Both the position numbers and the translations under genes were made by a program. From Bacteriovorax sp. BSW11_IV (lineage in GTDB: Bacteria; Bdellovibrionota; Bacteriovoracia; Bacteriovoracales; Bacteriovoracaceae): a stretch of DNA of 64,000 nt. Of this stretch, positions 1 to 64,000 are shown piece after piece (the stretch's first letter is position 1; every line of letters begins with the position of its first letter). The notes under the pieces are model-generated. The model saw only the letters and a list, made by a program, of their open reading frames with translations. It was not told the DNA's origin and did not search any database. The stretch covers positions 1 through 64,000 of the forward strand of contig NZ_AUNE01000030.1 of NCBI RefSeq assembly GCF_000447755.1, read 5' to 3'.

Positions 1-1142
1 AATCTTTGTGAATCATCATTTGTCTCTTTCAAATAAGTCTCAAAAATATTAACGAGTTTTTGATCGTCTTTAACTGTGTAGTAATTCCAACCTAAGCTCC
101 AAGTTATTGTTTCACTCTTTGGATTTAGGGCAATCGCCTTTTCAAAGAAGCTAGTTGATTGATTATAATCTTTTGCTTCTAGTCTAATCGATCCAATTAA
201 CCAGTAAGTAAGCGCCATATTCTCTTTATCTACAGTATAATTTCGAAGTAGAGATTCTAGCGTCTTTTGAGCTGTTCCTGCTTGGTGCTCAGTCCACTGC
301 GCTCTAGAAAGAGTAATCATGCCATCGATGAGATAATTAAGTGTCTTTTGATCTTTCGTTTTTTTGTACTCTTTTTTCAAAAAACTAACCATTCTCTCAG
401 TATAAGCAAGATAGGTTTTCTTATCTCTTTCTATTTTGTACGAAAGTCTATAGCGACCCCAAGCTTTCATTTTTTCATCAATTGAAAACTGGCGTCCGTG
501 GATGATTTTATTATAAAGACGACGGGCCTTTGTGAAGCTTCTATTTTTCTCAAAGTCACGAGCAATCTCATATAGATCGCTATCCGTATAAAACTTCTTT
601 AAACGAGGTGAAACTTGATAGAGCTTCTCTTCGAGCTTTAAAGCAGAATCTCTATCCTTGGCCTTTCTAGCAAAAGTAAGTGCCGCATATATGGCCTCTT
701 CTTTTTCTTTTTGAAGTTTTAAAAAGCTTAGGTAATCAATTGTAAAATCGGCGATAAAGCTGCTCATGCTAAAATGCTTGGCAAGCTCTAGTGATGTTTC
801 AACAAATCTCTTTTCAAGCCACTTTGGAACAGTTGCTTTTTGTTGCCAGATCTCTGTGAGTTTTTCAGGAGGGAAGTCACAAATTTCAAGAGACTTAATT
901 TTGGCCAATTCGCTAAGAGGAAACTCTTTATTGCCAGCGATCTCTGTTAAATACATGCAGCTCTCGAAAGTCTTCTCTTGTGCTTTTAAGTATTTTAAGG
1001 CAATAGTCTCTGACTCATCGAGATCTTCGAATGAATTGTTCTTAGCAAGTTCTAGGGTATGTTCTCTTTCAGGAGCTTTTACGCCACCAATATGGGAGCA
1101 GCCAACAAGACAGAGCAAAATAACAATTATTTGAAGATGCAC
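1..1142 (-). CDS. Lipoprotein, possible Slt-type lytic transglycosylase N-terminal region (partial)
   Basis: An open frame runs from a GTG at 1142 leftward past the window edge, giving at least 380 codons with no stop. The start has a strong AGGAGG 5 nt upstream. The N-terminus is a short hydrophobic segment ending in the lipobox LVGC, so this should be a lipoprotein. The rest is almost all amphipathic helix with TPR-like spacing; the stretch around residues 340-375 (W-x-x-G-W followed by an F-E-x-Y-L helix) resembles the superhelical domain of soluble lytic transglycosylases. The catalytic SLT domain, if present, would lie outside the window, so murein cleavage is only a guess. It is transcribed divergently from rimO across a 190-bp gap. 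Confidence 0.75.
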   Translation of the reverse strand, partial: MHLQIIVILLCLVGCSHIGGVKAPEREHTLELAKNNSFEDLDESETIALKYLKAQEKTFESCMYLTEIAGNKEFPLSELAKIKSLEICDFPPEKLTEIWQQKATVPKWLEKRFVETSLELAKHFSMSSFIADFTIDYLSFLKLQKEKEEAIYAALTFARKAKDRDSALKLEEKLYQVSPRLKKFYTDSDLYEIARDFEKNRSFTKARRLYNKIIHGRQFSIDEKMKAWGRYRLSYKIERDKKTYLAYTERMVSFLKKEYKKTKDQKTLNYLIDGMITLSRAQWTEHQAGTAQKTLESLLRNYTVDKENMALTYWLIGSIRLEAKDYNQSTSFFEKAIALNPKSETITWSLGWNYYTVKDDQKLVNIFETYLKETNDDSQR

Positions 1143-1332
1143 AAATCCTCCTTGTTTTTGTGCAAAACCACGATGTTTATTTTAGCACAGATTCTGGAAG
1201 AGTTTGATAAATCTTTGAAATTTAACAAATTAATGCAGTCGGTTATTGCATAATTTCTTCATAGGGTTTTGAAAATAGGTCGGATCTGTATTAAAAAGGT
1301 TTAAATCTTTATCATTATTTAAGAGGCAAAAA

Positions 1333-2724
1333 ATGACGACTCAAATTGATGCACCAGAAACGAAGAAGTTTCTTGATAAGACTGTGTACTTTTCTTCTCT
1401 TGGTTGCTCTAAAAACTTAGTAGATTCTCAGGTTATGCTTGGCTATATGGGCCTAGATGGTTTCTCAATTGTTCAAGAGGCCTATGATGCTGAAGTTATT
1501 GTTGTTAATACATGCTCATTTATTGAGGCCTCAAAAAAAGAAAGTATTGATACGATTTTAGAACTGGCCGACTTTAAAAATGAAGACGTTGGAAGATGTA
1601 AGGCCCTTGTTGTTTCTGGATGTATGGCCCAAAGATATTCTGACGAGCTTGAAAGAAGTATTCCAGAAGTAGATATGTTCATCGGTACAGGTGAGTACAA
1701 TAAAATTGTTCCACTTCTTCGCGCCCTTGAAGATAACAAACTTGAGAAAAAATCATTCGTAGAAATTCCAAAATTCATTCATACAGAATTTGATCCAAGA
1801 TTAAATACATCACCATTCTATACAGCATGGTTGAAAATTTCTGAGGGATGTAACAGAAATTGTACTTTCTGTATTATTCCAAAACTTAGAGGAAGACTAA
1901 GATCACGATCTGTTGAGTCTCTTGTAAAAGAAGCTGAACAATTAGCGGCAAATGGAGTTAGAGAGCTTAATCTAATTTCTCAAGACCTTTCAGATTACGG
2001 TGTAGACCTAGATGAAAACAACAATCTTTTTAACCTTCTTGGTGGATTAGAGTCTGTTGAGGGTGTTGATTGGGTAAGACTATTCTACTTCTATCCAGAT
2101 GAATTAACAGATGAAGTTATTGAAAAAATGGCGACATCTGCAAAGGTATGTAAGTACCTTGATATGCCAGTGCAACACTTTGCTGACAACGTTCTTAAGA
2201 GAATGAACAGAAAGATTACTGGAGCAAAAATTCACGAAAGAATTGCCAAACTTAGAGAGAGAATTCCTGGTATCGTTATTAGAACTTCAATCATCGTTGG
2301 ATTTCCTGGTGAGACAGAAGAAGACTTCCAAGAGCTTCTAGAGGGCGTTAAAACAGCTCGTTTTAACCACCTTGGGATATTCCGTTATTCTGATGAAGAG
2401 GGAACTCCTGCATTTAAACTAAAAGAAAAAGTACCTCAAGAAGTTATTGAAGATCGTTTTGACGAGCTTTATGAAACTCAAAGAGAAATCGCAAGAGAGC
2501 TAAACCAAGAGTTCCTTGGTAAGACAATAGAAGTTCTCATCGAAGGGGAACACCCTGAGACTGAGCTTCTAATTCAAGGTCGTCACTTTGGACAAGCTCC
2601 AGATATCGATGGAAACGTGATTATCAACGACCTTAATGGGATTGAGGTTGAACAGGGTGATCTCGTAAAAGTCGAGATCACCGAAGTTCTAGATTATGAT
2701 TTAGTTGGAAGAATCGTTTACTAA
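1333..2724 (+). CDS. rimO: Ribosomal protein S12 methylthiotransferase RimO
   Basis: RimO is a radical-SAM enzyme that adds a methylthio group to a conserved aspartate of ribosomal protein S12 in the cytoplasm. The 463-residue protein has all three parts of the family. The N-terminal MTTase domain carries cysteines C25 (GCSKN), C61 and C97, which would bind the auxiliary 4Fe-4S cluster. The radical-SAM motif is C173-x3-C177-x2-C180. A TRAM-like β domain occupies about the last 65 residues. Length is normal for the family. The start follows an AAGAGG-like ribosome site. The stop codon abuts the stop of the convergent lipoprotein gene with no spacer. Confidence 0.96.
   Translation: MTTQIDAPETKKFLDKTVYFSSLGCSKNLVDSQVMLGYMGLDGFSIVQEAYDAEVIVVNTCSFIEASKKESIDTILELADFKNEDVGRCKALVVSGCMAQRYSDELERSIPEVDMFIGTGEYNKIVPLLRALEDNKLEKKSFVEIPKFIHTEFDPRLNTSPFYTAWLKISEGCNRNCTFCIIPKLRGRLRSRSVESLVKEAEQLAANGVRELNLISQDLSDYGVDLDENNNLFNLLGGLESVEGVDWVRLFYFYPDELTDEVIEKMATSAKVCKYLDMPVQHFADNVLKRMNRKITGAKIHERIAKLRERIPGIVIRTSIIVGFPGETEEDFQELLEGVKTARFNHLGIFRYSDEEGTPAFKLKEKVPQEVIEDRFDELYETQREIARELNQEFLGKTIEVLIEGEHPETELLIQGRHFGQAPDIDGNVIINDLNGIEVEQGDLVKVEITEVLDYDLVGRIVY
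2656..2682. other. 10-bp perfect stem-loop inside the 3' end of rimO
   Basis: GGTGATCTCG (2656-2665) pairs perfectly with CGAGATCACC (2673-2682) around a 7-nt loop. It lies inside rimO coding sequence and 43 nt beyond the stop of the convergent lipoprotein gene. No T-run follows in either direction, so it is a candidate 3'-end structure for the leftward transcript, not a textbook terminator. Confidence 0.6.
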
Positions 2725-2743
2725 TTAGCGACCGCCAATTAGT
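2720..2743. other. Inverted repeat holding both convergent stop codons
   Basis: ACTAATT (2720-2726) and AATTAGT (2737-2743) form a 7-bp stem around a 10-nt loop. Part of the left arm is the TAA of rimO, and the TTA of the opposing lipoprotein gene overlaps the same arm. No T-run follows. Confidence 0.4.
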
Positions 2744-5700
2744 GGGTAGATAAACCCTTGTGGGAATGACGGCACTTCGCCAGCATAGTCATCAGCAAGA
2801 GGGATATTTACATCGAGGTTGCTGTTGTTATGAATAACCATAATAACGTAATCATTTCCTGCGATCGTAATTTTCTGTCCAGCAACTAATCGAGTACCTG
2901 CGCCGTCAATATCGTAGAAGTTACGAGTGGCGGCAGCATTTAGTTTCACTCTTTGCTGACCATTTTCTCCATCTATACTCAAACCTGCATTTGAAATATC
3001 AGCACCAGAAATTACTGGTGTTGCACCGGCACAGTTAAATGCCGTGTCTGTTCCAAAGAAGTAGTCATCAAGGTCATAGTTGTTATTAATCTCAACTCCA
3101 AATCCATCCGTACCAGTTGCATCCATGAGAGTTGCTGGAATGAAAGATTCGATATCATTGGCCATTGTAAACTTGTCGTTCCAATCTCTTACGTACAAGT
3201 GTACTCTTGCAAGAGGCGCGTTGGCAGAGTCACGACATGTATAAACGTAAGCGTTTTGTCCTCTCGTGAACAGATCATCTCTATAAAGAACAGACTTTCT
3301 AAATTCAGCTTCATAACCATTGGCCACACCACAATATCTACTAGAGTAGTTTGTCATTCTGATGTTTGAAGTTGTAACTACTTCAGAAGCTTTTAAAGTA
3401 TAGTCGTATTCTTTGCTCGCAGTAGTTCCTGTTGAGAAACCAACTTGTTGAGATCTGATACCGTTGTTAATATTTGCCGCAGATAGTACGTTGTCGATAC
3501 CACCATCTACACATTTAGAGATTTCACCACCACATTGAGTTGTAGATTCATCGGCCTCTGTGATTTCACATGACCAAGTTGCTCCACCACCAGTACAAGA
3601 TGCTTCATCAGTAAATGTCGAGTTTGAACAGCTTGCTAAGGCTTGCATTTCAATTACTCGTACACTACCAATGTCACAGTTTGGAAGATCAGAGCTAATT
3701 GATTGTGAGTAGTTACCACCACACATTTTATCTGGACCAGTGATGTTTAGTGCTTGGTAGTTTGTTCTTGTAAACGCTGGGAGTTCTGACCCTGAATATG
3801 CTGGGTTGAAATCAGCTTGTTGGAATCGAACCACACATGCGTTGTCAGTCGTACTTCCTGTATATTGAAGAACTGTCTCATTCGTATCGACGATTGGGAA
3901 GTTTTCAAAGAAATACGGTTCGTGAAGCATGGTAGAACATAAATCAGGACCTGCGTTTACATCAATCTTTAATCCACTGATATTGATCTCACCTTCATTT
4001 GCATCGATATAACAGATAATATCAGTGTCTTTAGTTGAAGTAGCATTTTCAATTTGTGATTTTGTTACACGACAACTTGTGCGAGCATTTCCGTAACCCC
4101 ATTTGTGGGCCACATAAGTTGTATTTTCAGTAATGGCCTTAATTTCGAAGTATTCTATAACTTCTAGTTCAAAAGAATTTGATTCAAAACCATAATCATT
4201 CATTAGTGTCACAGTATAGCTCTTCTTCTCAGAAGCACTTAGGGCACTTCCTGAAATGAGACCACTTGTTTCATCTGGAATAGATAAACCATTTGGTAGA
4301 GCAGGTGAAATTACATATTTTTGGTTACCGCTTGCACCACCAAGTAGAGACGTTAAATTAATAGATGATTCAACACCTCTATAAAGGTAGAAAGCTTGCT
4401 CATGAGCAACTGTATTTACTGAAACAAATGATGGAGCGACTCTGGCCGCATCAAGAGGGTTTGTGGAATAAACTCTATTACCGAACCCAATAATACCTTT
4501 TCTTGTCGTTAAATAGAGATCGTTTCCATTGATATCATTTGTATAAGCACTTGCTAGGTGAGTTGAACCTGTTGAATCTGCAACAGCAAGGTCTCCACCA
4601 AGAACAAAGGCCGCTCCAGGAGTTGTTGCTGCAGTTACAATAACGTTTACAGCAAGAACATTGTTTACTGTTTTAGAAACTGTTCCATTTGAGATACTTG
4701 TGCCTGTCGCAAAATTTCCAGATGAAGTTGTTACAAAGACATACTCTGTACCTGAGTCATCAAAATCAAAAACGACATATCCAGAATTTCCACCTTGAGT
4801 CACTTGATCGTTAACGGCAAAGTTTTGTGCTGTATCAGTAAGCATGAGAAGTGATGAAAATTTAGTCACACCATTAGCATTAATAGTCGCTAATTCTCCA
4901 CCAAAGCTTGTTCCGACATAAAGTCTATTGTTCAAGCTGTCTCCAGCTTCGAAAGTACCAGATTCGATTTCTACAACGATGTATTTTTGGGTACTAAATA
5001 CACGACGAACAAATCCTTTTCCTTTTCTAGCGATACCATCTGAAGAAGAAGTAATAACATCTCCCTCTTGGAATTTTGTTGTATTAGAAACTTTTAATAG
5101 TGCCATTTGAGTAGAGGCCAGAGCAGAAGGAATTTCACCCATACCAAATTTAAGTTTAGTTGTTACTGTTCTCGCGTCATTTGTATCAGCACTAATTGTG
5201 AACTCTTGAGGTGCGATGATATTGAATGGAGGTGTATTGTTGATAGCTCTAATAGAACCACCTGCAAACCAAGTTGCACCTGCACCTGTACACGTTGAGC
5301 GTGTAATGTATGAACCATTAGAACATTCAGACTTCACTTGAAACTTTAACTTAGGATCGAGAGCACTAATGTCTGGATCAATTGAGAAAGTCATATTTCT
5401 TTCATCATTAAGTTGGGCCAGATCAGTATCTAGACCAGGCTCAATAGATGTAAAAGAAACTTGATTGTTACGAATAACATGGGCCGAAGTAATAGTCGTT
5501 TCAGAAGCAACAAAAGTTGCAGCGTTGTCTACACTTTGTCCTGCAAGAACTGAGTCCTCACAAATTCCACCACAATTTGAAGTGGCATAAATTCTATTAT
5601 TATAAACATAGTCAACTGTGTATGTTGGATCAGCAGCGGCCGTAGAATTTACTGTAAGATTTCCACCGGCCACAAAGTTTGTAGCATTAGCAACATCTAG

Positions 5701-6933
5701 GACAAGTCTGTCGCCATCAGAAGTAGGGTAGAAGATTCTCCCATTAGCAACAACCCCTGTTACCCCTTCAACTTTAATTTTTACATTTGTTGAAAGACTC
5801 GACTTAAGAGCGCTGTGATATACAGAATAAGTGAACTCTCTTGCACTAAGAGTATCACCAACTGTAGGAGTTCTAATTGTAAAGAGACCTGTTAATGAAG
5901 CAGGTGAAGGAATGACTTCGCCAGCATCATAGATATTGTCTCCGTCGATATCGTAAGCATATTGCTCAGAAAGAGGAGGAGCTATTAAATACAAAATAGC
6001 AGTGTTTTCACCATTGGCAGTATCGAGGGCTGAACCATAGCCAACTGTCGGGCTAATTGCATAGCTGATGTCTGGATAAGTTGCACTATTAACAATAGTG
6101 AATACTGAATCAGCGATAGTTGCTTTTGGTGAAATATAAACAGGCTCAGTGGCCGCAAGAGAATTATCTAGAGATTCACCAATAGCAAATCCCATTTTTG
6201 AGTTTGTTAGCTTAACTCTTAAAGTTTTAGTTGCTGTATCAATTGCAGTAATGACACCTTTTGTTCCAAGATTTGAAATAATCTTTTGGTTAACACTAAA
6301 AGGAGTTACAGAGCCTACAGTCAAATCGTAATACTTGAGATCATTAAGTTGTTGGCCAACAGCTAAACATGAACCAGAAATAGCTGCACACGTAACGCTT
6401 ACGTTTAGAGAAAGAGTTTTTAGCTCAGATCCTGTTGCGATAGTTAGAGTAACAGGGTTACCCACAGTTGAAATTGTCCCATCATCAGGATTAGTGTGTT
6501 TCAAAGTAACAAGGTATTGGCTTGTCGATGGAGAGTACTTTGTAACAAAACCAGAAATCTCACCAGTTTTTGTATCAAAATTCAATCCTGTTGCATTTTT
6601 TAATGTTGGGTTAGTTGAAGGAACGGGAGTAATGGAATATGAGAGATAATTTTCAACACCAACTAGTCCACCGATAACAGTTGGAACAAGGCTATCAGTA
6701 ACTTCTGTTCCAATGGTGTATTGCAAGTCTGTGCTTGGATAAGCGAAATCCACAGGTGGTGTACAAATCGGATCAGAGCCTTCAACGCAAGGATCTGGTT
6801 CGTCCGTACCTCCTGATGTCACAGGAACATCTTTTACAGGGTTTTCCTTAAATTTAGTAAGGCTGTCCGGCATACATCCCGTAACCAAAACTAAAACCAA
6901 AAATGTCGAAATAATTCCATTTATCGTCTTCAT
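2725..6933 (-). CDS. Giant lipoprotein with putative Ig-like (He_PIG-type) and β-repeat domains
   Basis: About 1402 residues. The N-terminus has a lipoprotein signal ending LVTGC (Cys20), so a lipid-anchored envelope or surface protein is expected. Near residues 100-150 and 860-920 there are putative-Ig signatures (for example LPNGLSIPDETSGLISG). Four β-rich units at roughly 170-257, 395-470, 608-667 and 690-745 share a pattern of F-x-x-G-D/Q, then a glycine turn, then V-x-x-G-x-F-x-x-G-x-S-x-x-N. Two copies of a Cys...Cys...GATW motif occur near 540 and 1110. The C-terminal third is cysteine-rich. I cannot assign a function; adhesion or surface display is inference. The ATG at 6939, two codons upstream, is equally possible; neither has a clear ribosome site. 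Confidence 0.85.
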   Translation of the reverse strand: MKTINGIISTFLVLVLVTGCMPDSLTKFKENPVKDVPVTSGGTDEPDPCVEGSDPICTPPVDFAYPSTDLQYTIGTEVTDSLVPTVIGGLVGVENYLSYSITPVPSTNPTLKNATGLNFDTKTGEISGFVTKYSPSTSQYLVTLKHTNPDDGTISTVGNPVTLTIATGSELKTLSLNVSVTCAAISGSCLAVGQQLNDLKYYDLTVGSVTPFSVNQKIISNLGTKGVITAIDTATKTLRVKLTNSKMGFAIGESLDNSLAATEPVYISPKATIADSVFTIVNSATYPDISYAISPTVGYGSALDTANGENTAILYLIAPPLSEQYAYDIDGDNIYDAGEVIPSPASLTGLFTIRTPTVGDTLSAREFTYSVYHSALKSSLSTNVKIKVEGVTGVVANGRIFYPTSDGDRLVLDVANATNFVAGGNLTVNSTAAADPTYTVDYVYNNRIYATSNCGGICEDSVLAGQSVDNAATFVASETTITSAHVIRNNQVSFTSIEPGLDTDLAQLNDERNMTFSIDPDISALDPKLKFQVKSECSNGSYITRSTCTGAGATWFAGGSIRAINNTPPFNIIAPQEFTISADTNDARTVTTKLKFGMGEIPSALASTQMALLKVSNTTKFQEGDVITSSSDGIARKGKGFVRRVFSTQKYIVVEIESGTFEAGDSLNNRLYVGTSFGGELATINANGVTKFSSLLMLTDTAQNFAVNDQVTQGGNSGYVVFDFDDSGTEYVFVTTSSGNFATGTSISNGTVSKTVNNVLAVNVIVTAATTPGAAFVLGGDLAVADSTGSTHLASAYTNDINGNDLYLTTRKGIIGFGNRVYSTNPLDAARVAPSFVSVNTVAHEQAFYLYRGVESSINLTSLLGGASGNQKYVISPALPNGLSIPDETSGLISGSALSASEKKSYTVTLMNDYGFESNSFELEVIEYFEIKAITENTTYVAHKWGYGNARTSCRVTKSQIENATSTKDTDIICYIDANEGEINISGLKIDVNAGPDLCSTMLHEPYFFENFPIVDTNETVLQYTGSTTDNACVVRFQQADFNPAYSGSELPAFTRTNYQALNITGPDKMCGGNYSQSISSDLPNCDIGSVRVIEMQALASCSNSTFTDEASCTGGGATWSCEITEADESTTQCGGEISKCVDGGIDNVLSAANINNGIRSQQVGFSTGTTASKEYDYTLKASEVVTTSNIRMTNYSSRYCGVANGYEAEFRKSVLYRDDLFTRGQNAYVYTCRDSANAPLARVHLYVRDWNDKFTMANDIESFIPATLMDATGTDGFGVEINNNYDLDDYFFGTDTAFNCAGATPVISGADISNAGLSIDGENGQQRVKLNAAATRNFYDIDGAGTRLVAGQKITIAGNDYVIMVIHNNSNLDVNIPLADDYAGEVPSFPQGFIYPLIGGR

Positions 6934-7122
6934 GTACATATTATCGACATGTAACGAATAAAGTTTTAGAAAGATTTATTTTGATTGAAAAATCAGAAGG
7001 TTAGAAAATTTTGCCTAGGGGAAGGGAGTGCCGATTGCCAAAAATTTGTGGGGTAAGAGGTGATAAATTATTGATATCTGCCGATTATGAATCATGCTCA
7101 CAAAGAAGTGGTAGGTATATCT

Positions 7123-8451
7123 ATGAGAGTTCTCATCGTTGAAGACAATGTAACTATTCAAAAAGTTTTAGAAGAGTATTTTCGAAATAAGAAAATAACT
7201 GTCCAAATTATAGATAGTTTTTCAAAGTTCGAGACATTATCTTCACTTAATTATGATTGGGCCCTTGTTGATCTTGATCTCGAAAAAGAGTTGATAGGTT
7301 TGCAGGTTGTTGAGGCGCTTAAAGATAAAGTGCCAAGTTGTGTATTTTCTGGCCATGAAGAATTGGATCTTATTAAAAAGGCCTATGATCTTGGGGCGAT
7401 AGATTATCTCGTAAAACCATTTACTAAAAATGCCATGGACGCTTTGTGCGAGCGAATGTCTTTTAATTTGAGTTCAAAATTCGATAAAGAGATTTCGTCG
7501 AAGCTCTTTATTAGTTCGCCTGTGTTCTTAGAAGAATTAAAACAGATGGAAAATTCACTTCTATCGAAAAGGCCGCTTCTTCTTTTGGGTGAAACAGGTG
7601 TGGGAAAAACACATTTGGCATACCTTATTCATAAAACACTATATAAGGAGAAAGATTCTTTTATTCATATTAATTGTGCTGAATTAAATGAGTCTTTGCT
7701 AGAGTCTGAACTTTTTGGCCACGCCAAAGGCTCATTTACTGGTGCCTTAGAAGATAAAGTTGGAAAAATCGAACTTGCCCATGGAGGAACTCTCTTTTTG
7801 GATGAAATAGCATCTATATCTGAGAAAATTCAACAGAAGCTACTAAAGGTTTTAGAAGAAGGAACTTTCTCACGTGTTGGTGAAACTAAAGAGAGGAAGT
7901 CTGATTTCTTTCTTATAAGTGCGACTTGTGATTCTTTAGAGAGCGATGTTCAAAATTCAAAATTCAGAAAAGACTTGTATTTTAGAATAAAAGGTTTGTC
8001 TCTGGAGATCCCAGCTCTTAGAGGTCGCAAGCAAGATATAGAACATTATATACAATTTAAACTCATAAACTCTGCAAGAAAGATTCTAATTGATGAAGAG
8101 GTGATGGATAAGCTGTTTAGTTATCCTTGGCCAGGGAATATGAGGGAGCTTAATGGTGTGCTCGATAAATTTTTGGCATCATTAAATGCAAGAATCACTT
8201 CGAAAGAATTACCTTCAGAGATTTTGAATTATAAAAAACAAAGTCTAGAGCTTTTAGTTAATAAACAACTGAAAGAGTATGCACAAGAATTTGGTCTTGC
8301 AAGCCTTGTGAAGCTGATTGAAGGACAAGTGGTAAAGAATGCCCTTTTAGAAAATAAAGGGAATGTAAGAGATACAATAAGAACGTTAAAAATATCATCG
8401 AATACTTTTTATCGCATAATGAATTTCATGGAGGATCGTTTTGAAAAATAA
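7123..8451 (+). CDS. Sigma-54-dependent response regulator (receiver, AAA+, Fis-type HTH)
   Basis: An NtrC-family activator of RNA polymerase holding sigma-54. The receiver domain occupies about residues 1-115, with the likely phosphoacceptor D50 in ALVDLDL and a conserved lysine in LVKPF. The AAA+ domain follows: Walker A GETGVGKT (156-163), the sigma-54 contact loop as GSFTGA (203-208, Ser in place of the usual Ala), and Walker B with D227-E228. A Fis-like helix-turn-helix lies near the C-terminus. I chose ATG 7123 because MRVLIVEDN is the normal receiver beginning; an in-frame ATG at 7087 adds 12 unlikely residues. No histidine kinase is adjacent. It overlaps the next gene by 11 nt, so the two are probably co-expressed. 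Confidence 0.93.
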
Positions 8452-9220
8452 ATTAGCAATTATGTTGTGCCTGCTGGCCTTTAACAGTGAAGCCAACTTT
8501 TTAGATACTGTAAGAGGGTACAGTGAAAAGTTTTTAGGAAGTGATCTTACGACTAAAATTTTTGGAGAAGGCGAAAGTGAATTCGCACTACCAGCGATCC
8601 CAACTGTGACAGCAAATGCAAAATCGACTGATTCTTATAATAGAGAAAAGGAAGAGAATAAGTTTAAGCAAGAAGACCTTGAGCGCTACAACGCTGCTTT
8701 TTTAGAAGAAGCATTTACTTTAGTTAGAGGAGCTCAAATTAATGGAGATGAACTCGCAAAGTGGATGAATGTTATGAATCAGGGGGCAAATCGTGAGGGT
8801 GTTTATAGAGCACTTGTTCTAGATGATACCTACAGAGGTCTTGAAAACTATGATAAGGAGACTAAAGAAGAGTTGGCCATCTTTGTTATTAATTACTTCG
8901 GAAAATATTTAGATCGAAAAACAACGAAAGATACTTTGCTACAAACAAATTTCTATATGCTTAAAAGAGTAGTCGTCGAAAAAACCCTAGAGATCGTCGA
9001 TGCTCTTTATATGAAAGATAAAGAAGATTTTTATAAGTGGTATGCTGTTTTTTCTGCGGATATGGCAAAAGATTATAGAGTGCGTTTTACTTCTAAAGTG
9101 AGACAAAATACTTCTGCAAAAAAACATTATGAATGGGCAAAACAAGTCCCTTCTCAATTTGTTAAATCAGAGGTCATTCTTAAGCTTCATCTGCTTATGA
9201 ATTCAATTAACGGCGCTTAG
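8441..9220 (+). CDS. Secreted protein of unknown function, coupled to the sigma-54 regulator
   Basis: 259 residues starting at TTG 8441 with GGAGG 6 nt upstream, overlapping the preceding regulator gene. The first 18 residues form a Sec signal peptide, with probable cleavage after NSEA. Mature residues 60-110 are charged. The rest is helical, with a notable region containing GANREGVYRALVLDDTY and several aromatic-rich helices. I do not recognise a family of known function. The translational coupling suggests it works in the process controlled by the regulator, possibly an envelope process. Its stop overlaps the stop of the convergent epmA by 4 nt. Confidence 0.8.
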   Translation: MKNKLAIMLCLLAFNSEANFLDTVRGYSEKFLGSDLTTKIFGEGESEFALPAIPTVTANAKSTDSYNREKEENKFKQEDLERYNAAFLEEAFTLVRGAQINGDELAKWMNVMNQGANREGVYRALVLDDTYRGLENYDKETKEELAIFVINYFGKYLDRKTTKDTLLQTNFYMLKRVVVEKTLEIVDALYMKDKEDFYKWYAVFSADMAKDYRVRFTSKVRQNTSAKKHYEWAKQVPSQFVKSEVILKLHLLMNSINGA

Positions 9221-10185
9221 TCGTAAAACGGATTCTCTAAACCAAGAATTACTTTTAGCATTCTTTCTACTCCAAGGGCGATTCCACTCGCTCTTGGAAG
9301 TCCTTTTTCTAGTGCATTAAAAAGGAGAGTCGCTTCTGGTAAAGAGTATTGGTATAGTTCTTCTTTTTCTTTTGCCTGATTTTTAAATCTTCTTTTTTGT
9401 TCTGCAATATCTGTAAGCTCATTGAAACAATTACAAAGTTCAACCCCATGGCAGTAAACTTCAAATCGTTCACACACTCTGTTGTCACTGTCTTTTAATG
9501 TTGAAAGGGCACTTAAGTGGTGAGGAAACTCGTAAAGAAGTAAAAAAGGAATCTCTTTGAAGTGAGGTTCAACTTTATTTAAAAAGAAAAGAAAGAATAA
9601 ATCGTCCCAAGAATAGTCTTTTATTGGACCAAGCGGGATATCTTTATATTTTTCACTGATAAGATTATAGAGATCTTCTTTTTCTAAGTAGTCTAGAATT
9701 TCGAAGCCGCAGTATTCTTTAACAATTTCACTTACCGTCATCTTTGTTGGTGTGAATGATTCATAACCTTGAGCTATTTTGTGTCCCTTCGATTTTAAGT
9801 ATTCACAGCAAAAGGCAAAAAGCTCAATTGTATCGTCCATGATCTTTTCATAGCGTTCATGGGCGCGATACCACTCAAGCATTATAAATTGTGGTCTATG
9901 AGTTTCAGAATTAGGCTCATCTCTAAAGCTGTAAGTGAGAGTGAAAATCTTTTCGAACCCCTCGCTTAGAAGTTGTTTCATGTGAAATTCTGGCGAAGTG
10001 TGGAGGTAGAGAGGAAGTAACTCTTTATTGATGGCCCGCCCGACTTGAAAGGGATGAATATGAGTTTCCATCCCTGGATTTGAAACAATTGGTGGCGTCA
10101 TCACGTCAATAAATGCGTCATTTAGAAAAAAGTTTCTTGTGGCCTGCAACAAATCAAAGAGGGGTAATTTATTTGAAATTTTCAT
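9217..10185 (-). CDS. epmA: EF-P lysine ligase EpmA/GenX-type (class II LysRS-like)
   Basis: A stand-alone class II lysyl-tRNA-synthetase catalytic core of about 322 residues without the N-terminal anticodon-binding OB domain. This is the hallmark of EpmA (PoxA/GenX), which attaches β-lysine to elongation factor P. Visible class II motifs are motif 2 (FRDEPNSETHRPQF, then MLEWY) and motif 3 near the C-terminus (GIALGVERML). The substrate-loop segment VELCNCFNEL matches lysine-class enzymes. EF-P itself and the aminomutase EpmB are not in the window, so lysine versus β-lysine cannot be decided. The ATG at 10185 or a GTG at 10200 could start it; neither has a strong ribosome site. Confidence 0.88.
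   Translation of the reverse strand: MKISNKLPLFDLLQATRNFFLNDAFIDVMTPPIVSNPGMETHIHPFQVGRAINKELLPLYLHTSPEFHMKQLLSEGFEKIFTLTYSFRDEPNSETHRPQFIMLEWYRAHERYEKIMDDTIELFAFCCEYLKSKGHKIAQGYESFTPTKMTVSEIVKEYCGFEILDYLEKEDLYNLISEKYKDIPLGPIKDYSWDDLFFLFFLNKVEPHFKEIPFLLLYEFPHHLSALSTLKDSDNRVCERFEVYCHGVELCNCFNELTDIAEQKRRFKNQAKEKEELYQYSLPEATLLFNALEKGLPRASGIALGVERMLKVILGLENPFYD
9272..9308 (+). terminator. Terminator-like hairpin embedded in epmA, for the gene ending at 9220
   Basis: CCAAGGGCGA (9272-9281) pairs with TCGCTCTTGG (9288-9297) around a 6-nt loop with one G-U pair, extendable by one T-A pair. A T5 run lies at 9304-9308. In the rightward transcript this is 51 nt past the stop of the 8441-9220 gene but inside epmA coding sequence. 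The T-run starts 6 nt after the stem, so efficiency is doubtful. The arm encodes part of the conserved motif 3, so chance is possible. Confidence 0.4.
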
Positions 10186-10294
10186 AGCGGGTTTATACAC
10201 TTAGGAACTTTTGCATTGCAAGAAAAAGTTGCTTTTTTATAGGGCCTATGACATATCATCACTAAGAAATTTTCCCTAAAAATAAGGATCGTTT

Positions 10295-11584
10295 ATGTAC
10301 AAAGCACTTCTTAATTTGCAAGCGCTTTACCTTCATCTAGGCCTTGATATATCGGCCACTGAAAACCAAGTTTATGCCATTGCTGGTATCATAATTCTTC
10401 TCTTCGCCATCGTTATTTCTCAACTTGTTACTCCTTCAAAAAAAGTTGAAACAAAAACTAAATCAACTCCAATTCCAGCGCCTGTTAAAAAAGAAGAAGC
10501 TGCGAAAGAAGTTGTTGAAACAACTAGGCCCGATTTAACAATCGTTGAAAGGCCAATTGCAAAAGAAATCGTAGAAGAAGTTGTTGAAGAAGTCGTTGTT
10601 GCGAAAGAACTTGTAGAAGAAACTGTTGAAGCGCCTGTTAAAACTGAAGGTCCAAGTTGGACAGACAGATTGAAAAAAGGACTTTCGCGTTCTCGCCAAG
10701 AAGTTTGGGGGAAACTCGGCAATATTTTTTCTGGCAAGGTTCTTGATGAAGATACTCTTGAAGAAATCGAAGAGCTGCTTTATAGCGCAGACATCGGTCC
10801 AAAAACTGTTGCTGAACTCATTGATGCTCTATCGGAAAAAGTGAAAGAAGGATCATTTGGGCAAGATGAATTCAAGGCCTTTTTACACGAGTTCTTAAAA
10901 GGACGTATGGCCTCTATTCAAGATAAAGTAGACAGTGACCTTTACAAATTTGATGAATCTAAACGTGGTCAAACAAAAGTGATCATGGTTGTGGGTGTAA
11001 ATGGTGCAGGTAAGACGACAACGATTGGGAAGCTTGCGACAAAATTAACGTCACAAGGGGCGAAAGTTGTTGTTGGTGCTTGTGATACTTTTAGGGCCGC
11101 GGCAGTGGACCAACTTCAAGTATGGTGTGAGCGTGCTGGAGCTGAAATGATTAGAGCACGTGAAGGGGCCAATCCAAGCGGTGTTGGTTATGATGCTCTT
11201 CAAAAGGCCATCAACGATAAGGCCGACTATTGTATTTTGGATACAGCTGGACGTCTTCATACGGCCGGAAATTTGATGGATGAGTTAACAAAGTCAAAGA
11301 ATGTACTTAAGAAGCTAGATGAAACAGCTCCCCACCAGACATTATTGGTTATTGATGCCATTACGGGTCAAAATGCCATTCGTCAGGCCGAGGAGTTTAA
11401 TAAGGCACTTGAGCTGACTGGTCTTATCTTTACTAAGTGTGACGGTTCATCAAAAGCGGGGAGCGCTGTGTCTATCGTTTCTCAGTTAAAAGTACCAATA
11501 GCGTACATTGGTGTGGGTGAGAACGTTGAAGACCTCAATGTATTCAGTTTAGATGAATATTTAAATGCGCTTTTAGATTTTTAA
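10295..11584 (+). CDS. ftsY: Signal recognition particle receptor FtsY, membrane-anchored form
   Basis: FtsY receives ribosome-nascent chain-SRP complexes at the inner membrane. This 429-residue protein has a true N-terminal transmembrane helix (about residues 25-45), then a low-complexity acidic linker rich in V, E and K (about 48-115), then the NG domain. The P-loop is GVNGAGKTT (234-242), followed by DTFRAAAVDQL, DTAGR and TKCDGSSKAG. The start ATG follows AAGGA. It is the first gene of a same-strand run with the zapA-like, cyclo-ligase and rny genes. Confidence 0.95.
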   Translation: MYKALLNLQALYLHLGLDISATENQVYAIAGIIILLFAIVISQLVTPSKKVETKTKSTPIPAPVKKEEAAKEVVETTRPDLTIVERPIAKEIVEEVVEEVVVAKELVEETVEAPVKTEGPSWTDRLKKGLSRSRQEVWGKLGNIFSGKVLDEDTLEEIEELLYSADIGPKTVAELIDALSEKVKEGSFGQDEFKAFLHEFLKGRMASIQDKVDSDLYKFDESKRGQTKVIMVVGVNGAGKTTTIGKLATKLTSQGAKVVVGACDTFRAAAVDQLQVWCERAGAEMIRAREGANPSGVGYDALQKAINDKADYCILDTAGRLHTAGNLMDELTKSKNVLKKLDETAPHQTLLVIDAITGQNAIRQAEEFNKALELTGLIFTKCDGSSKAGSAVSIVSQLKVPIAYIGVGENVEDLNVFSLDEYLNALLDF

Positions 11585-11636
11585 AAAACGCTAGTTGATT
11601 GACTGTAATGAGGGTTTGAATTACCCTTTAAGTAAT

Positions 11637-11942
11637 ATGGATAGCAAAAGAGAAGTCAAAGAATTTAACGTACTGGGTTATAACGTCAGGCTGAAGGCCG
11701 ACGAAGGTAATGGGGATATTGCGCCTGAACGAATTGTTGAATTGGTGCAAGCTGAAATAGATAGCATTCGCAAGAAGGCCCCAAACTTAGGACCAGGAGA
11801 AACAGCGGTACTTGCCGCTTTGAAGATTGCTTCAGATAAATTAACTCTCGATGATGAGTTTAAAGATAGTGTCATGAGAATGAGTAGGGCCGCCACAGAT
11901 GCCCTTAACTATATTGAAGAAGTTTCTCCAAGTACAATCTAA
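11637..11942 (+). CDS. zapA: ZapA-like cell division protein
   Basis: About 101 residues from ATG 11637. The N-terminal β-strand region (KEFNVLGYNVRLKADEG) followed by a long coiled-coil C-terminal half is the layout of ZapA, which bundles FtsZ protofilaments at the division septum. Position supports this: zapA commonly neighbours the 5-formyltetrahydrofolate cyclo-ligase gene in proteobacteria, as here. No 6S RNA fits in the 28-nt gap that follows. A longer TTG-initiated form from 11595 is possible but adds residues foreign to the family. Confidence 0.72.
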   Translation: MDSKREVKEFNVLGYNVRLKADEGNGDIAPERIVELVQAEIDSIRKKAPNLGPGETAVLAALKIASDKLTLDDEFKDSVMRMSRAATDALNYIEEVSPSTI

Positions 11943-11970
11943 TTCTATGTTTCTCTTTCGCATGAAGTGA

Positions 11971-12537
11971 TTGAGATTGTTATTGAAAAAACAGATAAGA
12001 GCTCTCATTAAAGAGAAACTTTCTCTCTTTAATAAAGAAGAGTTAGATAAAAAATCTAATCTAGTAACGAAAAATCTCGTGCGCTTTTTAAGCGATCATT
12101 TTCAAATCCATAATAATTTTAAAATTGGTCTTTATGCTCCACTTGCTGATGAAGTGGATTGTATTGGGATCTTTGAAGAGCTTGAAGCTGTTTCACTTTT
12201 TCCAGACTACACAGAAAATAAAATGTGTTTTAGAGAAAGTTTGTATAGTGAATTAAATGAAAGCGAAAAATTTGGAGTGAAGATATTTACTCCAGATGAA
12301 AGTAAGAAAATATGTTTACCTGATGTCCTTCTAATTCCAGGTCGTGCTTTTGGAAGAAATGGAGAGAGAGTAGGAAGAGGCAAAGGGCATTACGATAAAT
12401 TTTTAGAAAACTATAATAATATAAAGATTGGGATATGCTTTGATGAGCAAGTTTTGGCAGGGATTCCCATGGATGAACACGACACATTCATGGATTTTGT
12501 TGTCACAGAAACGAGCGTAATTAAAGTTCTTAAATAG
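11971..12537 (+). CDS. 5-formyltetrahydrofolate cyclo-ligase family protein
   Basis: Converts 5-formyl-THF to 5,10-methenyl-THF using ATP, returning folate to the one-carbon pool. The 188-residue length fits. The family nucleotide/phosphate-binding motif is visible in GRNGERVGRGKGHYDKFL (about 130-147), with the conserved G-R-G-x-G-x-Y-D. The N-terminal basic helix starting at the first LKKQIRALIKEKL is also typical. Several TTG codons at 11971, 11977 and 11983 are candidate starts; 11971 is the longest. It is followed 15 nt later by rny. Confidence 0.9.
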   Translation: MRLLLKKQIRALIKEKLSLFNKEELDKKSNLVTKNLVRFLSDHFQIHNNFKIGLYAPLADEVDCIGIFEELEAVSLFPDYTENKMCFRESLYSELNESEKFGVKIFTPDESKKICLPDVLLIPGRAFGRNGERVGRGKGHYDKFLENYNNIKIGICFDEQVLAGIPMDEHDTFMDFVVTETSVIKVLK

Positions 12538-12552
12538 AGGGAGATCACATAT

Positions 12553-14112
12553 ATGGGTACAGAAGTTATTTTAGCTTCGATCCTTTGTTTGATTGTTGGT
12601 GTGGGAGCAGGTTTTATTGTTCGTCACCTTCAAGCACAAAAGGTCGATAAAGAAAGAGCAGCTAAGGGTGATGAAATCATCGAAGATGCGAAGAAAAAAG
12701 CAGCAGATATTCAGTACAAAGCAAGAAAAGAAGCCAAAGAAATTGCTAAGGAAGAAAAAGAAGAAGCAGATAAGTATGTTTCTAAAAAGCAAAAAGAGAT
12801 TAAAGAGCAAGAAAGTGAGCTTACAAAGAAAGAAGCAAAAATCGAAACAAAGCTTGAAGATCTAGACAAAGAAACAAAGAGACTAGAGCTTAAAAACAAA
12901 GAACTAGATGATAAGAAGCTTGATGCTATCAGAGAGACTGAAAAGTTTAAGTTAAAGCAAGAAGAAGTTGCAGCTAAGCTAAGTGAAATTAGTAATATGA
13001 CTAAAGAGCAAGCGAAGCAAGAGCTTCTAGATCTAATGACTGAAGATGCACGCGTTGATTTCGCGAAAGAACTTCAGAAAATTGAAGAAGAAACTAAAGA
13101 ACTTGCAGAGGATAAAGCAAAGAGAATCATCGGAATCGCTATTCAAAGATTTGCTGGTGAGCACGTGGCTGAAAAAACAATTTCAACAGTTGATCTACCA
13201 TCTGATGATGTTAAAGGTCGTCTAATTGGTCGTGAAGGTCGTAACATTAGAGCTTTCGAGCAAATTTGTGGTGTTGACTTAATTATCGATGATACTCCAG
13301 AAGTTGTTGTTATTTCTTCTTTCAACGTTGTTAGACGTGAGATCGCAAGACTTACGATCAATAAACTAATTGCTGACGGTCGTATTCACCCAGCAAAAAT
13401 TGAAGAATTCCACGATAAATCAAAAGCTGAAGTTGAAAAACAACTTCTAACTCTTGGTGAAAAAGCACAGATGGAAATTGGTGTTCACGGTATCCACCCT
13501 GAAATCCTAAAGCTAATTGGTGCTCTTAACTGGAGAACTTCATATACTCAAAACCAATACCAGCACGCACTAGAGGCCGCATTTATTTGTGGAGCTATGG
13601 CCGCTGAGATGGGATTAAACGTTAAGCAAGCAAGAAGAGCAGCACTAATGCACGATATTGGTAAAGTTCTTGATGCATCTGCTGAAGGTTCTCACGCCGT
13701 TATCGGTGCTGACTTCGCTAAGAAATATGGTGAATCACCAGATATCGTTCACGCTATCCGTGCTCACCATGACGATGAAAAACCAGAATCTGTTCTTGCT
13801 CACCTTGTAGCTGCTGCTGATGCCCTTTCAGGTGCACGCCCAGGTGCTCGTAAAGCAATGATGGAATCTTATGTATCTCGTCTAACTGATATTGAAGAAA
13901 TCGTTAACTCTTTCGAAGGTGTATCTAAGTCTTACGCTATCTCTGGTGGACGTGAAGTTAGAGTCTTCGTTGAAAACGATAGAATCAATGATGAACAAAC
14001 AGTTATGCTTTCTCGTGATATCGCAAAGAAGATCGAAGAAGAAATGTCTTACCCTGGAACAATTAAAATTACAGTTGTTCGTGAGACTAAAGCTATTGGT
14101 GTTGCAAAATAA
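12553..14112 (+). CDS. rny: Ribonuclease Y
   Basis: A membrane-tethered endoribonuclease that starts mRNA decay in bacteria that use RNase Y. 519 residues: an N-terminal transmembrane helix (about 4-24), a long highly charged coiled coil (about 28-200), a KH RNA-binding domain with GRLIGREGRNIRAFE (from residue 222), and an HD phosphohydrolase domain with the catalytic pair H367-D368 in MHDIGK. Length and domain order match the family. The start has an AGGGAGA-like site. A clear intrinsic terminator follows 12 nt after the stop. Confidence 0.96.
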   Translation: MGTEVILASILCLIVGVGAGFIVRHLQAQKVDKERAAKGDEIIEDAKKKAADIQYKARKEAKEIAKEEKEEADKYVSKKQKEIKEQESELTKKEAKIETKLEDLDKETKRLELKNKELDDKKLDAIRETEKFKLKQEEVAAKLSEISNMTKEQAKQELLDLMTEDARVDFAKELQKIEEETKELAEDKAKRIIGIAIQRFAGEHVAEKTISTVDLPSDDVKGRLIGREGRNIRAFEQICGVDLIIDDTPEVVVISSFNVVRREIARLTINKLIADGRIHPAKIEEFHDKSKAEVEKQLLTLGEKAQMEIGVHGIHPEILKLIGALNWRTSYTQNQYQHALEAAFICGAMAAEMGLNVKQARRAALMHDIGKVLDASAEGSHAVIGADFAKKYGESPDIVHAIRAHHDDEKPESVLAHLVAAADALSGARPGARKAMMESYVSRLTDIEEIVNSFEGVSKSYAISGGREVRVFVENDRINDEQTVMLSRDIAKKIEEEMSYPGTIKITVVRETKAIGVAK

Positions 14113-14124
14113 AGTTTTCAATAG

Positions 14125-14153
14125 AGGCGGCCTTCACGGGTCGCCTTTTTTTT
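14125..14153 (+). terminator. Intrinsic terminator after rny
   Basis: AGGCGGCC (14125-14132) pairs with GGTCGCCT (14139-14146, one G-U) around a short loop and is followed by a run of eight or more T. It ends only 4 nt before the ATG of the next gene. Confidence 0.9.
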
Positions 14154-14157
14154 GCCT

Positions 14158-14586
14158 ATGTTTAAAAATCTTTTTAAAAACAATCCAGAATTAAATAAGT
14201 ATTACCTCAGAGGTCTAGCTCCTTTTGCATTACTTGTTCTAGTTATTGAATTAACTCCAATGGATATTATGGCGAGATTTTTTATCTATATAGGTTATAT
14301 ATGGCCTTACTCAATTGAGACTCCTGGACTAAAAGAAAGAATACAAAACCCAAAGTATCGTTTCTCTTTTATGAGACTTGTCTTTAATCTCGATCACTTC
14401 TTAGGAGAATTTTCTTTGAAACTTTCTCCTAATCACGGTGAAAAAATAAAAATGGCATTGGCCCCTTTTATCTACTGCTCGCTCATGAGTTTTGTGGCCA
14501 GTGATGTGGCCCCTTTCTATTGTTTAATAGGATCACTTCTATATCTGGCCCTCTTTGAATTTCTGTATAAACGTCTACAGAAATAG
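14158..14586 (+). CDS. Small integral membrane protein of unknown function
   Basis: About 142 residues from ATG 14158. Hydrophobic segments at about 17-35, 40-55 and 100-137 predict two to four transmembrane helices. A central soluble portion contains FNLDHFLGEF. I do not recognise the family. There is no room for a ribosome site: the T-run of the rny terminator ends at 14153, so the gene must be translated from read-through transcript or as a leaderless or unusually initiated message. An in-frame TTG at 14152 lies inside the T-run. Confidence 0.65.
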   Translation: MFKNLFKNNPELNKYYLRGLAPFALLVLVIELTPMDIMARFFIYIGYIWPYSIETPGLKERIQNPKYRFSFMRLVFNLDHFLGEFSLKLSPNHGEKIKMALAPFIYCSLMSFVASDVAPFYCLIGSLLYLALFEFLYKRLQK

Positions 14587-14726
14587 CTAACCCATCGTAA
14601 TTTTTGACTTTTATTCGGTTCATACTTGTTAGTTCTTCTTAGGATGAAGAGAAATTATTTGCAGTAAATTGTGTTCATTAAATCAATGTTTGAATCACGA
14701 CAACAACAAATAAATAGGAGAACACG

Positions 14727-15746
14727 ATGAACGCAAAACTACCACTAATCGCAATGATGCTTAACCTTGCAGTTACTTTACAACCAGTAATGGCAAATGA
14801 CTCTTCTACTATCGAAGCTCAAATTGCAAAAAACTATGAGGCAATTAATTCGAATATCGGAAAAATTGAAAATCTAATATCTGAAGCAAAATACAACGAT
14901 GCATTTCGTCTGGCACAAAGCCACTTGAAAAACGCTTATATGAAGCTCGGATATAAAGAAGGTGGGAAGACACAATTACCAATTCCAATGAACCTTGTGA
15001 ATGATGAAGAGATTGTATCGGCGAAATTAGAACTAGATTTTTCAGCTCTACCTCATCAAGCAAAAATTCGTATTGAAGATGAGCTTATGAATTATAGAGG
15101 CGGTCTATTTATGGATATCGTAAAACTGATTAAAAGACTGAACGTACTAACAGTTAAGGCCGTTGTAAAAAAAGAATTAGAGAAGAAATCTAAAAATATG
15201 TCGATACTAAAGGCCGCTCGTGAAACTCTAGTTAAGAGTTATGATCTTCCAATTACAATTGGAAAAATTTCAAATCAGGCTGGCAATGAAGATATTTTTT
15301 ATATGCTATTTGATTCGGATGTCATTGATGGATTCTCATTAACTCTCTTTCAAAATGAGATCCTCGATCTTGCAAAAGAAATTGATGAAAGTGGAGAAGA
15401 AGGCTTTTTGGCCGATGTGGCAAATTATAAAAAAGCTCAAAAGAACTTATCTGTTTCGAGTGCATTAAAGACGATTAAGTTTGCTAAAAATGACAAAGTG
15501 AAATTTAAATCAGCACAAAGAAATGCCGACGGTTCAATCACTTACCATACTGTTAAATTCGATGGTTATTTTATTTCTAATGAAACGGCTCTAGGTGCTT
15601 GTCGATCGCTAGGAAAAGGTCAGTTAATCGATATTCGCCATTTTAGTGATGGTGAATCTAAGAAAGTAATTTTGAATGACTTTGGAAGCCTTGTCGAAAT
15701 CAATAAAGATTGGACGAGAGTTATCGAATCTGTGACTTGTTTATAA
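14727..15746 (+). CDS. Secreted protein of unknown function
   Basis: 339 residues with a Sec signal peptide (cleavage probably after PVMA, about residue 23). ATG 14727 has AGGAGA 8 nt upstream. The mature part is helical at first (residues 25-240). It ends in a small β-rich module (about 245-339) whose two cysteines, in ALGACRSLG and at the penultimate residue, could form a disulfide. I recognise no family. It is followed 29 nt later by another secreted protein gene, so the pair is probably an operon. Confidence 0.8.
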   Translation: MNAKLPLIAMMLNLAVTLQPVMANDSSTIEAQIAKNYEAINSNIGKIENLISEAKYNDAFRLAQSHLKNAYMKLGYKEGGKTQLPIPMNLVNDEEIVSAKLELDFSALPHQAKIRIEDELMNYRGGLFMDIVKLIKRLNVLTVKAVVKKELEKKSKNMSILKAARETLVKSYDLPITIGKISNQAGNEDIFYMLFDSDVIDGFSLTLFQNEILDLAKEIDESGEEGFLADVANYKKAQKNLSVSSALKTIKFAKNDKVKFKSAQRNADGSITYHTVKFDGYFISNETALGACRSLGKGQLIDIRHFSDGESKKVILNDFGSLVEINKDWTRVIESVTCL

Positions 15747-15775
15747 TTAAAAAAAATTAAGAAAGGAATATAAAG

Positions 15776-16540
15776 ATGAAAACAATATTTTTGACAATGC
15801 TACTAATGGCCAATTCTTATGCAAGTCTCGATGGTTTAACAAATAAGCTAAGTACAATTGAAGACAAATTGGATGCATTAAGAGTAAGAGAAATCGTTGC
15901 CAATGTGAAAACTTCACTCTTAGAAAAAAGAAAAGAAGTCATCACAGACAAAGAAACAAATGTATCACTTGCTGGATTTCTTGAATCAGGACTTCCTGTG
16001 TTTGAAGTGAGAGTCACTCATCATACAAGAATGACAACCGAGAATCCTGAAGAAGTAATGAATTTTGAAAGAGCTCTTGTTTCACTAGATAAGAAATTAA
16101 GAGATGATCTTATTGGATATGTAAAAGAGAACCAACATAAGATTGTGGATTTGAAAAAAACACAAATGGATTTTCTTGTTGAATATTACAATACTTTAAA
16201 AGCAGAAGGTTCTTCCGAATTAATGAATGACTATATGGTAGATTTTCTCAATGGCCTTGGAATTGTTTTTCTAGGAAATTTTGAAATTGATATGTGTGTT
16301 CAAACGGAATATGCAGCATATGTTAATAGTCGTACATTGACAGATGGTAAGGTGTTTCAAGAAGTTTGGAGAAATGAGCATCTTGCTCATGTTACAAAAA
16401 CTTGTTCTGATCTTTCTTATCGAGTCGGAGAAAGAGTAGAGAGAATTACTGATATCGATAGAGATATAAATAATATGATTAAACTGATCACTCTTGAAGA
16501 AATGAGTTCAGTGAAAGAAGAAGCTTACTTCGGTCTGTAG
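15776..16540 (+). CDS. Secreted helical protein of unknown function
   Basis: 254 residues with a short signal peptide (MKTIFLTMLLMANSYA) and an AAAGGA ribosome site. The mature protein is predicted mostly helical, with two cysteines (in DMCVQ and KTCSD) that could pair. It is second in a two-gene unit with the 14727 gene. Its stop is 3 nt from the stop of the convergent dihydrouridine synthase gene, and its only terminator candidate lies inside that gene. Confidence 0.8.
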   Translation: MKTIFLTMLLMANSYASLDGLTNKLSTIEDKLDALRVREIVANVKTSLLEKRKEVITDKETNVSLAGFLESGLPVFEVRVTHHTRMTTENPEEVMNFERALVSLDKKLRDDLIGYVKENQHKIVDLKKTQMDFLVEYYNTLKAEGSSELMNDYMVDFLNGLGIVFLGNFEIDMCVQTEYAAYVNSRTLTDGKVFQEVWRNEHLAHVTKTCSDLSYRVGERVERITDIDRDINNMIKLITLEEMSSVKEEAYFGL

Positions 16541-16543
16541 GAA

Positions 16544-17545
16544 TTAAAGGGTGTCGAGGAAATATTTGAACTGAGAGAGATTCTCACTTCTAAGAAAATT
16601 TCCTCGCACTTTTTCACCGTCTTGATAATCATCAAAAAGATAACGTGAAAAAGATTTGAAACGTTTAAGTATATGTCCGTCAGATAATTCTACTTTACGG
16701 TACTCTTTTTCAAGTTCATGAAAATAAAGTTGTAGATGTTCAGTTCTAATACTTAATAAATACTCATCACTGATAAAATCTAAGTTTTTTGAAAATTCTT
16801 TATACAAAGTCGCAAGCCATGGCGTTTTTAAAGCTCCACGTCCAATCATGATAGCGTGACAACCACACTCTTCAAACATGCGAACGACATCGTGAACATT
16901 CCAAACATCTCCATTTCCGATAACGGGAATAGAAACATTCTTAACGGCCTCTTTTATATAAGACCAATCTGCAATACCTTGATAGAGTTGGTCACGAGTG
17001 CGGGCGTGCAAAGTAATGGCCTCTACACCTTCGTCTTCAAAAAGTTTTAAGCGATCAACAAAGTTAGAATCATCTCGATAACCGATACGAATTTTGACAG
17101 TGAAGGTTCGATCGAAATTTTGTCTAATAATGCGAATGATACGACGAAGCTCATCAAGATCTGAAAGCAAATAGGCTCCACCTCTATGAGCATTAACTTT
17201 TTTTGAAGGACAACCGAGGTTTAAATCGAGATGGTCAACATCAAGTTCATTAATGGCGCGAACAACATCTTCTGTCTGAGCTCTCGCTGTTGTCAGAATC
17301 TGATAAGTGGTTTTTTTGCGAATTTCATTTTTCTTGAAGACACTTTCACCGAAATGTTCTCTTAAAGTTTTAACACTTATATTTCCCACAGTGGGGACGC
17401 GGTAAAAGTCTGTTGAATAGTAATCCCACTCTGGATAGAGACGCGACATGGCCAAGCGGTACGGTTCATCCGTAACACCTTCCATGGGAGCAAAAATAAG
17501 AGCGCCTTTTTGGCCATAAGGGATTGATTTCATGACCCGTATCAT
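16544..17545 (-). CDS. tRNA-dihydrouridine synthase (DusC-like)
   Basis: An FMN-dependent enzyme that reduces uridine to dihydrouridine in tRNA D-loops. The 333-residue TIM-barrel protein shows the family starting motif APMEGVTDEPYR, the catalytic-cysteine loop LNLGCPSKKV, the FMN/phosphate-contact segments TVKIRIGYRD and LHARTRDQLYQG, then GNGDV and MIGRGAL. The early segment YYSTDFYRV is closer to DusC than to DusA or DusB, but position specificity is uncertain. I chose ATG 17545 because AAGGTG lies 5 nt upstream; ATG 17533 is the alternative. Confidence 0.92.
   Translation of the reverse strand: MIRVMKSIPYGQKGALIFAPMEGVTDEPYRLAMSRLYPEWDYYSTDFYRVPTVGNISVKTLREHFGESVFKKNEIRKKTTYQILTTARAQTEDVVRAINELDVDHLDLNLGCPSKKVNAHRGGAYLLSDLDELRRIIRIIRQNFDRTFTVKIRIGYRDDSNFVDRLKLFEDEGVEAITLHARTRDQLYQGIADWSYIKEAVKNVSIPVIGNGDVWNVHDVVRMFEECGCHAIMIGRGALKTPWLATLYKEFSKNLDFISDEYLLSIRTEHLQLYFHELEKEYRKVELSDGHILKRFKSFSRYLFDDYQDGEKVRGNFLRSENLSQFKYFLDTL
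16551..16614 (+). terminator. Intrinsic terminator embedded in the dus coding end
   Basis: GTG-T-CGAGGAAAT (16551-16563) pairs with ATTTCCTCGCAC (16598-16609), a 12-bp stem with one bulged T, enclosing a smaller GAGA/TCTC hairpin. TTTTT follows immediately at 16610-16614. It begins 10 nt after the stop of the rightward gene at 16540 and lies wholly inside the leftward dus gene. Confidence 0.75.
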
Positions 17546-17645
17546 TAGCACACCTTGCTATTTTTATCCATGCTTCTATGGCCCGAATGTGGTGAATATG
17601 GTAGCTAGTACACATCTTTTCACACTTAATTAAGGTCGGGTCTAA

Positions 17646-18095
17646 ATGATTCCTGTTTCTATTGCTCTATTTGTCAAAGATATTGATGCTAAGGGTGCAA
17701 AATTATGGATGCAGGTTAGAAGAGAGGCAGGCCCTCTTGATGGTCTGCTTGAGTTTCCTGGCGGAAAAATCGAGCAAGGCGAACTTCCTGTAGAAGCGTG
17801 CAAAAGAGAAGTGGAAGAAGAAGTTGGGGTGAATGTTCCATTGGAAATGTTCCATCAATTAAAAGTTCTGCGCTACGACTTCAAAGATCGCAGCGTCCTT
17901 TTAAATATCTTCTTTTCTAATTTTTCAGACCTTCCCACAGATTGTGGAGAGTGGTTTGAATTTGATTATGTTGAAAAATCAAAAAAATATAAAGGCCGTC
18001 TACCAGAAGTTAATTATGAATTCATCGATCAACTTTTGGATTATTTAAAAAGACAGTACGATGCAAATTGTTTGGAAAGGGTATGGCAGAAATAA
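17646..18095 (+). CDS. NUDIX hydrolase, MutT-like
   Basis: 149 residues. The Nudix box is complete: GGKIEQGELPVEACKREVEEEVGV fits G-x5-E-x7-REUxEExGU. The short size and the FPGGK start are like MutT, which removes 8-oxo-dGTP, but substrate cannot be told from sequence alone. Its 3' end overlaps the start of the next membrane-protein gene by 13 nt, indicating an operon. Confidence 0.9.
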   Translation: MIPVSIALFVKDIDAKGAKLWMQVRREAGPLDGLLEFPGGKIEQGELPVEACKREVEEEVGVNVPLEMFHQLKVLRYDFKDRSVLLNIFFSNFSDLPTDCGEWFEFDYVEKSKKYKGRLPEVNYEFIDQLLDYLKRQYDANCLERVWQK

Positions 18096-18850
18096 TTAAA
18101 ATTGCTCAAGCATTTCTTATCGCTCTTGGTTTTGGGGTAGGGGTCTTTAATAACTTCGCACCTGCAAAATTAACTGGAGCTGGTTTTCAAAAACTTGTGA
18201 ACTCTGTTTGTCTTGGGGCCACTTTTATTGCGGCCATCATTCATGCAAGCTATGGTGATGCGACAAATCTAGAGGCCATTGCATATTACGTTGGGGCCAT
18301 TTCATTTCTTTTAATTCGCCAACTACACGCAGATGATAAGTCTCCTTTTATGTGGATGCTCTACGCTCTTCATAATATCGCAGGGCTTGTGGCCGTTCAC
18401 CAGTTCAGTGCTGGTAACTTAACTCACTTTGCTTTTATTTTAAGCTCGGCCCTATATCTTGGTGTCATCACGTATGCCATGGTTCTTGGTCACTACTATC
18501 TCGTTGTTCCTAAGCTAACTGTTGATCCTCTAAAAATGTCTCTTAAGTGGATGTGGGCGATCTTCGCAGTAAAATTAGTTTGGTCATCATACGGAACATA
18601 TCTAAGCACTGATTATCTTGCAGAAGGAACAATGCTTGGTGGTGGCTATGCCTTTAATTGGCTTATGATTCTTATGCGCTATATTTGGGGATATGTGATA
18701 ATTTTCACAATGAGCGTCTTTACTTGGAAACTGGTTTGCCTAAGAAGCACGCAAAGTGCTACAGGTGTTTTATACGCAATGACAATTTTTGTTTTTATCG
18801 GAGAGCTGATCTCAGGATACCTCTTCTTTAAGTTTGGAATGTTAGTATGA
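18083..18850 (+). CDS. Polytopic membrane protein of unknown function
   Basis: 255 residues from ATG 18083 (GGAAAGG upstream). About seven or eight transmembrane helices. Conserved-looking polar residues sit in or near the helices, including His in ALHNIAG and in LGHYYLVVPKL. The latter resembles a motif I associate with uncharacterised membrane proteins of δ-proteobacteria, some near respiratory genes; that association is from memory and weak. It overlaps the following zinc-ribbon gene by 4 nt. Confidence 0.78.
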   Translation: MAEIIKIAQAFLIALGFGVGVFNNFAPAKLTGAGFQKLVNSVCLGATFIAAIIHASYGDATNLEAIAYYVGAISFLLIRQLHADDKSPFMWMLYALHNIAGLVAVHQFSAGNLTHFAFILSSALYLGVITYAMVLGHYYLVVPKLTVDPLKMSLKWMWAIFAVKLVWSSYGTYLSTDYLAEGTMLGGGYAFNWLMILMRYIWGYVIIFTMSVFTWKLVCLRSTQSATGVLYAMTIFVFIGELISGYLFFKFGMLV

Positions 18851-19341
18851 TGGAAATTACTATGACATGTCCTGAGTGTGGCTCAGGAATTCACGTTCTT
18901 CCAACACTTGGTGCTTCAAAGGCCCAGTGTGGAATTTGTAATAAAGAAGTGGATGTAAAATTTGACGAAAACCATAGCAAGGGAATCCTAAGAGATTGTC
19001 CATGTTGTGAGAGAAAAGACTTTTATTCACAAAAAGACTTCAATAGAAAGCTTGGGGTTGTGCTTTTTGTAATCACGGCCCTCTTGTCGTTATGGATGTT
19101 CTTGTCTCCTTACGCTCCTTATTCATTTACACCTTTTATTGTGCTCTATCTTTTTGACTTTATTCTTTTCAGAAGACTAAAGCCCATCGCGATTTGTTAC
19201 AAATGCGATACTATCTTTAGAAATGTGGCCAATATTAAGAATATTCCTGGCTTTGATCACGAAATGAATGACCGAATCAAGTATGCGGATCACGATTTTG
19301 GTGGCAGGGGCATCAGCGAGGAAGATTCCATAATTCATTGA
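18847..19341 (+). CDS. Zinc-ribbon membrane protein
   Basis: 164 residues. The N-terminal half has three metal-binding cysteine clusters: C8-x2-C11, C28-x2-C31 and C51-x-C53-C54. Two adjacent transmembrane helices (about residues 68-108) follow, then a last CYKC pair on the other side of the hairpin. Cysteine spacing suggests one or two rubredoxin-like zinc ribbons. The function is unknown. ATG overlaps the TGA of the upstream gene. Confidence 0.78.
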   Translation: MMEITMTCPECGSGIHVLPTLGASKAQCGICNKEVDVKFDENHSKGILRDCPCCERKDFYSQKDFNRKLGVVLFVITALLSLWMFLSPYAPYSFTPFIVLYLFDFILFRRLKPIAICYKCDTIFRNVANIKNIPGFDHEMNDRIKYADHDFGGRGISEEDSIIH

Positions 19342-19366
19342 AATTACGTTGTGCGTAGACAAAAAT

Positions 19367-19403
19367 ACCCGTTTCATGTAGAATACACAGGTTACGGGTT
19401 TTA
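19367..19403 (+). terminator. Probable terminator after the 17646-19341 operon
   Basis: ACCCGT (19367-19372) pairs with ACGGGT (19394-19399). The loop can itself form a short CATGT/ACA-type hairpin. TTTTATT follows. The stem is only 6 bp, so it is moderate evidence. Confidence 0.5.
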
Positions 19404-19487
19404 TTAACTTCATCAAGGATACACGCTATAAAGCCTCCGGATTATTTAACTGCTTATTTTAAAAAGCATTCAATTCAAATTATTCCC

Positions 19488-19493
19488 TATAAT
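19488..19493 (+). promoter_or_regulatory. Candidate -10 box for the CorC operon
   Basis: A perfect TATAAT lies 29 nt upstream of the ATG at 19523. No convincing -35 box is found 16-18 nt further upstream. Confidence 0.4.
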
Positions 19494-19522
19494 TCATTTA
19501 ATCACATTTCAGGATCGCCCAA

Positions 19523-20842
19523 ATGGAGATAGATAGTTTAGAGATTTTTTCTCTAGTTTTATGTCTTATTTTGTCTGCGTTCTTTTCTGGTTCTGAGGCC
19601 GTACTGCTTTCTCTAAATATCGATAGAGCAAGGCAGCTTATTGACGCCGGTGGATCAAAAGGTCGCGCACTACAATTTATGGTTGAAAGACCAAGTGAAC
19701 TTTTAACGACAATCCTAGTTGGAAATAACATCGTTAATATCTTGGCCTCATCTTTAACAACAGTAATCTTCTCACGCATCTTCGATAATAATGCTATTGG
19801 GATTTCAGTAGGGATCACAACTCTTGCAATTCTAGTTTTTGGTGAAATTATGCCAAAGACTTTTGCTAGAACTCATGCTGAAGGATTATCGGTATTTGTT
19901 ATTCGCGTTCTTCAGGCCATGTATTATGTGATTTATCCAATCGTAAAAATTATGGTTTGGGTGATTCACACAATTCTTGGAGAAAATGCTCAACTTGCCG
20001 GTCGTATCGTAACAAAAAATGATATTGAGTATATGGTTCAAAGAGCTGAGAAAGAAAATACAATCGATTCAAAGCAACTTGATCTGCTAAACTCAATTCT
20101 GGAGTTTCCCACGATTAAGGTAAAAGACATTATGATCCCTAGGATGGAAATTAAGTACATTCAGGCCAAGAGTACTTATGAAGAAGTTCTCGATGTTGTT
20201 AAAAGAGATACTCACTCTCGTTACCCAGTCTGTGACGGTGAACTTGAAAATATGAAGGGCTTCCTTCACGTTAAAGATCTTGCCTTTGTAACTGATGAGG
20301 ACAAAAAAGAGTTTGATCTTCTGACAGTTCTTAAGGCGCCATTTTTCGTTTACGAGCACATGAAGATTCAGGCCGTATTCGATCATATGAACAGAAAGAA
20401 AGTTCACTTGGCACTTGTTAAAGATGAAAACGGAATCATCGTTGGTGTCATCACTCTAGAAGATATTATTGAAGAAATCATGGGTGAGATTCAAGATGAG
20501 CACGACGTTGAAGAAGAAGACGTAAGAAAAGAATACGAAGAAAGTGACCTAGAACAAGGTATCACTGTTGAAGGAACAACTTCACTTCGTGAGCTTTATA
20601 ATGACTACGATATTAAAATTCCACTTAATGATAACTATTCAACTCTTGCTGGATTTATCCTTGATATGCTTGGGAATACTTTCCCTGAGCAAGGACAAAT
20701 CATCGTATGGGAAGGTCTGAGTTTTGACCTTACTCGTGTTGATGATTATGAAATCCGTGAAGTTAGGATTCGCGATGTTGATGGAGAGAAACACTACTTC
20801 TCACGTCGTGAAGTTCAAGAAGAGCAATCTTCTCCTAAGTAA
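19523..20842 (+). CDS. CNNM/CorC-HlyC family divalent-metal transporter
   Basis: 439 residues with the layout of bacterial CorB/CorC (HlyC/TlyC) proteins. A DUF21/CNNM transmembrane domain (about 1-175) with three or four helices carries the GSEA...NNIVN signatures. A CBS pair (about 200-320) includes VKDIMIPRMEI and the VGVITLEDIIEEIMGEI end. A C-terminal CorC_HlyC domain (about 345-425) follows. Members export or mediate flux of Mg2+/Co2+; older 'hemolysin' names are misleading. A ribosome site AGGA precedes ATG. It is joined to the next gene by a TAATG overlap. Confidence 0.93.
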   Translation: MEIDSLEIFSLVLCLILSAFFSGSEAVLLSLNIDRARQLIDAGGSKGRALQFMVERPSELLTTILVGNNIVNILASSLTTVIFSRIFDNNAIGISVGITTLAILVFGEIMPKTFARTHAEGLSVFVIRVLQAMYYVIYPIVKIMVWVIHTILGENAQLAGRIVTKNDIEYMVQRAEKENTIDSKQLDLLNSILEFPTIKVKDIMIPRMEIKYIQAKSTYEEVLDVVKRDTHSRYPVCDGELENMKGFLHVKDLAFVTDEDKKEFDLLTVLKAPFFVYEHMKIQAVFDHMNRKKVHLALVKDENGIIVGVITLEDIIEEIMGEIQDEHDVEEEDVRKEYEESDLEQGITVEGTTSLRELYNDYDIKIPLNDNYSTLAGFILDMLGNTFPEQGQIIVWEGLSFDLTRVDDYEIREVRIRDVDGEKHYFSRREVQEEQSSPK

Positions 20843-21273
20843 TGACAATACTAAGTGGCCTTCCAAGTTTATTCCTAACGAGTTTTCTTGCGGCCACTTT
20901 TCTTCCTTTATCATCTGAAGCTCATTTTTATTATGCTTTAAAATCAAATCCCGCATGGCTTACCCTAATCGTTGCGACTGTTGGTAATTCGTTAGGGGGA
21001 CTTTTCAATTATTGGATTGGCCATCTGGCAAAAATTGAATGGGCCAAAAAATATCTTGGCATAAAAGAGTCCACTCTTTCAAAAGTAGAAAAGTACACAA
21101 CAAAGCACCAAGAGTTCTTGGCCTTCTTTTGCTTTTTACCTGTGTTTGGCGATGTCATCGCCTTTAGCTTAGGTATTATGAAAGTTTCATTTTATCGAGT
21201 AGCTCTTTTTCTAACTCTTGGAAAATTTGCACGCTATCTCGTTATTCTTTTTTTGGAAAACTCATTGAATTAA
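20842..21273 (+). CDS. YqaA/DedA-like membrane protein
   Basis: 143 residues, three to four transmembrane helices. The central signature N-S-L-G-G-L-x-N-Y-W-I-G and the later F-x-P-V-F-G-D match the YqaA branch of the SNARE-associated/VTT superfamily. Function is unknown in detail; DedA relatives are linked to membrane lipid scrambling and proton-motive-force maintenance. Start and stop codons overlap as TAATG with the CorC gene, so the two are translationally coupled. Confidence 0.88.
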   Translation: MTILSGLPSLFLTSFLAATFLPLSSEAHFYYALKSNPAWLTLIVATVGNSLGGLFNYWIGHLAKIEWAKKYLGIKESTLSKVEKYTTKHQEFLAFFCFLPVFGDVIAFSLGIMKVSFYRVALFLTLGKFARYLVILFLENSLN

Positions 21274-21393
21274 AAATTCTTCTAAAAATTAATTTCATAG
21301 TTTATTCAAATCTTTGTGATTAAAATCATGGAAATTTGTTGATGAGCTAAATCTAAATATCGTTTATAAAATATGGCATAAAAGGGAGATGCT

Positions 21394-22596
21394 GTGGGAA
21401 GTTTTGAGAGATTTGGTGAGATCGATTTTGATCCAAGGGAAATGTTTTTTTCAAGAACTGATGAACGTGGAGTAATTAAAGCTGGTAACAATTTTTTTAG
21501 AGAGATAAGTGGTTACGAGTGGGATGAGCTCATTGAAAAACCTCATAAGGTGCTTAGACATCCAGATGTGCCAAAGGCGATTTTTTATTATTTTTGGCAG
21601 GAGATTCGTGCCAAAAGACCAATTGGTGCTTTTGTAAAAAATAAATGTAAAGACGGTAGTTACTATTGGGTTTTTGGGCTCGCGCTACCAATCAGCGATA
21701 GTTATATTTCAATTCGCATAAAGCCTACAAGTGAGAAATTTAATTTTATTTTTTCTATTTACGAAGAGCTTGTTGTAATCGAGAAGGCATCTTCTCAGGA
21801 AGAATCTTTAAAGATTTTAGTTCAAAGATTGAATGAGAATGGTTTTGAAAACTATCAAAGTTTTATGACTCAAGTTTTGATTCAAGAACTTCAATCTCGA
21901 AATAATCTGATTCAAGGAAAAAATGCCAAGGCCTATGGGGAGATGATTTCATTGCTGCAAAATCGCATTGATCTCAAAGAAGGTGTTCAAAAAATATTTT
22001 CATATCATGACGATAATAAGTGGGCCTCATTAAATCTTGATATCCTATCAAGTCACCTCGATACATCAGTGAAGACTTTCACCGTTGTTTCGCAAAAGTA
22101 TCAAGAACTAGTTGAAGAAATAAAAATTCACATGAAGCACTTTGAAGAGGAAGCATTGAAGGTTGATGAAAATCTCTTTGGTTGTCTCTTTCTCGTTTCA
22201 GCAAACTTTCTAGTAAAAGAAATTGTGTCTAAATTTAAAGAGAATAAAGAAGTAGAGTACTGCGATGTTGAAAAAGAGTTTGAATATTTTGGGCCTTTAG
22301 AGCGTAAATATGAAAATGAAGCATTGGATAGTATTTCAGTAATCAATGGACTCATTCTTAGCTTTTCAAGAATATCCCAAAAACTGCGAAACCATTTAAT
22401 TGCTTTAGACTTAATTAGACTCAGTGGCAGAATTGAGCTTAACCGCATTGGTGGAGATTCTGATGTAAAAAATATTTTAGATCAGCTTCAACTTTTTCAA
22501 GAGCAAGTGTCTGGAGAGTTAAAATTGATTGAAATGATCACTTTTGAAATTGAATCTTCGATGAAAAATTTGATTCGTGAAAACAAAATCATTTAA
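21394..22596 (+). CDS. Aer-like PAS-domain sensor lacking a methyl-accepting domain
   Basis: 400 residues from GTG 21394 (AAAGGGAG upstream). Residues about 12-120 form a PAS fold of the Aer class: GYEWDELIEKPHKVLRHPDVPK, then KNKCKDGSYYWV. Aer PAS domains bind FAD and sense redox. The remaining 280 residues are helical with heptad-like patterns but carry no chemotaxis hairpin motif, kinase or GGDEF signature, and there is no transmembrane helix. It looks like a soluble receptor with an unfamiliar output. It stands alone on its transcript. Confidence 0.82.
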   Translation: MGSFERFGEIDFDPREMFFSRTDERGVIKAGNNFFREISGYEWDELIEKPHKVLRHPDVPKAIFYYFWQEIRAKRPIGAFVKNKCKDGSYYWVFGLALPISDSYISIRIKPTSEKFNFIFSIYEELVVIEKASSQEESLKILVQRLNENGFENYQSFMTQVLIQELQSRNNLIQGKNAKAYGEMISLLQNRIDLKEGVQKIFSYHDDNKWASLNLDILSSHLDTSVKTFTVVSQKYQELVEEIKIHMKHFEEEALKVDENLFGCLFLVSANFLVKEIVSKFKENKEVEYCDVEKEFEYFGPLERKYENEALDSISVINGLILSFSRISQKLRNHLIALDLIRLSGRIELNRIGGDSDVKNILDQLQLFQEQVSGELKLIEMITFEIESSMKNLIRENKII

Positions 22597-22627
22597 TTCT
22601 CATAAACAGAGGTTCTTTAATGAATTC

Positions 22628-22660
22628 GGAGGGTTGTATTTAAAATGGCCTCCTTTCTTT
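22628..22660 (+). terminator. Weak terminator after the PAS gene
   Basis: GGAGG (22628-22632) and CCTCC (22649-22653) can pair and are followed by TTTCTTT. The stem is short and the loop is long. Confidence 0.35.
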
Positions 22661-22768
22661 AGAGTATTTTCTTATGTATTTGATATTAAAACAGATTTAA
22701 GCCTTCAATTAATTAAGACCTAAATAAAAAACCCGATTAGTGACTCAGTGGTTTTAGTAGGTGGTTAC

Positions 22769-25700
22769 ATGAAGGTTTTTTTAATTACGTTTTTATTTTT
22801 TCTCGTCGGCTGTATTCAAGATCCAAAGATCATTGTTGATATAGCAAGTGATATCAAAAGTGCAGGAGGAAGTGAGCTTCCTGATTCAGGTTCTGATTCT
22901 TTCTCCTTCACTCTTTCTGATACATCAACTAATTCGCAAACTCACACAAATAATTCAAGTATAGATATTGTAAAAACTGGCGGCACTGATCAAATTAAAT
23001 TTTGTATCAGCGAAACTCAACCAACCGCTCCTTTAAATACTGATGACGGAAGCTGTGCTGGTGGAAATTGGGTGACGACTTTTCCCTCTACATTAACCTT
23101 GTCTGGAGGGGATGGTTCTAAAACAGTTTATATCTACACTGCAGATGGAGATGAAAATATTGCAACTCCCTCTGTTAGTAAGTCAATTGTCTTAGATACT
23201 ACAAATCCTTCTTCGACCTCTGCTCTTTCTCTAGGAGCTGTGCCTGCGAGTTTATCGACAAGTCCCACGATAACATGGACAACAGATGCTACAGATAATA
23301 TTTCACTTAGTGGATATCAAGTACGAGTCGTTAAAGTTTCAGGTTCAACAGTTGTTCAAGATTGGATTACTCTCGTAAAGGGATCTGCTGTTAGTGGTCT
23401 CTCTTTAGAGTCTACAACTGATTATCGCATTGAAGTTAGGGCAATAGACGATGCTGGTAACGTGAGTTCAACTCAATCGGCAACTTTTACGACATTGTCC
23501 TTAACTGGATCACTTACTCTTGGAAGTACGACTTCGACAATTCTCAATCAATCAGGAGTTGGTCCTGGAACAGCAAAGACAATTACTCTTACAAATTCAG
23601 GCGGGATGGCCACAGGTGTATTACAAGCTCCAGTGATTTATGGATCGACAGATTTTCAAGTGGCCAACGATACATGTACAGGAGTTGTTTTAAACCCAGG
23701 TGATACCTGTACAGTTGATGTTCAACTCAATGGCTCAAGCGATGGGTACTATTTGGGTAATATCTATATTGGTGATGGAACAATTGTTTCAGCAGAGCAT
23801 TCTTTAAGAGCGATGGCCTACGGTTTTGGTACTGGTAATGGTTATTTTGTAGGGGTTTGGGATGTTGGAACTATTGCAGATGTTTATGATGAAAACAAAT
23901 TCAAGTCACTTGTTCCGAATGAATTCACAGAAGTTCTTGGTATGTTTACTTGGTCGAAAATTATTGGTGGTGAAATGATGTCGTGTGGAATTACCACACA
24001 AGCAAAACTTTATTGCTGGGGACAAAGCTATTATGGTGCCATTGGAAATGGACTAGCTGTGCCTTCTTATCTCCCACAAATAGTAGATTACAAAAAAACT
24101 TGGAAAGATGCGGCCGTCGGATTTCGTTCAGTTTGTGGGATTGATGGCAATGATGATCTTTATTGTTGGGGAGATAATAACTACTACCAACTCGCCAATG
24201 GAACACAAGTTGATTCTTACGTTCCAGCTCTTGTGCCCGGTGGCCATAAGTGGAAGATGGTTTCTGCTTCATCAGGGACACATTATTGCGCTATCAATAT
24301 GACTGATGATCTTTATTGCTGGGGGCGAAATCATTTCGGTCAAATTGGAATGGGTGATAATACAACTGTGATAACAGGTCTTACTCAAGTCAGTAGTGGA
24401 ACAAAATTTAAATCTATATCTGCAGGAGTAAATTCTTCATGTGCATTAACTCTCGCTGGTGCAGGTTATTGCTGGGGAATGGGCTCCAATCATGTGCTAG
24501 GTGATGGAAATAGTGTTGATACTTATTCTCCTACCGCAGTTGCTGGTGGCCATACTTTTACAAAATTGGAAATGTATCACTTTCATGCATGCGGACTAAC
24601 AAATGCTAGCGAAATTTATTGCTGGGGATCTGATTTTAGTAATAATGGAAATCTTGGCGATGGAACAGGAGCAAGTTCTCCTGTTCCCGTAAAAGTTGCA
24701 GGTACTCATGTGTGGAAAGATGTTTCTGTTACAGGTCGACATACTTGTGGCCTAGATACAACTAACCAAATGTTTTGCTGGGGCGAAGGTGAAGAAGGTG
24801 AAATTGGAAACGGAGACGTTGCCGATCAACTTCTTCCTACTCTTGTTGTTGGAGGATATGATTGGGCCTCAATGGCGGGAAGTGCATATATGTCTTGCGG
24901 TGTCACTTCTACGGGCCGCGCTTTTTGTTGGGGTCAGTATTTCAACTGGGGACAAATGGGAAATGGTTTGTATTCATCAACTGTATTTATTCCTAAAAAA
25001 ATCCCTGGGGATCGAACTTGGAAAAAAATAGCTGGCGGTTATATTTCATTTTGTGGAATTGACTCTAGTGATGATCTCTATTGCGCTGCGGATGATAACT
25101 ATGGTGAAATTGGTAATGGTGCTGGAGATACAAGCCCTCATTCACATCCCGTTTTAGTAAACGGTGGATATAAATGGTTAGAGATTAGTGCGACAAGCGA
25201 AACTGTTTGTGGTGTTACGCTAGCAAATGTTGGCTACTGTTGGGGGCGCAATAATTATGGACAAGTTGGAAGCGGGGATGCCACGGCCATTTTTCATGAG
25301 CCAAATCTTGTCGTTGGTGGACACAGTTGGCTTAAAATAGATGTTGGATATAACCATGTCTGTGGCATTAGAACAGATCAAACGGCATACTGTTGGGGTT
25401 ATAATCGCTATGGTCAATTTGGTAATGGTATTGCGACAGGTACAACTACACCAGGACCTACGCCAACTGCAGTTTCAGGAGGCCTAACATTTAAAGATAT
25501 TGCCGTTGCAGACAATACTTCGTGTGGACTTACAACGACTGATGAAATTTATTGTTGGGGAAGAGATAATCGAGGCCAACTTGGAAATGATGCAAGTTAT
25601 GTGGATCAGTCGACACCTGTGAAAGTTTCGGGAGGAGGAACATGGAGCTCTCTTGATTCTGGAGGTGATCATATGTGTGCACTAAGGCCAGATGGAAATG

Positions 25701-26002
25701 CCTACTGCTGGGGAAGTGGAAGCAATGGGGCAACAGGATCATTTTCCAATACTCCTGAACCAAGACTTGTTCAAGGTGGAATTTCTTGGTCTGTGATTAA
25801 AACAGGTGGGTGGCATACTTGTGGTCTTGAAAGCGGTACAGGTGAAATGTATTGCTTTGGATATAACGACGGTAATGAAACAGGTGTTTATCCTGACGAA
25901 TATTATAGTTCGAGAACTGATCCTCTCTTATTTGATCGCGGAATTAAATTTTCTGAAATCTTTTTAGGTGGTAGTGCAACATATGGGATTATCGCACCTT
26001 AG
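22769..26002 (+). CDS. RCC1-repeat lipoprotein (predicted double β-propeller)
   Basis: About 1077 residues from ATG 22769 (TAGGTGG upstream). The signal ends LVGC with lipidated Cys15. Order: linker, a β domain (about 40-140), a fibronectin-III-like domain (about 143-243), a β-sandwich with CTGVVLNPGDTCTVDV resembling choice-of-anchor/HYDIN modules (about 245-345), then RCC1-type repeats to the end. The repeats follow C-G-I/L-x7-9-Y-C-W-G-x-N-x-x-G-Q-x-G-N-G. Thirteen carry the cysteine-tryptophan signature and a fourteenth is degenerate, which would make two seven-bladed propellers. Such proteins are usually surface binding proteins; the ligand is unknown. A GTG at 22748 is an unlikely longer start. 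Confidence 0.9.
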   Translation: MKVFLITFLFFLVGCIQDPKIIVDIASDIKSAGGSELPDSGSDSFSFTLSDTSTNSQTHTNNSSIDIVKTGGTDQIKFCISETQPTAPLNTDDGSCAGGNWVTTFPSTLTLSGGDGSKTVYIYTADGDENIATPSVSKSIVLDTTNPSSTSALSLGAVPASLSTSPTITWTTDATDNISLSGYQVRVVKVSGSTVVQDWITLVKGSAVSGLSLESTTDYRIEVRAIDDAGNVSSTQSATFTTLSLTGSLTLGSTTSTILNQSGVGPGTAKTITLTNSGGMATGVLQAPVIYGSTDFQVANDTCTGVVLNPGDTCTVDVQLNGSSDGYYLGNIYIGDGTIVSAEHSLRAMAYGFGTGNGYFVGVWDVGTIADVYDENKFKSLVPNEFTEVLGMFTWSKIIGGEMMSCGITTQAKLYCWGQSYYGAIGNGLAVPSYLPQIVDYKKTWKDAAVGFRSVCGIDGNDDLYCWGDNNYYQLANGTQVDSYVPALVPGGHKWKMVSASSGTHYCAINMTDDLYCWGRNHFGQIGMGDNTTVITGLTQVSSGTKFKSISAGVNSSCALTLAGAGYCWGMGSNHVLGDGNSVDTYSPTAVAGGHTFTKLEMYHFHACGLTNASEIYCWGSDFSNNGNLGDGTGASSPVPVKVAGTHVWKDVSVTGRHTCGLDTTNQMFCWGEGEEGEIGNGDVADQLLPTLVVGGYDWASMAGSAYMSCGVTSTGRAFCWGQYFNWGQMGNGLYSSTVFIPKKIPGDRTWKKIAGGYISFCGIDSSDDLYCAADDNYGEIGNGAGDTSPHSHPVLVNGGYKWLEISATSETVCGVTLANVGYCWGRNNYGQVGSGDATAIFHEPNLVVGGHSWLKIDVGYNHVCGIRTDQTAYCWGYNRYGQFGNGIATGTTTPGPTPTAVSGGLTFKDIAVADNTSCGLTTTDEIYCWGRDNRGQLGNDASYVDQSTPVKVSGGGTWSSLDSGGDHMCALRPDGNAYCWGSGSNGATGSFSNTPEPRLVQGGISWSVIKTGGWHTCGLESGTGEMYCFGYNDGNETGVYPDEYYSSRTDPLLFDRGIKFSEIFLGGSATYGIIAP
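23970..25990 (+). repeat. Thirteen tandem RCC1-type coding repeats plus one degenerate unit
   Basis: The unit is 147-161 bp (about 50-53 residues) and recurs from about 23984 (first Cys codon) to the end of the gene. Each unit has two cysteines about 10 residues apart followed by W-G. Unit 8 has lost the W-G (CAAD) and unit 13 has C-F-G. The last unit has Tyr instead of Cys. Confidence 0.88.
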
Positions 26003-26081
26003 AGAAGCTTTTTGAAAAACACTGGTCGATGGTTTGCAATTGTCTTATCCTAAGAGGGAATAGTTTTCTAAGGAGACGGCA

Positions 26082-27056
26082 ATGTCTGAAAAAATATATC
26101 CTGTCGCTGTTATCGGTGGCGGCTCTGCTGGAACAATGGCAGTACTTCGTACTGTTTTAAATAATGATGAAACCCTTTTTTTTCCGGGTTCACCAAAAGA
26201 TAAGAAAAAATCTCGTGCTTTCTGGGTTGCAAAAGTCGACAACATGCCAGGACATCAAAAATACAGAAAAGGAATTGAAGAACCTAATAAAGAATCACTT
26301 GATTGGTTAGCAAAGAGTGAGTTCTCTTCAATTTTCCATTGGCATAAAAATCGTGGTATCAAAAAAATTGAAAAGAGAATTGATAACATCTTTGTTCTCA
26401 CAGATAATCAGGATTTCGTTTATCTTGCACAGTATGTAATTCTTTGTACTGGCGTAATGGATGTTCAGCCCCATATCCAAGGCTCAATGGACCCCGTTTT
26501 TCCTTACGCCAATGCTCAGTCGATTGATTACTGTTTAAGATGTGATGGCCATCACACACTTGGGAAAAATACTGCAATTATTGGTAATGGTGACGGTGCC
26601 GCTTGGGTCGCGATCATGCTTAAAGAGCGTTATAACAATCCTTCAATGGCAGTGATTAGTCATAACAATGAAGGTTCATTTAGTGACGACGTTAAAGCTC
26701 TAATGACAAAATATGACATCAAATATCTCGATGATGAAATTCTAGAAATTAATGGTGACAGAAAAAGTGGAACATTCTCATCTTTCACTTTGAAAAATCA
26801 TGGTGATTATAAATGTGAATTTGCCTTCGTTTCCATGGGAATGATTGTTTATAACGAACTTGCCCTTTCTCTAAATGCCGAAGTTGATAAGCGTGGATTC
26901 ATTACAACAAATCCGCAAGGAATGAGTAGTGTCGAGAATTTCTATGCGGCAGGTGATATCCGTGCAGGTTTTAAGAAACAAATATATACTGCATGGGACA
27001 TGGCGGTTGATTCTGCTGATGATATTAATAGAAAACTTCGTGCGGGACGCAGATGA
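26082..27056 (+). CDS. Thioredoxin-reductase-like FAD oxidoreductase
   Basis: 324 residues. The FAD-binding GGGSAG motif is at residues 11-16, and a second dinucleotide-binding IGNGDGAA lies at about 165-172. Between them is a redox CxxC, C151-L-R-C154-D-G, at the place and in the context of the thioredoxin reductase CATCDG. A closing FAD motif FYAAGDIRAG lies near the C-terminus. It probably passes electrons from NAD(P)H to a thioredoxin-like protein. The N-terminal part has an unusual insertion (KDKKKSRAFWVAKVDNMPGH), so canonical TrxB is not certain. It overlaps the next gene by 4 nt. Confidence 0.88.
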   Translation: MSEKIYPVAVIGGGSAGTMAVLRTVLNNDETLFFPGSPKDKKKSRAFWVAKVDNMPGHQKYRKGIEEPNKESLDWLAKSEFSSIFHWHKNRGIKKIEKRIDNIFVLTDNQDFVYLAQYVILCTGVMDVQPHIQGSMDPVFPYANAQSIDYCLRCDGHHTLGKNTAIIGNGDGAAWVAIMLKERYNNPSMAVISHNNEGSFSDDVKALMTKYDIKYLDDEILEINGDRKSGTFSSFTLKNHGDYKCEFAFVSMGMIVYNELALSLNAEVDKRGFITTNPQGMSSVENFYAAGDIRAGFKKQIYTAWDMAVDSADDINRKLRAGRR

Positions 27057-27478
27057 AAGTCTATAAATCAAAAGTCGATAAAAGTATGATCGTGCTTTTA
27101 TCGATTCCTTTTCTTATTCTTGCCTTGAGTGTGGCCACTGAGATTAATAGGCCTGAGCTTACTTCAAATTTTTGGGTATCAGTCTTTTCTTTTTTGTTCA
27201 CATCAATCTTATATATTTTTATATGTAATATTCGCTATATTATTGATGGTGAAAATTTGATTGTTAAAATTAGTTTCATTAAGCAAACCTTTTCAATCAA
27301 AGAAATAGGATCAATTGAAAAGTCTTCATCTTTATTATCTTCTCCTGCATTATCCTTTGACCGCATTAGAATAGCTGACTCCATGGATGTTATGATGGCA
27401 CTAATTTCTCCAAAGGATTTGGATGCTTTTTGTAGAGATCTTAAAGAGATAAACCCTGCAATAAAAATTATGTTCTAG
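27053..27478 (+). CDS. Membrane-anchored bacterial PH-domain protein (DUF1200/bPH_4-like)
   Basis: 141 residues. Two N-terminal transmembrane helices (about 10-30 and 40-60) are followed by a small β-barrel-like domain. That domain reads Y-I-I-D-G-E-N-L-I-V-K, then I-K-E-I-x-S-I-E-x-S, S-P-A-L-S-x-D-R-I and I-S-P-K-D, which is the pattern of the bPH_4 family (YyaB-like) as I recall it. No enzymatic role is expected. It is co-transcribed with the flavoprotein (4-nt overlap). The stop codon lies inside a 14-bp palindrome. Confidence 0.75.
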   Translation: MKVYKSKVDKSMIVLLSIPFLILALSVATEINRPELTSNFWVSVFSFLFTSILYIFICNIRYIIDGENLIVKISFIKQTFSIKEIGSIEKSSSLLSSPALSFDRIRIADSMDVMMALISPKDLDAFCRDLKEINPAIKIMF

Positions 27479-27486
27479 GCCTAGAA
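27473..27486. repeat. 14-bp perfect palindrome at a gene end
   Basis: TTCTAGGCCTAGAA is its own reverse complement and contains the TAG stop of the PH-domain gene. It may be a protein-binding site or simply chance. Confidence 0.5.
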
Positions 27487-27586
27487 AACACAAAAAATAG
27501 GCGAATTATAAGAATGTTTGTCATTTGATTTCAATTGCTTAAGTCTTTTTTCTAAGAAAAATCTAAAAATATCCGATAATTACCCT

Positions 27587-30457
27587 ATGTTAAAATGTAG
27601 GGTATATTTCATTTCATCAATCTTCTTAATTCTATCGAATCAGGTACTTGCTTTGCCAAGTTATTGTACTGAACGCGAAGATGAAATCGTTTCTAATGTT
27701 ACGATCTGTTTAGAAAAACAAAGTGATAGTTCCGCAAAAGATTTAATGAGTTTTGCAGAAAATTTTAGCGATTATCAAGTCGATAAATATAGAACAATCT
27801 TAGAAAAAAAGATGGCAGACCGGGCGTTACTCGCTTTGAGTAATCTCTATAATGAAAAGTTGAATAACTTCCCGACTGAAAAACCAGTTCAGCTAAATTA
27901 CAAAGTGAAGCAATGTTTATCACAAAGAGGAATTAATATTCCGAAGGCTTCAAATGGAAAAATATCTGCGGATAAAGAAAATCTAAGAGTTGAAGCCGTT
28001 AAAAGTGTTCTTCATGCATCACTTTTTACAGATTCAATTTTTAAAGAAATGAATGATCTTAAAAATGAAATGAACAAAATCGTTGTGCCGAGAAATGTGA
28101 GAAGCGTTGAAGAGGCAACGAAGTTGCGTGAAGCATATGAGAAAAAGCAACGTCTTCAAAATAAGATTGATGGCTTGAATCAAGAACTCATTGTTCTATC
28201 TAGCTCTTTTCCTAATCTATTTGAAAGAGGAAAGAATATCTTCCAATACCCTACGGGAGAGTTGAAGCCTTCTAAGTTACAAGAAAAGCTTAAAGAACAT
28301 TTTGTATCGAAAATAAGTACTGAAGAGTATGCCTATAATCAGAATATGCTTATTCGTGATCGCAGTTCATCAATTAACGGGCAAGAGTCTATAGAAAGGA
28401 TTAGCGCCTTTGTAGAAAAGAATAAAGAGAAGATCACTAATGATGAAGATTTAAAAAAACTGTCCTATTTATTTGAGGCGAAAGAAGCGCAGTCTCTTGT
28501 TGATCTCAATAATTCAATGGCAGAACTTTGTGATGGAAATATTGATCAACTTCATAACCATCCGATGCTGATGACCTCTCTTTATCAAGACGAAATTAAA
28601 AATGGTAATAGTCTGCTCTTTCAAATGGCCCATTGTAAATTGATTCAAGACAATCCTGAAAATCCAAAAGCAAATTGGGGTCTTCTTGTTGCTGGTGGAG
28701 GGCTCATCGCGATGAGCTTTATTCCTGGCGGTGTATTCGCTGCCGCCACCATTGCGGGAGGGATTGGTTTTGGCGCTTATGGTATTCATGAAACATATAC
28801 GAGTTATCACAATCTGCAACTCGACAAAGGTCTGGTTCATGCAGGCATAATTGATCAGAATAAAATTATTGATAGAGAGGGAGAGTTGGCCCTTAACGGC
28901 TACTTTTCTTTATTAGATGTTGTCTCTCCAGGCTTTAGTAAAATTGGCAAAGCTAAAGGTGTAGCAAAAGTTGAAAACCCTCGCTCAGCTTCGAAGGGAA
29001 GTGTCATAAGATCAGAAGAAAGTGACGGCAATATTTATTTAAATGTTGGTGAAGAGAAGTTGATAACGAAGAACCCTTTTAGATTGTATTGGACAAAGAA
29101 TCATCCAGGAGAACCTATGCCTGTTGGTGATCAAGAACTGGCGCGGGCGATTGGTGTAGATAAATTTTTAGAATTAAAAAAACAAGCACTCGAATATCAC
29201 GATGAGGCCCTTTTTGAATTTGAAATCATGTTGCGCGAAAATGGTATCCCGTTCAAAAAAGAATTTGTTAGCGACGGAAGAATGTTCATCAAAATTGATA
29301 AAGAAAAATTGAAACAAATGGGATTTCCTGCAGCGAAGCTCACAGATAAAGTCAGTGATTATAAGGACACAGATGCTAAACTAAGAAAGTGGTTGTTACT
29401 GCAAAAACACGATCTTTTGGATCGTCCTCCAGTAACAGATGCCGTTTTTGATGAAACTCCACAAATGGATCTATTTTATGATCCCTACAATCTTACAATT
29501 TATAGAGCAGAGGGGTTGAGTGATCCACATTATGGAGTTTACCTAAGAATGAGCGATCTTGGTCCCCTTGTTAAAGAGAGTCAGGTAACGGGAACAACTC
29601 GTCATGAGCTTCAGCACAGGTTTTTCGAAGTTCAAAGAAGTCAAAATAAATTAGAGAGTCCCTATCACTCCGAGTTTGTTGCCGATTCAAAGCATAGTTT
29701 AGGGGCGACAAGTTATAGAAATTATCAATCAAGTGAAGAGCTCTATAATTTTGCGAACCAAATTTTTTGGGATATGAAAAAAGGTTATAAGCAAACATCA
29801 CGTTTTGATAAAGAACCTTTTGTTAAAGGGATTAACGATTTGACTCCTAAGCTTCCTGACTATGAAAAAGAGGCGAGGATTATTAGCGATAATTTTGACA
29901 ATCTTATGGGCGTTGTAAAACAAACTAAGGCCAATGCAACGAAAGTTGTTGAAGCTGTTCACGATGAATCATTTAAAAGAACTACGACTTTAAAAATTGA
30001 TTACGATCGCGGTGTTGTATCTCTTCCCTTTGAAGAAGGGGCCAAGTTTAATCGTTTTGCTAATTTCGATGATCTTCTCGGCTACAAAAAAGCATTGAAT
30101 GATCATATGGATAGATACCATCCAAAGATGGGATCAAACGATAATGCCTATGACAGTGCTCGCTATAATAATGATGAGGCCTATCGTAAAAGCTTTGATG
30201 CCGTGATGTCTCAGAAAAAGAAAATTCTCGGCAGTATAGAGCAAAGTGCATCAGGCCTTATAGAGAAATCAAATAATATTCTAAGTTTTGAAGATGAGGC
30301 CGTCGTTGCAATTCATGATTTTAAGATGACAACGAAGGATCGCTATCAAGTTTTAAAAGAGGGAGAGGACCTTAGTGCTGGCGATGCCGATGATATGAAA
30401 GATCAATATGAAAAACTCTACAGGCTTGCAAGACGAATTGGTGTTTCTGCGCAGTAG
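27587..30457 (+). CDS. Large secreted putative zinc metallopeptidase (HELQH) with hydrophobic segment
   Basis: About 956 residues from ATG 27587. That ATG is followed by a clear signal peptide ending QVLA; a TTG frame from 27518 would bury the signal. Residues 30-360 are mostly charged helix. A glycine-rich hydrophobic stretch (about 364-401) could insert in a membrane. Downstream, residues 673-677 read HELQH, the zinc-binding HExxH motif, followed by a Glu/Asp-rich helix where a third ligand could lie. The C-terminal 250 residues are again helical. I do not recognise the family. In a predatory bacterium it could be a prey-directed protease; that is speculation. Confidence 0.78.
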   Translation: MLKCRVYFISSIFLILSNQVLALPSYCTEREDEIVSNVTICLEKQSDSSAKDLMSFAENFSDYQVDKYRTILEKKMADRALLALSNLYNEKLNNFPTEKPVQLNYKVKQCLSQRGINIPKASNGKISADKENLRVEAVKSVLHASLFTDSIFKEMNDLKNEMNKIVVPRNVRSVEEATKLREAYEKKQRLQNKIDGLNQELIVLSSSFPNLFERGKNIFQYPTGELKPSKLQEKLKEHFVSKISTEEYAYNQNMLIRDRSSSINGQESIERISAFVEKNKEKITNDEDLKKLSYLFEAKEAQSLVDLNNSMAELCDGNIDQLHNHPMLMTSLYQDEIKNGNSLLFQMAHCKLIQDNPENPKANWGLLVAGGGLIAMSFIPGGVFAAATIAGGIGFGAYGIHETYTSYHNLQLDKGLVHAGIIDQNKIIDREGELALNGYFSLLDVVSPGFSKIGKAKGVAKVENPRSASKGSVIRSEESDGNIYLNVGEEKLITKNPFRLYWTKNHPGEPMPVGDQELARAIGVDKFLELKKQALEYHDEALFEFEIMLRENGIPFKKEFVSDGRMFIKIDKEKLKQMGFPAAKLTDKVSDYKDTDAKLRKWLLLQKHDLLDRPPVTDAVFDETPQMDLFYDPYNLTIYRAEGLSDPHYGVYLRMSDLGPLVKESQVTGTTRHELQHRFFEVQRSQNKLESPYHSEFVADSKHSLGATSYRNYQSSEELYNFANQIFWDMKKGYKQTSRFDKEPFVKGINDLTPKLPDYEKEARIISDNFDNLMGVVKQTKANATKVVEAVHDESFKRTTTLKIDYDRGVVSLPFEEGAKFNRFANFDDLLGYKKALNDHMDRYHPKMGSNDNAYDSARYNNDEAYRKSFDAVMSQKKKILGSIEQSASGLIEKSNNILSFEDEAVVAIHDFKMTTKDRYQVLKEGEDLSAGDADDMKDQYEKLYRLARRIGVSAQ

Positions 30458-30458
30458 A

Positions 30459-30809
30459 CTATTTTTTTAACGGGCAGATCTTAACGTCGCCAAGAACACG
30501 AGCTCGGCATGAGAGTCTGATTGTCTTGTCCTTAAGAAACTCTTCACCCTTTTCTTTGCGATAAGAATCGCAAATTGATTTCAAAGTATCTTGTTCGATA
30601 AAGCTTGGGTCTTTGAGATTTTCGGCCCCATCAATCACAAGAATACGACACGTTCCACAAGATCCCGATAGGCAGCCATGAGGAAGCTTAAGGCCTTGGG
30701 CCTCAAGTTCATCGTAGATCACACCATTTTCTTCGACCTTGAATGATTTTTCCTCGTCATTACAGGTACTTCCGTCTTCTTTGAGTGCAGTAATTGACAC
30801 GATGGGCAT
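30459..30809 (-). CDS. 2Fe-2S ferredoxin (plant/adrenodoxin fold)
   Basis: 116 residues. Cluster ligands are C46-x4-C51-x2-C54 in GCLSGSCGTC and a distant C101 in RLSCRA, the pattern of the β-grasp 2Fe-2S ferredoxins. Redox partners are unknown. It may serve fatty-acid or Fe-S cluster pathways, but nothing adjacent decides it. It is divergent from leucine dehydrogenase and its stop is 1 nt from the stop of the large HELQH gene. Confidence 0.92.
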   Translation of the reverse strand: MPIVSITALKEDGSTCNDEEKSFKVEENGVIYDELEAQGLKLPHGCLSGSCGTCRILVIDGAENLKDPSFIEQDTLKSICDSYRKEKGEEFLKDKTIRLSCRARVLGDVKICPLKK

Positions 30810-30930
30810 AGGATTGTCTTCCTCGTAGGAGTAAAGTTGCTTCGTTTTTTAAGGATTATCGGATAGATAGTCATAAATCTTAAGAACACCAAAACTAACA
30901 CGCATAAATAATAAGAGAAAGGAGTACCCG

Positions 30931-32043
30931 ATGGTAAGCTTCGAAAGACTTTACAAAGACGGCCACGAAGAAGTGATTTTTTTCAGTGACCCAAGCTGCA
31001 AGCTAAAAGCAATTGTTGCTATTCACAACACAACTCTTGGTCCAGCTCTTGGTGGGACAAGAATTTGGAACTACGCTTCTGAAGAAGAAGCTATCGATGA
31101 CGTTCTAAGACTTTCAAAGGGTATGACATATAAGAACGCTGTTTCTGGTCTTAACCTTGGTGGTGGTAAAGCTGTTATCATCGGTGATCCAAAAGAAATT
31201 AAATCAGAAGCTCTATTCAGATCATACGGAAGATTCCTTGAATCTCTAAATGGTAGATATATTACTGCTGAAGACGTTAATACTAGCGTTGAAGATATCG
31301 AGCATATCTTTACTGAAACTGGAAACGTTGTAGGTATCGCAGAAATTCACGGTGGTTCAGGTAACCCATCTCCATATACTGCTCGCGGTGTATTCAGAGG
31401 TATCGAAGCTGCTTGTACAAAAGTTTTCGGAAACCGTTCAACTAAAGGTAAAGTTGTTGCTCTTCAAGGTGCAGGATCAGTTGGTCGTCACCTAGGTGAA
31501 ATGCTTTACAATGATGGTGCACAAGTTATCGTTTGTGACATCTCTGAAAAGAACATTGAACTTTTCCTTCAAAAAGTACCAAACGCGAAAGTTGTTGGTG
31601 TTAATGAAATTTACGATGTTGAATGTGATATCTATGCTCCATGTGCTCTTGGTGCAACAGTTAACGATGACACAATCAACAGACTTAAGTGTAAAATTGT
31701 AGCTGGTGCAGCTAACAACCAACTTAAAGAGCCTAAGCACGGTGATATCCTTAGAGAAAAAGGTATCCTTTACGCTCCAGACTACCTAATCAATGCTGGT
31801 GGTGTAATGAACGTATCAATTGAGTTCGAAGGTTGGTCAAACGATAAAGCTATCAGAATGGTTGATACTATTTATGATACAACTCTTGAAATTTTCAAGA
31901 TCTCTGATGAGCAAAATATTGGTGTTCACAGAGCAACTGACCTACTTGCTGAGAAGAGAATCGAAGCGATCAAGAATATCAGTGGTAAATACCTAGGTAA
32001 TCTTGCTCATCGTTTCCCAGGTAGAAAGACTAGAAGAAACTAA
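30931..32043 (+). CDS. Leucine dehydrogenase (Glu/Leu/Phe/Val family)
   Basis: NAD-dependent oxidative deamination of branched-chain amino acids to 2-oxoacids. 370 residues. The substrate site GPALGGTR, the catalytic-lysine loop GLNLGGGKAVI and NGRYITAEDV are diagnostic of leucine dehydrogenase-type enzymes. The NAD-binding GAGSVGRHL follows at about 180. A strong AAGGAG ribosome site and a very regular codon choice suggest high expression. Its product is the substrate of the fused E1 enzyme encoded at 34239, 2 kb downstream. A perfect intrinsic terminator follows. Confidence 0.94.
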   Translation: MVSFERLYKDGHEEVIFFSDPSCKLKAIVAIHNTTLGPALGGTRIWNYASEEEAIDDVLRLSKGMTYKNAVSGLNLGGGKAVIIGDPKEIKSEALFRSYGRFLESLNGRYITAEDVNTSVEDIEHIFTETGNVVGIAEIHGGSGNPSPYTARGVFRGIEAACTKVFGNRSTKGKVVALQGAGSVGRHLGEMLYNDGAQVIVCDISEKNIELFLQKVPNAKVVGVNEIYDVECDIYAPCALGATVNDDTINRLKCKIVAGAANNQLKEPKHGDILREKGILYAPDYLINAGGVMNVSIEFEGWSNDKAIRMVDTIYDTTLEIFKISDEQNIGVHRATDLLAEKRIEAIKNISGKYLGNLAHRFPGRKTRRN

Positions 32044-32056
32044 TTTTTCTATATTT

Positions 32057-32083
32057 AAGGCCTCCGATTGGAGGCCTTTTTTT
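32057..32083 (+). terminator. Intrinsic terminator after leucine dehydrogenase
   Basis: AAGGCCTCC (32057-32065), loop GATT, GGAGGCCTT (32070-32078), then T-run to 32083. A textbook structure. Confidence 0.95.
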
Positions 32084-32137
32084 ATTTAAGACCCTTTTTT
32101 GCCTCACTTATATCCCACCCTTATTTTTCCTATAATA

Positions 32138-33256
32138 ATGGTGATGAGCACACGTATTAGTCGACTCATATTCACAGGTATTTCGTCACTCGCAATAGCG
32201 TTTAGCTCTTTTGCAATCGATTTTGAAGATGCCATTTTCCCAGAACTCGCCACTTCTGGACGTGCCCTTGCGATGGGGAATGCTTACGTTGCAAAAGTGG
32301 ATGATAGTTCGTCTGTCTATTATAACCCTGCAGGTTTAGGGACTGTTCGTTATCCCCATCTTCACCTAAGTAATATTCACTTTGAAGTGAATAAAGGTTG
32401 GCTGAAAACGGGTGCTGGTGGACCTATCACAGATGCTGCGGGAAATATTTTTAAAGGTTTTTCAATTGATGGAACGCGAGAGTTGTTAAAAGATAATCCT
32501 GGTAATATCTCGCACTCTCGATTTAATTTTCTGCCAAACTTTACCGCAAGATATATTAGTTTCGGATACCTTCTTTCAATTAGACAAAGGGCCGCTCTAA
32601 GTTCAGAACCTGGTGCTCAATATGAGTACGCGTGGCGAAGAGATCATGGGCCATACGTTGCTTTAAACCTTTCCCTTTTTGGTGGAATTTTTAAACTTGG
32701 TGCTTCGGTAACTTGGTTAATGAGAAAAGAAATTATTTCTCAATCTGATCCAAATACAAAAATTGATTTGAGTGAAGGTGATTATAAAAAAGGCTCAGCA
32801 CCAATTATCAATGCTGGTACAAAAATTACTTTACCTGTTGCTTGGTTACCAACATTCGCGGCGACTATGCACAATGCTACTGAACAAGATTTTGGAAATG
32901 CAAGTGGAGCAGGTAAACCTGATGCCATTAGAAACACGATGGACCTTGGCTTCTCAGTAACACCACAAATTGGAAAAGTTATTCGTTGGCATTTTGAAGT
33001 CAATTATAAAGACTTCACTGGTGAATATTCTGATGTAAGTACATCGCGTAAAATCACATTTGGTTCAGAACTTGATATTGCTCGCACTTTCTTTTTTCGC
33101 CTTGGATATGGTGATGGCTTTGGAAGTGCTGGGTTAGGTATTAAGACGAGAAAATTAGAATTTGATCTAACGACATATGCTGTTGATAACGGCATGGAAG
33201 GTTATAAAGGTAATGAAGATCGTCGTTTTGCGATGACTATATCAACTGGTTTCTAA
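32138..33256 (+). CDS. FadL/OmpP1-like outer-membrane β-barrel
   Basis: About 372 residues from ATG 32138 (or ATG 32144). Signal peptide with cleavage after SSFA. The mature N-terminus reads LATSGRALAMGNAYVAKVDDSSSVYYNPAGLG, the plug/hatch signature shared by FadL/OmpP1 and PorV-like proteins. The remainder alternates in β-strand fashion and ends in a C-terminal phenylalanine (STGF), typical of BamA substrates. It probably transports hydrophobic compounds or anchors surface proteins. Coupled by TAATG to the SGNH hydrolase gene. Confidence 0.85.
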   Translation: MVMSTRISRLIFTGISSLAIAFSSFAIDFEDAIFPELATSGRALAMGNAYVAKVDDSSSVYYNPAGLGTVRYPHLHLSNIHFEVNKGWLKTGAGGPITDAAGNIFKGFSIDGTRELLKDNPGNISHSRFNFLPNFTARYISFGYLLSIRQRAALSSEPGAQYEYAWRRDHGPYVALNLSLFGGIFKLGASVTWLMRKEIISQSDPNTKIDLSEGDYKKGSAPIINAGTKITLPVAWLPTFAATMHNATEQDFGNASGAGKPDAIRNTMDLGFSVTPQIGKVIRWHFEVNYKDFTGEYSDVSTSRKITFGSELDIARTFFFRLGYGDGFGSAGLGIKTRKLEFDLTTYAVDNGMEGYKGNEDRRFAMTISTGF

Positions 33257-34089
33257 TGAAGAAATTATTCCTTTTCCTGATATGTTCTCAGCCTGTTTTG
33301 GCCGCGAATATGACATGTGTACATATTGGTGATAGCCAGTCTTCAAAAACTCCCTTTTCAAAAAGACTTCAAGAGAATTTTAAAAACGATGACGTGAATA
33401 TTTTTACATATGCGAGACCTAGTTCGCGAGCATCACATTGGGGCAATGCTCAGTACTCACAAAAGTATGCGCCTACACTTACAAAGGGAAAGTTTTATTT
33501 TCACCCTTCAAAAAATAATAACGATAAAGAGCAAGTAACACTCAATGATTCTGATAGGACACCTTGGGCACAAACGGCCATCAATCACCATAATCAAAAA
33601 AGTGAAGTTGATTGTGTGATTTTTCAATTAGGTGACAATGTCGACAGTTTAAAGGGAACGAAATCTCTATTGGCGAGTTTTGAAGCTTTAAAAAATAAAC
33701 CACAGAAATGTTATTGGGTAACTCCAACATGGTCAGAGCCTGAGCGTGGCTATAAGCACATGAATGATCAAAAAAAAATAGAAATACGTCGTACAATTGA
33801 GAAGGCACTAGCAGGATCAAATTGCAAAATTATTTCTACAACTGGTCATGGTGATAAAGTTGATTACTCATTTAAAGACAAGTTAAAAAAGGCCGGCCGT
33901 TACACAACTGATGGGCTTCATCTCAATACAAAAGGTGGTCAAATGTGGGCCGATGCCGCCTATGAGCAGATCACGCGAGACCTTTATGGTAAAGACACTT
34001 TAAAAGAGGCGCTAGACCTTTGTACAACCACGATTGACTCCGTCAATTCGAAGATGGGAGTTCCCCATAGTTGTCCCGTAAAAAAATGA
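33256..34089 (+). CDS. Secreted SGNH-family hydrolase
   Basis: 277 residues with a signal peptide (MKKLFLFLICSQPVLA). The SGNH block I is GDSQS with nucleophile S27. Block III-like QLGDNVD is at about 120, and block V is D219-G-L-H222. These form the expected Ser-Asp-His triad of esterases, lipases and peptidoglycan or polysaccharide deacetylases. Substrate cannot be told. The pairing with a FadL-like barrel hints at envelope lipids or glycans. Five cysteines in the mature part could form disulfides. Confidence 0.82.
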   Translation: MKKLFLFLICSQPVLAANMTCVHIGDSQSSKTPFSKRLQENFKNDDVNIFTYARPSSRASHWGNAQYSQKYAPTLTKGKFYFHPSKNNNDKEQVTLNDSDRTPWAQTAINHHNQKSEVDCVIFQLGDNVDSLKGTKSLLASFEALKNKPQKCYWVTPTWSEPERGYKHMNDQKKIEIRRTIEKALAGSNCKIISTTGHGDKVDYSFKDKLKKAGRYTTDGLHLNTKGGQMWADAAYEQITRDLYGKDTLKEALDLCTTTIDSVNSKMGVPHSCPVKK

Positions 34090-34238
34090 TCGTGCACCGA
34101 GTCTCATGATGTAATATCAGTGGGATAGTTGCTTTGTTTTGTTGGCGTTGATTCGCTGCACAGCTTTGATTCTTAGACAATATCCCCTAGTTTAGGTAAG
34201 CTAACCCCAAATTTTTTAAAAAGAACAGAGGGTTTTCT

Positions 34239-36431
34239 ATGCTCGATAAAACCAAGGGAAAATCAGTGAAAGCGAAAAAAGAATCACGCGAAAAAATCAT
34301 TGAGAAGAAATTAAAAATTGCTAAAAAATATAAGCTTGGAAAAGAAGAAATGATTTCCATGCTAAGAAATGTTTTTGTTTCTCGTAAAATCGACGACACA
34401 GAAATTTTCATGAAGAAACAATCAAAAGCTTTCTTCCAAATCTCAGGTGCAGGTCACGAAGGTGTTCTCACTGCTGCGGCCATGGTTCTAAAACCAAAGC
34501 ACGATTGGTTCATTCCTTACTACAGAGATAGAGCTCTTTGTACAGGTCTTGGAGTAACAGCTTACGAAATGCTTTGTCAGGCAAACGGTAACACTGGTGA
34601 TACTGCTTCTCACGGACGTCAGATGCCAGCTCACTGGGGTAACGTAAAGCTTAACATCGTTTCTAAATCTTCATGTACAGGAACTCAATTCCTTCAAGCA
34701 TGTGGTGTAGCGGAAGCGGGACTCTATCTTAAAAAAATGAACAAAGACCACGGTCTTGATATTTCTGAATTCAAAGTTGAAGACGCTGAAATCGTTTATA
34801 CTTCATGTGGAGACGGTACAACTTCTCAAGGTGAATTCTGGGAAGGTTTAACTACTGCTTGTGTTAATAAACTTCCAGTTCTTTTCCACGTTGAAGATAA
34901 TGGATACGCTATCTCAACTCCTGTATGGGTACAAACTCCTGCTGGTTCAATTTCAAAATGTCTTGATAACTTTCCTGGTTTGAAGATTTTTGAATGTGAT
35001 GGTAACTGTCCAATCGAATCATACGAAGCATTCTCTGACGCTGCAAAATATTTAAGAGAAGGAAAAGGCCCAGTTCTTGTTCACTCTCACGTAACAAGAC
35101 CATACTCTCACTCTCTTTCAGATGATCACGGGATGTACAGAACTCTTGAAGATCTTGCAGATGAGAAAGAAAGAGATGTATTCAATGCTTATCCAAAATT
35201 TCTTGTTGAAGCTAAGATCATGAAGCAAAAAGAAGTTGATGCTCTTCTAGAAGAAGTAACAACTGAAGTTCGCGAAGCTATGAACCGTGCTCTTGAGACA
35301 CCATGGCCAGATCCTGCAGATGCAATGAAGCACCTATACTCAGAAGAAGTAGATATGACTTCTTCGGAATTTGAAACTGCTCCACAATTCTCTGGAAAAG
35401 ATGACGTGCCAATGGCCGGTGCTATCAACGCAGTTTTAAAATCTGAGTTCTCTAAAAACCCACTTCTAAGAATGTTTGGTGAAGACGTTGCCGACTTCTC
35501 TGAACTTCATAAACTTGATGATCCAAACCTAAAAGGTAAGGGTGGGGTATTTAAAGTTTCTGCTGGTGTTCAAAGAGCATCAAAAGAAGGACAAGTTTTC
35601 AACTCACCACTTGCTGAAGCTAATATCATTGGTCGCGCTATCGGTATGGCCATGAGAGGAATTAAGCCAGTTGTTGAGATCCAATTCTTTGATTATATCT
35701 GGACTGCATATATGCAACTTAAAAACGAGATGGCGACAACTCGTTACCGTTCAGGTGGAGACTTCAAGTGTCCGATGGTTGTACGTGTTCCAATCGGTGG
35801 TTACCTAAGAGGTGGAGCAATGTACCACTCACAATGTGGAGAGTCTTTGTACACTCACATTCCAGGTGTTCGCGTTGTTTATCCTTCTAATGCTCAAGAC
35901 GCTGCTGGTCTATTAAGAACGGCCATTCGTGGTGATGACCCAGTTATGTTCCTAGAGCATAAGCACCTTTACTACCAAGGTTACAATAGAACTGCTGATC
36001 CAGGCGAAGAGTATATGATTCCTTTTGGAAAAGCTCGTATCGCAAGACAAGGATCTGATGCAACTGTCGTTGCATGGGGTGCCCTAGTTCAAAAATCAAT
36101 TGAAGCAGCTAAGAAAATTGAAGAAGAAACAGGTAAGACAATTGAGGTTATTGACCTTAGAACTCTTGCTCCTTTCGATATGGATGCGATCAAAACTTCT
36201 CTTTCTAAAACAAACAGACTTCTTGTTTGTCACGAAGAGACTAAAACTTCTGGTTTTGCTGGTGAGATCGCTGCTTGTGTTAACGAACAATGTTTCGAGT
36301 ACCTTGATGCTCCAATCCTTCGTGTTGCTGCAAAAGACTCTCACGTTGCTTACTGTCCTTCTTCTGAGGACGTACTTCTGCCACAAGTATCTGACGTTTA
36401 TAACGAACTTAAAAAGTTACTTTCTTACTAA
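34239..36431 (+). CDS. Fused E1 α/β subunit of branched-chain 2-oxoacid dehydrogenase
   Basis: 730 residues combining both E1 chains. The α half (about 30-350) contains the TPP motif starting GDG at residue 191 and closing VEDNGYAIS. The β half begins near residue 390 (DVPMAGAINAVL) and has the transketolase-type pyrimidine and C-terminal domains. E1 decarboxylates 2-oxoisovalerate-type acids and hands the acyl group to lipoyl-E2. The fused form is known in several bacterial groups. The lysine-rich first 45 residues may contact E2. It fits with leucine dehydrogenase upstream for branched-chain amino acid catabolism or branched fatty-acid primers. E2 and E3 are not in the window. Confidence 0.92.
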   Translation: MLDKTKGKSVKAKKESREKIIEKKLKIAKKYKLGKEEMISMLRNVFVSRKIDDTEIFMKKQSKAFFQISGAGHEGVLTAAAMVLKPKHDWFIPYYRDRALCTGLGVTAYEMLCQANGNTGDTASHGRQMPAHWGNVKLNIVSKSSCTGTQFLQACGVAEAGLYLKKMNKDHGLDISEFKVEDAEIVYTSCGDGTTSQGEFWEGLTTACVNKLPVLFHVEDNGYAISTPVWVQTPAGSISKCLDNFPGLKIFECDGNCPIESYEAFSDAAKYLREGKGPVLVHSHVTRPYSHSLSDDHGMYRTLEDLADEKERDVFNAYPKFLVEAKIMKQKEVDALLEEVTTEVREAMNRALETPWPDPADAMKHLYSEEVDMTSSEFETAPQFSGKDDVPMAGAINAVLKSEFSKNPLLRMFGEDVADFSELHKLDDPNLKGKGGVFKVSAGVQRASKEGQVFNSPLAEANIIGRAIGMAMRGIKPVVEIQFFDYIWTAYMQLKNEMATTRYRSGGDFKCPMVVRVPIGGYLRGGAMYHSQCGESLYTHIPGVRVVYPSNAQDAAGLLRTAIRGDDPVMFLEHKHLYYQGYNRTADPGEEYMIPFGKARIARQGSDATVVAWGALVQKSIEAAKKIEEETGKTIEVIDLRTLAPFDMDAIKTSLSKTNRLLVCHEETKTSGFAGEIAACVNEQCFEYLDAPILRVAAKDSHVAYCPSSEDVLLPQVSDVYNELKKLLSY

Positions 36432-36432
36432 T

Positions 36433-36458
36433 AAAAAAGGGCCTTTTGGCCCTTTTTT
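36433..36458. terminator. Bidirectional intrinsic terminator
   Basis: AAAAAAGGGCC (36433-36443), loop TTTT, GGCCCTTTTTT (36448-36458). The A/T flanks make it functional for both the E1 gene and the convergent ComEC-like gene. Confidence 0.93.
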
Positions 36459-36462
36459 ATTT

Positions 36463-37539
36463 TCAAATTGTCTTATTGTGTATCCTACATTTTTTCTCCC
36501 AAAAATAAGAGTAGAGAGTTACGTTACATTTGATTTGATGGGGATGCCATGAACGGTAGCCTCTGCGGACTTGATCAACTTTAATAATTTCTGATTCTGG
36601 AGTGAGTTTGTAATTTGAGTAAGTCGGTTCTTTCTTAAAAGCACTTAAAGGTAAGTTGAAAAGGGGCTGGGCCTCCAAACAAATTAGTATTGGTATGGCC
36701 CAGCGAAGTCTTTGTGTTAACAAACCAAGAAGCATACACACAATAAACCAAAGACTGATCATCACTCGTGGCCCCTCTTGGGCCACGAGTGAAAAGAAAT
36801 GCGCTAAATCTAAAAAGAGTGAAAAGAAGAAGTTACTAGGTTCATAAGGGGTGATGAGATCAAATGGAAAAGCAATGATACCTATTGGAAATACAAATCC
36901 AAAAACTCCAGTGAGAATAAAGCCAAAGATAGGACCTAGGATAAAGAATTTCTGTAAGAAAAAGTAGCTCACAAGGACTTGATTTAAAAAAAGGAAAGAA
37001 AAAAATTGCCATTTCTTCGCGTCTTTTAAGGCAATGATTGTTCCAAGAAATAGAAAGCTAAAGGTAAAGCTTAATGGTGAATATTTGTAGCTACCCAAAA
37101 AATAATCGAGTATGAAGATTACGCCAAAAATAAGATGAGATTTATTCTTGAAGTTTTTAAATTGATAAAGAAAATAACCCAAGAGATAAAACGCAAGAGT
37201 TCGCTTTAAAGAATAGAAATCTGGAATACTAAAAAGAAAAATACCTAATACAATAAGGGCAGGAATCTTCCATTTTTCTCTATTTGTTATAGAGAGTATA
37301 AAACTTAAAAGAGCAATGAAAGAACTTAAATGCAGGCCCGAAGGTGTAAGAAGGTGAAGCGCCCCGAGTGTTTTGAGATCATTTTTTTGTGTACGTGAAA
37401 TGGCACTCTTGTCCCCAAGAATAAAGGCGTGGGCAATTGAGGCCTTGCTTTTATGGGATTGAAATTTAAATCCCGATGACTTTGCGTGAAGTGTCAGGAG
37501 ATAGAAACTAATGGTAAAAATAAGAAGATAAAATTTCAT
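36463..37539 (-). CDS. ComEC/Rec2 core-domain membrane protein (short form)
   Basis: About 358 residues from ATG 37539 (a GTG at 37566 is also open). Residues about 35-75 contain ILGDKSAISRTQKNDLKTLGALHLLTPSGLHL, the signature of the ComEC 'competence' domain that forms the DNA-uptake channel. Seven or more transmembrane helices follow. The usual N-terminal OB-fold and the C-terminal metallo-β-lactamase domain are absent, so the protein is about half normal size. It could be a natural minimal form, a split gene with partners elsewhere, or a decayed copy. Confidence 0.8.
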   Translation of the reverse strand: MKFYLLIFTISFYLLTLHAKSSGFKFQSHKSKASIAHAFILGDKSAISRTQKNDLKTLGALHLLTPSGLHLSSFIALLSFILSITNREKWKIPALIVLGIFLFSIPDFYSLKRTLAFYLLGYFLYQFKNFKNKSHLIFGVIFILDYFLGSYKYSPLSFTFSFLFLGTIIALKDAKKWQFFSFLFLNQVLVSYFFLQKFFILGPIFGFILTGVFGFVFPIGIIAFPFDLITPYEPSNFFFSLFLDLAHFFSLVAQEGPRVMISLWFIVCMLLGLLTQRLRWAIPILICLEAQPLFNLPLSAFKKEPTYSNYKLTPESEIIKVDQVRRGYRSWHPHQIKCNVTLYSYFWEKKCRIHNKTI

Positions 37540-37714
37540 GCGCACTAGATTTGCAACTTGTGTCACTCCTTTTTATGTCTAAGCTATGGATATAGTTAAG
37601 GTTATTTTTGAGCACATAAAATGGCCTTCTTGGGAGAGTGCAAAAATTGACTGAAATGTTTGATATCAGGTATATAGGTATCTAACGAACACGACCATCT
37701 ATGGTGATTTTAAA

Positions 37715-38563
37715 ATGAATCCTTTAATTAGCAATGCTTTAAAAAAAGACTTAGAGCTTTATTTTTCGGAAGATGATCTTTCCCGAAATTTGTATTACAC
37801 GGCCAGCCTTCCACACGATCTCGTTGATTGTAAATTGAAACTAAAAGACGATTTACTCTTGGCCGGTCTTCCATACTTTGTTGAGGCCTTTCGCTATCTT
37901 GGTGATACAAGTTTGGACTGGGACTACTTTAAAAAATTTGAAGGAAAGACATATAAGAAGGATGAAAAAGCAGAAATTCATTTTCAGCTTCCTTTTGCAA
38001 TCGCTCTTACCGGTGAGAGAATTGCTCTAAACCTATTACAACATGCTTCTAGTATTGCAACTTATACAAGTAAGTTCGCAGCAAGAGCAAAGGATAAAGG
38101 AATTGCTATTCTTGATACTAGAAAAACAACTCCAGGGCATCGCTCTTTAGAAAAATATGCCGTTCGTGTTGGTGGTGGTTACAACCACAGACTTGGACAA
38201 ACAGATCTTTGGATGATTAAAGATAATCACAAAAGTTTCTTTGGTGGAGTGAAAGAGGCCGTTGAATTTTTTAGGTCAATGAAAGGTTTCTATACGCCAA
38301 TCGAAGTTGAAGTTCACAACATGAGTGAGTTAGAAGAAGTTCTTTCTTTAGGCATTCGCCATATTATGCTTGATAATTTCTCTCCTGAAGAGGTTAAAAG
38401 AGCGGTGAAGCTAAAACCTGTTGGCGTAAGCTTCGAAGTATCTGGCGGAATTCGCCTATCAAACTTAGATGATTATCTCATTAAAGGATTGGACGCGATT
38501 AGTGTTGGAGCGCTGACTAATGGTGCTCCTAATGTTGATATCTCACTAAAATATAATCGTTAA
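37715..38563 (+). CDS. nadC: Nicotinate-nucleotide pyrophosphorylase (carboxylating)
   Basis: Converts quinolinate and PRPP to nicotinate mononucleotide in de novo NAD synthesis. 282 residues. Family signatures: ERIALNLLQHASSIAT, LDTRKTTPG, the substrate-binding basic residues around HRLGQTDLWMIKDNH, and a late IMLDNFSPEEV and SGGI. No ribosome site stronger than GGTGAT is apparent. nadB starts 5 nt after its stop, forming a nadC-nadB operon. Confidence 0.94.
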   Translation: MNPLISNALKKDLELYFSEDDLSRNLYYTASLPHDLVDCKLKLKDDLLLAGLPYFVEAFRYLGDTSLDWDYFKKFEGKTYKKDEKAEIHFQLPFAIALTGERIALNLLQHASSIATYTSKFAARAKDKGIAILDTRKTTPGHRSLEKYAVRVGGGYNHRLGQTDLWMIKDNHKSFFGGVKEAVEFFRSMKGFYTPIEVEVHNMSELEEVLSLGIRHIMLDNFSPEEVKRAVKLKPVGVSFEVSGGIRLSNLDDYLIKGLDAISVGALTNGAPNVDISLKYNR

Positions 38564-38568
38564 TTATT

Positions 38569-40131
38569 ATGAATGAATATAACTTTGATGTCTTAATTAT
38601 TGGAACAGGTGTAGCGGGACTTTCGTCCGCTGCAAAACTTGCTGAGAGTAACCTGAAAATCGGGATAATCACTCGCGAGGCCGACCCCAATGTGACTAAT
38701 ACATACTGGGCACAGGGGGGAATAATCTATTCTAGTGCCGGTGATGAATCATTAATCGAAGATATCATTAAGGCCTCTTCAAATTCTTGTAATATCGAGG
38801 CGGCAAAAATTCTGACAAAAAGATCGGGGCGAATTCTTGAAGAAATGCTTCTTGAAAAAGCGCAAACGAATTTTGAAAGAGATGAAGGGAAATTGAAATT
38901 CACGCGAGAAGCCGCCCACTCAAAAGAGCGCATTCTTTATCAGGGTGATTTCACAGGAAAGGCCATTCAAGTTTCATTACTTAATTATCTAAAAGATAAA
39001 ACTCGCTTTCCTAATGTTTCAATTTTAACTCGTCATACGGCGATTGATTTACTAACACCTATTCACCATGGTGTTAAAATTCAACAACGTTATGAAGAAA
39101 ATAAAGTTGTGGGTGCTTACGTTTACAATCAAGAAATGAAACAAGTTGTAAAAGTCCTCGCAAAAAATACAATTCTTGCTACGGGTGGTATTGGTGCCAT
39201 TTATCTGCACCACTCGAACTCTGAAGGAGCAAGAGGCGATGGTCATGCCATGGCCAAGCGTGCGGGAGCACAACTAATTGATATGGAATTTATTCAATTC
39301 CATCCAACAACTTTTTATAACAGTTCTTCCCATAGAAGATTCTTAGTTTCTGAGGCCATTAGAGGAGAGGGAGGAGTTCTTCTAAACTGCAATGGCGAAA
39401 GATTTATGGAGAAATACCATCCTGATATGGAGCTCGCCCCTCGTGATGTTGTGGCAAGAGCGATCTTGGAAGAGACAATTGAAACTCGCCATGAATGTGT
39501 CTATCTAGATATTTCTCATAAAGATCCTGATTGGATTAAGAATCGCTTTCCGACAATTTACGCTCACTGTTTGGAAAATGGATTTGATATTACATTAAAG
39601 CCCATTCCAGTTGTTCCTGCTGCTCACTATACTTGTGGTGGAGTAAAAACAAATCTTAAAGGGCAAACAACTATTCCAAACTTATTCGCAGTAGGTGAGG
39701 TTGCTTGCACTGGATTGCATGGGGCCAATCGTCTCGCTTCCACTTCATTGTTGGAAGGTTTAACTTTTGGTTATATTGCCGCAGAAGAAATTCTTGAAAA
39801 TATCACAGCAGAAGAATCTTATCCTTCATATATGATTAAAGACTGGCAAGATGGAACAAAGCACACAGATCGCGCCCTAATTCATCAAGACTGGTTAACT
39901 TTAAAGCATACTATGTGGAACTATGTTGGTTTAACGAGAACATCAGACAGGCTTGGAAGAGCAAATGCTATGTTTCATGAGCTTCTAGATGAGATTGGCA
40001 AATTTTATAAGAAATGTGTTTTAACAGATGAGCTTATTGGAATTCGCAATGCTGTCGAAGTTGGACACATGGTCTTACAAGCTTCGAGAAGAAATCGCGA
40101 ATCCCTTGGATGCTTTTTTCGTAAGTCTTAG
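38569..40131 (+). CDS. nadB: L-aspartate oxidase
   Basis: FAD enzyme oxidising L-aspartate to iminoaspartate, the first step of NAD synthesis. 520 residues. The FAD fold starts at residue 7 with IIGTGVAGLSSAAKLAE; WAQGGI, GDGHAMAKRAGA, MEFIQFHPT, SEAIRGEGG, and PAAHYTCGGVKT followed by GEVACTGLHGANRLASTSLLEGL are all classic fumarate reductase/NadB motifs. A C-terminal helical domain completes it. nadA is not adjacent. Its stop overlaps the stop of the convergent methyltransferase gene by 4 nt. Confidence 0.95.
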   Translation: MNEYNFDVLIIGTGVAGLSSAAKLAESNLKIGIITREADPNVTNTYWAQGGIIYSSAGDESLIEDIIKASSNSCNIEAAKILTKRSGRILEEMLLEKAQTNFERDEGKLKFTREAAHSKERILYQGDFTGKAIQVSLLNYLKDKTRFPNVSILTRHTAIDLLTPIHHGVKIQQRYEENKVVGAYVYNQEMKQVVKVLAKNTILATGGIGAIYLHHSNSEGARGDGHAMAKRAGAQLIDMEFIQFHPTTFYNSSSHRRFLVSEAIRGEGGVLLNCNGERFMEKYHPDMELAPRDVVARAILEETIETRHECVYLDISHKDPDWIKNRFPTIYAHCLENGFDITLKPIPVVPAAHYTCGGVKTNLKGQTTIPNLFAVGEVACTGLHGANRLASTSLLEGLTFGYIAAEEILENITAEESYPSYMIKDWQDGTKHTDRALIHQDWLTLKHTMWNYVGLTRTSDRLGRANAMFHELLDEIGKFYKKCVLTDELIGIRNAVEVGHMVLQASRRNRESLGCFFRKS

Positions 40132-41033
40132 TTTTTAACAATAAGTAGAAATTCTTTTTTATGTGAGGGAAGTTGTAAGCAAACAACTTCCTTAAATTCT
40201 TTTCTCATCTTATCAATATAAAGAAGGCATTTTTTTAAGATATGTGGGTTACTTAGTTTAACCGTGATGAAGGCGCCTTTTAATCCTCTCGCTCTAAGTT
40301 TCATGAGTCTTTGAGATTCTTCGATAGATTGCTCAAAAGGAATATTCATATCATTTACAAGCCAATCCACATTTTCAGGTAAGTTTCTTGAACTCACTTT
40401 TTGAACGGAATCTAAAATATGTGTGAATGAGGGATTATCTAAAATACTTTGATCCATAAGGCCCGGATCAACTCCTATCACTTTGGCCCCTAATTCTAGC
40501 ATGCGAAGACTTGCACCACCTGGAGCACTTCCTAGTTCTAGAATCGTAGAGTTTTTAATTTCGGTCTGACTTAAAATGAGGGCCTCAGCAATTTTAAGAT
40601 AGGCCCTTGAAGGAGAGTGTTCAGGTAAAATAATGTTTGGGTTTGAGAATGGATAGGCCGATACATTCTTTGTGTGGATATGTTGACCTATCCAATATTC
40701 TTTATCTGATAGTTTGAAAATATCTGTTACGGTTTCACCTATCTGCGAAGGCTGGCCTTGATTAGAATTGAGCTCACCGTTAATCTCAATCATATGTTCT
40801 TGTGATGAAATTTCAACACTCGATTTTTTCTCAATGAACAGAGACGTTCTTAGAGAGAAAATGGGATTGATTTTTTCAAGCTCGTTTAATCCAATTTCTT
40901 TGTCGGCCTTAAATGAAATGAAATTCTTCTTTTGAAAACTTGGTCTCAAAAATTTGAAACGTGTTTCAATTTCATGTTTTAAATGGTTTTCATTTCCAGG
41001 AACAGTAAGGCAAAGAATAAATTGTGATTTCAT
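40128..41033 (-). CDS. RlmM/FtsJ-like rRNA 2'-O-methyltransferase
   Basis: 301 residues. The C-terminal half is a Rossmann SAM methyltransferase with LELGSAPGGASLRMLELGAKVIGVDP, preceded by PSRAYLKIAEAL. That stretch carries the first lysine of the K-D-K-E catalytic set used by FtsJ/RrmJ family 2'-O-methyltransferases; VNDMN and FITVKLS supply the D and second K. The N-terminal part looks like the THUMP-related region of RlmM, which modifies C2498 of 23S rRNA. Target is inferred, not shown. Confidence 0.82.
   Translation of the reverse strand: MKSQFILCLTVPGNENHLKHEIETRFKFLRPSFQKKNFISFKADKEIGLNELEKINPIFSLRTSLFIEKKSSVEISSQEHMIEINGELNSNQGQPSQIGETVTDIFKLSDKEYWIGQHIHTKNVSAYPFSNPNIILPEHSPSRAYLKIAEALILSQTEIKNSTILELGSAPGGASLRMLELGAKVIGVDPGLMDQSILDNPSFTHILDSVQKVSSRNLPENVDWLVNDMNIPFEQSIEESQRLMKLRARGLKGAFITVKLSNPHILKKCLLYIDKMRKEFKEVVCLQLPSHKKEFLLIVKN
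40168..40191 (+). terminator. Hairpin embedded in the rlmM-like gene, beyond nadB
   Basis: GGAAGTTG (40168-40175) and CAACTTCC (40184-40191) form a perfect 8-bp stem extendable to 10 with a G-U and an A-T. TTAAATTCTTTTC follows. It is 36 nt past the nadB stop and inside the opposing gene. Confidence 0.5.
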
Positions 41034-41053
41034 GCTGCGAACTATAATTCATC

Positions 41054-41308
41054 TTATATCTCTTGGGAATACTCGATGAAAAAAGAGCCGCGAGTAACCT
41101 CCTTGTAGAAAGTTCCTTTGAACTCATCGAAAGTTGCGTCCTGCAATTGTTCGATCGAGTTGTAAGGTGACTGAACTATTAAACCAAGAGAAATATTTTG
41201 AACTTGGAATGCCTTGATATTCACTTCTCTGTGTTCCGAGGCCCAAGCTTTTTGCGCTAAAAACATATTGATGAAACTTATGATTGAGTAAATTAAAATC
41301 CTGATCAT
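41054..41308 (-). CDS. Small secreted protein behind a structured leader
   Basis: 84 residues. A signal peptide ends AWA|S at about residue 23. The mature 60 residues are unremarkable and unrecognised. ATG 41308 is preceded by AAAGGGG and a T5 run. The RNA upstream (41309-41499) carries three strong stem-loops, so translation may be controlled by leader structure. It lies 191 nt downstream of the pentapeptide gene on the same strand. Confidence 0.6.
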   Translation of the reverse strand: MIRILIYSIISFINMFLAQKAWASEHREVNIKAFQVQNISLGLIVQSPYNSIEQLQDATFDEFKGTFYKEVTRGSFFIEYSQEI

Positions 41309-41499
41309 AAAAACCCCTTTTAAAGAAGGTCTCGTGCGGGTTCGTAAAAACCCGCACGGCCGAAAGAGTGGGTAGAGAGGTGTCCAGGGGAACTATCCGT
41401 AGTTCCTTGTCTGAAAAAGGTTAGTTGCTTCTTTAAGTATAAGGATGGTGCCTGACTTAAATACTCCCTGAAGCAAACAGACCGATATTGTGTCAGGTA
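41309..41499 (-). ncRNA. Candidate structured leader or small RNA
   Basis: Read on the minus strand, the interval contains CCTGAC...GTCAGG closing about 35 nt, then GGAACTA-CGGA-TAGTTCC, then a 9-bp stem GTGCGGGTT...AACCCGCAC (plus-strand 41334-41342 with 41349-41357). AATAC near the start can alternatively pair with GTATT, which competes with the first stem. The last bases CCTTCTTT can fold back on the AAAGGGG ribosome site. I do not recognise a known riboswitch class. Confidence 0.5.
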
Positions 41500-42054
41500 T
41501 TACGAAGCCAAATTAAATATGTGCATTAACGTTCTTGTCTTCTCTTCTAGGTATTCAGACAGAGAGAAAATATTCTCGTCCACAGGAATTGCTGGTGGAA
41601 CTTCATCCTCTGGAGCGCTGAGAACTTCTTCCCAACTCACTGGGCCAGCAAGGATACAACCGTGGAGCTCATTGTCCTCTTTATGAAGATAAAAAGAGGT
41701 CTTACCGTCGATTTTACATAAATTCAGTACGTTAGCAGAAAGAACTGTGAAATCCCAAAAGCAATTATCGAATGTTGTCGCTCTAAAGTCGCATTCAATA
41801 ATCTCGCCAAATTCGAATCTGCAATTCAAGAACTTGCAGCCTGAAAACGTGCAATTCTTAAAGACAGATCCATAAAAGACACAAGATTCGAAAGTCACGT
41901 CATTAAAAGTTGTGAGAGAGAAGAGAGAACCAGAAATACTTAACTTGTTAAGAACACGAGCATCAATAACTTCATTTTCGATTACCTCGTAATGAGCGAT
42001 GTCATGAACTTGGTTGTAAATAGGATTGAAGAATTTTGTTAATGTATTTTCCAT
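41500..42054 (-). CDS. Pentapeptide-repeat protein
   Basis: 184 residues, no signal peptide. Residues about 38-110 follow the A(D/N)LxX pentapeptide rhythm with central F or L: FNDVTF, ESCVF, KNCTF, SGCKF, LNCRF, IECDF, DNCFW. This predicts a right-handed quadrilateral β-helix of roughly four to five coils. It is unusually cysteine-rich at the turn positions. The C-terminal 70 residues leave the pattern. The gene is divergent from the HTH/VWA pair. Confidence 0.85.
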   Translation of the reverse strand: MENTLTKFFNPIYNQVHDIAHYEVIENEVIDARVLNKLSISGSLFSLTTFNDVTFESCVFYGSVFKNCTFSGCKFLNCRFEFGEIIECDFRATTFDNCFWDFTVLSANVLNLCKIDGKTSFYLHKEDNELHGCILAGPVSWEEVLSAPEDEVPPAIPVDENIFSLSEYLEEKTRTLMHIFNLAS

Positions 42055-42186
42055 GTGACCCCCGAACCCTGTGCTTTGAGCCCCCGATGGGTAGCTCTGA
42101 ACCGAGTATAGAATATCTGACTCGTTGCGTCAAGATATAAAATTGCATTAAGGAATTTTTTTGCAAAACCGATAGGGATTTCAAGC

Positions 42187-42214
42187 ACTCACGATGCAAT
42201 TTTTCTTCGTGAGT
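42187..42214. promoter_or_regulatory. Inverted repeat in the divergent promoter region
   Basis: ACTCACG (42187-42193) and CGTGAGT (42208-42214) form a 7-bp inverted repeat separated by 14 nt (centre-to-centre 21 bp, two helical turns), 51 nt before the HTH gene start. This spacing suits a dimeric regulator, perhaps the adjacent HTH protein itself. Confidence 0.45.
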
Positions 42215-42265
42215 CAAATTGAGATGACAAGTTTTCAGTAACTTAGGTCGTCGCAGGAGGATTCC

Positions 42266-42916
42266 ATGTCGAAATTTGATAAAGACAAATTGCAAGATTT
42301 TCTCGCGGTATGTAGCAAGTATATGAAATTACGTGACATATCGACTCAAAAGCAACTTGCAGATGAGATTGATGTTGGTGTCTCTACTATGAGTCGTTTC
42401 ATGTCTATGAAAGTAACGGACATAGATGATGTATTAGTTGCTAAAATAGTAGCAAAGCTTGCGATTCCTCCTATGGAAATTGCTGATTTTGTCGAAGAGG
42501 ATTATACGGATCAGTTCTTGCGACTGGTACGAGCATTTAGAGAGGGACCAGCTCCTTCTAATGAACAAGCTCAAGCACAAGGTGCTCCCGCGAAGGGCGC
42601 TGCTCAAACAGCGACGAGTAGTGTTGGTACCGAAAATGACTTTGATGCTGCGATAATTGCGACATTGGGTGTGGGGACACGCAATGCAAACGCAAACGTT
42701 AATATTGGTGGTCGTAAAGCAACTGTTCCTTTTCGTGCAGATGAAGGGGGCAGAAGTTCTGCTGATACACTACAAAATAAACTGGCCGAACTTACTCCAA
42801 GACAAAAGGCCTATATGACAGACTTTTTGCATCTTGATATTGAAGGAAGAGACTTAATTGTCGATCTTGGCAATGAGCTCTTTCGCTACTTCCGCCAGAA
42901 AGGATTGATTAGTTGA
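42266..42916 (+). CDS. HTH-domain protein coupled to a secreted VWA protein
   Basis: 216 residues with a strong AGGAGG ribosome site. Residues about 20-50 (RDISTQKQLADEIDVGVSTMSRFMSM) look like a Cro/XRE-type helix-turn-helix. A helical segment to about 93 follows, then an Ala/Gln/Gly-rich linker (95-150). A compact C-terminal helical domain contains LTPRQKAYMTDFLHLD. I do not recognise the whole protein. Its TGA overlaps the TTG start of the next gene by 4 nt. A DNA-binding regulator coupled to a secreted protein is unusual. Confidence 0.8.
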   Translation: MSKFDKDKLQDFLAVCSKYMKLRDISTQKQLADEIDVGVSTMSRFMSMKVTDIDDVLVAKIVAKLAIPPMEIADFVEEDYTDQFLRLVRAFREGPAPSNEQAQAQGAPAKGAAQTATSSVGTENDFDAAIIATLGVGTRNANANVNIGGRKATVPFRADEGGRSSADTLQNKLAELTPRQKAYMTDFLHLDIEGRDLIVDLGNELFRYFRQKGLIS

Positions 42917-43692
42917 AAAACATTCTTCTAGCGCTCTTTATGACAAGTAACTTTACGTATGCTTTTCCTAAAAAGTTAGAAGTTCTCTTTGTCGCTCCTC
43001 CAAAGGTTTCACTTCTTTTAGAAATGTTGCCTGGAGAATTTACGATGACAAGTCCAATGTTTGCTCTCAATGTTGAGTGTCAGCCTATGGGAGACGGATG
43101 TTTTCATCCACAGTTGGGATATATTCCCAATGAAGATAATAAAAATAATTCACCGATTAAAGACGAAACCCCACAAGAATTAAAAGTTAAAACTATCAAC
43201 TCTATGGATGTTGATATGGTTAATTGTGAGAAAGGTAATTACTTTGATATTTTCTGTGGAAAGGCCACAAAAGAAGATACAAAACCTTCTGATGTAGAAA
43301 TTTGGGTTGATACAAGTTCAAGCATGAGAAGAGTAGACTTTTCAACTGATTTGAATTTTTGTGCTCGTCGAACTTTTGTCGAAAATTTTATAAAAAGCTG
43401 CTCATCTAAAAAAGTTGGAATTAGTATTTTTGATACCTCCAAAAAACAAATGGGGACTTTTGATTCATTGTGCATTAATCATGGACTAAACGATGAAGGT
43501 CGAATGAAGCAATGGATTCAAGATTCTAAAGTAGAACATCTTATTATTATCACTGATGTAGATGAACTCTCTCCCTCTCTTAGAAGCTTCTTAGAGGAAA
43601 ACGATGCTGTTATGCGCGGAGGTGATTATGCCGATGTGACATCAGATAAGTTAAAACAGGTCGCTCTTGATCTAGGTAAAGCTTGCAAATAG
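42913..43692 (+). CDS. Secreted VWA-like protein with MIDAS motif
   Basis: 259 residues from TTG 42913, inside the upstream stop. Signal peptide to about residue 18 (SNFTYA). Residues 130-259 resemble a von Willebrand A domain. The metal-ion site is D133-x-S135-x-S137 in WVDTSSSM; a later strand reads IIITDVDEL. Several paired cysteines in the mature part suit an exported protein. VWA domains bind proteins through a divalent metal. The mature N-terminal 110 residues are unrecognised. Confidence 0.75.
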   Translation: MKNILLALFMTSNFTYAFPKKLEVLFVAPPKVSLLLEMLPGEFTMTSPMFALNVECQPMGDGCFHPQLGYIPNEDNKNNSPIKDETPQELKVKTINSMDVDMVNCEKGNYFDIFCGKATKEDTKPSDVEIWVDTSSSMRRVDFSTDLNFCARRTFVENFIKSCSSKKVGISIFDTSKKQMGTFDSLCINHGLNDEGRMKQWIQDSKVEHLIIITDVDELSPSLRSFLEENDAVMRGGDYADVTSDKLKQVALDLGKACK

Positions 43693-43718
43693 AAAGTCTC
43701 TAAAATATAGTCTTTGCC

Positions 43719-44771
43719 ATGAAACAAGATTCAATAAAAAAACTGATAACTTGGTCCGAAGGGACTTACAGTGATTTGCCTTGGCGAAAAAAACGTTCGC
43801 TATATGGCACTCTTGTTTCTGAAATTATGTTGCAACAGACTACCGTTTCAACTGTCCTTTCTCATTTCGATCGCTTCTTAAAGCAATTTCCAAATACTAA
43901 AGAACTGGCAAAATCTACTGAAGAAGAAGTTTGCATTGCTTGGAAAGGTTTAGGATATTACCGACGTGCCAGAAATTTGAGAAAGGCCGCCATTGATATT
44001 GAAGAACTCTACAAAGGGAAGATTCCACTCGAGTTAGATAAATTAAAAGCAATCAGTGGTGTAGGAGATTATACGGCCAATGCCATTAGAGCTATAGGTG
44101 CTGATGAAGTGTCTCTTGCAATTGACGCCAATCTTGAGAGAGTTCTTGCTCGTATCTATGGTATTGAAGTCGAAAAGGGGCCTAAGCTTCTTAAAGCGAT
44201 CGCTCAAAAATTTAATGATGGTATGATTCTTCCGAATATGGAAAAAATTGGACCTCGAAAAATTAATGAGGCCCTAATGGATTTGGGGCGTATTTACTGT
44301 CAGGCAAGAAAAGCTAATTGTACTTTATGCCCAGTGAGTGCAAGCTGTGTTTCGTTTAAAGAAAACAAAGTAGATACCATTCCTGTAATGAATGAAGAGA
44401 AGAAGAAAGAGAAGTTTTTTGAACTAAAGCTTCTTAGGGTTATCGTTCAAAAAAGAGATAAAGTCCTCGGCTATGTGAAGTCTGAAAAAGAATGGCTTTC
44501 AGGACAGGTTGAAATTCCCACTTTTATCATTGAGAGTGAAGACGTATCTCTTAAACAATATCCTAAGCTTTCTAAAAAAATTGATGTTGATAACCTAAAA
44601 AAATATAAGACTTCGATTACAAAGTATAAGATCTCAAATTACGTCATTCATCTAAGCGAGAATGAATTTACGGCCCTTACTAAAAAAGAAAAGGGATTCT
44701 CATTCTATCCTATTGAAAATAAAGAATCGAATTTTACAACGGCTTCCCATAAGGCCTTCAAATTTCTGTAA
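43719..44771 (+). CDS. mutY: A/G-specific adenine DNA glycosylase
   Basis: Removes adenine mispaired with 8-oxoguanine. 350 residues. The catalytic-glutamate helix is SEIMLQQTTV, the helix-hairpin-helix is ISGVGDYTANAI, and the catalytic aspartate lies in AIDANLERVLARIYG. The 4Fe-4S cluster loop is C194-x6-C201-x2-C204-x5-C210. The C-terminal 120 residues take the place of the NUDIX-like 8-oxoG recognition domain but are weakly conserved. Confidence 0.95.
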   Translation: MKQDSIKKLITWSEGTYSDLPWRKKRSLYGTLVSEIMLQQTTVSTVLSHFDRFLKQFPNTKELAKSTEEEVCIAWKGLGYYRRARNLRKAAIDIEELYKGKIPLELDKLKAISGVGDYTANAIRAIGADEVSLAIDANLERVLARIYGIEVEKGPKLLKAIAQKFNDGMILPNMEKIGPRKINEALMDLGRIYCQARKANCTLCPVSASCVSFKENKVDTIPVMNEEKKKEKFFELKLLRVIVQKRDKVLGYVKSEKEWLSGQVEIPTFIIESEDVSLKQYPKLSKKIDVDNLKKYKTSITKYKISNYVIHLSENEFTALTKKEKGFSFYPIENKESNFTTASHKAFKFL

Positions 44772-44822
44772 ATTTATTACAGAATAGACTCACTTTATTC
44801 AAAATTATGCTAATAAAATTGG

Positions 44823-45551
44823 ATGATTAAGTATCTTGTCTTTATTTTTATCGCACTTTCTCCTGCGTATGCAAAAACGATCTCTGTGAGTGTTTTTGAG
44901 TCTGGCGATTCACAATTTTTTGAGACTGCAAAACGTGGTCTTGAATTCTTCTCTTTGCAGGTAAAGCGATCTTGTTCGATAGATATTGATTTTGAAATCA
45001 ACAGAGGAAGTATTGCATCTACTCACGATATTAATTTTGTGAATGAAACAATGACCGTTGAATATGAAGGCCTTCAATTAAAATACTTTCAACCATCGTT
45101 AGTAGAACTTTTAAAATCAAATAATCTTTTGAATTATAAAAGAGAGCTAACATTAATTGATGTCCCCAATTTAACAGGACATTGTGGTTTTGCATTTCCA
45201 AAAGTGCAATTTGAACAAAGTTTGCCAATGGATTTTAAAGAACAGTTGAAGGATCATGTTCTACTTAATCTTAAAGGTGGTGGTTGCGGGAGTTCATCAA
45301 GACTGATTGCCCATGAACTGGCCCATATCTTTATCCAAGATAATCCTCCCCACATGTGTGAAGATGGACCCTGTGATGAGAATAATATTCTTTCAGTTTA
45401 TCGATATATTTCAAATTTTGATGAAAACCAATCAAGAGGTCGTCGCCATAATAGATATGAAGATCCTATCTTTAGACAAAGAGTTCCTTCTGTTGGAGTA
45501 GATATTGATACCCATCAATGCCTCTCAATTTTGAAGACATTAGGATTTTAA
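44823..45551 (+). CDS. Secreted zincin-type metallopeptidase
   Basis: 242 residues with a signal peptide (to SPAYA). HELAH at 164-168 is an HExxH zinc site, with another His at 177 (NPPHMC) and NNILS about 20 residues later. NNILS could play the role of a metzincin Met-turn region, although it lacks the methionine. The spacing HExxH-x8-H is not the standard metzincin x5 spacing, so the fold is uncertain. Cysteines flank the site. It is preceded by mutY but probably has its own promoter. Confidence 0.75.
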   Translation: MIKYLVFIFIALSPAYAKTISVSVFESGDSQFFETAKRGLEFFSLQVKRSCSIDIDFEINRGSIASTHDINFVNETMTVEYEGLQLKYFQPSLVELLKSNNLLNYKRELTLIDVPNLTGHCGFAFPKVQFEQSLPMDFKEQLKDHVLLNLKGGGCGSSSRLIAHELAHIFIQDNPPHMCEDGPCDENNILSVYRYISNFDENQSRGRRHNRYEDPIFRQRVPSVGVDIDTHQCLSILKTLGF

Positions 45552-45553
45552 TT

Positions 45554-45862
45554 TTAATCCTCCTGAATTATTTTATTGTTGTGATCAATAATACCCTCTA
45601 GCCTCGCCAAATTTACGATAGTACTCGAAACCATATGTTCTAAGTTTTTTGATGTTGCCATCAACCATGCGTGGGTATGAATATCTTGAGGCGTATTGTT
45701 GATACAGTTCTCTTGATACTCGGTAAACTCTTGAACCGCCTTTAGGATATCAATTAAATGTTTAGGACATTCACAAGAAGCTGTCGCTCCGATGATGGAA
45801 AGTTTTTCAATGGCCTCTTTAGTTATAATTCCTTTGTCGTTAAATAAATTTATTTCTTTCAT
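45554..45862 (-). CDS. Small cytoplasmic helical protein of unknown function
   Basis: 102 residues, all helical. The segment CECPKHLIDILKAVQEFTEYQENC followed by a conserved-looking HTHAWL and a final amphipathic helix resembles a small uncharacterised proteobacterial family I recall near MerR-type regulators; this is from memory and not certain. It overlaps the upstream gene by 23 nt, so the two are co-translated. Confidence 0.7.
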   Translation of the reverse strand: MKEINLFNDKGIITKEAIEKLSIIGATASCECPKHLIDILKAVQEFTEYQENCINNTPQDIHTHAWLMATSKNLEHMVSSTIVNLARLEGIIDHNNKIIQED

Positions 45863-46349
45863 GATATATAATCTCCTTAATATGAGTAATCACTCTTAGA
45901 GTTGATTTATGGCATTTAATTGTATCAGGTAACTTTAGTTCTTTGGCATTCGTAAAATGGATGGCGACGTTGTAATCATCAATGACTTCTTTTACGAGAC
46001 CTGGACCGAATCGACCATCTATTTTGCTCTTAACAACACTTCCTTGGAGAATTTCAAACTGCCTAGGATTAACGAGCATTTCACGACCAATGATATTATC
46101 TAAAAATAAAAGAGGATCTCTTTTTATATTCTTATAGTCTTCTACGTTAAGCTTATTTATTTTTGAAAAAAAGTTAAGAGAATCAGTGTCGATTTCATCT
46201 TTGGGATCGAAGACTATGATCGCTTGAAATTGAGTCAAGACGAACTCAGTAATTGGAGTGCTGAGATAATAAATCTTATAATAGTAATGAAGATCAAAGC
46301 CTACATCAAGTTCACTTGGAAAATTGATCAAGGCAATTTTATTTTTCAT
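45840..46349 (-). CDS. Unknown protein with a possible small SH3-like/KOW-like β domain
   Basis: 169 residues. The N-terminal half has alternating hydrophobic strands (KIALINF, AIIVFDP) suggesting an α/β fold like a degenerate receiver. The C-terminal portion VVKSKIDGRFGPGLVKEVIDDYNVAIHF with KELKLP looks like the small β-barrel seen in proteins with an fGxGxV...VxF pattern. No function can be given. It is first in a two-gene unit and lies just downstream of rnpB on the same strand. Confidence 0.7.
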   Translation of the reverse strand: MKNKIALINFPSELDVGFDLHYYYKIYYLSTPITEFVLTQFQAIIVFDPKDEIDTDSLNFFSKINKLNVEDYKNIKRDPLLFLDNIIGREMLVNPRQFEILQGSVVKSKIDGRFGPGLVKEVIDDYNVAIHFTNAKELKLPDTIKCHKSTLRVITHIKEIIYHERNKFI

Positions 46350-46475
46350 TTCTATAGTCTAAGTGAATTCTCAGTGACTTATCTAAGTGTTAGGCCAGTC
46401 AAAAACTAGACAGTATTAATGGAGTTTCATAATTGTTAGAAAACAAGATCGTAGAATAAGATCATTAAAAAAAAA

Positions 46476-46826
46476 CCGAGCCAGCGTGTAAGCCGGGTCC
46501 TGTCGAGGACCATCATTCATCTAGGCCTACCGTTACCGATAGGCTCAAGCACCCAACCCGTCTGCTCAGGCTGGCAACCTTCAAGCACAGACCTATTTGG
46601 GCTTGCATCACGTAGAGTTTACCTGTTTTCACTACAGCAGGTGGACGAACCGTCGGAGTTTACCCGGCCGAAGCTACCATAAACGTCCTCAGACCCCTGT
46701 ACTTCCTTTCTGTTGCACTTGTCCTCACCTCACGGTGGACGGCCATTAACCGCTACATTGCCATACGATGCCCGGACTTTCCTCCCGAAAACCGAAGTTT
46801 TCCGGCGATGATCTCACTGACTCGGT
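46476..46826 (-). ncRNA. rnpB: RNase P RNA, bacterial class A
   Basis: The catalytic RNA that removes 5' leaders from tRNA precursors. Read on the minus strand it starts near CCGAGTCAG, whose P1 partner CTGGCTCGG is at the 3' end (one G-U). The universal GGAGGAAAGTCCGGGC block follows, then AACAGAAAGGAAGTACAG-like core elements, and near the 3' end GACAGGACCCGGCTTA. The last stem is followed by a run of nine T on that strand, which should terminate it. Overall length of about 350 nt is normal. Confidence 0.96.
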
Positions 46827-46941
46827 CTGAAGGTTTTACCCGAAATCTGTTCAGATTGCCATAATCTTTTGAATAATTGGAAATATTGCGTTAGAAGTTC
46901 TTAAATAAACTTTGTCACTAGTCTTATCACACGGAGCTCGC

Positions 46942-48339
46942 TTGAAAGTTCAAATAGTTGGATTACTTCTTCTTTGTAATTTTAACAACGCTTACGCTTA
47001 TACTAAAACCATTGCTGTTGAGTTTTTAAAGCGAAACGTTGATATTCAATCGACTAAATACCAATTGGAAAGTGCAAAAGTTCTAAGTGATTTAGAAGAA
47101 AACAAAAGAGATTTCGTTTTATCTCTTTCATCAGAATATTCTAACAGTACTTTGAAGACTTCTCCTTCAAGTTATTATTCATTAAATAATAAGATCTATA
47201 CAAATACATTGAGCCTATCGAAAGAGACTATTTTAGGATCAACTCTGAGCCTTTCAGGTTCTTTGATGACTGGGGAATACGCTGGCGTTGATCAAAGTGG
47301 GTATTCGCAAACTTTGTCTTTAAAGCAAGATTTAGGGAAAAACTTTTTTGGTCGCAACTCACTTCTTTTAAGAGATAGCAAAAACGAATTATATGAGTCT
47401 TCAAAATTAGAATATTCAAATACGGCAGGGGCCAAGCTCCTTATATTTCTAACAAGCTATATGCAAGCTTCGCTAAGTAAAAGTGTCGTCTCATTCCAAG
47501 AAATGGCCCTTGAGAGATCACAAAGAAGATTGAAACTAATTTCGAAACAAGTTCGCGATGGAGTTAAAGAAAGGGCCGATTTATTTAGTGCTCAAACTGG
47601 AGAGCTCTATGCAACAGAGTCACTTCGTTCTGCAAAAAGTGAGCTTGATAAAAATGTAGAAAAAATAAGAAAGTTTTTACATAGAAAAGTTGATGAAAGT
47701 GAAATTGAAAAACTATCAAAAATTGATATCAATCTTAAAAATCCGCCAAAGGAATTTGATTATAAAAATAATCACTATGTAAAAAGCCTTCAGCAGAAGT
47801 TTATGGCCGTAGAAAAAGAGTTCCATTATGCAAATAATAATGTGACGGCAGATGTCTCATTAATGGGCTCTTACACGACAAATAACTTTGATAAAAAAAG
47901 CAGTAAATCTTTTAGTGATGGAACATTCGGATCTGATAATCGTGAGTTTAAAGTAGGGTTAGAAGTGTCGCTACCTTTCGGCCTTTCGACAGAAAAGGCC
48001 AATAAATCTTTAGCATTAATAAAAATGCTAGACTCTCAAAATCAAATTAAGAAGGCGATTGAAGATGTTGAAGCAGAGTTAACTTCTGTGATTTCACAAT
48101 ACAACTTAATTTCAGAGAATTTAAAATCGGCAACACAGAGAGTTGATCTGGCGAAAAAAGCGCTTGATGAATACAACAAACTTTACAATAGAGGTCGAGC
48201 ATCTTTAGATCAGGTTATTAATGCAGAAGAGAGATTAATTGAAACCCAAATCTCAATGGCGAGATATGAAGTTGAACGCAATGTACTTTCATTGAGCCTT
48301 TTCTATTTAAATAGCACGATTCTTACAATCGTGAATTAA
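46942..48339 (+). CDS. TolC-family outer-membrane efflux protein
   Basis: About 465 residues from TTG 46942, which has GGAG 6 nt upstream and gives a clean signal peptide ending NAYA. An upstream TTG at 46912 would add 10 residues before it. The protein shows the duplicated long-helix architecture of TolC-type trimers, with β segments rich in S, T, Y and L (about 60-130 and 300-360). The second-repeat signature YNKLYNRGRASLDQVINAEERL is typical of OEP family members. No inner-membrane pump or adaptor gene is adjacent, so it may serve several pumps or a type I system. Confidence 0.9.
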   Translation: MKVQIVGLLLLCNFNNAYAYTKTIAVEFLKRNVDIQSTKYQLESAKVLSDLEENKRDFVLSLSSEYSNSTLKTSPSSYYSLNNKIYTNTLSLSKETILGSTLSLSGSLMTGEYAGVDQSGYSQTLSLKQDLGKNFFGRNSLLLRDSKNELYESSKLEYSNTAGAKLLIFLTSYMQASLSKSVVSFQEMALERSQRRLKLISKQVRDGVKERADLFSAQTGELYATESLRSAKSELDKNVEKIRKFLHRKVDESEIEKLSKIDINLKNPPKEFDYKNNHYVKSLQQKFMAVEKEFHYANNNVTADVSLMGSYTTNNFDKKSSKSFSDGTFGSDNREFKVGLEVSLPFGLSTEKANKSLALIKMLDSQNQIKKAIEDVEAELTSVISQYNLISENLKSATQRVDLAKKALDEYNKLYNRGRASLDQVINAEERLIETQISMARYEVERNVLSLSLFYLNSTILTIVN

Positions 48340-48357
48340 GTGGCGCTAATAAGCGCC
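48315..48357. other. Two adjacent hairpins at the tolC/zinc-ribbon overlap
   Basis: CACGATT (48315-48321)/AATCGTG (48327-48333) and GGCGCT (48342-48347)/AGCGCC (48352-48357) are perfect stems with 5- and 4-nt loops. The leftward gene's stop codon is mostly in the first loop. Neither stem has a T-run. Confidence 0.55.
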
Positions 48358-49042
48358 CACAGCCAGAGCACATTTCTATAGCAGTCATTCTTTCAACTTG
48401 TTCTCTTACTAGTGAGGGAACAACATACTTACATTTGACACAGCCACTTCCTTGAATTGTCGAAAGAGATCCCGTAAAGCGATGTTTTGATCTAGAGCGA
48501 TTAAAGTAAGTCACAAGGTCTGGATGAGTATTCTCAAAAAGCGCAGCAATCCTTTCATCTAGGACTTTTATTTTTGCTTGTTCGGATGAAACAAAGGTAG
48601 ATACTTCTTTTTTAATATCGTTAATTGTGTCAACAACTCCAGCGAGATAGTCTTCATCAGTTTTAAGAGTTGCACTTATTTCTTCCTCTTTTTCCATTAA
48701 AGAGAAAATCTCTTCTTCTAACGCCATTGCCTTAGGTGATAAATTTTGGATTTCAGTCTCAAGGGCGGTGGCCTGTTGTTGGTTTTGCGCCTCATTTAGA
48801 TGTTTATTGGCCCTATCGAGTTCTTGCTGGATACTAAAAAGCTCTTTTTCAAGTTTCTTAGTTATTTCTTTAGTCTCTCTGAGCTTTTCTTGTCCAATTT
48901 GGTATTGTTCTTTGCGTTTTTTTTCCTGATTTTCCATGAATACGATCCTGCGCTCTTCATCAGATATCAGATCTAAGTGCTCTTTGACCTTTAAATCAAG
49001 GCTTTGGATTTCATAGAGATTTTTGTAGTCTTCGATATTCAT
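48323..49042 (-). CDS. C4 zinc-ribbon coiled-coil protein (CT398/CdsZ-like)
   Basis: 239 residues. A long heptad coiled coil (about 10-180) is followed by a C-terminal zinc ribbon with C-V-K-C and C-S-G-C pairs. This is the layout of the zf-RING_7/DUF family that includes chlamydial CT398 (CdsZ). Members are cytoplasmic hairpins; some bind sigma-54 or secretion ATPases in Chlamydia. Here that role is only a possibility. Its 3' end overlaps the convergent tolC gene by 17 nt. Confidence 0.88.
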   Translation of the reverse strand: MNIEDYKNLYEIQSLDLKVKEHLDLISDEERRIVFMENQEKKRKEQYQIGQEKLRETKEITKKLEKELFSIQQELDRANKHLNEAQNQQQATALETEIQNLSPKAMALEEEIFSLMEKEEEISATLKTDEDYLAGVVDTINDIKKEVSTFVSSEQAKIKVLDERIAALFENTHPDLVTYFNRSRSKHRFTGSLSTIQGSGCVKCKYVVPSLVREQVERMTAIEMCSGCGRLLAPLNSRL

Positions 49043-49121
49043 TTTTCACCAATTCTTTCACGCAAATTAGGTGAATTATAGTAGAATTGAAGACAGATAA
49101 ACAAGTAGATCGGAGATCTTT

Positions 49122-50114
49122 GTGCGCGGAAATACTTTTGGAAAAATGTTTTCATTTACAACCTTTGGCGAGTCTCATGGTAAGGCCCTTGGTGTGGTTA
49201 TTGATGGAATGCCAGCAGGCATTAAAATCTCAGAAGAAGATCTTCAAAAAGAGTTAGATCGTAGGGCCCCTGGAAAGTTGGCCGGAACCACAGCTAGAAC
49301 GGAGGCCGATAAGGCCGTGATTCTTTCTGGTATTTTTGAAAATACAACTATGGGAACGCCCATTGCTGTCATGATTGAAAATACAAACCAGCGCAGTGGT
49401 GATTATGACAAATTAAAAGATAATTACAGACCTGGGCATGCAGACAAAACATATATTCAAAAATATGGTGTAAGAGATCACAGAGGTGGCGGACGAAGTA
49501 GTGGGCGCGAAACTGTTAGTCGTGTCATCGCTGGCTATTTTGCTTCTCTCATTCTTAAAGATATAAAAGTTAAAACAATTATTACAAAAATGGGTCCTTT
49601 TGATGCTCGCAACGAAGAGCTGAGTGTTGAGACTCAACTCAATCGTTATAATTTTCCCGCAACGGTTTCAAATAAAGAGATGGAAGACTTTCTTACTGAT
49701 TTAAAGGTGAGAGGAGAAAGTGTTGGCGGTCGAGTTTGTACTCTTATTGAAGGATGTCCTGCTGGTCTTGGTGAGCCGGCCTTTGATAAATTAAAAGCAG
49801 AGCTTGCCCATGCGGTCATGTCCATTGGTGCTTGTGTTTCATTCTCTTTTGGTCTTGGTGAAGATATGGAAAACCTAATGGGAAGTGTAGTTTCAAGTGA
49901 TGCTAAAAATTTTGGTGGAATCGAAGGTGGAATCTCAAACGGTGAGACTATTCTTTTACAATCAGTTTTCAAGCCAACTTCAACTGTTGGAGAAAAAGCT
50001 AAAGAGGGAAGACATGATCCGTGTATTTTACCAAGGGCCGTTCCAGTTGTAGAGGCCATGGTTAAAGTTACGATTGCAGATCATTTATTAAGACAAAATG
50101 CTTATCAATTATAG
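49122..50114 (+). CDS. aroC: Chorismate synthase
   Basis: Last step of the shikimate pathway, using reduced FMN. 330 residues from GTG 49122 (CGGAGA upstream). All three family signatures are visible: GESHGKALGVVIDGMPAG near the start, the central HADKTYIQKYGVRDHRGGGRSSGRET region, and RHDPCILPRAVPVVEAM near the end. First gene of aroC-aroB-aroA, with 9 nt to aroB. The aro genes convert DAHP-derived intermediates to chorismate; aroD, aroE and aroK are elsewhere. Confidence 0.97.
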   Translation: MRGNTFGKMFSFTTFGESHGKALGVVIDGMPAGIKISEEDLQKELDRRAPGKLAGTTARTEADKAVILSGIFENTTMGTPIAVMIENTNQRSGDYDKLKDNYRPGHADKTYIQKYGVRDHRGGGRSSGRETVSRVIAGYFASLILKDIKVKTIITKMGPFDARNEELSVETQLNRYNFPATVSNKEMEDFLTDLKVRGESVGGRVCTLIEGCPAGLGEPAFDKLKAELAHAVMSIGACVSFSFGLGEDMENLMGSVVSSDAKNFGGIEGGISNGETILLQSVFKPTSTVGEKAKEGRHDPCILPRAVPVVEAMVKVTIADHLLRQNAYQL

Positions 50115-50123
50115 AGGTCAATT

Positions 50124-51143
50124 TTGAGTTCAATTTATTATATTTCTAAATCAGATATTGTTGAAAGAGTAAAAGGTTTAAAAACCGACAAGCTTTTATT
50201 AGTTGTAGATGAAAATGTATTAAAGTCGTACGAAGATTTCATCTCAAATCTAAAAGATCTCGGAAAAGAAGTGATTGTTTACAAGGCAAAAGGAACAGAA
50301 GGTCTTAAAACTCTTGCTTACCTTGAAGAGTGCTTAGAGTTCTTTATTGAAAAAGGGGCCCATCGAAACTGCCACTTAATTGCTATTGGTGGTGGAGTAA
50401 CAAGCGACTTTGCAGGACTCGTTGCATCGATTTTATTAAGAGGTGTTTCTTGGTCTGTCATTCCGACAACGCTGTTAGCTATGGTTGATGCCGCAATCGG
50501 TGGGAAAACTGCTGTAAACTCTCGTTTTGGAAAAAATCTTATCGGTTCATTTTATCAGCCAGATAATATTTGGATTGATTCAAGCTTTATTGAAACATTA
50601 CCACCTGAGCACATTCAAAGTGGTCGTGGTGAAATCCTAAAATATATTTTGATTTCCAGTGGAATTTACCGTCAGGCCAAAGATGCAAGAACGACTTTCA
50701 ATGCACTTATAAGTTCTTGTGCCCAATTCAAAAAACTTTTAGTGGAAAAAGACTTTAAAGAAATCGGAGAGAGAAAGATTTTAAATCTTGGGCATACATT
50801 CGGTCATGCTATAGAAAAGATGTATCCTATCTCCCATGGTGCGGCCGTATATTATGGTATGCGCTTTATCTTTGAATTATTTGATGAAAAGAAAAATCAT
50901 GAAGTCTTAGATGAAGTAACTTCTGCACTCGGTTGGGAGTTTGGAAGCGTCCCTTGGAAAGGGGAAGGCATAGATGTTGAAAAAGTGATGAGCTATGTTT
51001 CCAAAGATAAAAAAGTTGCTGCTTCAGGTGTTCTTGAAATAATCAGATTAAAGGGAGCGGGAACTCCTTATATTGATAAAATTGAACTTGCAAAACTTAA
51101 CGAACTCCTTATTAAACGAAAGGCCAATATAGATGCACTCTAA
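50124..51143 (+). CDS. aroB: 3-dehydroquinate synthase
   Basis: Converts DAHP to 3-dehydroquinate. 339 residues from TTG 50124 (AGAGGT upstream). NAD- and metal-site motifs are present: AIGGGVTSDFAGLVASILLRG, TTLLAMVDAAIGGKTAVN, KNLIGSFYQP, then GEILKY, and the metal-binding LNLGHTFGHAIE with SHGAAV. It overlaps aroA by 11 nt. Confidence 0.96.
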   Translation: MSSIYYISKSDIVERVKGLKTDKLLLVVDENVLKSYEDFISNLKDLGKEVIVYKAKGTEGLKTLAYLEECLEFFIEKGAHRNCHLIAIGGGVTSDFAGLVASILLRGVSWSVIPTTLLAMVDAAIGGKTAVNSRFGKNLIGSFYQPDNIWIDSSFIETLPPEHIQSGRGEILKYILISSGIYRQAKDARTTFNALISSCAQFKKLLVEKDFKEIGERKILNLGHTFGHAIEKMYPISHGAAVYYGMRFIFELFDEKKNHEVLDEVTSALGWEFGSVPWKGEGIDVEKVMSYVSKDKKVAASGVLEIIRLKGAGTPYIDKIELAKLNELLIKRKANIDAL

Positions 51144-52350
51144 AACTTATAGAGTTGAAAATAATCCATTCAATAAGAAAGTTGAAATTCCAACTTCAAA
51201 ATCTTATGCCAATAGGGCCTTAATATTGGCCGCAATAGATAAGAGAGATATTATTATTCACAACATGCCTGAATCTTCAGATGTTGAGAATATGATTGAA
51301 TGTTTGCGAAAAATTGGTCTTAAAATATTACGTGATAATGAGACCGTTACAATTAAAGGCTCTTTTCCTGAATGTGAAGTTAAATCCCAAAGTATCGTAA
51401 CTTTAAAAACTGGCGATGGTGGAACAACAAATCGTTTTCTTATACCTCTTCTTGCTCTTGGCAAAAACAAGTATCAAATCGAACCAAAAGGTCATATGAA
51501 AGAAAGACCAATGGATGAACTTTATAAAGTTTTAGGTTCTCTTGGTGTGAATTTTGAGAAAAACCAAGGGGGATGGCCTATAATTCAAGGGCCAATATCG
51601 TCAGACATTAAATCTGTTGAAGTGGATTGTAAAAAAACAACTCAATTTGCAACAGGAATGCAGCTTGCTCTTTCTCACTTGGGAATTGCTGTTGTCGCAA
51701 AAAATCTTTCGACATCAAAATCATATTTTGATCTTACTCTTAATCTTATCGAAGACTTTAAGAAAACATCTGAGTTTGAAGTTCCTGTCGATTTTAGTTC
51801 TTTAAGTTATCCAATTGCACTCGCCCTCGTTTGTGGAAAAGTGAATGTGACAAATTGTCATCATATTGATTCCCTTCAGGCCGATTCAAAATTTTTATCT
51901 ATCATTTCTAAAATGGGTGGAGTTTTCGAACTGAATTCAAAAGGCCTTGCTATAGAGAAGCAAGAATTAAGACCTGGTTTTTTTGATTGTACTGATTGCC
52001 CAGATCTTATTCCAACCCTGGCCTTCTTATGTGCGCATACTAAGGGCACAAGTTCTATTACTGGAGTGAATGTTCTTCGCTTTAAAGAGAGCGATAGGCT
52101 GATGGAGATAATCCGTTTGCTTAAAGCTTATTCTATTGATTTTACATTAAATGAAGAAGGTCTCGGTGAACTGCTAATTCAAGGTACTGGAATAATTAAA
52201 GATAAGGTAATGTCGCTAACTCCTCCAGATGATCATCGCATGGTGATGGTGAGCTATCTTTTCTTGAGGGCCAATGGTGGTGGCGAGCTAACTCATTCAA
52301 ATTCTGTTACAAAATCTTTTCCAGATTTTTTTGATGTCATGGAGCCTTGA
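51133..52350 (+). CDS. aroA: EPSP synthase (5-enolpyruvylshikimate-3-phosphate synthase)
   Basis: Transfers enolpyruvyl from PEP to shikimate-3-phosphate. 405 residues. The shikimate-binding SKSYANRAL is near residue 20. The PEP/glyphosate loop appears as GDGGTTNRF in place of the more usual GNAGTxxR, and the late PPDDHRMVM motif is present. The G-D-G-G variation near the PEP site suggests a non-class-I enzyme; its properties cannot be read from sequence alone. Confidence 0.94.
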   Translation: MHSKTYRVENNPFNKKVEIPTSKSYANRALILAAIDKRDIIIHNMPESSDVENMIECLRKIGLKILRDNETVTIKGSFPECEVKSQSIVTLKTGDGGTTNRFLIPLLALGKNKYQIEPKGHMKERPMDELYKVLGSLGVNFEKNQGGWPIIQGPISSDIKSVEVDCKKTTQFATGMQLALSHLGIAVVAKNLSTSKSYFDLTLNLIEDFKKTSEFEVPVDFSSLSYPIALALVCGKVNVTNCHHIDSLQADSKFLSIISKMGGVFELNSKGLAIEKQELRPGFFDCTDCPDLIPTLAFLCAHTKGTSSITGVNVLRFKESDRLMEIIRLLKAYSIDFTLNEEGLGELLIQGTGIIKDKVMSLTPPDDHRMVMVSYLFLRANGGGELTHSNSVTKSFPDFFDVMEP

Positions 52351-52368
52351 AAGTGATAGAAGTTTTTT

Positions 52369-52728
52369 ATGAAAACACTATCACTTATCCTTCTATTTCT
52401 AACATCATTTGTTAGTCACGCTATCGAAATCCAATGTCATGATCCAGCAGGAATCAATTTTACAATCGTTACTTCAAAGAAAACGAATGTTACATATTTC
52501 GTTTGTGATGATGGCGTGAATTTAATTCGTTATGTGCCATTATATGATGAGCTATTGAAAACTGAGGGGACTCAGATTTTTTCTTACGATGAAAATATTC
52601 TTTATATTAAAGTTGAAGGAAACAAAGGTGTCGCGAGAACTTTAGAAGGGCGCGACCTATGTGCTGGTTATACGCGCCTTCATTCTGATAATTGTACTTT
52701 CTTTGTAGATTCAAAAGAAGTTCATTAA
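52369..52728 (+). CDS. Small secreted cysteine-containing protein
   Basis: 119 residues with a signal peptide (to SHA) and four cysteines in the mature part, suggesting two disulfides. It starts 18 nt after aroA and may be read from the aro transcript. No family recognised. Confidence 0.72.
   Translation: MKTLSLILLFLTSFVSHAIEIQCHDPAGINFTIVTSKKTNVTYFVCDDGVNLIRYVPLYDELLKTEGTQIFSYDENILYIKVEGNKGVARTLEGRDLCAGYTRLHSDNCTFFVDSKEVH
52649..52678. other. GGCGCG/CGCGCC hairpin in the secreted gene, beyond the convergent stop
   Basis: GGCGCG (52649-52654) and CGCGCC (52673-52678), with inner ACC/GGT pairing, lie 50-80 nt past the stop of the leftward 135-residue gene. There is no T-run. It mirrors the rightward terminator at 52739. 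Confidence 0.4.
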
Positions 52729-53136
52729 TTATTTCTTGGGCCTTAATTCTTTTAGGGCCTTTTCAAGCTCAGGTGGAACATCTGTTGCGTATAGTTCGCG
52801 CACACATTGTTCCCATTCTTTATGTAACTCTAAATCCTTCTTATCTCTGAACTTCTGTAATGATGGAGCACAGGTCATATCAATATTGTATGTAAGATAT
52901 TCTTTTGGCAGAAGGTAAGGAAAGAAGAGACGAATTGTTTCTATCTCTTTTGGTTTTTGATCCATTTTTCCCATTACGATGAGATCTTTTTGGCCAACTT
53001 TATTTGCCCAAGCTTCCATTTCTTTTTCAAGCTTATTAAGTTGTTCAAATGTATAAACCTCAACTTTGTAGCTATTTGCCATTAAGCTAAAAGTTAGCAT
53101 TATAGATAAAAGTGTAATTGCATTTTTCATTAACAT
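52729..53136 (-). CDS. Secreted protein of unknown function
   Basis: 135 residues (ATG 53136 or 53130). Signal peptide ending SLMA. The mature part is charged, with two cysteines (in DMTCAP and EQCVR). The C-terminus is lysine-rich. It overlaps the upstream SLT-domain gene by 7 nt, so the two form an operon and may act together on the envelope. Confidence 0.75.
   Translation of the reverse strand: MLMKNAITLLSIMLTFSLMANSYKVEVYTFEQLNKLEKEMEAWANKVGQKDLIVMGKMDQKPKEIETIRLFFPYLLPKEYLTYNIDMTCAPSLQKFRDKKDLELHKEWEQCVRELYATDVPPELEKALKELRPKK
52739..52763 (+). terminator. Terminator embedded in the convergent gene's coding end
   Basis: GGCCTTAA (52739-52746), loop TTCTT, TTAGGGCC (52752-52759, one U-G), then TTTT. 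It is 10 nt past the stop at 52728 and wholly inside the leftward 135-residue gene. Confidence 0.75.
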
Positions 53137-54434
53137 TCCCCTTCACAAATAGGGTTGGCCCTAGGGTTACAAGCATTGGCCTTTGGTAAATCTGTACAGT
53201 AATTAGAACTTGTTCCACATGGTGGAAGATTAGCATCTTTTTGAGAGCAGCGATGAATACTAATAATGTGATTTATTGTTTCGGCCTTTTGAGAGCTTCC
53301 AGATTTCTTTAAATTCGAAATCCATGTATTCAGATTTTGATTTTTTCCATCACCAAGGGCATTCGTCACAAATCCTCCAACACCCATATTGTATGCACCA
53401 GCACAGGCCAGGAGACTATTCTTTTGACTCATCTCAAAGTTTCGGTCTTGTAATTGAATTTGGCAATTTCTAATCATAAGAGTTGAAAGAGCAATGACGG
53501 CCTCATGATTTTCATTATTCTTTAAATAGTTGGCATTAATTTGATTCGCTGTCGGTCTATTGCGAATATTGATTTTTTCCCAAAGATTTTTTAGTTCAGT
53601 TAATCTATCGTGGTTTCTTTTTTCAGCTTCAATGAGTCGAATATTTTTTTGTAAATTTGAAGCACTAATTCTTTTTGCCTTGTGCTCATTTCTTTGAGTA
53701 TTAATTCTATTCTCAAAATAATTAGCTGGCGGGGCTTTATAGGTTAGGATTTTTCTTACTTGAGAGATTGCAACTCCTGTAAATTGTCCTAGTCCAACAG
53801 CTCCTGTTGCCGAAGTTTTTCCTTCCCAATGAGAAGATTCTCTAAAGAGAAGACAAGACAATGTTGTATTAACTTCATTCTCACTAACTTCATCACCAAA
53901 GAGCTGGTTGTATGTTTTTGCACTTTCGCGAATACTTTGTTTGAACTTATTACGATAATTCATCATGTGTGACGAGTTTCTTTGATAACATGAAAAGTAG
54001 CTTGCAAGCGCGTCGTCATCTTTAAGCGAAGCTGGAGTTGTTACCACAGGTTCTGGGGCAACAATGTCACGTGATTTGTGATTTGTTCCAGGCTGACAGC
54101 AATTCTCATTTGGGTCTGGAACTTTTACAGAAACATTGTCGAGAATTCCTTTTATGTCCCTTGGCCCTATCTCAACAGCTGAAGCGGCGGCCCATTGAGT
54201 GCTTGCTCTTTTAACTGCATTTTTAGGGGCCATCTTCTCATCCAAAACTTGGAAATGAGTACTCCAACTATCTTGCTTTACAACTTTAATATAAGTTCCT
54301 TGGGGGACAACTTCGTTATCTGTTGTTGAAATGGAACCGTTTTGTAAAAGATAGGTCGAGCCTTGCTCAAGCTTCTTTGCAAGAATGGTTGATGAAAATA
54401 GTAATGCTAGAATGATGGATGTTGCTCTTCTCAT
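53130..54434 (-). CDS. Secreted SLT-domain lytic transglycosylase-like protein
   Basis: 434 residues with a signal peptide (to about TILA). Residues 20-85 look like an SH3-type domain. The SLT fold follows: the catalytic-glutamate motif reads LFRESS (E199), then SATGAVGLGQFTG, and a later GAYNMGVGGF matches the family AYNxG motif. Between these lies a helical insertion (about 230-310). It should cleave the glycan strand of peptidoglycan with formation of 1,6-anhydro ends. Cysteine pairs at the C-terminus (CSQKDANLPPC, NPICEGEC) suggest disulfides. Confidence 0.88.
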   Translation of the reverse strand: MRRATSIILALLFSSTILAKKLEQGSTYLLQNGSISTTDNEVVPQGTYIKVVKQDSWSTHFQVLDEKMAPKNAVKRASTQWAAASAVEIGPRDIKGILDNVSVKVPDPNENCCQPGTNHKSRDIVAPEPVVTTPASLKDDDALASYFSCYQRNSSHMMNYRNKFKQSIRESAKTYNQLFGDEVSENEVNTTLSCLLFRESSHWEGKTSATGAVGLGQFTGVAISQVRKILTYKAPPANYFENRINTQRNEHKAKRISASNLQKNIRLIEAEKRNHDRLTELKNLWEKINIRNRPTANQINANYLKNNENHEAVIALSTLMIRNCQIQLQDRNFEMSQKNSLLACAGAYNMGVGGFVTNALGDGKNQNLNTWISNLKKSGSSQKAETINHIISIHRCSQKDANLPPCGTSSNYCTDLPKANACNPRANPICEGEC

Positions 54435-54510
54435 GATGACTATTATCTGAGAATTTCGCCATGATTACATGAGGGAAAAAAAACACCACTCTAATATCAG
54501 ATACTTGCCG

Positions 54511-55401
54511 CTAATTACGGTATCTTTTTACTTTAATCGCTTTTGCGCTAAGGCTTGAGAGGATAAGGAGGGCGCCAATGAGTTGCATGAAGTTCATTTT
54601 TTCGTCAAAGATGATCTGGGCCATAACAACTGCAGTGATGGGTTCAATCATCGTTAAGAGTGCGGCCTCTGAGCTTTTAAGTTTTTGCAATCCGGCCAGA
54701 ATCAAGGTTAAAGGAAGGATGGTACAAATAAATGTGAGTCCACCAACGGCCATGAGGGCATTTTGTCCTAAGCTTAAAAAATGGCCGAGATCGGGTCTGT
54801 GAAAAACTGCAAGGGCAATGGTGCAAAAGGTAATAACATATAAAGTTGATGTGATCGGTTTTATATCTTTTTGAAATTGGCCACTGGCCAGAATATAAAG
54901 AGCGTAGAAAAGACCAGAGCCAAGGCCAAAGAAAAGGGCCATGAGATTTGAGGCCTCAATATTACCCCAAAGAACAAGCACTAAACCAGTGCTTGCCGTA
55001 ATCAAAATAAGCCAGTCTTTTAAAGTGATTTGTTCGAGTTTAAATAGGGCCGAAAACAGCGTAACCCATATAGGATAAGTGTAGAGCAGTAGCGCGGCCA
55101 GAGCGACACTAATACCCCTAACGGCTTCGAAGTATAACGTTGAAAAAAAAGCATAGCCAAAAATACCAAGCATAGAAGTAATAAAGAGCTGCTTTTTAGA
55201 TATTTTAATTAGGTGGCGCTTGAACACAAAGAGCCATAGCCATAGAGCGAGAGTGGCCAATAGAAAGCGAAAGGTTAACAACTGACCAACGCTGACATTG
55301 TTTTCAAAGGCAAATTTCCCAAATATCCCAAGAAAGCCAAAGGCAAGGCTTGCTAGGATAACTTCTATTCGACCTTTGGTCTCTGAACTTAGGTGTTTCA
55401 T
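54511..55401 (-). CDS. DMT-superfamily permease (EamA family)
   Basis: 296 residues with ten predicted transmembrane helices in two five-helix repeats, each an EamA unit; the second ends with LTMIEPITAVVMAQIIFDEKM, a strong family motif. Substrates range from amino acids to nucleotide-sugar-like metabolites and cannot be inferred. ATG 55401 has no obvious ribosome site. A 35-codon membrane peptide gene lies 39 nt upstream on the same strand. Confidence 0.92.
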   Translation of the reverse strand: MKHLSSETKGRIEVILASLAFGFLGIFGKFAFENNVSVGQLLTFRFLLATLALWLWLFVFKRHLIKISKKQLFITSMLGIFGYAFFSTLYFEAVRGISVALAALLLYTYPIWVTLFSALFKLEQITLKDWLILITASTGLVLVLWGNIEASNLMALFFGLGSGLFYALYILASGQFQKDIKPITSTLYVITFCTIALAVFHRPDLGHFLSLGQNALMAVGGLTFICTILPLTLILAGLQKLKSSEAALLTMIEPITAVVMAQIIFDEKMNFMQLIGALLILSSLSAKAIKVKRYRN

Positions 55402-55440
55402 AATATGAATTATAAGCGCATGTGAGTTCTGGCGCTATAA

Positions 55441-55548
55441 TTATCTCGGAGCAGTCATGCCTTGATACATGATGTACCAGAAGGCCAAGACTATGATTAA
55501 TAAAGTTGTCTTAAGAATGACACGTTTTTTGTTAATTGGTCTTTTCAT
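55441..55548 (-). CDS. 35-residue single-span membrane peptide
   Basis: ATG 55548 follows AGGAATTG (a GGA site). The peptide is a basic N-terminus (KRPINKKR) then one hydrophobic helix (about residues 14-30) and a short tail ending TAPR. It is small but has a start, ribosome site, clean topology and stop, and lies just upstream of the permease gene on the same strand. Confidence 0.55.
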   Translation of the reverse strand: MKRPINKKRVILKTTLLIIVLAFWYIMYQGMTAPR

Positions 55549-55572
55549 CAATTCCTGCAATTCTATTTTTTT

Positions 55573-55578
55573 TATAAT
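55573..55578. promoter_or_regulatory. Candidate -10 region in a divergent spacer
   Basis: TATAAT occurs in an AT-rich 77-bp spacer between the peptide gene (minus) and the 55626 gene (plus). Further TATACT and CATAAT boxes nearby make the exact assignment uncertain. Confidence 0.3.
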
Positions 55579-55625
55579 ATAGATTCGTTATACTAGATTC
55601 ATAATACGGTTTTAAGGAATATTAT

Positions 55626-56027
55626 ATGTCATTATTTCAAATTGTTATTCTCTTTCTGGTAATCACAGGTGCATCGTCAATTCTTGTAAATGTTTTTAAC
55701 GTTGATTATGGAACAGTTAGCTATTGGGATAATCGTGGCGTCTTTTTTCTTATCTTTATAACTATCTTCCCACGTCTAACGCTTTTTTTCTCTAATGTCG
55801 TCTCTGGGGGGCTTTTGTGGTGGTTGGGTTTTATCTTTGCTCCAAGACTATTGGTTGCGATTCTTGCGACAATTGCCTACTGGGAAACGAACCCGGTGCT
55901 AGTGATGTTCTCTTGGATTGTGGCCCTCTCTGGAGAGTCTACAGAGAAATATGCCATAAAGGAAAGAGTGGTGGTTTATAAGCGACGAAGCGATGATATT
56001 GAAGATGTAGAGTATCGTAAAATATAG
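55626..56027 (+). CDS. Small integral membrane protein of unknown function
   Basis: 133 residues with an AAGGAA ribosome site. Three or four transmembrane helices (about 3-22, 38-58, 60-80 and 85-100), then a charged cytoplasmic tail. The segment WDNRGVFFLIFITIFPRLTLFFS resembles small membrane proteins of unknown role. No partner gene is evident. Confidence 0.75.
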   Translation: MSLFQIVILFLVITGASSILVNVFNVDYGTVSYWDNRGVFFLIFITIFPRLTLFFSNVVSGGLLWWLGFIFAPRLLVAILATIAYWETNPVLVMFSWIVALSGESTEKYAIKERVVVYKRRSDDIEDVEYRKI

Positions 56028-56162
56028 TAAGTTGTTGAAAAATCGGGTTTTTTGGCAAGTGTTGAAGAACCCGACACCCTTTGAAATTATTTCTAATCAC
56101 CACCTGCTTTAAAATAAATTCTATAGACTAGTCTCATAACCCAATCAACTGGAGAGAGACCT

Positions 56163-56666
56163 ATGAAAAAGAGTTTAATCCTACTATTAATTTGTCAGTC
56201 ACTACCTTCTTTTGCTTCTTTGAATTCGAGACAATTTCTCAATTGTTTTGTGAAGGCCTCAAATGAAGTTATTGCCGAAAATAGAGCGGGTGATGATGAA
56301 GGTAAGAAGGTGAGAATCTGTAGAGAACTTTCTCAGAAAAATATTGATGCTTTTCTAAAAAAATTATCAGTAGTTGAAGATGGACAGATTAAATACTATT
56401 CGGCAAAGGCGATGAATGAATTACGTCTTATAGATCTTTATGATTACTTAAAAAATGAAATGAATTGCTATGGAAATAAAGTTAAAGATCAAAATGGTAG
56501 TCTTGTAGGTGCTTTTGTAAACTCGGCCTCTTATCATAGAAATTTAGATTTAGCAGAAGATGCTTTAAATCGAATGGCCGGTGTAGAAATGTGGGATAAG
56601 GCCTTTTCTCCTAGTGGATATAAATATCTGAATGAGTTCGACTTTTCATATTGCGAACAAGAGTAG
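56163..56666 (+). CDS. Secreted protein of unknown function
   Basis: 167 residues with a signal peptide (to PSFA) and a GGAGAGA ribosome site. The mature part is helical with four cysteines, suggesting disulfides. A terminator follows at 56677. No family recognised. Confidence 0.78.
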   Translation: MKKSLILLLICQSLPSFASLNSRQFLNCFVKASNEVIAENRAGDDEGKKVRICRELSQKNIDAFLKKLSVVEDGQIKYYSAKAMNELRLIDLYDYLKNEMNCYGNKVKDQNGSLVGAFVNSASYHRNLDLAEDALNRMAGVEMWDKAFSPSGYKYLNEFDFSYCEQE

Positions 56667-56676
56667 ATAAAATTAT

Positions 56677-56698
56677 AGGCCAAGATTATTCTTGGCCT
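56677..56698. terminator. Bidirectional terminator between convergent genes
   Basis: AGGCCAAG (56677-56684), 6-nt loop, CTTGGCCT (56691-56698). T-rich flanks occur in both directions (TTTCGCTTTTTT rightward, TATAATTTTATC leftward). The stop of the leftward DoxX gene starts in the loop. Confidence 0.8.
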
Positions 56699-57090
56699 TT
56701 CGCTTTTTTATCTTCAACTAAGATCAAAGATGCAAAAATAGCAGTGAAAACGCTGTAATCTAGCGGTCCTTTCAAACCACCTGAAAAAATCATGGCCAAG
56801 GCAAATGTGCTCAAAAGGGCCGTACTGATAATGGCCGCATATCTCACTTTAAATTTAAAGATAAACATAAGGGGGAGAATTATTTCAAGGAAAGTTGCAC
56901 TTCCTCCTAAAAATGGAATAAGCGCCTCTGGTGCCCAGCCATTGAGGTACTTTGTATAGGCGAGAAATTGTTCATAATTACCCCAAACAACTCCGTCAGC
57001 TCCAGCGACGCCCCAAAGTCCAAAGCGATCTGCAACAGCTGAGAGATAACTCGACGAAATTGCGAGAGAGAGTAAGTATTTTTTCCACAT
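56686..57090 (-). CDS. DoxX-family membrane protein
   Basis: 134 residues with four transmembrane helices. Features typical of DoxX/DoxD-like proteins are the first-helix segment with an ADRFGLWG loop, and the GGSATFLEIILPLMFIF and YAAIISTALLSTFALAM helices. The ribosome site GGAGG is strong. Function in this branch is unknown. It is divergent from an AraC regulator that may control it. Confidence 0.83.
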   Translation of the reverse strand: MWKKYLLSLAISSSYLSAVADRFGLWGVAGADGVVWGNYEQFLAYTKYLNGWAPEALIPFLGGSATFLEIILPLMFIFKFKVRYAAIISTALLSTFALAMIFSGGLKGPLDYSVFTAIFASLILVEDKKAKGQE

Positions 57091-57163
57091 AAGTCCTCCA
57101 ATTTAAGATGTGATTAAACTATAATAACCCTCAATTGGAAAAAATTGTAAAAATGCGACAACA

Positions 57164-57991
57164 ATGCAAGATCTCAATAGCATCAATCTAAAAATGATTA
57201 CTCCAGCTAATATCCTTAGCGAATACGTGAAGACCATTTGGTTTGCCTATAATGATTCGAATCAAGAAGAATTACCATTTAAGATTTTAAGCGATGCTTG
57301 CAGTGGCATTGTAATCAATTTTGGTGATGAAATTGAATATAAGCTAAAAGATCACGATCATATTGCAAAACAAGAAACAACAATTATGGGTCCAACAAAA
57401 AATCTAACGACGATGGTTTTTAGAGGAAAAGTTTGTGCCATTGGAATTCGTTTTTATCCGCACACGGGACAAATGTTTTTAGGAAGGCAAATGAGTCACT
57501 ATATCAATCAAAATTGCTCAGCAACTGAAGATGATATGCTTTCTTGTTCTGATTTTTATAAAGAACTTGCACAAGTCATGTTAAATGAAAAATCATGGGA
57601 TCAAATTTGCAACAAAGTAGAAGTATATTTAAATATTATTTTACAGGCATCACTAGATAAATTTCCTGTTAAGTTGAAAGACCTCATAACAATAATTGAA
57701 AGAACACCAGAGATAAATATTACAGAGCTTAGTGATAAATGTGATATCTCTATTCGAGAAATTCAAAGACTTTTTCAAAAATACGTTGGAGTGACACCAA
57801 AAATTTATTCGAAATTAATAAGAGTAAAAATGGCCAAAGAGAAGATCTCTCAAGATGATTTTTCGTCTTTGGCCGATTTATCTGTAGATATTGGTTACTT
57901 TGACCAAGCTCATTTCAATAAAGATTTTAAAACCTATATGGAAGAGACTCCTAAAAAATATAAAGTTTTAAAAAGTAAAAAGAAGAACTAG
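57164..57991 (+). CDS. AraC-family transcription regulator (DUF6597-like N-terminus)
   Basis: 275 residues. The C-terminal 100 residues hold two AraC helix-turn-helix motifs: INITELSDKCDISIREIQRLF and LADLSVDIGYFDQAHFNKDF, then TPKKYK. The N-terminal part with a VIGIRF-like GKVCAIGIRFYPHTG matches the small ligand-sensing domain seen in DUF6597-type regulators. It lies divergently 73 bp from the doxX-like gene, its most likely target. Its stop overlaps the stop of the convergent yggS-like gene by 4 nt (CTAG). Confidence 0.88.
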   Translation: MQDLNSINLKMITPANILSEYVKTIWFAYNDSNQEELPFKILSDACSGIVINFGDEIEYKLKDHDHIAKQETTIMGPTKNLTTMVFRGKVCAIGIRFYPHTGQMFLGRQMSHYINQNCSATEDDMLSCSDFYKELAQVMLNEKSWDQICNKVEVYLNIILQASLDKFPVKLKDLITIIERTPEINITELSDKCDISIREIQRLFQKYVGVTPKIYSKLIRVKMAKEKISQDDFSSLADLSVDIGYFDQAHFNKDFKTYMEETPKKYKVLKSKKKN

Positions 57992-58719
57992 TTTTTTTCC
58001 TCAGGCCAGTAGTGACTATCGGGAAGATTTCTTTTTCCAAAAATGGCCTGACCAACTCTAACTATTGTACTGCCATATTCGATCGCCATTTTATAATCTG
58101 ATGTCATCCCCATTGAGAGTTCATCCATAGAGACATTGGGAATATTTTCTAATTTAATATCCTTGGCAATATCTTGAAGAGTTTTAAAGCAATCTTGAGT
58201 TTCTTCTATTGTTCCACCAAGTTTTCCTATAGTCATAAGTCCTTTGATTCTTAATTGAGAAAGAGCAGAGATTTCTTTCACGAGCTTCTTGGCCTCAAGC
58301 GGATGACATCCATACTTGCTATCTTCATTGGAAGTATTCACTTGTATCAGAATATCAAGCGTTCGATCCTCACTTAACAGTTTGTCGTTAATCATTTTTG
58401 CGACTTTAAATCGGTCAATAGAGTGAACCATTGCGAGGTTTTCAACTTTTAGAAGGTCTTTAACTTTATTTGATTGGAGATGGCCAATGAAATGCCATTT
58501 AATTCCTTCGAGATGGGTTAGTTCTTGTGCTTTTTCTCTTAGCTCTTGAACTTTGTTCTCGCCAAAATCACGGTGACCGAGATTGTAAATTTCGACTACA
58601 GATTGTGCGGGAAATGTTTTGCTAACTGCAATGAGTTGAACGTTTTTTGGAAGAGATAATTTAAGGTTAAGAAATGTTGAGTTTTCTGCGTCTGTTTCCT
58701 TGTTGGAGCAATAATAATT
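57988..58719 (-). CDS. YggS/PROSC pyridoxal-phosphate homeostasis protein, no canonical start
   Basis: The open frame from 58719 encodes a near-complete YggS homologue. N-terminal residues read VQLIAVSKT (the PLP-lysine strand), then FGENKVQEL, WHFIGHLQSNK, LIQVNTS, GLMTIG, LSMGMTSDYKMAIEYGSTIVRVGQAIFG. There is no ATG, GTG or TTG between the in-frame stop at 58720-58722 and the conserved VQLIAVSK. The first in-frame ATG (58431) would remove the PLP lysine. A TTG in the neighbouring frame could join by a one-base shift. YggS binds PLP and buffers vitamin B6 and amino acid balance. It may use a rare start codon, or this sequence may contain an indel. Confidence 0.8.
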   Translation of the reverse strand, partial: NYYCSNKETDAENSTFLNLKLSLPKNVQLIAVSKTFPAQSVVEIYNLGHRDFGENKVQELREKAQELTHLEGIKWHFIGHLQSNKVKDLLKVENLAMVHSIDRFKVAKMINDKLLSEDRTLDILIQVNTSNEDSKYGCHPLEAKKLVKEISALSQLRIKGLMTIGKLGGTIEETQDCFKTLQDIAKDIKLENIPNVSMDELSMGMTSDYKMAIEYGSTIVRVGQAIFGKRNLPDSHYWPEEKN

Positions 58720-58823
58720 TTATCTTAGATGAAGTTTTATTATTTGTCTGCCTAGTCTAAACAAGGCTTGCTAAATAGGAATCTTGCAAATAAAATTCAT
58801 GTAATTTGCGTTTAAGAGGAATC

Positions 58824-59645
58824 ATGGCAAAAACCAATTTTTGTAAGAGCAATTATTTGAATTTAAAAGCTGGAATCAGATTAATTCTTGTTCTATCCCT
58901 CTTATTGCCGGCCGTTGCCAACGGAGCACCAAAAAACTCTGAAAAGAAATTAATTCGTATGGCCTGCTTTCATTATCCTCCCTTCATGATTGAACCAAGT
59001 TCTGGTGATAAAAGAGAGGGGATGATTGTCGATCTTCTTCGCAAGCTTTTTGAAAAAACAGATTATAAATTGAAGATTGAATGGATGAACTTGGCCCGCG
59101 CCATTGGAAGTGTTGAAAATGGTGATATGGATGCCATTTGTTCATTGAATAATAAAAGACCATCAAAGATTGATCTAATAGATCCTTTCATTGCGCAAAT
59201 GAAAGTTTCAGTTTGGACGCGTAAGAACGACCCATATATATACACAGGTGTTAAATCTATAGGTGATAGAGTTGTCGGTAATGTACATGGTTTTGTGTAC
59301 AATGATTCATCACCCAAGTTTCAAGATTATCTTAATGATAAGAAGAATAAAGTTTTTGTTGTTAAGGGGAGCGATCCCGTTAAGCGCGTCTATCAGCTAA
59401 TTCTAAAGAATCGCGTCGATATGTTTGCTGTAAATTCAGAATATACATACTACCTTCTTGGTCGCAAATATATTGAAGAAAATTTTAAAGTTGCTGGTCA
59501 TCTTGAAAATAAATTGGGAGCTTACTTTGGGGTTAGCCCTAAATTAGAAAACAAAGATAAGGTGATTGAAGCATTCAGGAAAGAACTCGCTCGTATAAAT
59601 AAAACGAATATCTTTCCTGAGATTTATAAGAAGTACATGGAGTAG
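58824..59645 (+). CDS. Periplasmic solute-binding protein (SBP_bac_3 family)
   Basis: About 273 residues from ATG 58824 with AAGAGGA 4 nt upstream. A signal peptide ends VANGA at about 36. The mature protein has the type II periplasmic fold of amino-acid-binding proteins: RMACFHYPPFMI, GMIVDLLRKLF, MDAICS, and a C-terminal AFRKELARI helix. No permease or ATPase gene is adjacent, so it may be a sensor-type or orphan receptor. The family is also found fused to signalling proteins. Confidence 0.87.
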   Translation: MAKTNFCKSNYLNLKAGIRLILVLSLLLPAVANGAPKNSEKKLIRMACFHYPPFMIEPSSGDKREGMIVDLLRKLFEKTDYKLKIEWMNLARAIGSVENGDMDAICSLNNKRPSKIDLIDPFIAQMKVSVWTRKNDPYIYTGVKSIGDRVVGNVHGFVYNDSSPKFQDYLNDKKNKVFVVKGSDPVKRVYQLILKNRVDMFAVNSEYTYYLLGRKYIEENFKVAGHLENKLGAYFGVSPKLENKDKVIEAFRKELARINKTNIFPEIYKKYME

Positions 59646-59646
59646 T

Positions 59647-61614
59647 TTATTTCATCAACTTCTTCATGAGAAAATTCCATTTCAAAGAATAAGTCTCTAG
59701 TCTTCTACTCATACTTCCTGATCTTGAAGAATGTGAACCCATAGGTTTTGAATATAGTAATATTTCCTTCTCAGGGAAATGTTTTTGTAACTTGGCCGCT
59801 AGTTTATAACTATGAGACGGAACCACTCTGTCGTCATCTTGTGCCGTTAGAATAAGTGTGTCTGGGTATGTCTCATTGTATTGAACATTGTGATATGGAG
59901 AGAGTTTAAAGAAATATCTGAAATCTTCCTCTTTGTCGTATTGCCCATAATTATCAACCCAGTATCTTCCACTGGTAAAAAATTGAAAGTTTAACAGATC
60001 ATGGACGCCAACTTCTGGGACAACAGCAGCGAAAAGGTGAGGATAAAGCATTGCCGTCGCGCTTGCTAGTAAACCTCCGTTACTTGTTCCGCCAATTCCA
60101 ATATGCTTTGGTGAAGTATAACCTTTTTCAATTAATCTTTTGGCCGCTAAGGCGTATGAGTCAAAAGTGTTTTTCTTATTCAGGAGAATTCCGCTTTCAA
60201 ACCAATCATTTCCGTATTCAAACCCACCTGGAAGAACGATATTTGCAAATACTCCACCACGTTTTAACCAAGGGATAATTTCTGGATTATAGTAAGGAGT
60301 AACAGAAACGTTAAATCCTCCATAACCTTCCATAAAAATAGGAGTGTTTGGAGTTAATTCAGTTGATTTGAATTTCACTAGCTGAATTGCCGCCTTCTGC
60401 CCGTTCGAAGCAATATAGTGCTCATTGATAATTTCTATTTCTTGATCATAAGTTGAAAAAGAGTGGTCACCCGTTTTCTTTATTTCAAAGTTATCAAGAT
60501 TAATCTCGTATGTTTGATAGTAGATTGTGTATGAGGTCAGACTTAAAATTAATAAATTTTCTTTTTCATAGAAATTACTAATCATGGCATTTCTAGGAAG
60601 ATCAAACTTTGTGAGAACATTTGTGCTTGTTTTTAAGTAATATAGACTATCCTCTCCATCAAAAGGAGACTTAATAATATAATCATCCTTGTAGACACTA
60701 ATGTCTTCAATGGGAAAACCAAGATCAGATATAAGAAGTGTTCTTTCGTTCGTTTTTGTATTTACTCTATAGATCGCACCATTTGAAAATTCATCATAAA
60801 GCACAGTCGTAATATCAAAGCCACCTTTATCAGAAACTTTAGAGTGGTAAGGGTAGCCTGGATAACTGTAGATAAAATCTCCCTTGCCATTCTTTTTTGA
60901 TAATTTATAGTAATCACGAGTCTTGGAGCCGAAATTCATTTCAACAAGAAAAAGGTATGTTCCATTCTCTTCGACATAAAAATAATCTTTTGGGTCTTTG
61001 GCCCTATGGATAAGGATATCGTCCGCCTGATGCTCACCTATTTTATGAAGAAGTAATCGTTGATTGAAATCACCTGCGAGATGATGACCCGAATTTGTAT
61101 AAAAAAATTCATGCTCATTCGCCCAAACAATACTTGGTGTTCTGCCTAAGTGAAGAGTTTCTATCAATGTCTTTTTATCGCCATCTTCATTACGATAGAT
61201 ATTCAATCTTTTGTAATCACCACCACTTTCTGTGATTGTCGCTAGAGTATAAAGTTTGGTAGTTTCAATCGTGTATTCATCTATTTTAGGCGAGGGGATA
61301 AATCTTCTTTCGAATAAGAAATTATTGCTTTGCCATTCATCACTTAGCGATTTGTTCGACGTTGGAGTGTAAAGCTCTTCGAAATCGAGAAGAAATTCCT
61401 GAAAATCCTCATCTACTAAATTGTATTTTGTATACTCGTTTTGCTGAAGAATCCAACTCGAGATACGTGGATCTGCGGGATTTTCGAGCCATTTAAACTC
61501 ATCATAGATTTCAGTCCCAAAGCGAATTTCAGTCATTGGCATTTCAATTGTCTGTGGAAGTTTTGGTTGTGCAAAGGCCAATGGTGCTATTAGCGCAAAA
61601 ATAAAATTTAGCAT
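59647..61614 (-). CDS. Secreted prolyl oligopeptidase (S9A family)
   Basis: 655 residues with a signal peptide (MLNFIFALIAPLAFA). N-terminal half: a β-propeller beginning with the EIYDEFKWLEN hallmark. C-terminal α/β-hydrolase: the nucleophile elbow GGTSNGG (S511), the aspartate in AQDDDRVVPSHS, and the His in GSHSSRSG. This predicts a serine peptidase that cuts after proline in short peptides, exported to the periplasm or medium. Length (about 650) is normal. Confidence 0.93.
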   Translation of the reverse strand: MLNFIFALIAPLAFAQPKLPQTIEMPMTEIRFGTEIYDEFKWLENPADPRISSWILQQNEYTKYNLVDEDFQEFLLDFEELYTPTSNKSLSDEWQSNNFLFERRFIPSPKIDEYTIETTKLYTLATITESGGDYKRLNIYRNEDGDKKTLIETLHLGRTPSIVWANEHEFFYTNSGHHLAGDFNQRLLLHKIGEHQADDILIHRAKDPKDYFYVEENGTYLFLVEMNFGSKTRDYYKLSKKNGKGDFIYSYPGYPYHSKVSDKGGFDITTVLYDEFSNGAIYRVNTKTNERTLLISDLGFPIEDISVYKDDYIIKSPFDGEDSLYYLKTSTNVLTKFDLPRNAMISNFYEKENLLILSLTSYTIYYQTYEINLDNFEIKKTGDHSFSTYDQEIEIINEHYIASNGQKAAIQLVKFKSTELTPNTPIFMEGYGGFNVSVTPYYNPEIIPWLKRGGVFANIVLPGGFEYGNDWFESGILLNKKNTFDSYALAAKRLIEKGYTSPKHIGIGGTSNGGLLASATAMLYPHLFAAVVPEVGVHDLLNFQFFTSGRYWVDNYGQYDKEEDFRYFFKLSPYHNVQYNETYPDTLILTAQDDDRVVPSHSYKLAAKLQKHFPEKEILLYSKPMGSHSSRSGSMSRRLETYSLKWNFLMKKLMK

Positions 61615-61831
61615 ATGAGAGTCCTAGTGATTAATGATGCTCTTAGTTAGCGAACTAAATACTAAATGTCTAATACTGTTGCGAAATTTACAGGGATGGG
61701 AAGCGAATAAGTGTTTGAAATTATGAGACATATCGTGTGTCTAAGATATTGACGGTTAACGTAAAGATTTCAGGTCACATGGGAGCAGAATCTTAAATGT
61801 GGGATAATGCAAAAAAATTATAGGAGACTCT

Positions 61832-62164
61832 ATGAAAGCACTACTTCTTGCGCTTGTATCAGTAATGGCCCTTAACGTATCTGCAAATCCAAACATTCAA
61901 TCACTTCAAGAGTGTGTTGAGGCTCAATTTGAAATTAGTGGTGATACGACAGTTGAGAGACATACAGATGAGGTTGTTCTCAGTCTATGTAAGGCCGAAC
62001 TTGTAAATGCTGTTGTAAATTTAAAATTAACTACTAAACAAGCATCTGAACTTTATGTTGCAATCAGAAATGGTGCTATTAAAAAGAATATTAGAAATGC
62101 TCAAAAAATTGAAAAGGCAGAAGTTATTTATGAAGATGTATTAAGACAAGTTCTTAGTAAATAA
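61832..62164 (+). CDS. Small secreted protein of unknown function
   Basis: 110 residues with a strong AGGAGA ribosome site and a signal peptide (to VSA). The mature part is helical with two cysteines (in QECVE and LCKAE) that may pair. The preceding 217-bp spacer has no gene; a weak GATAAT box lies near 61803. Confidence 0.75.
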   Translation: MKALLLALVSVMALNVSANPNIQSLQECVEAQFEISGDTTVERHTDEVVLSLCKAELVNAVVNLKLTTKQASELYVAIRNGAIKKNIRNAQKIEKAEVIYEDVLRQVLSK

Positions 62165-62178
62165 TTGATCTAGCCGCC

Positions 62179-62745
62179 TTGAAATCGATAATAGGATTTA
62201 TACTCGTAACTTTGGCATCATTCGTTTTCCATTTCGGGATAGAGACCTATGATGATTACAAGGCATTTTCTTCCCAAGAAGAAATCAGTATTTATAATTG
62301 CCATGATTTTTTAAATTCCATTAAAGAATATAGATGGGTTCGATTAAATGGATGTAAAATCGGATTTGATCAAATTAAAATGCAGCATGAAGATATCTGG
62401 GGCTTTAATAGAACTGTTTATCTCTTACCTATCGTTGAGCGACGAAAAAAAAGCGGACAAGATAATAACCTTTTTGTGAAAGTATCTGATCTAAAGATCG
62501 TGAAAGAGTATATTAATACTAGATTTAAAGATAATAGAAAATTCTTTTCACAGAGAATCCCAAAACTTTTAATAAATCCCATTGAGGGTGTCGTATCCAA
62601 TTTAAAAGTCCATAAAAGTGGCGGGGTTACAGAATTATATTACACTATTTCCCTTGGTGGTTCGCCTGATTTTCCTACTGCAAAAGTTGGGTGGATTCTG
62701 CTTTATATTCTCAGCTGCTTAGTCTATTTTTTTAAATTTTATTAA
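62179..62745 (+). CDS. Membrane protein of unknown function (two transmembrane ends)
   Basis: 188 residues from TTG 62179. There is one transmembrane helix at each end (about 3-20 and 168-186) and a soluble middle of about 145 residues with two cysteines, which would lie in the periplasm. No family recognised. An intrinsic terminator follows. Confidence 0.65.
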   Translation: MKSIIGFILVTLASFVFHFGIETYDDYKAFSSQEEISIYNCHDFLNSIKEYRWVRLNGCKIGFDQIKMQHEDIWGFNRTVYLLPIVERRKKSGQDNNLFVKVSDLKIVKEYINTRFKDNRKFFSQRIPKLLINPIEGVVSNLKVHKSGGVTELYYTISLGGSPDFPTAKVGWILLYILSCLVYFFKFY

Positions 62746-62765
62746 ATTAAAAAATAATTAAAAAT

Positions 62766-62794
62766 AAGCCTTCAAGAATGTAGGCTTTTTTTTT
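62766..62794 (+). terminator. Intrinsic terminator
   Basis: AAGCCT (62766-62771) pairs with AGGCTT (62782-62787), followed by a T-run to 62794. It closes the 61832-62745 unit. Confidence 0.85.
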
Positions 62795-62856
62795 CGTCGA
62801 AGAAAATATATCCTTATTTATAATTTAAAATTCAATATCAAAAATAAGAGTAAGAC

Positions 62857-63528
62857 TTGGATATCAAAATATACAATCATGGTGCATGTATAAAAGGCAG
62901 GATGAACGATAATGAGTTTCATCGCCATGAGTGTCTTCAAGTATCTATGTCAAAAACAGATTCCACGGTAGCTTTTAAAAATCGAAGCATTTCACTTCCT
63001 GCAAATAATGCTCTTGTTATAGCTTATAATATTGAACATAAGCTTATAGAGAGTGAATGGGTTAATGTTTTAGTAGATAATGAATGTGAAGTCGGACGAT
63101 TATTAATAGAGTTGATGGGATCTAATGAATATGTCGTCATAGCTGATCATGAAATTATCGAAAAACTTTTTGAAGATCCTGAGCGTGAGTTATCACGTAT
63201 GAATGACGTTATAAGAGATGAAATAAAAAGAGCAATCTTATTAATTAAGGACCATGATCACAATTGTAAACTTGAGGGGATTGCAAAAGAAGTAGGGCTT
63301 TCTTCTGATCGCTTTAGAAAGGTTTTTAAAGAAGAAGTTGGAATTACTTTTAAAAATTATTTAAGATGGCAAAAGCTAAGAAGGGCCTTCCATCTTCTAA
63401 CAGTGAGTCCGGAAACAAAATTAGTCGACATTGCTCATCAAAGTGGATTTTCCGATCAGGCCCATATGACGAAAATTATTCGTGAAACCTTTGGATATAA
63501 TCCTAAAAACATCAAAAATAACCTTTAA
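62857..63528 (+). CDS. AraC-family transcription regulator, short N-terminal domain
   Basis: 223 residues from TTG 62857. The C-terminal half holds both AraC motifs: LEGIAKEVGLSSDRFRKVF and VDIAHQSGFSDQAHMTKII followed by TFGYNPK. The N-terminal 110 residues form a small cupin-like β region. Ligand and targets are unknown. It is followed 57 nt later by the transglutaminase-like gene, which may be its target. Confidence 0.86.
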   Translation: MDIKIYNHGACIKGRMNDNEFHRHECLQVSMSKTDSTVAFKNRSISLPANNALVIAYNIEHKLIESEWVNVLVDNECEVGRLLIELMGSNEYVVIADHEIIEKLFEDPERELSRMNDVIRDEIKRAILLIKDHDHNCKLEGIAKEVGLSSDRFRKVFKEEVGITFKNYLRWQKLRRAFHLLTVSPETKLVDIAHQSGFSDQAHMTKIIRETFGYNPKNIKNNL

Positions 63529-63585
63529 ATACAATTTTCTAGCTCTCTTCATCTGTATCCTATGAGTTAAGTAAGCGAGGTACAA

Positions 63586-64000
63586 ATGAATTCAGTGTCA
63601 AATTTAGAACTATTTTTAGAAGATTTAAAAAAGAAAAACTTAGAAGGGGTGGCCCTTGTTGAGTATTTATATGGTTTCGTTAGAGATGATATAAAATTTG
63701 ATTTTCTGCCTGGCATAGATGATGTGACGGCCGCGGAAGTCTTTGATGCAAGGTCCGGGCAGTGTAATAACAAAACGATTCTCTTTCTTGAGATGTTAAA
63801 ATTTTTCAAATTCAATGTTAAGGCCCATTTCTCAACGATTGATAAAAATATACAACGAGGATTTTTTCCTTTCATTATGATGTGGCTTGCACCAAAAGAA
63901 ATTGGTCATAGTTGGATTGAGGTCGAAATAAATGGGAAATGGGTTATGCTCGATGGATATATAAATGATCAGAAGCTCTTTAAGGGTGCCATGATAATAA
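63586..64000 (+). CDS. Transglutaminase-like protein (partial, runs off right edge)
   Basis: 138 codons are visible from ATG 63586 (GCGAGG upstream). A cysteine-peptidase-like core shows the triad of the transglutaminase superfamily: C60 in GQCNNKT, H108 in GHSW, and D123 in the W-V-M-L-D strand. These would catalyse peptide or isopeptide chemistry, often as proteases. The C-terminal end is outside the window. There is no signal peptide in the visible part. Confidence 0.8.
   Translation, partial: MNSVSNLELFLEDLKKKNLEGVALVEYLYGFVRDDIKFDFLPGIDDVTAAEVFDARSGQCNNKTILFLEMLKFFKFNVKAHFSTIDKNIQRGFFPFIMMWLAPKEIGHSWIEVEINGKWVMLDGYINDQKLFKGAMII

Follow-up and report, generated by a model that had tools for sequence, protein, structure and literature searches.

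CsrB and CsrC, together with RsmX, RsmY and RsmZ, are the products of dedicated sRNA genes of Gammaproteobacteria, carry many sites for CsrA and are under the control of BarA-UvrY or GacSA.

RNA antagonists of CsrA have been described for the Gammaproteobacteria, with the protein antagonist FliW taken to fill that role in other groups, in the portions of two papers that deal with the subject (PMC7652899, PMC4682653). BarA-UvrY and fliW are reported in one of them to be strongly anti-correlated, and the control of CsrA by sRNAs in species with FliW is left open in the section concerned (PMC4682653); the anti-correlation is repeated in the corresponding part of a review (PMC7652899). A study of C. 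jejuni is concerned, according to its opening description, with CsrA where antagonizing sRNAs are absent (PMC4894983). RsmU of Xanthomonas campestris, in the sections of the paper drawn on here, is an RNA that binds RsmA and arises by processing from the comEA 3' UTR (PMC7694677), and RsmW of Pseudomonas aeruginosa is, in the corresponding sections of its own description, likewise a binder of RsmA derived from a 3' UTR (PMC4950607). The transcriptome of Bdellovibrio includes attack-phase sRNAs, and the term csr is absent from the main text of that report (PMC3627812). Nothing has been found in the open-licence literature that links Bacteriovorax with CsrA, or FliW with 'CsrA-binding sRNA'. Matches in the same literature for Bacteriovorax and sRNA are only unrelated work, judged by title, and those for CsrA and Bdellovibrio include none, by title, on an RNA of this kind. 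Among the matches listed for a pseudoknot sequestering CsrA, or for a CsrA/FliW/sRNA antagonist, none is on the subject by title.

Locus, host gene and downstream ORFs

The window of the current analysis is a stretch of 64,000 nucleotides from Bacteriovorax sp. BSW11_IV (contig NZ_AUNE01000030.1). A structured element occupies 41499 to 41309 of its minus strand. It lies immediately 3' of the stop codon that ends a pentapeptide-repeat gene and precedes an ORF of 84 residues. The pentapeptide-repeat gene (41500..42054, minus strand) encodes a protein of 184 residues that scores above the cut-off of the Pfam family Pentapeptide_3, and the element is the 3' UTR of its mRNA. This protein has been matched in 28 of 59 genomes, every one of them in the family of the window. 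Among the pentapeptide proteins of the loci L099-L137, 28 of the 38 that are readable end in -AA and the rest have a similar tail of small residues; that of the window ends in LAS. A C-terminus of this kind presumably resembles the ssrA/ClpXP degradation signal, which suggests that the pentapeptide protein may be short-lived.

A divergent gene (42266..42916, plus strand) encodes an HTH regulator of 216 residues, with a match to the Pfam family HTH_26 of 21.1 bits, below the cut-off of 22. Of 52 loci, 51 contain a homologue of this regulator; the sole exception is L126, which begins inside the pentapeptide gene. The pentapeptide transcript is preceded by a sigma-70-type promoter-like sequence, TTGACG-17-TATACT (42105..42133, minus strand; 10 of 12 matches), and by an overlapping dyad, TGAC-N7-GTCA (within 42105..42133, minus strand, inside the promoter spacer), that is a putative operator. 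Among 35 spacers examined, 33 show the pattern of a TTGA-type element, 17 nt and TA...T, as a raw count with no chance control, and 21 of the 35 read TTGACGCAA-N3-GTCA with the TGAC-N7-GTCA dyad in the spacer. The dyad is likely to be the operator of the divergent HTH protein, which we infer to be the likely regulator of the pentapeptide/RNA unit.

The layout of this unit across the relatives is read as that of a promoter, the pentapeptide ORF, the RNA, a probable terminator and then a variable gene. The last hairpin of the RNA, P4 (41333..41358, minus strand), has a stem of 11 bp (CGTGCGGGTTT/GAACCCGCACG) followed by a weak U-tract (AGACCTTCTTTA) and is a possible leaky terminator; it is absent from the list produced by a terminator scan of the window, and its U-tract is poor. 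A hairpin behind the RNA has been found in 40 of 50 sequences, with stem sequences that differ among the relatives, and at least five T occur in the 12 nt after it in 28 of the 50, both counts having no chance control; the window has five.

The order of HTH gene, pentapeptide gene, small ORF and methyltransferase gene is kept in another genome of the same genus (G001), in which the spacer also aligns. The FtsJ-like methyltransferase is encoded downstream of the unit at 40128-41033 (minus strand). Among the 52 loci checked, the window and L023 alone have it close to the unit, and related proteins are present in 24 of 59 genomes. A class A RNase P RNA has been identified by the Rfam scan at 46473-46824 (minus strand) of the window, and one is also found within the locus of the unit in L107 (1-240).

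Comparison of the DNA of the segment with 59 genomes has revealed no clear relative, and outside its own genome only short matches were obtained, the longest of about 40 query bases. The relatives were reached through the pentapeptide protein. From 59 loci thus considered, L099-L137 (39 loci) were read, and L138-L157, with pentapeptide proteins mostly from other phyla, were left out. The working set of 53 sequences comprises these 39 loci, the window, L023 and 12 further sequences, to the exclusion of L047 and L050, which have the weakest pentapeptide matches among these further loci, and of further loci taken as repeats of the 39. L121 (contig end) together with L105 and L127 (runs of N) were dropped from the counts of motifs and hairpins, and L121 and L105 from the test of stem P2 described below.

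A covariance model (R1), built from six sequences with no anchoring on the ANGGA motif, was searched in 52 sources and gave 28 matches up to an E-value of 1, namely the six builders, 21 others in place and one off-place (E-value 0.42). The search of relatives by such a model, proposed in the first-pass annotation of this segment as a check, has thus yielded 21 further copies in place, of which 14 have E-values below 0.01 (46 other sources searched). Of the 129 family genomes, 38 carry matches, 41 in all, to a later model (R2); this model re-found the loci used to build it, hence it mainly measures distribution and context, and its strict filters lose weak matches. All 30 of the R2 matches that were fetched (28 placed by script, L179 and L170 by inspection) lie directly behind a pentapeptide ORF on the same strand, the other 11 of the 41 being outside the fetched set. 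Derivation from the pentapeptide transcript, one of the three options originally offered for this RNA, is the option that fits best.

The first-pass annotation had also put forward a switching leader, with the 84-residue protein (41054..41308, minus strand) as its target; this protein is small, signal-peptide-like and encoded downstream of the RNA. Such a leader, or a riboswitch acting in cis on this product, gains something from the position of the RNA, which ends just before the 84-residue ORF in the window and before a 99-residue ORF in L023, and P4 could serve as an attenuator. In at least 9 of 39 loci, as counted by eye, the RNA also has a small ORF with a signal-like N-terminus behind it (the window, L023, L025, L111, L099, L100, L101, L113 and L128). 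The sight of these ORFs raised the standing of a leader a little, from hardly credible to very improbable, and slightly lowered that of the explanation favoured below. Their sequences are dissimilar, however, and none was noted in the other 30 of the 39 loci. No homologue of the 84-residue protein has been detected by tblastn at an E-value of 1e-3 in 52 related loci including L023, and this tells against the leader. A protein search of whole genomes gave weak matches only, the one at the syntenic position in G001 (E-value 0.007, 30% identity) being no better than those elsewhere. The RNA is not placed upstream of a conserved class of gene, the 84-residue homologue being found in none of the 52 loci and the methyltransferase in one; the conserved neighbour is the upstream gene. 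The hairpin behind the RNA has, moreover, a U-rich tail in the 28 of 50 sequences mentioned above, and no riboswitch family was matched by Rfam in the window and 20 relative loci. The 84-residue ORF is probably read through and is probably not a conserved partner of the RNA.

The same Rfam scan at gathering thresholds (window and 20 relative loci) reported only RNase P and gave no match to the element, which agrees with the original description of a structured RNA that could not be assigned to a known riboswitch. With E-values up to 10, three snoRNA matches were obtained in 41000-42300 of the window, all far below their cut-offs. None of CsrB, CsrC, RsmX/Y/Z and the other Rfam families is matched by the element.

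Fold of the RNA

A recurring layout is seen behind the pentapeptide stop codon across the loci of the relatives. It begins, on the minus strand of the window, with the 5' strand of the pseudoknot helix P1 (CCTGAC, 41492..41497), which covaries in relatives, the window's own P1 being misaligned in the alignment used. A loop, the 5' strand of P2 (TTGCTTC, 41470..41476) and a first ANGGA site (AGGGA, 41465..41469), kept in relatives and located at the junction between P2 and P1, come next. They are followed by the 3' strand of P1 (GTCAGG, 41451..41456), placed by helix covariation, another loop and the 3' strand of P2 (GAAGCAA, 41425..41431), both strands of P2 having been placed by an ANGGA-anchored stem search and by covariation. 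Beyond P2 there is a UAUCU-like single strand, then the covarying hairpin P3 (stem GGAACTA/TAGTTCC, outer CAG/CTG; 41384..41414, minus strand), which has a second conserved ANGGA site (ACGGA, 41396..41400, minus strand) in its apical loop, and finally the G+C-rich hairpin P4. The single strand between P2 and P3 (41415-41424 of the window, minus strand) recurs as a UAUCU/UACCU-like sequence in many relatives.

The fold of the minus strand of 41280-41510 is only moderately more stable than expected by chance (z -2.37, with 6 of 200 shuffles at least as stable), and the plus strand folds comparably (z -2.85). Folding energy therefore cannot settle the strand, which is settled by the conservation in relatives.

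Stem P2 beside ANGGA reaches p<=0.05 against 200 dinucleotide shuffles each in 34 of 46 tested rows and is non-significant in 12; 51 rows entered this test, five had no ANGGA in the searched range, and the search for the stem was anchored on that motif. P1, with the rows taken one at a time, is weak: 8 of 36 rows reach p<=0.05 and 1 of 36 reaches 0.01. Its Fisher sum is 164 on 72 degrees of freedom, from rows that are related and p-values that are thus not independent.

Two alignments have been used for the counting of covariation. A3 is a plain MAFFT alignment, built with no use of structure, of 30 rows that were chosen by eye among the 53 sequences for their P1-P3 layout; in it the 3' strand of P2 is out of register, as is P1 of the window. 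A5 is fitted to the model, leans towards its own structure and includes one off-place row (L101:791), which appears, by distance, to be the same site as the second R2 match in G098. Since A3 misaligns the 3' strand of P2, the pairs of P2 and P3 were counted on A5 and those of P1 on A3.

The 28 rows of A5 have 95.6% of the cells paired over the 15 pairs of P2 and P3. Changes on both sides are found in 13 of these pairs and in 101 cells, against 29.6 cells in shuffles, and the covariation score is 0.628, against 0.215 in shuffled and 0.062-0.131 in slid alignments. P1 is 91.4% paired in the 30 rows of A3, a percentage that is a maximum since its register is the best of 108 column pairs, with a score of 0.492 against 0.225 shuffled and 28 cells changed on both sides against 6.3. 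The next four best registers fall on the same diagonal. A second segment of P1, GAUAA/UUAUC, is weaker (74.8% paired), and both segments together are 82.9% paired. Covariation in relatives, which had been named beforehand as a check on the structure, is thus present in P1 as well as in P2 and P3.

The stems noticed in the first-pass annotation are present on the minus strand and conserved, with the exception of one pairing. That annotation had set CCTGAC/GTCAGG against AATAC/GTATT as mutually exclusive partners. The former, P1, is kept in relatives with compensatory changes; the latter is not kept, the nearest relative (L023) reading AATATG in the alignment where the window has GTATT. The stem TTGCTTC/GAAGCAA (P2), which had not been named, is also kept with compensatory changes. 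P1 and P2 both covary and cross each other, which argues for a pseudoknot and not for two exclusive states. As judged from these alignments, the two helices would combine into a pseudoknot of the H type, in which ANGGA is the loop at the junction, and the element is a real, conserved, covarying and pseudoknotted 3'-UTR RNA of the window's family.

ANGGA motifs and the proposed role of CsrA

The first 140 nt of 50 3' UTRs contain a mean of 2.08 ANGGA motifs, against 0.78 in shuffled sequences and 0.30 on the opposite strand. At least one motif is found in 47 of these 3' UTRs (26.1 expected) and at least two in 38, and three of the 50 are without any. The ratio to shuffles is the highest among the 256 patterns of the form xNyzw. 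Behind 29 pentapeptide ORFs there are 2.48 motifs per 140 nt, against 0.45 behind 220 other ORF ends, and at least two motifs are present in 97% of the pentapeptide ends against 7% of the others (window and L099-L137); the 220 control ends are those of mechanical ORFs of at least 150 residues on both strands, of unchecked gene status, and their 140 nt may be coding.

All 27 correctly placed rows of A5 have an ANGGA in the first 55 nt, and 25 of them have one beyond nt 75. The residue N is A in 16, T in 8, G in 2 and C in 1 at the first site, and A in 15, T in 6 and C in 4 at the second, which is missing from two rows. A Shine-Dalgarno mimic has been set aside because N varies, as CsrA allows and as is unexpected for a mimic. 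A type III antitoxin RNA has also been set aside, the partner here being a pentapeptide protein.

Relatives in which P2 was not found (L045, L048, L049, L124 and L135) have simple hairpins with ANGGA in the loop, as exemplified by TGCCAAGGATGGCA in L048, GGCCATGGATGGCC in L135 and TCCCAAGGATGGGA in L124. When lowest-energy folds are computed with pseudoknots disallowed, 28 of 47 sequences have the GGA core within a hairpin loop, a count with no shuffled control, and the covarying P3 places the second site in a loop of its own. We take an ANGGA in a loop to be a site for CsrA (RsmA); the papers cited here speak of GGA motifs.

The genome of the window encodes CsrA (MLVLTRK...HREEVYQSI; 91.3 bits), and the gene of FliW adjoins it. 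This CsrA retains the LVLTRK and HREE segments, which presumably have a role in RNA binding. CsrA is found above the cut-off in 35, and FliW in 36, of the 38 RNA-bearing genomes. G100 (56% complete) has neither protein; G033 has the RNA and neither protein, both genomes of its genus having both; and in G017 a piece of csrA that scores below the cut-off lies at the end of a contig, next to FliW.

The element is proposed to be a CsrA-binding 3'-UTR RNA that titrates CsrA, with the binding predicted from the motifs, and this is the reading that we favour, as somewhat more probable than not. Transcription would start at the sigma-70-type promoter, under the presumed control of the divergent HTH protein, and the transcript would cross the pentapeptide gene and largely stop at P4. 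Its 3' end would fold into the H-type pseudoknot of P1 and P2, with ANGGA as the junction loop, followed by P3 with the second ANGGA in its apical loop. Each ANGGA would present a CsrA (RsmA) site, and one RNA could hold one CsrA dimer. Once the unit is turned on, free CsrA would be titrated, either by the mRNA itself or by an sRNA processed out of its 3' end.

Against titration, there are only two or three ANGGA motifs per RNA, few for a sponge, and CsrB carries many more CsrA sites than that. Model matches are also restricted to 38 of the 129 family genomes, under strict filters that lose weak ones.

The main rival is that the binding of CsrA affects the parent mRNA alone, the 3' UTR acting in cis on how stable its own pentapeptide mRNA is, or on how it is translated, with no depletion of CsrA. 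We consider this unlikely, if a serious contender. The usual site of action of CsrA is in 5' UTRs, and action in cis would seem to need less than a tail so strongly structured and with two conserved sites. The joining of the RNA to the same gene in all 30 fetched matches, and its merely two or three sites, speak on the other hand for this rival, as does the lower stability of the RsmU parent mRNA in the absence of RsmA, given in the sections concerned (PMC7694677).

A further alternative is that the structured 3' UTR serves to protect or mature the mRNA, or is bound by another protein, in which case ANGGA would be a feature of that other ligand. The recurring UAUCU-like strand between P2 and P3, which has no place in the CsrA model, would be accommodated by such a ligand, and CsrA binding is here a prediction. 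The ANGGA in loops with a free N is, however, the signature of CsrA and is kept even in the relatives in which P2 was not found, so that another ligand appears improbable.

With regard to the favoured titration of CsrA, a caution comes from RsmU, in which RsmA binding and function were both not abolished when all four GGA motifs were mutated, according to section 2.5 of its description (PMC7694677). GGA motifs alone therefore do not prove the mechanism.

Comparison with known RNAs

The RNA identified in the current analysis is a strong candidate for a CsrA antagonist in a lineage with FliW, as far as comparative sequence data indicate, and is without a match in Rfam as searched. It offers a concrete candidate open to testing in the FliW-encoding relatives of Bacteriovorax, and the conserved unit of three parts (HTH regulator, pentapeptide protein and RNA tail) is open to genetics. 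The pseudoknot is suggested to be a means of displaying the CsrA site. More tentatively, this could be the first CsrA-titrating RNA in a FliW lineage, one in which a pseudoknot displays a CsrA site in the 3' UTR of an mRNA under the control of a regulator. Such an RNA would give the predatory Bacteriovoracaceae a second, transcriptionally controlled input to CsrA, possibly for the switch from attack to growth. If true, a family that preys on other bacteria would have a built-in RNA brake on the global regulator CsrA.

The present RNA shares with CsrB/CsrC and RsmX/Y/Z, as these are treated in the relevant part of the review, the common recognition motif and, by proposal, the role of a CsrA antagonist (PMC7652899). 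The TwoAYGGAY motif, compared here by name only, implies by that name two AYGGAY elements, as there are two ANGGA here, and is listed in the catalogue entry from human gut, Gammaproteobacteria and Clostridiales (PMC2864571). It was not reported by the Rfam scans of the current analysis, which would detect it only if Rfam includes it.

RsmU is, like the present RNA, reported to be without an Rfam homologue; it differs in its parent gene and in having four GGA motifs in its long form or three in its short form, in the sections that describe it (PMC7694677). RsmW also comes from another parent gene and has been demonstrated to bind RsmA. Three of its seven GGA motifs are on outer loops, and a pseudoknot is not mentioned in the sections drawn on (PMC4950607). 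Its host is a Gammaproteobacterium, a class described in the review passage on the subject as without fliW (PMC7652899), whereas the lineage of the present RNA encodes FliW.
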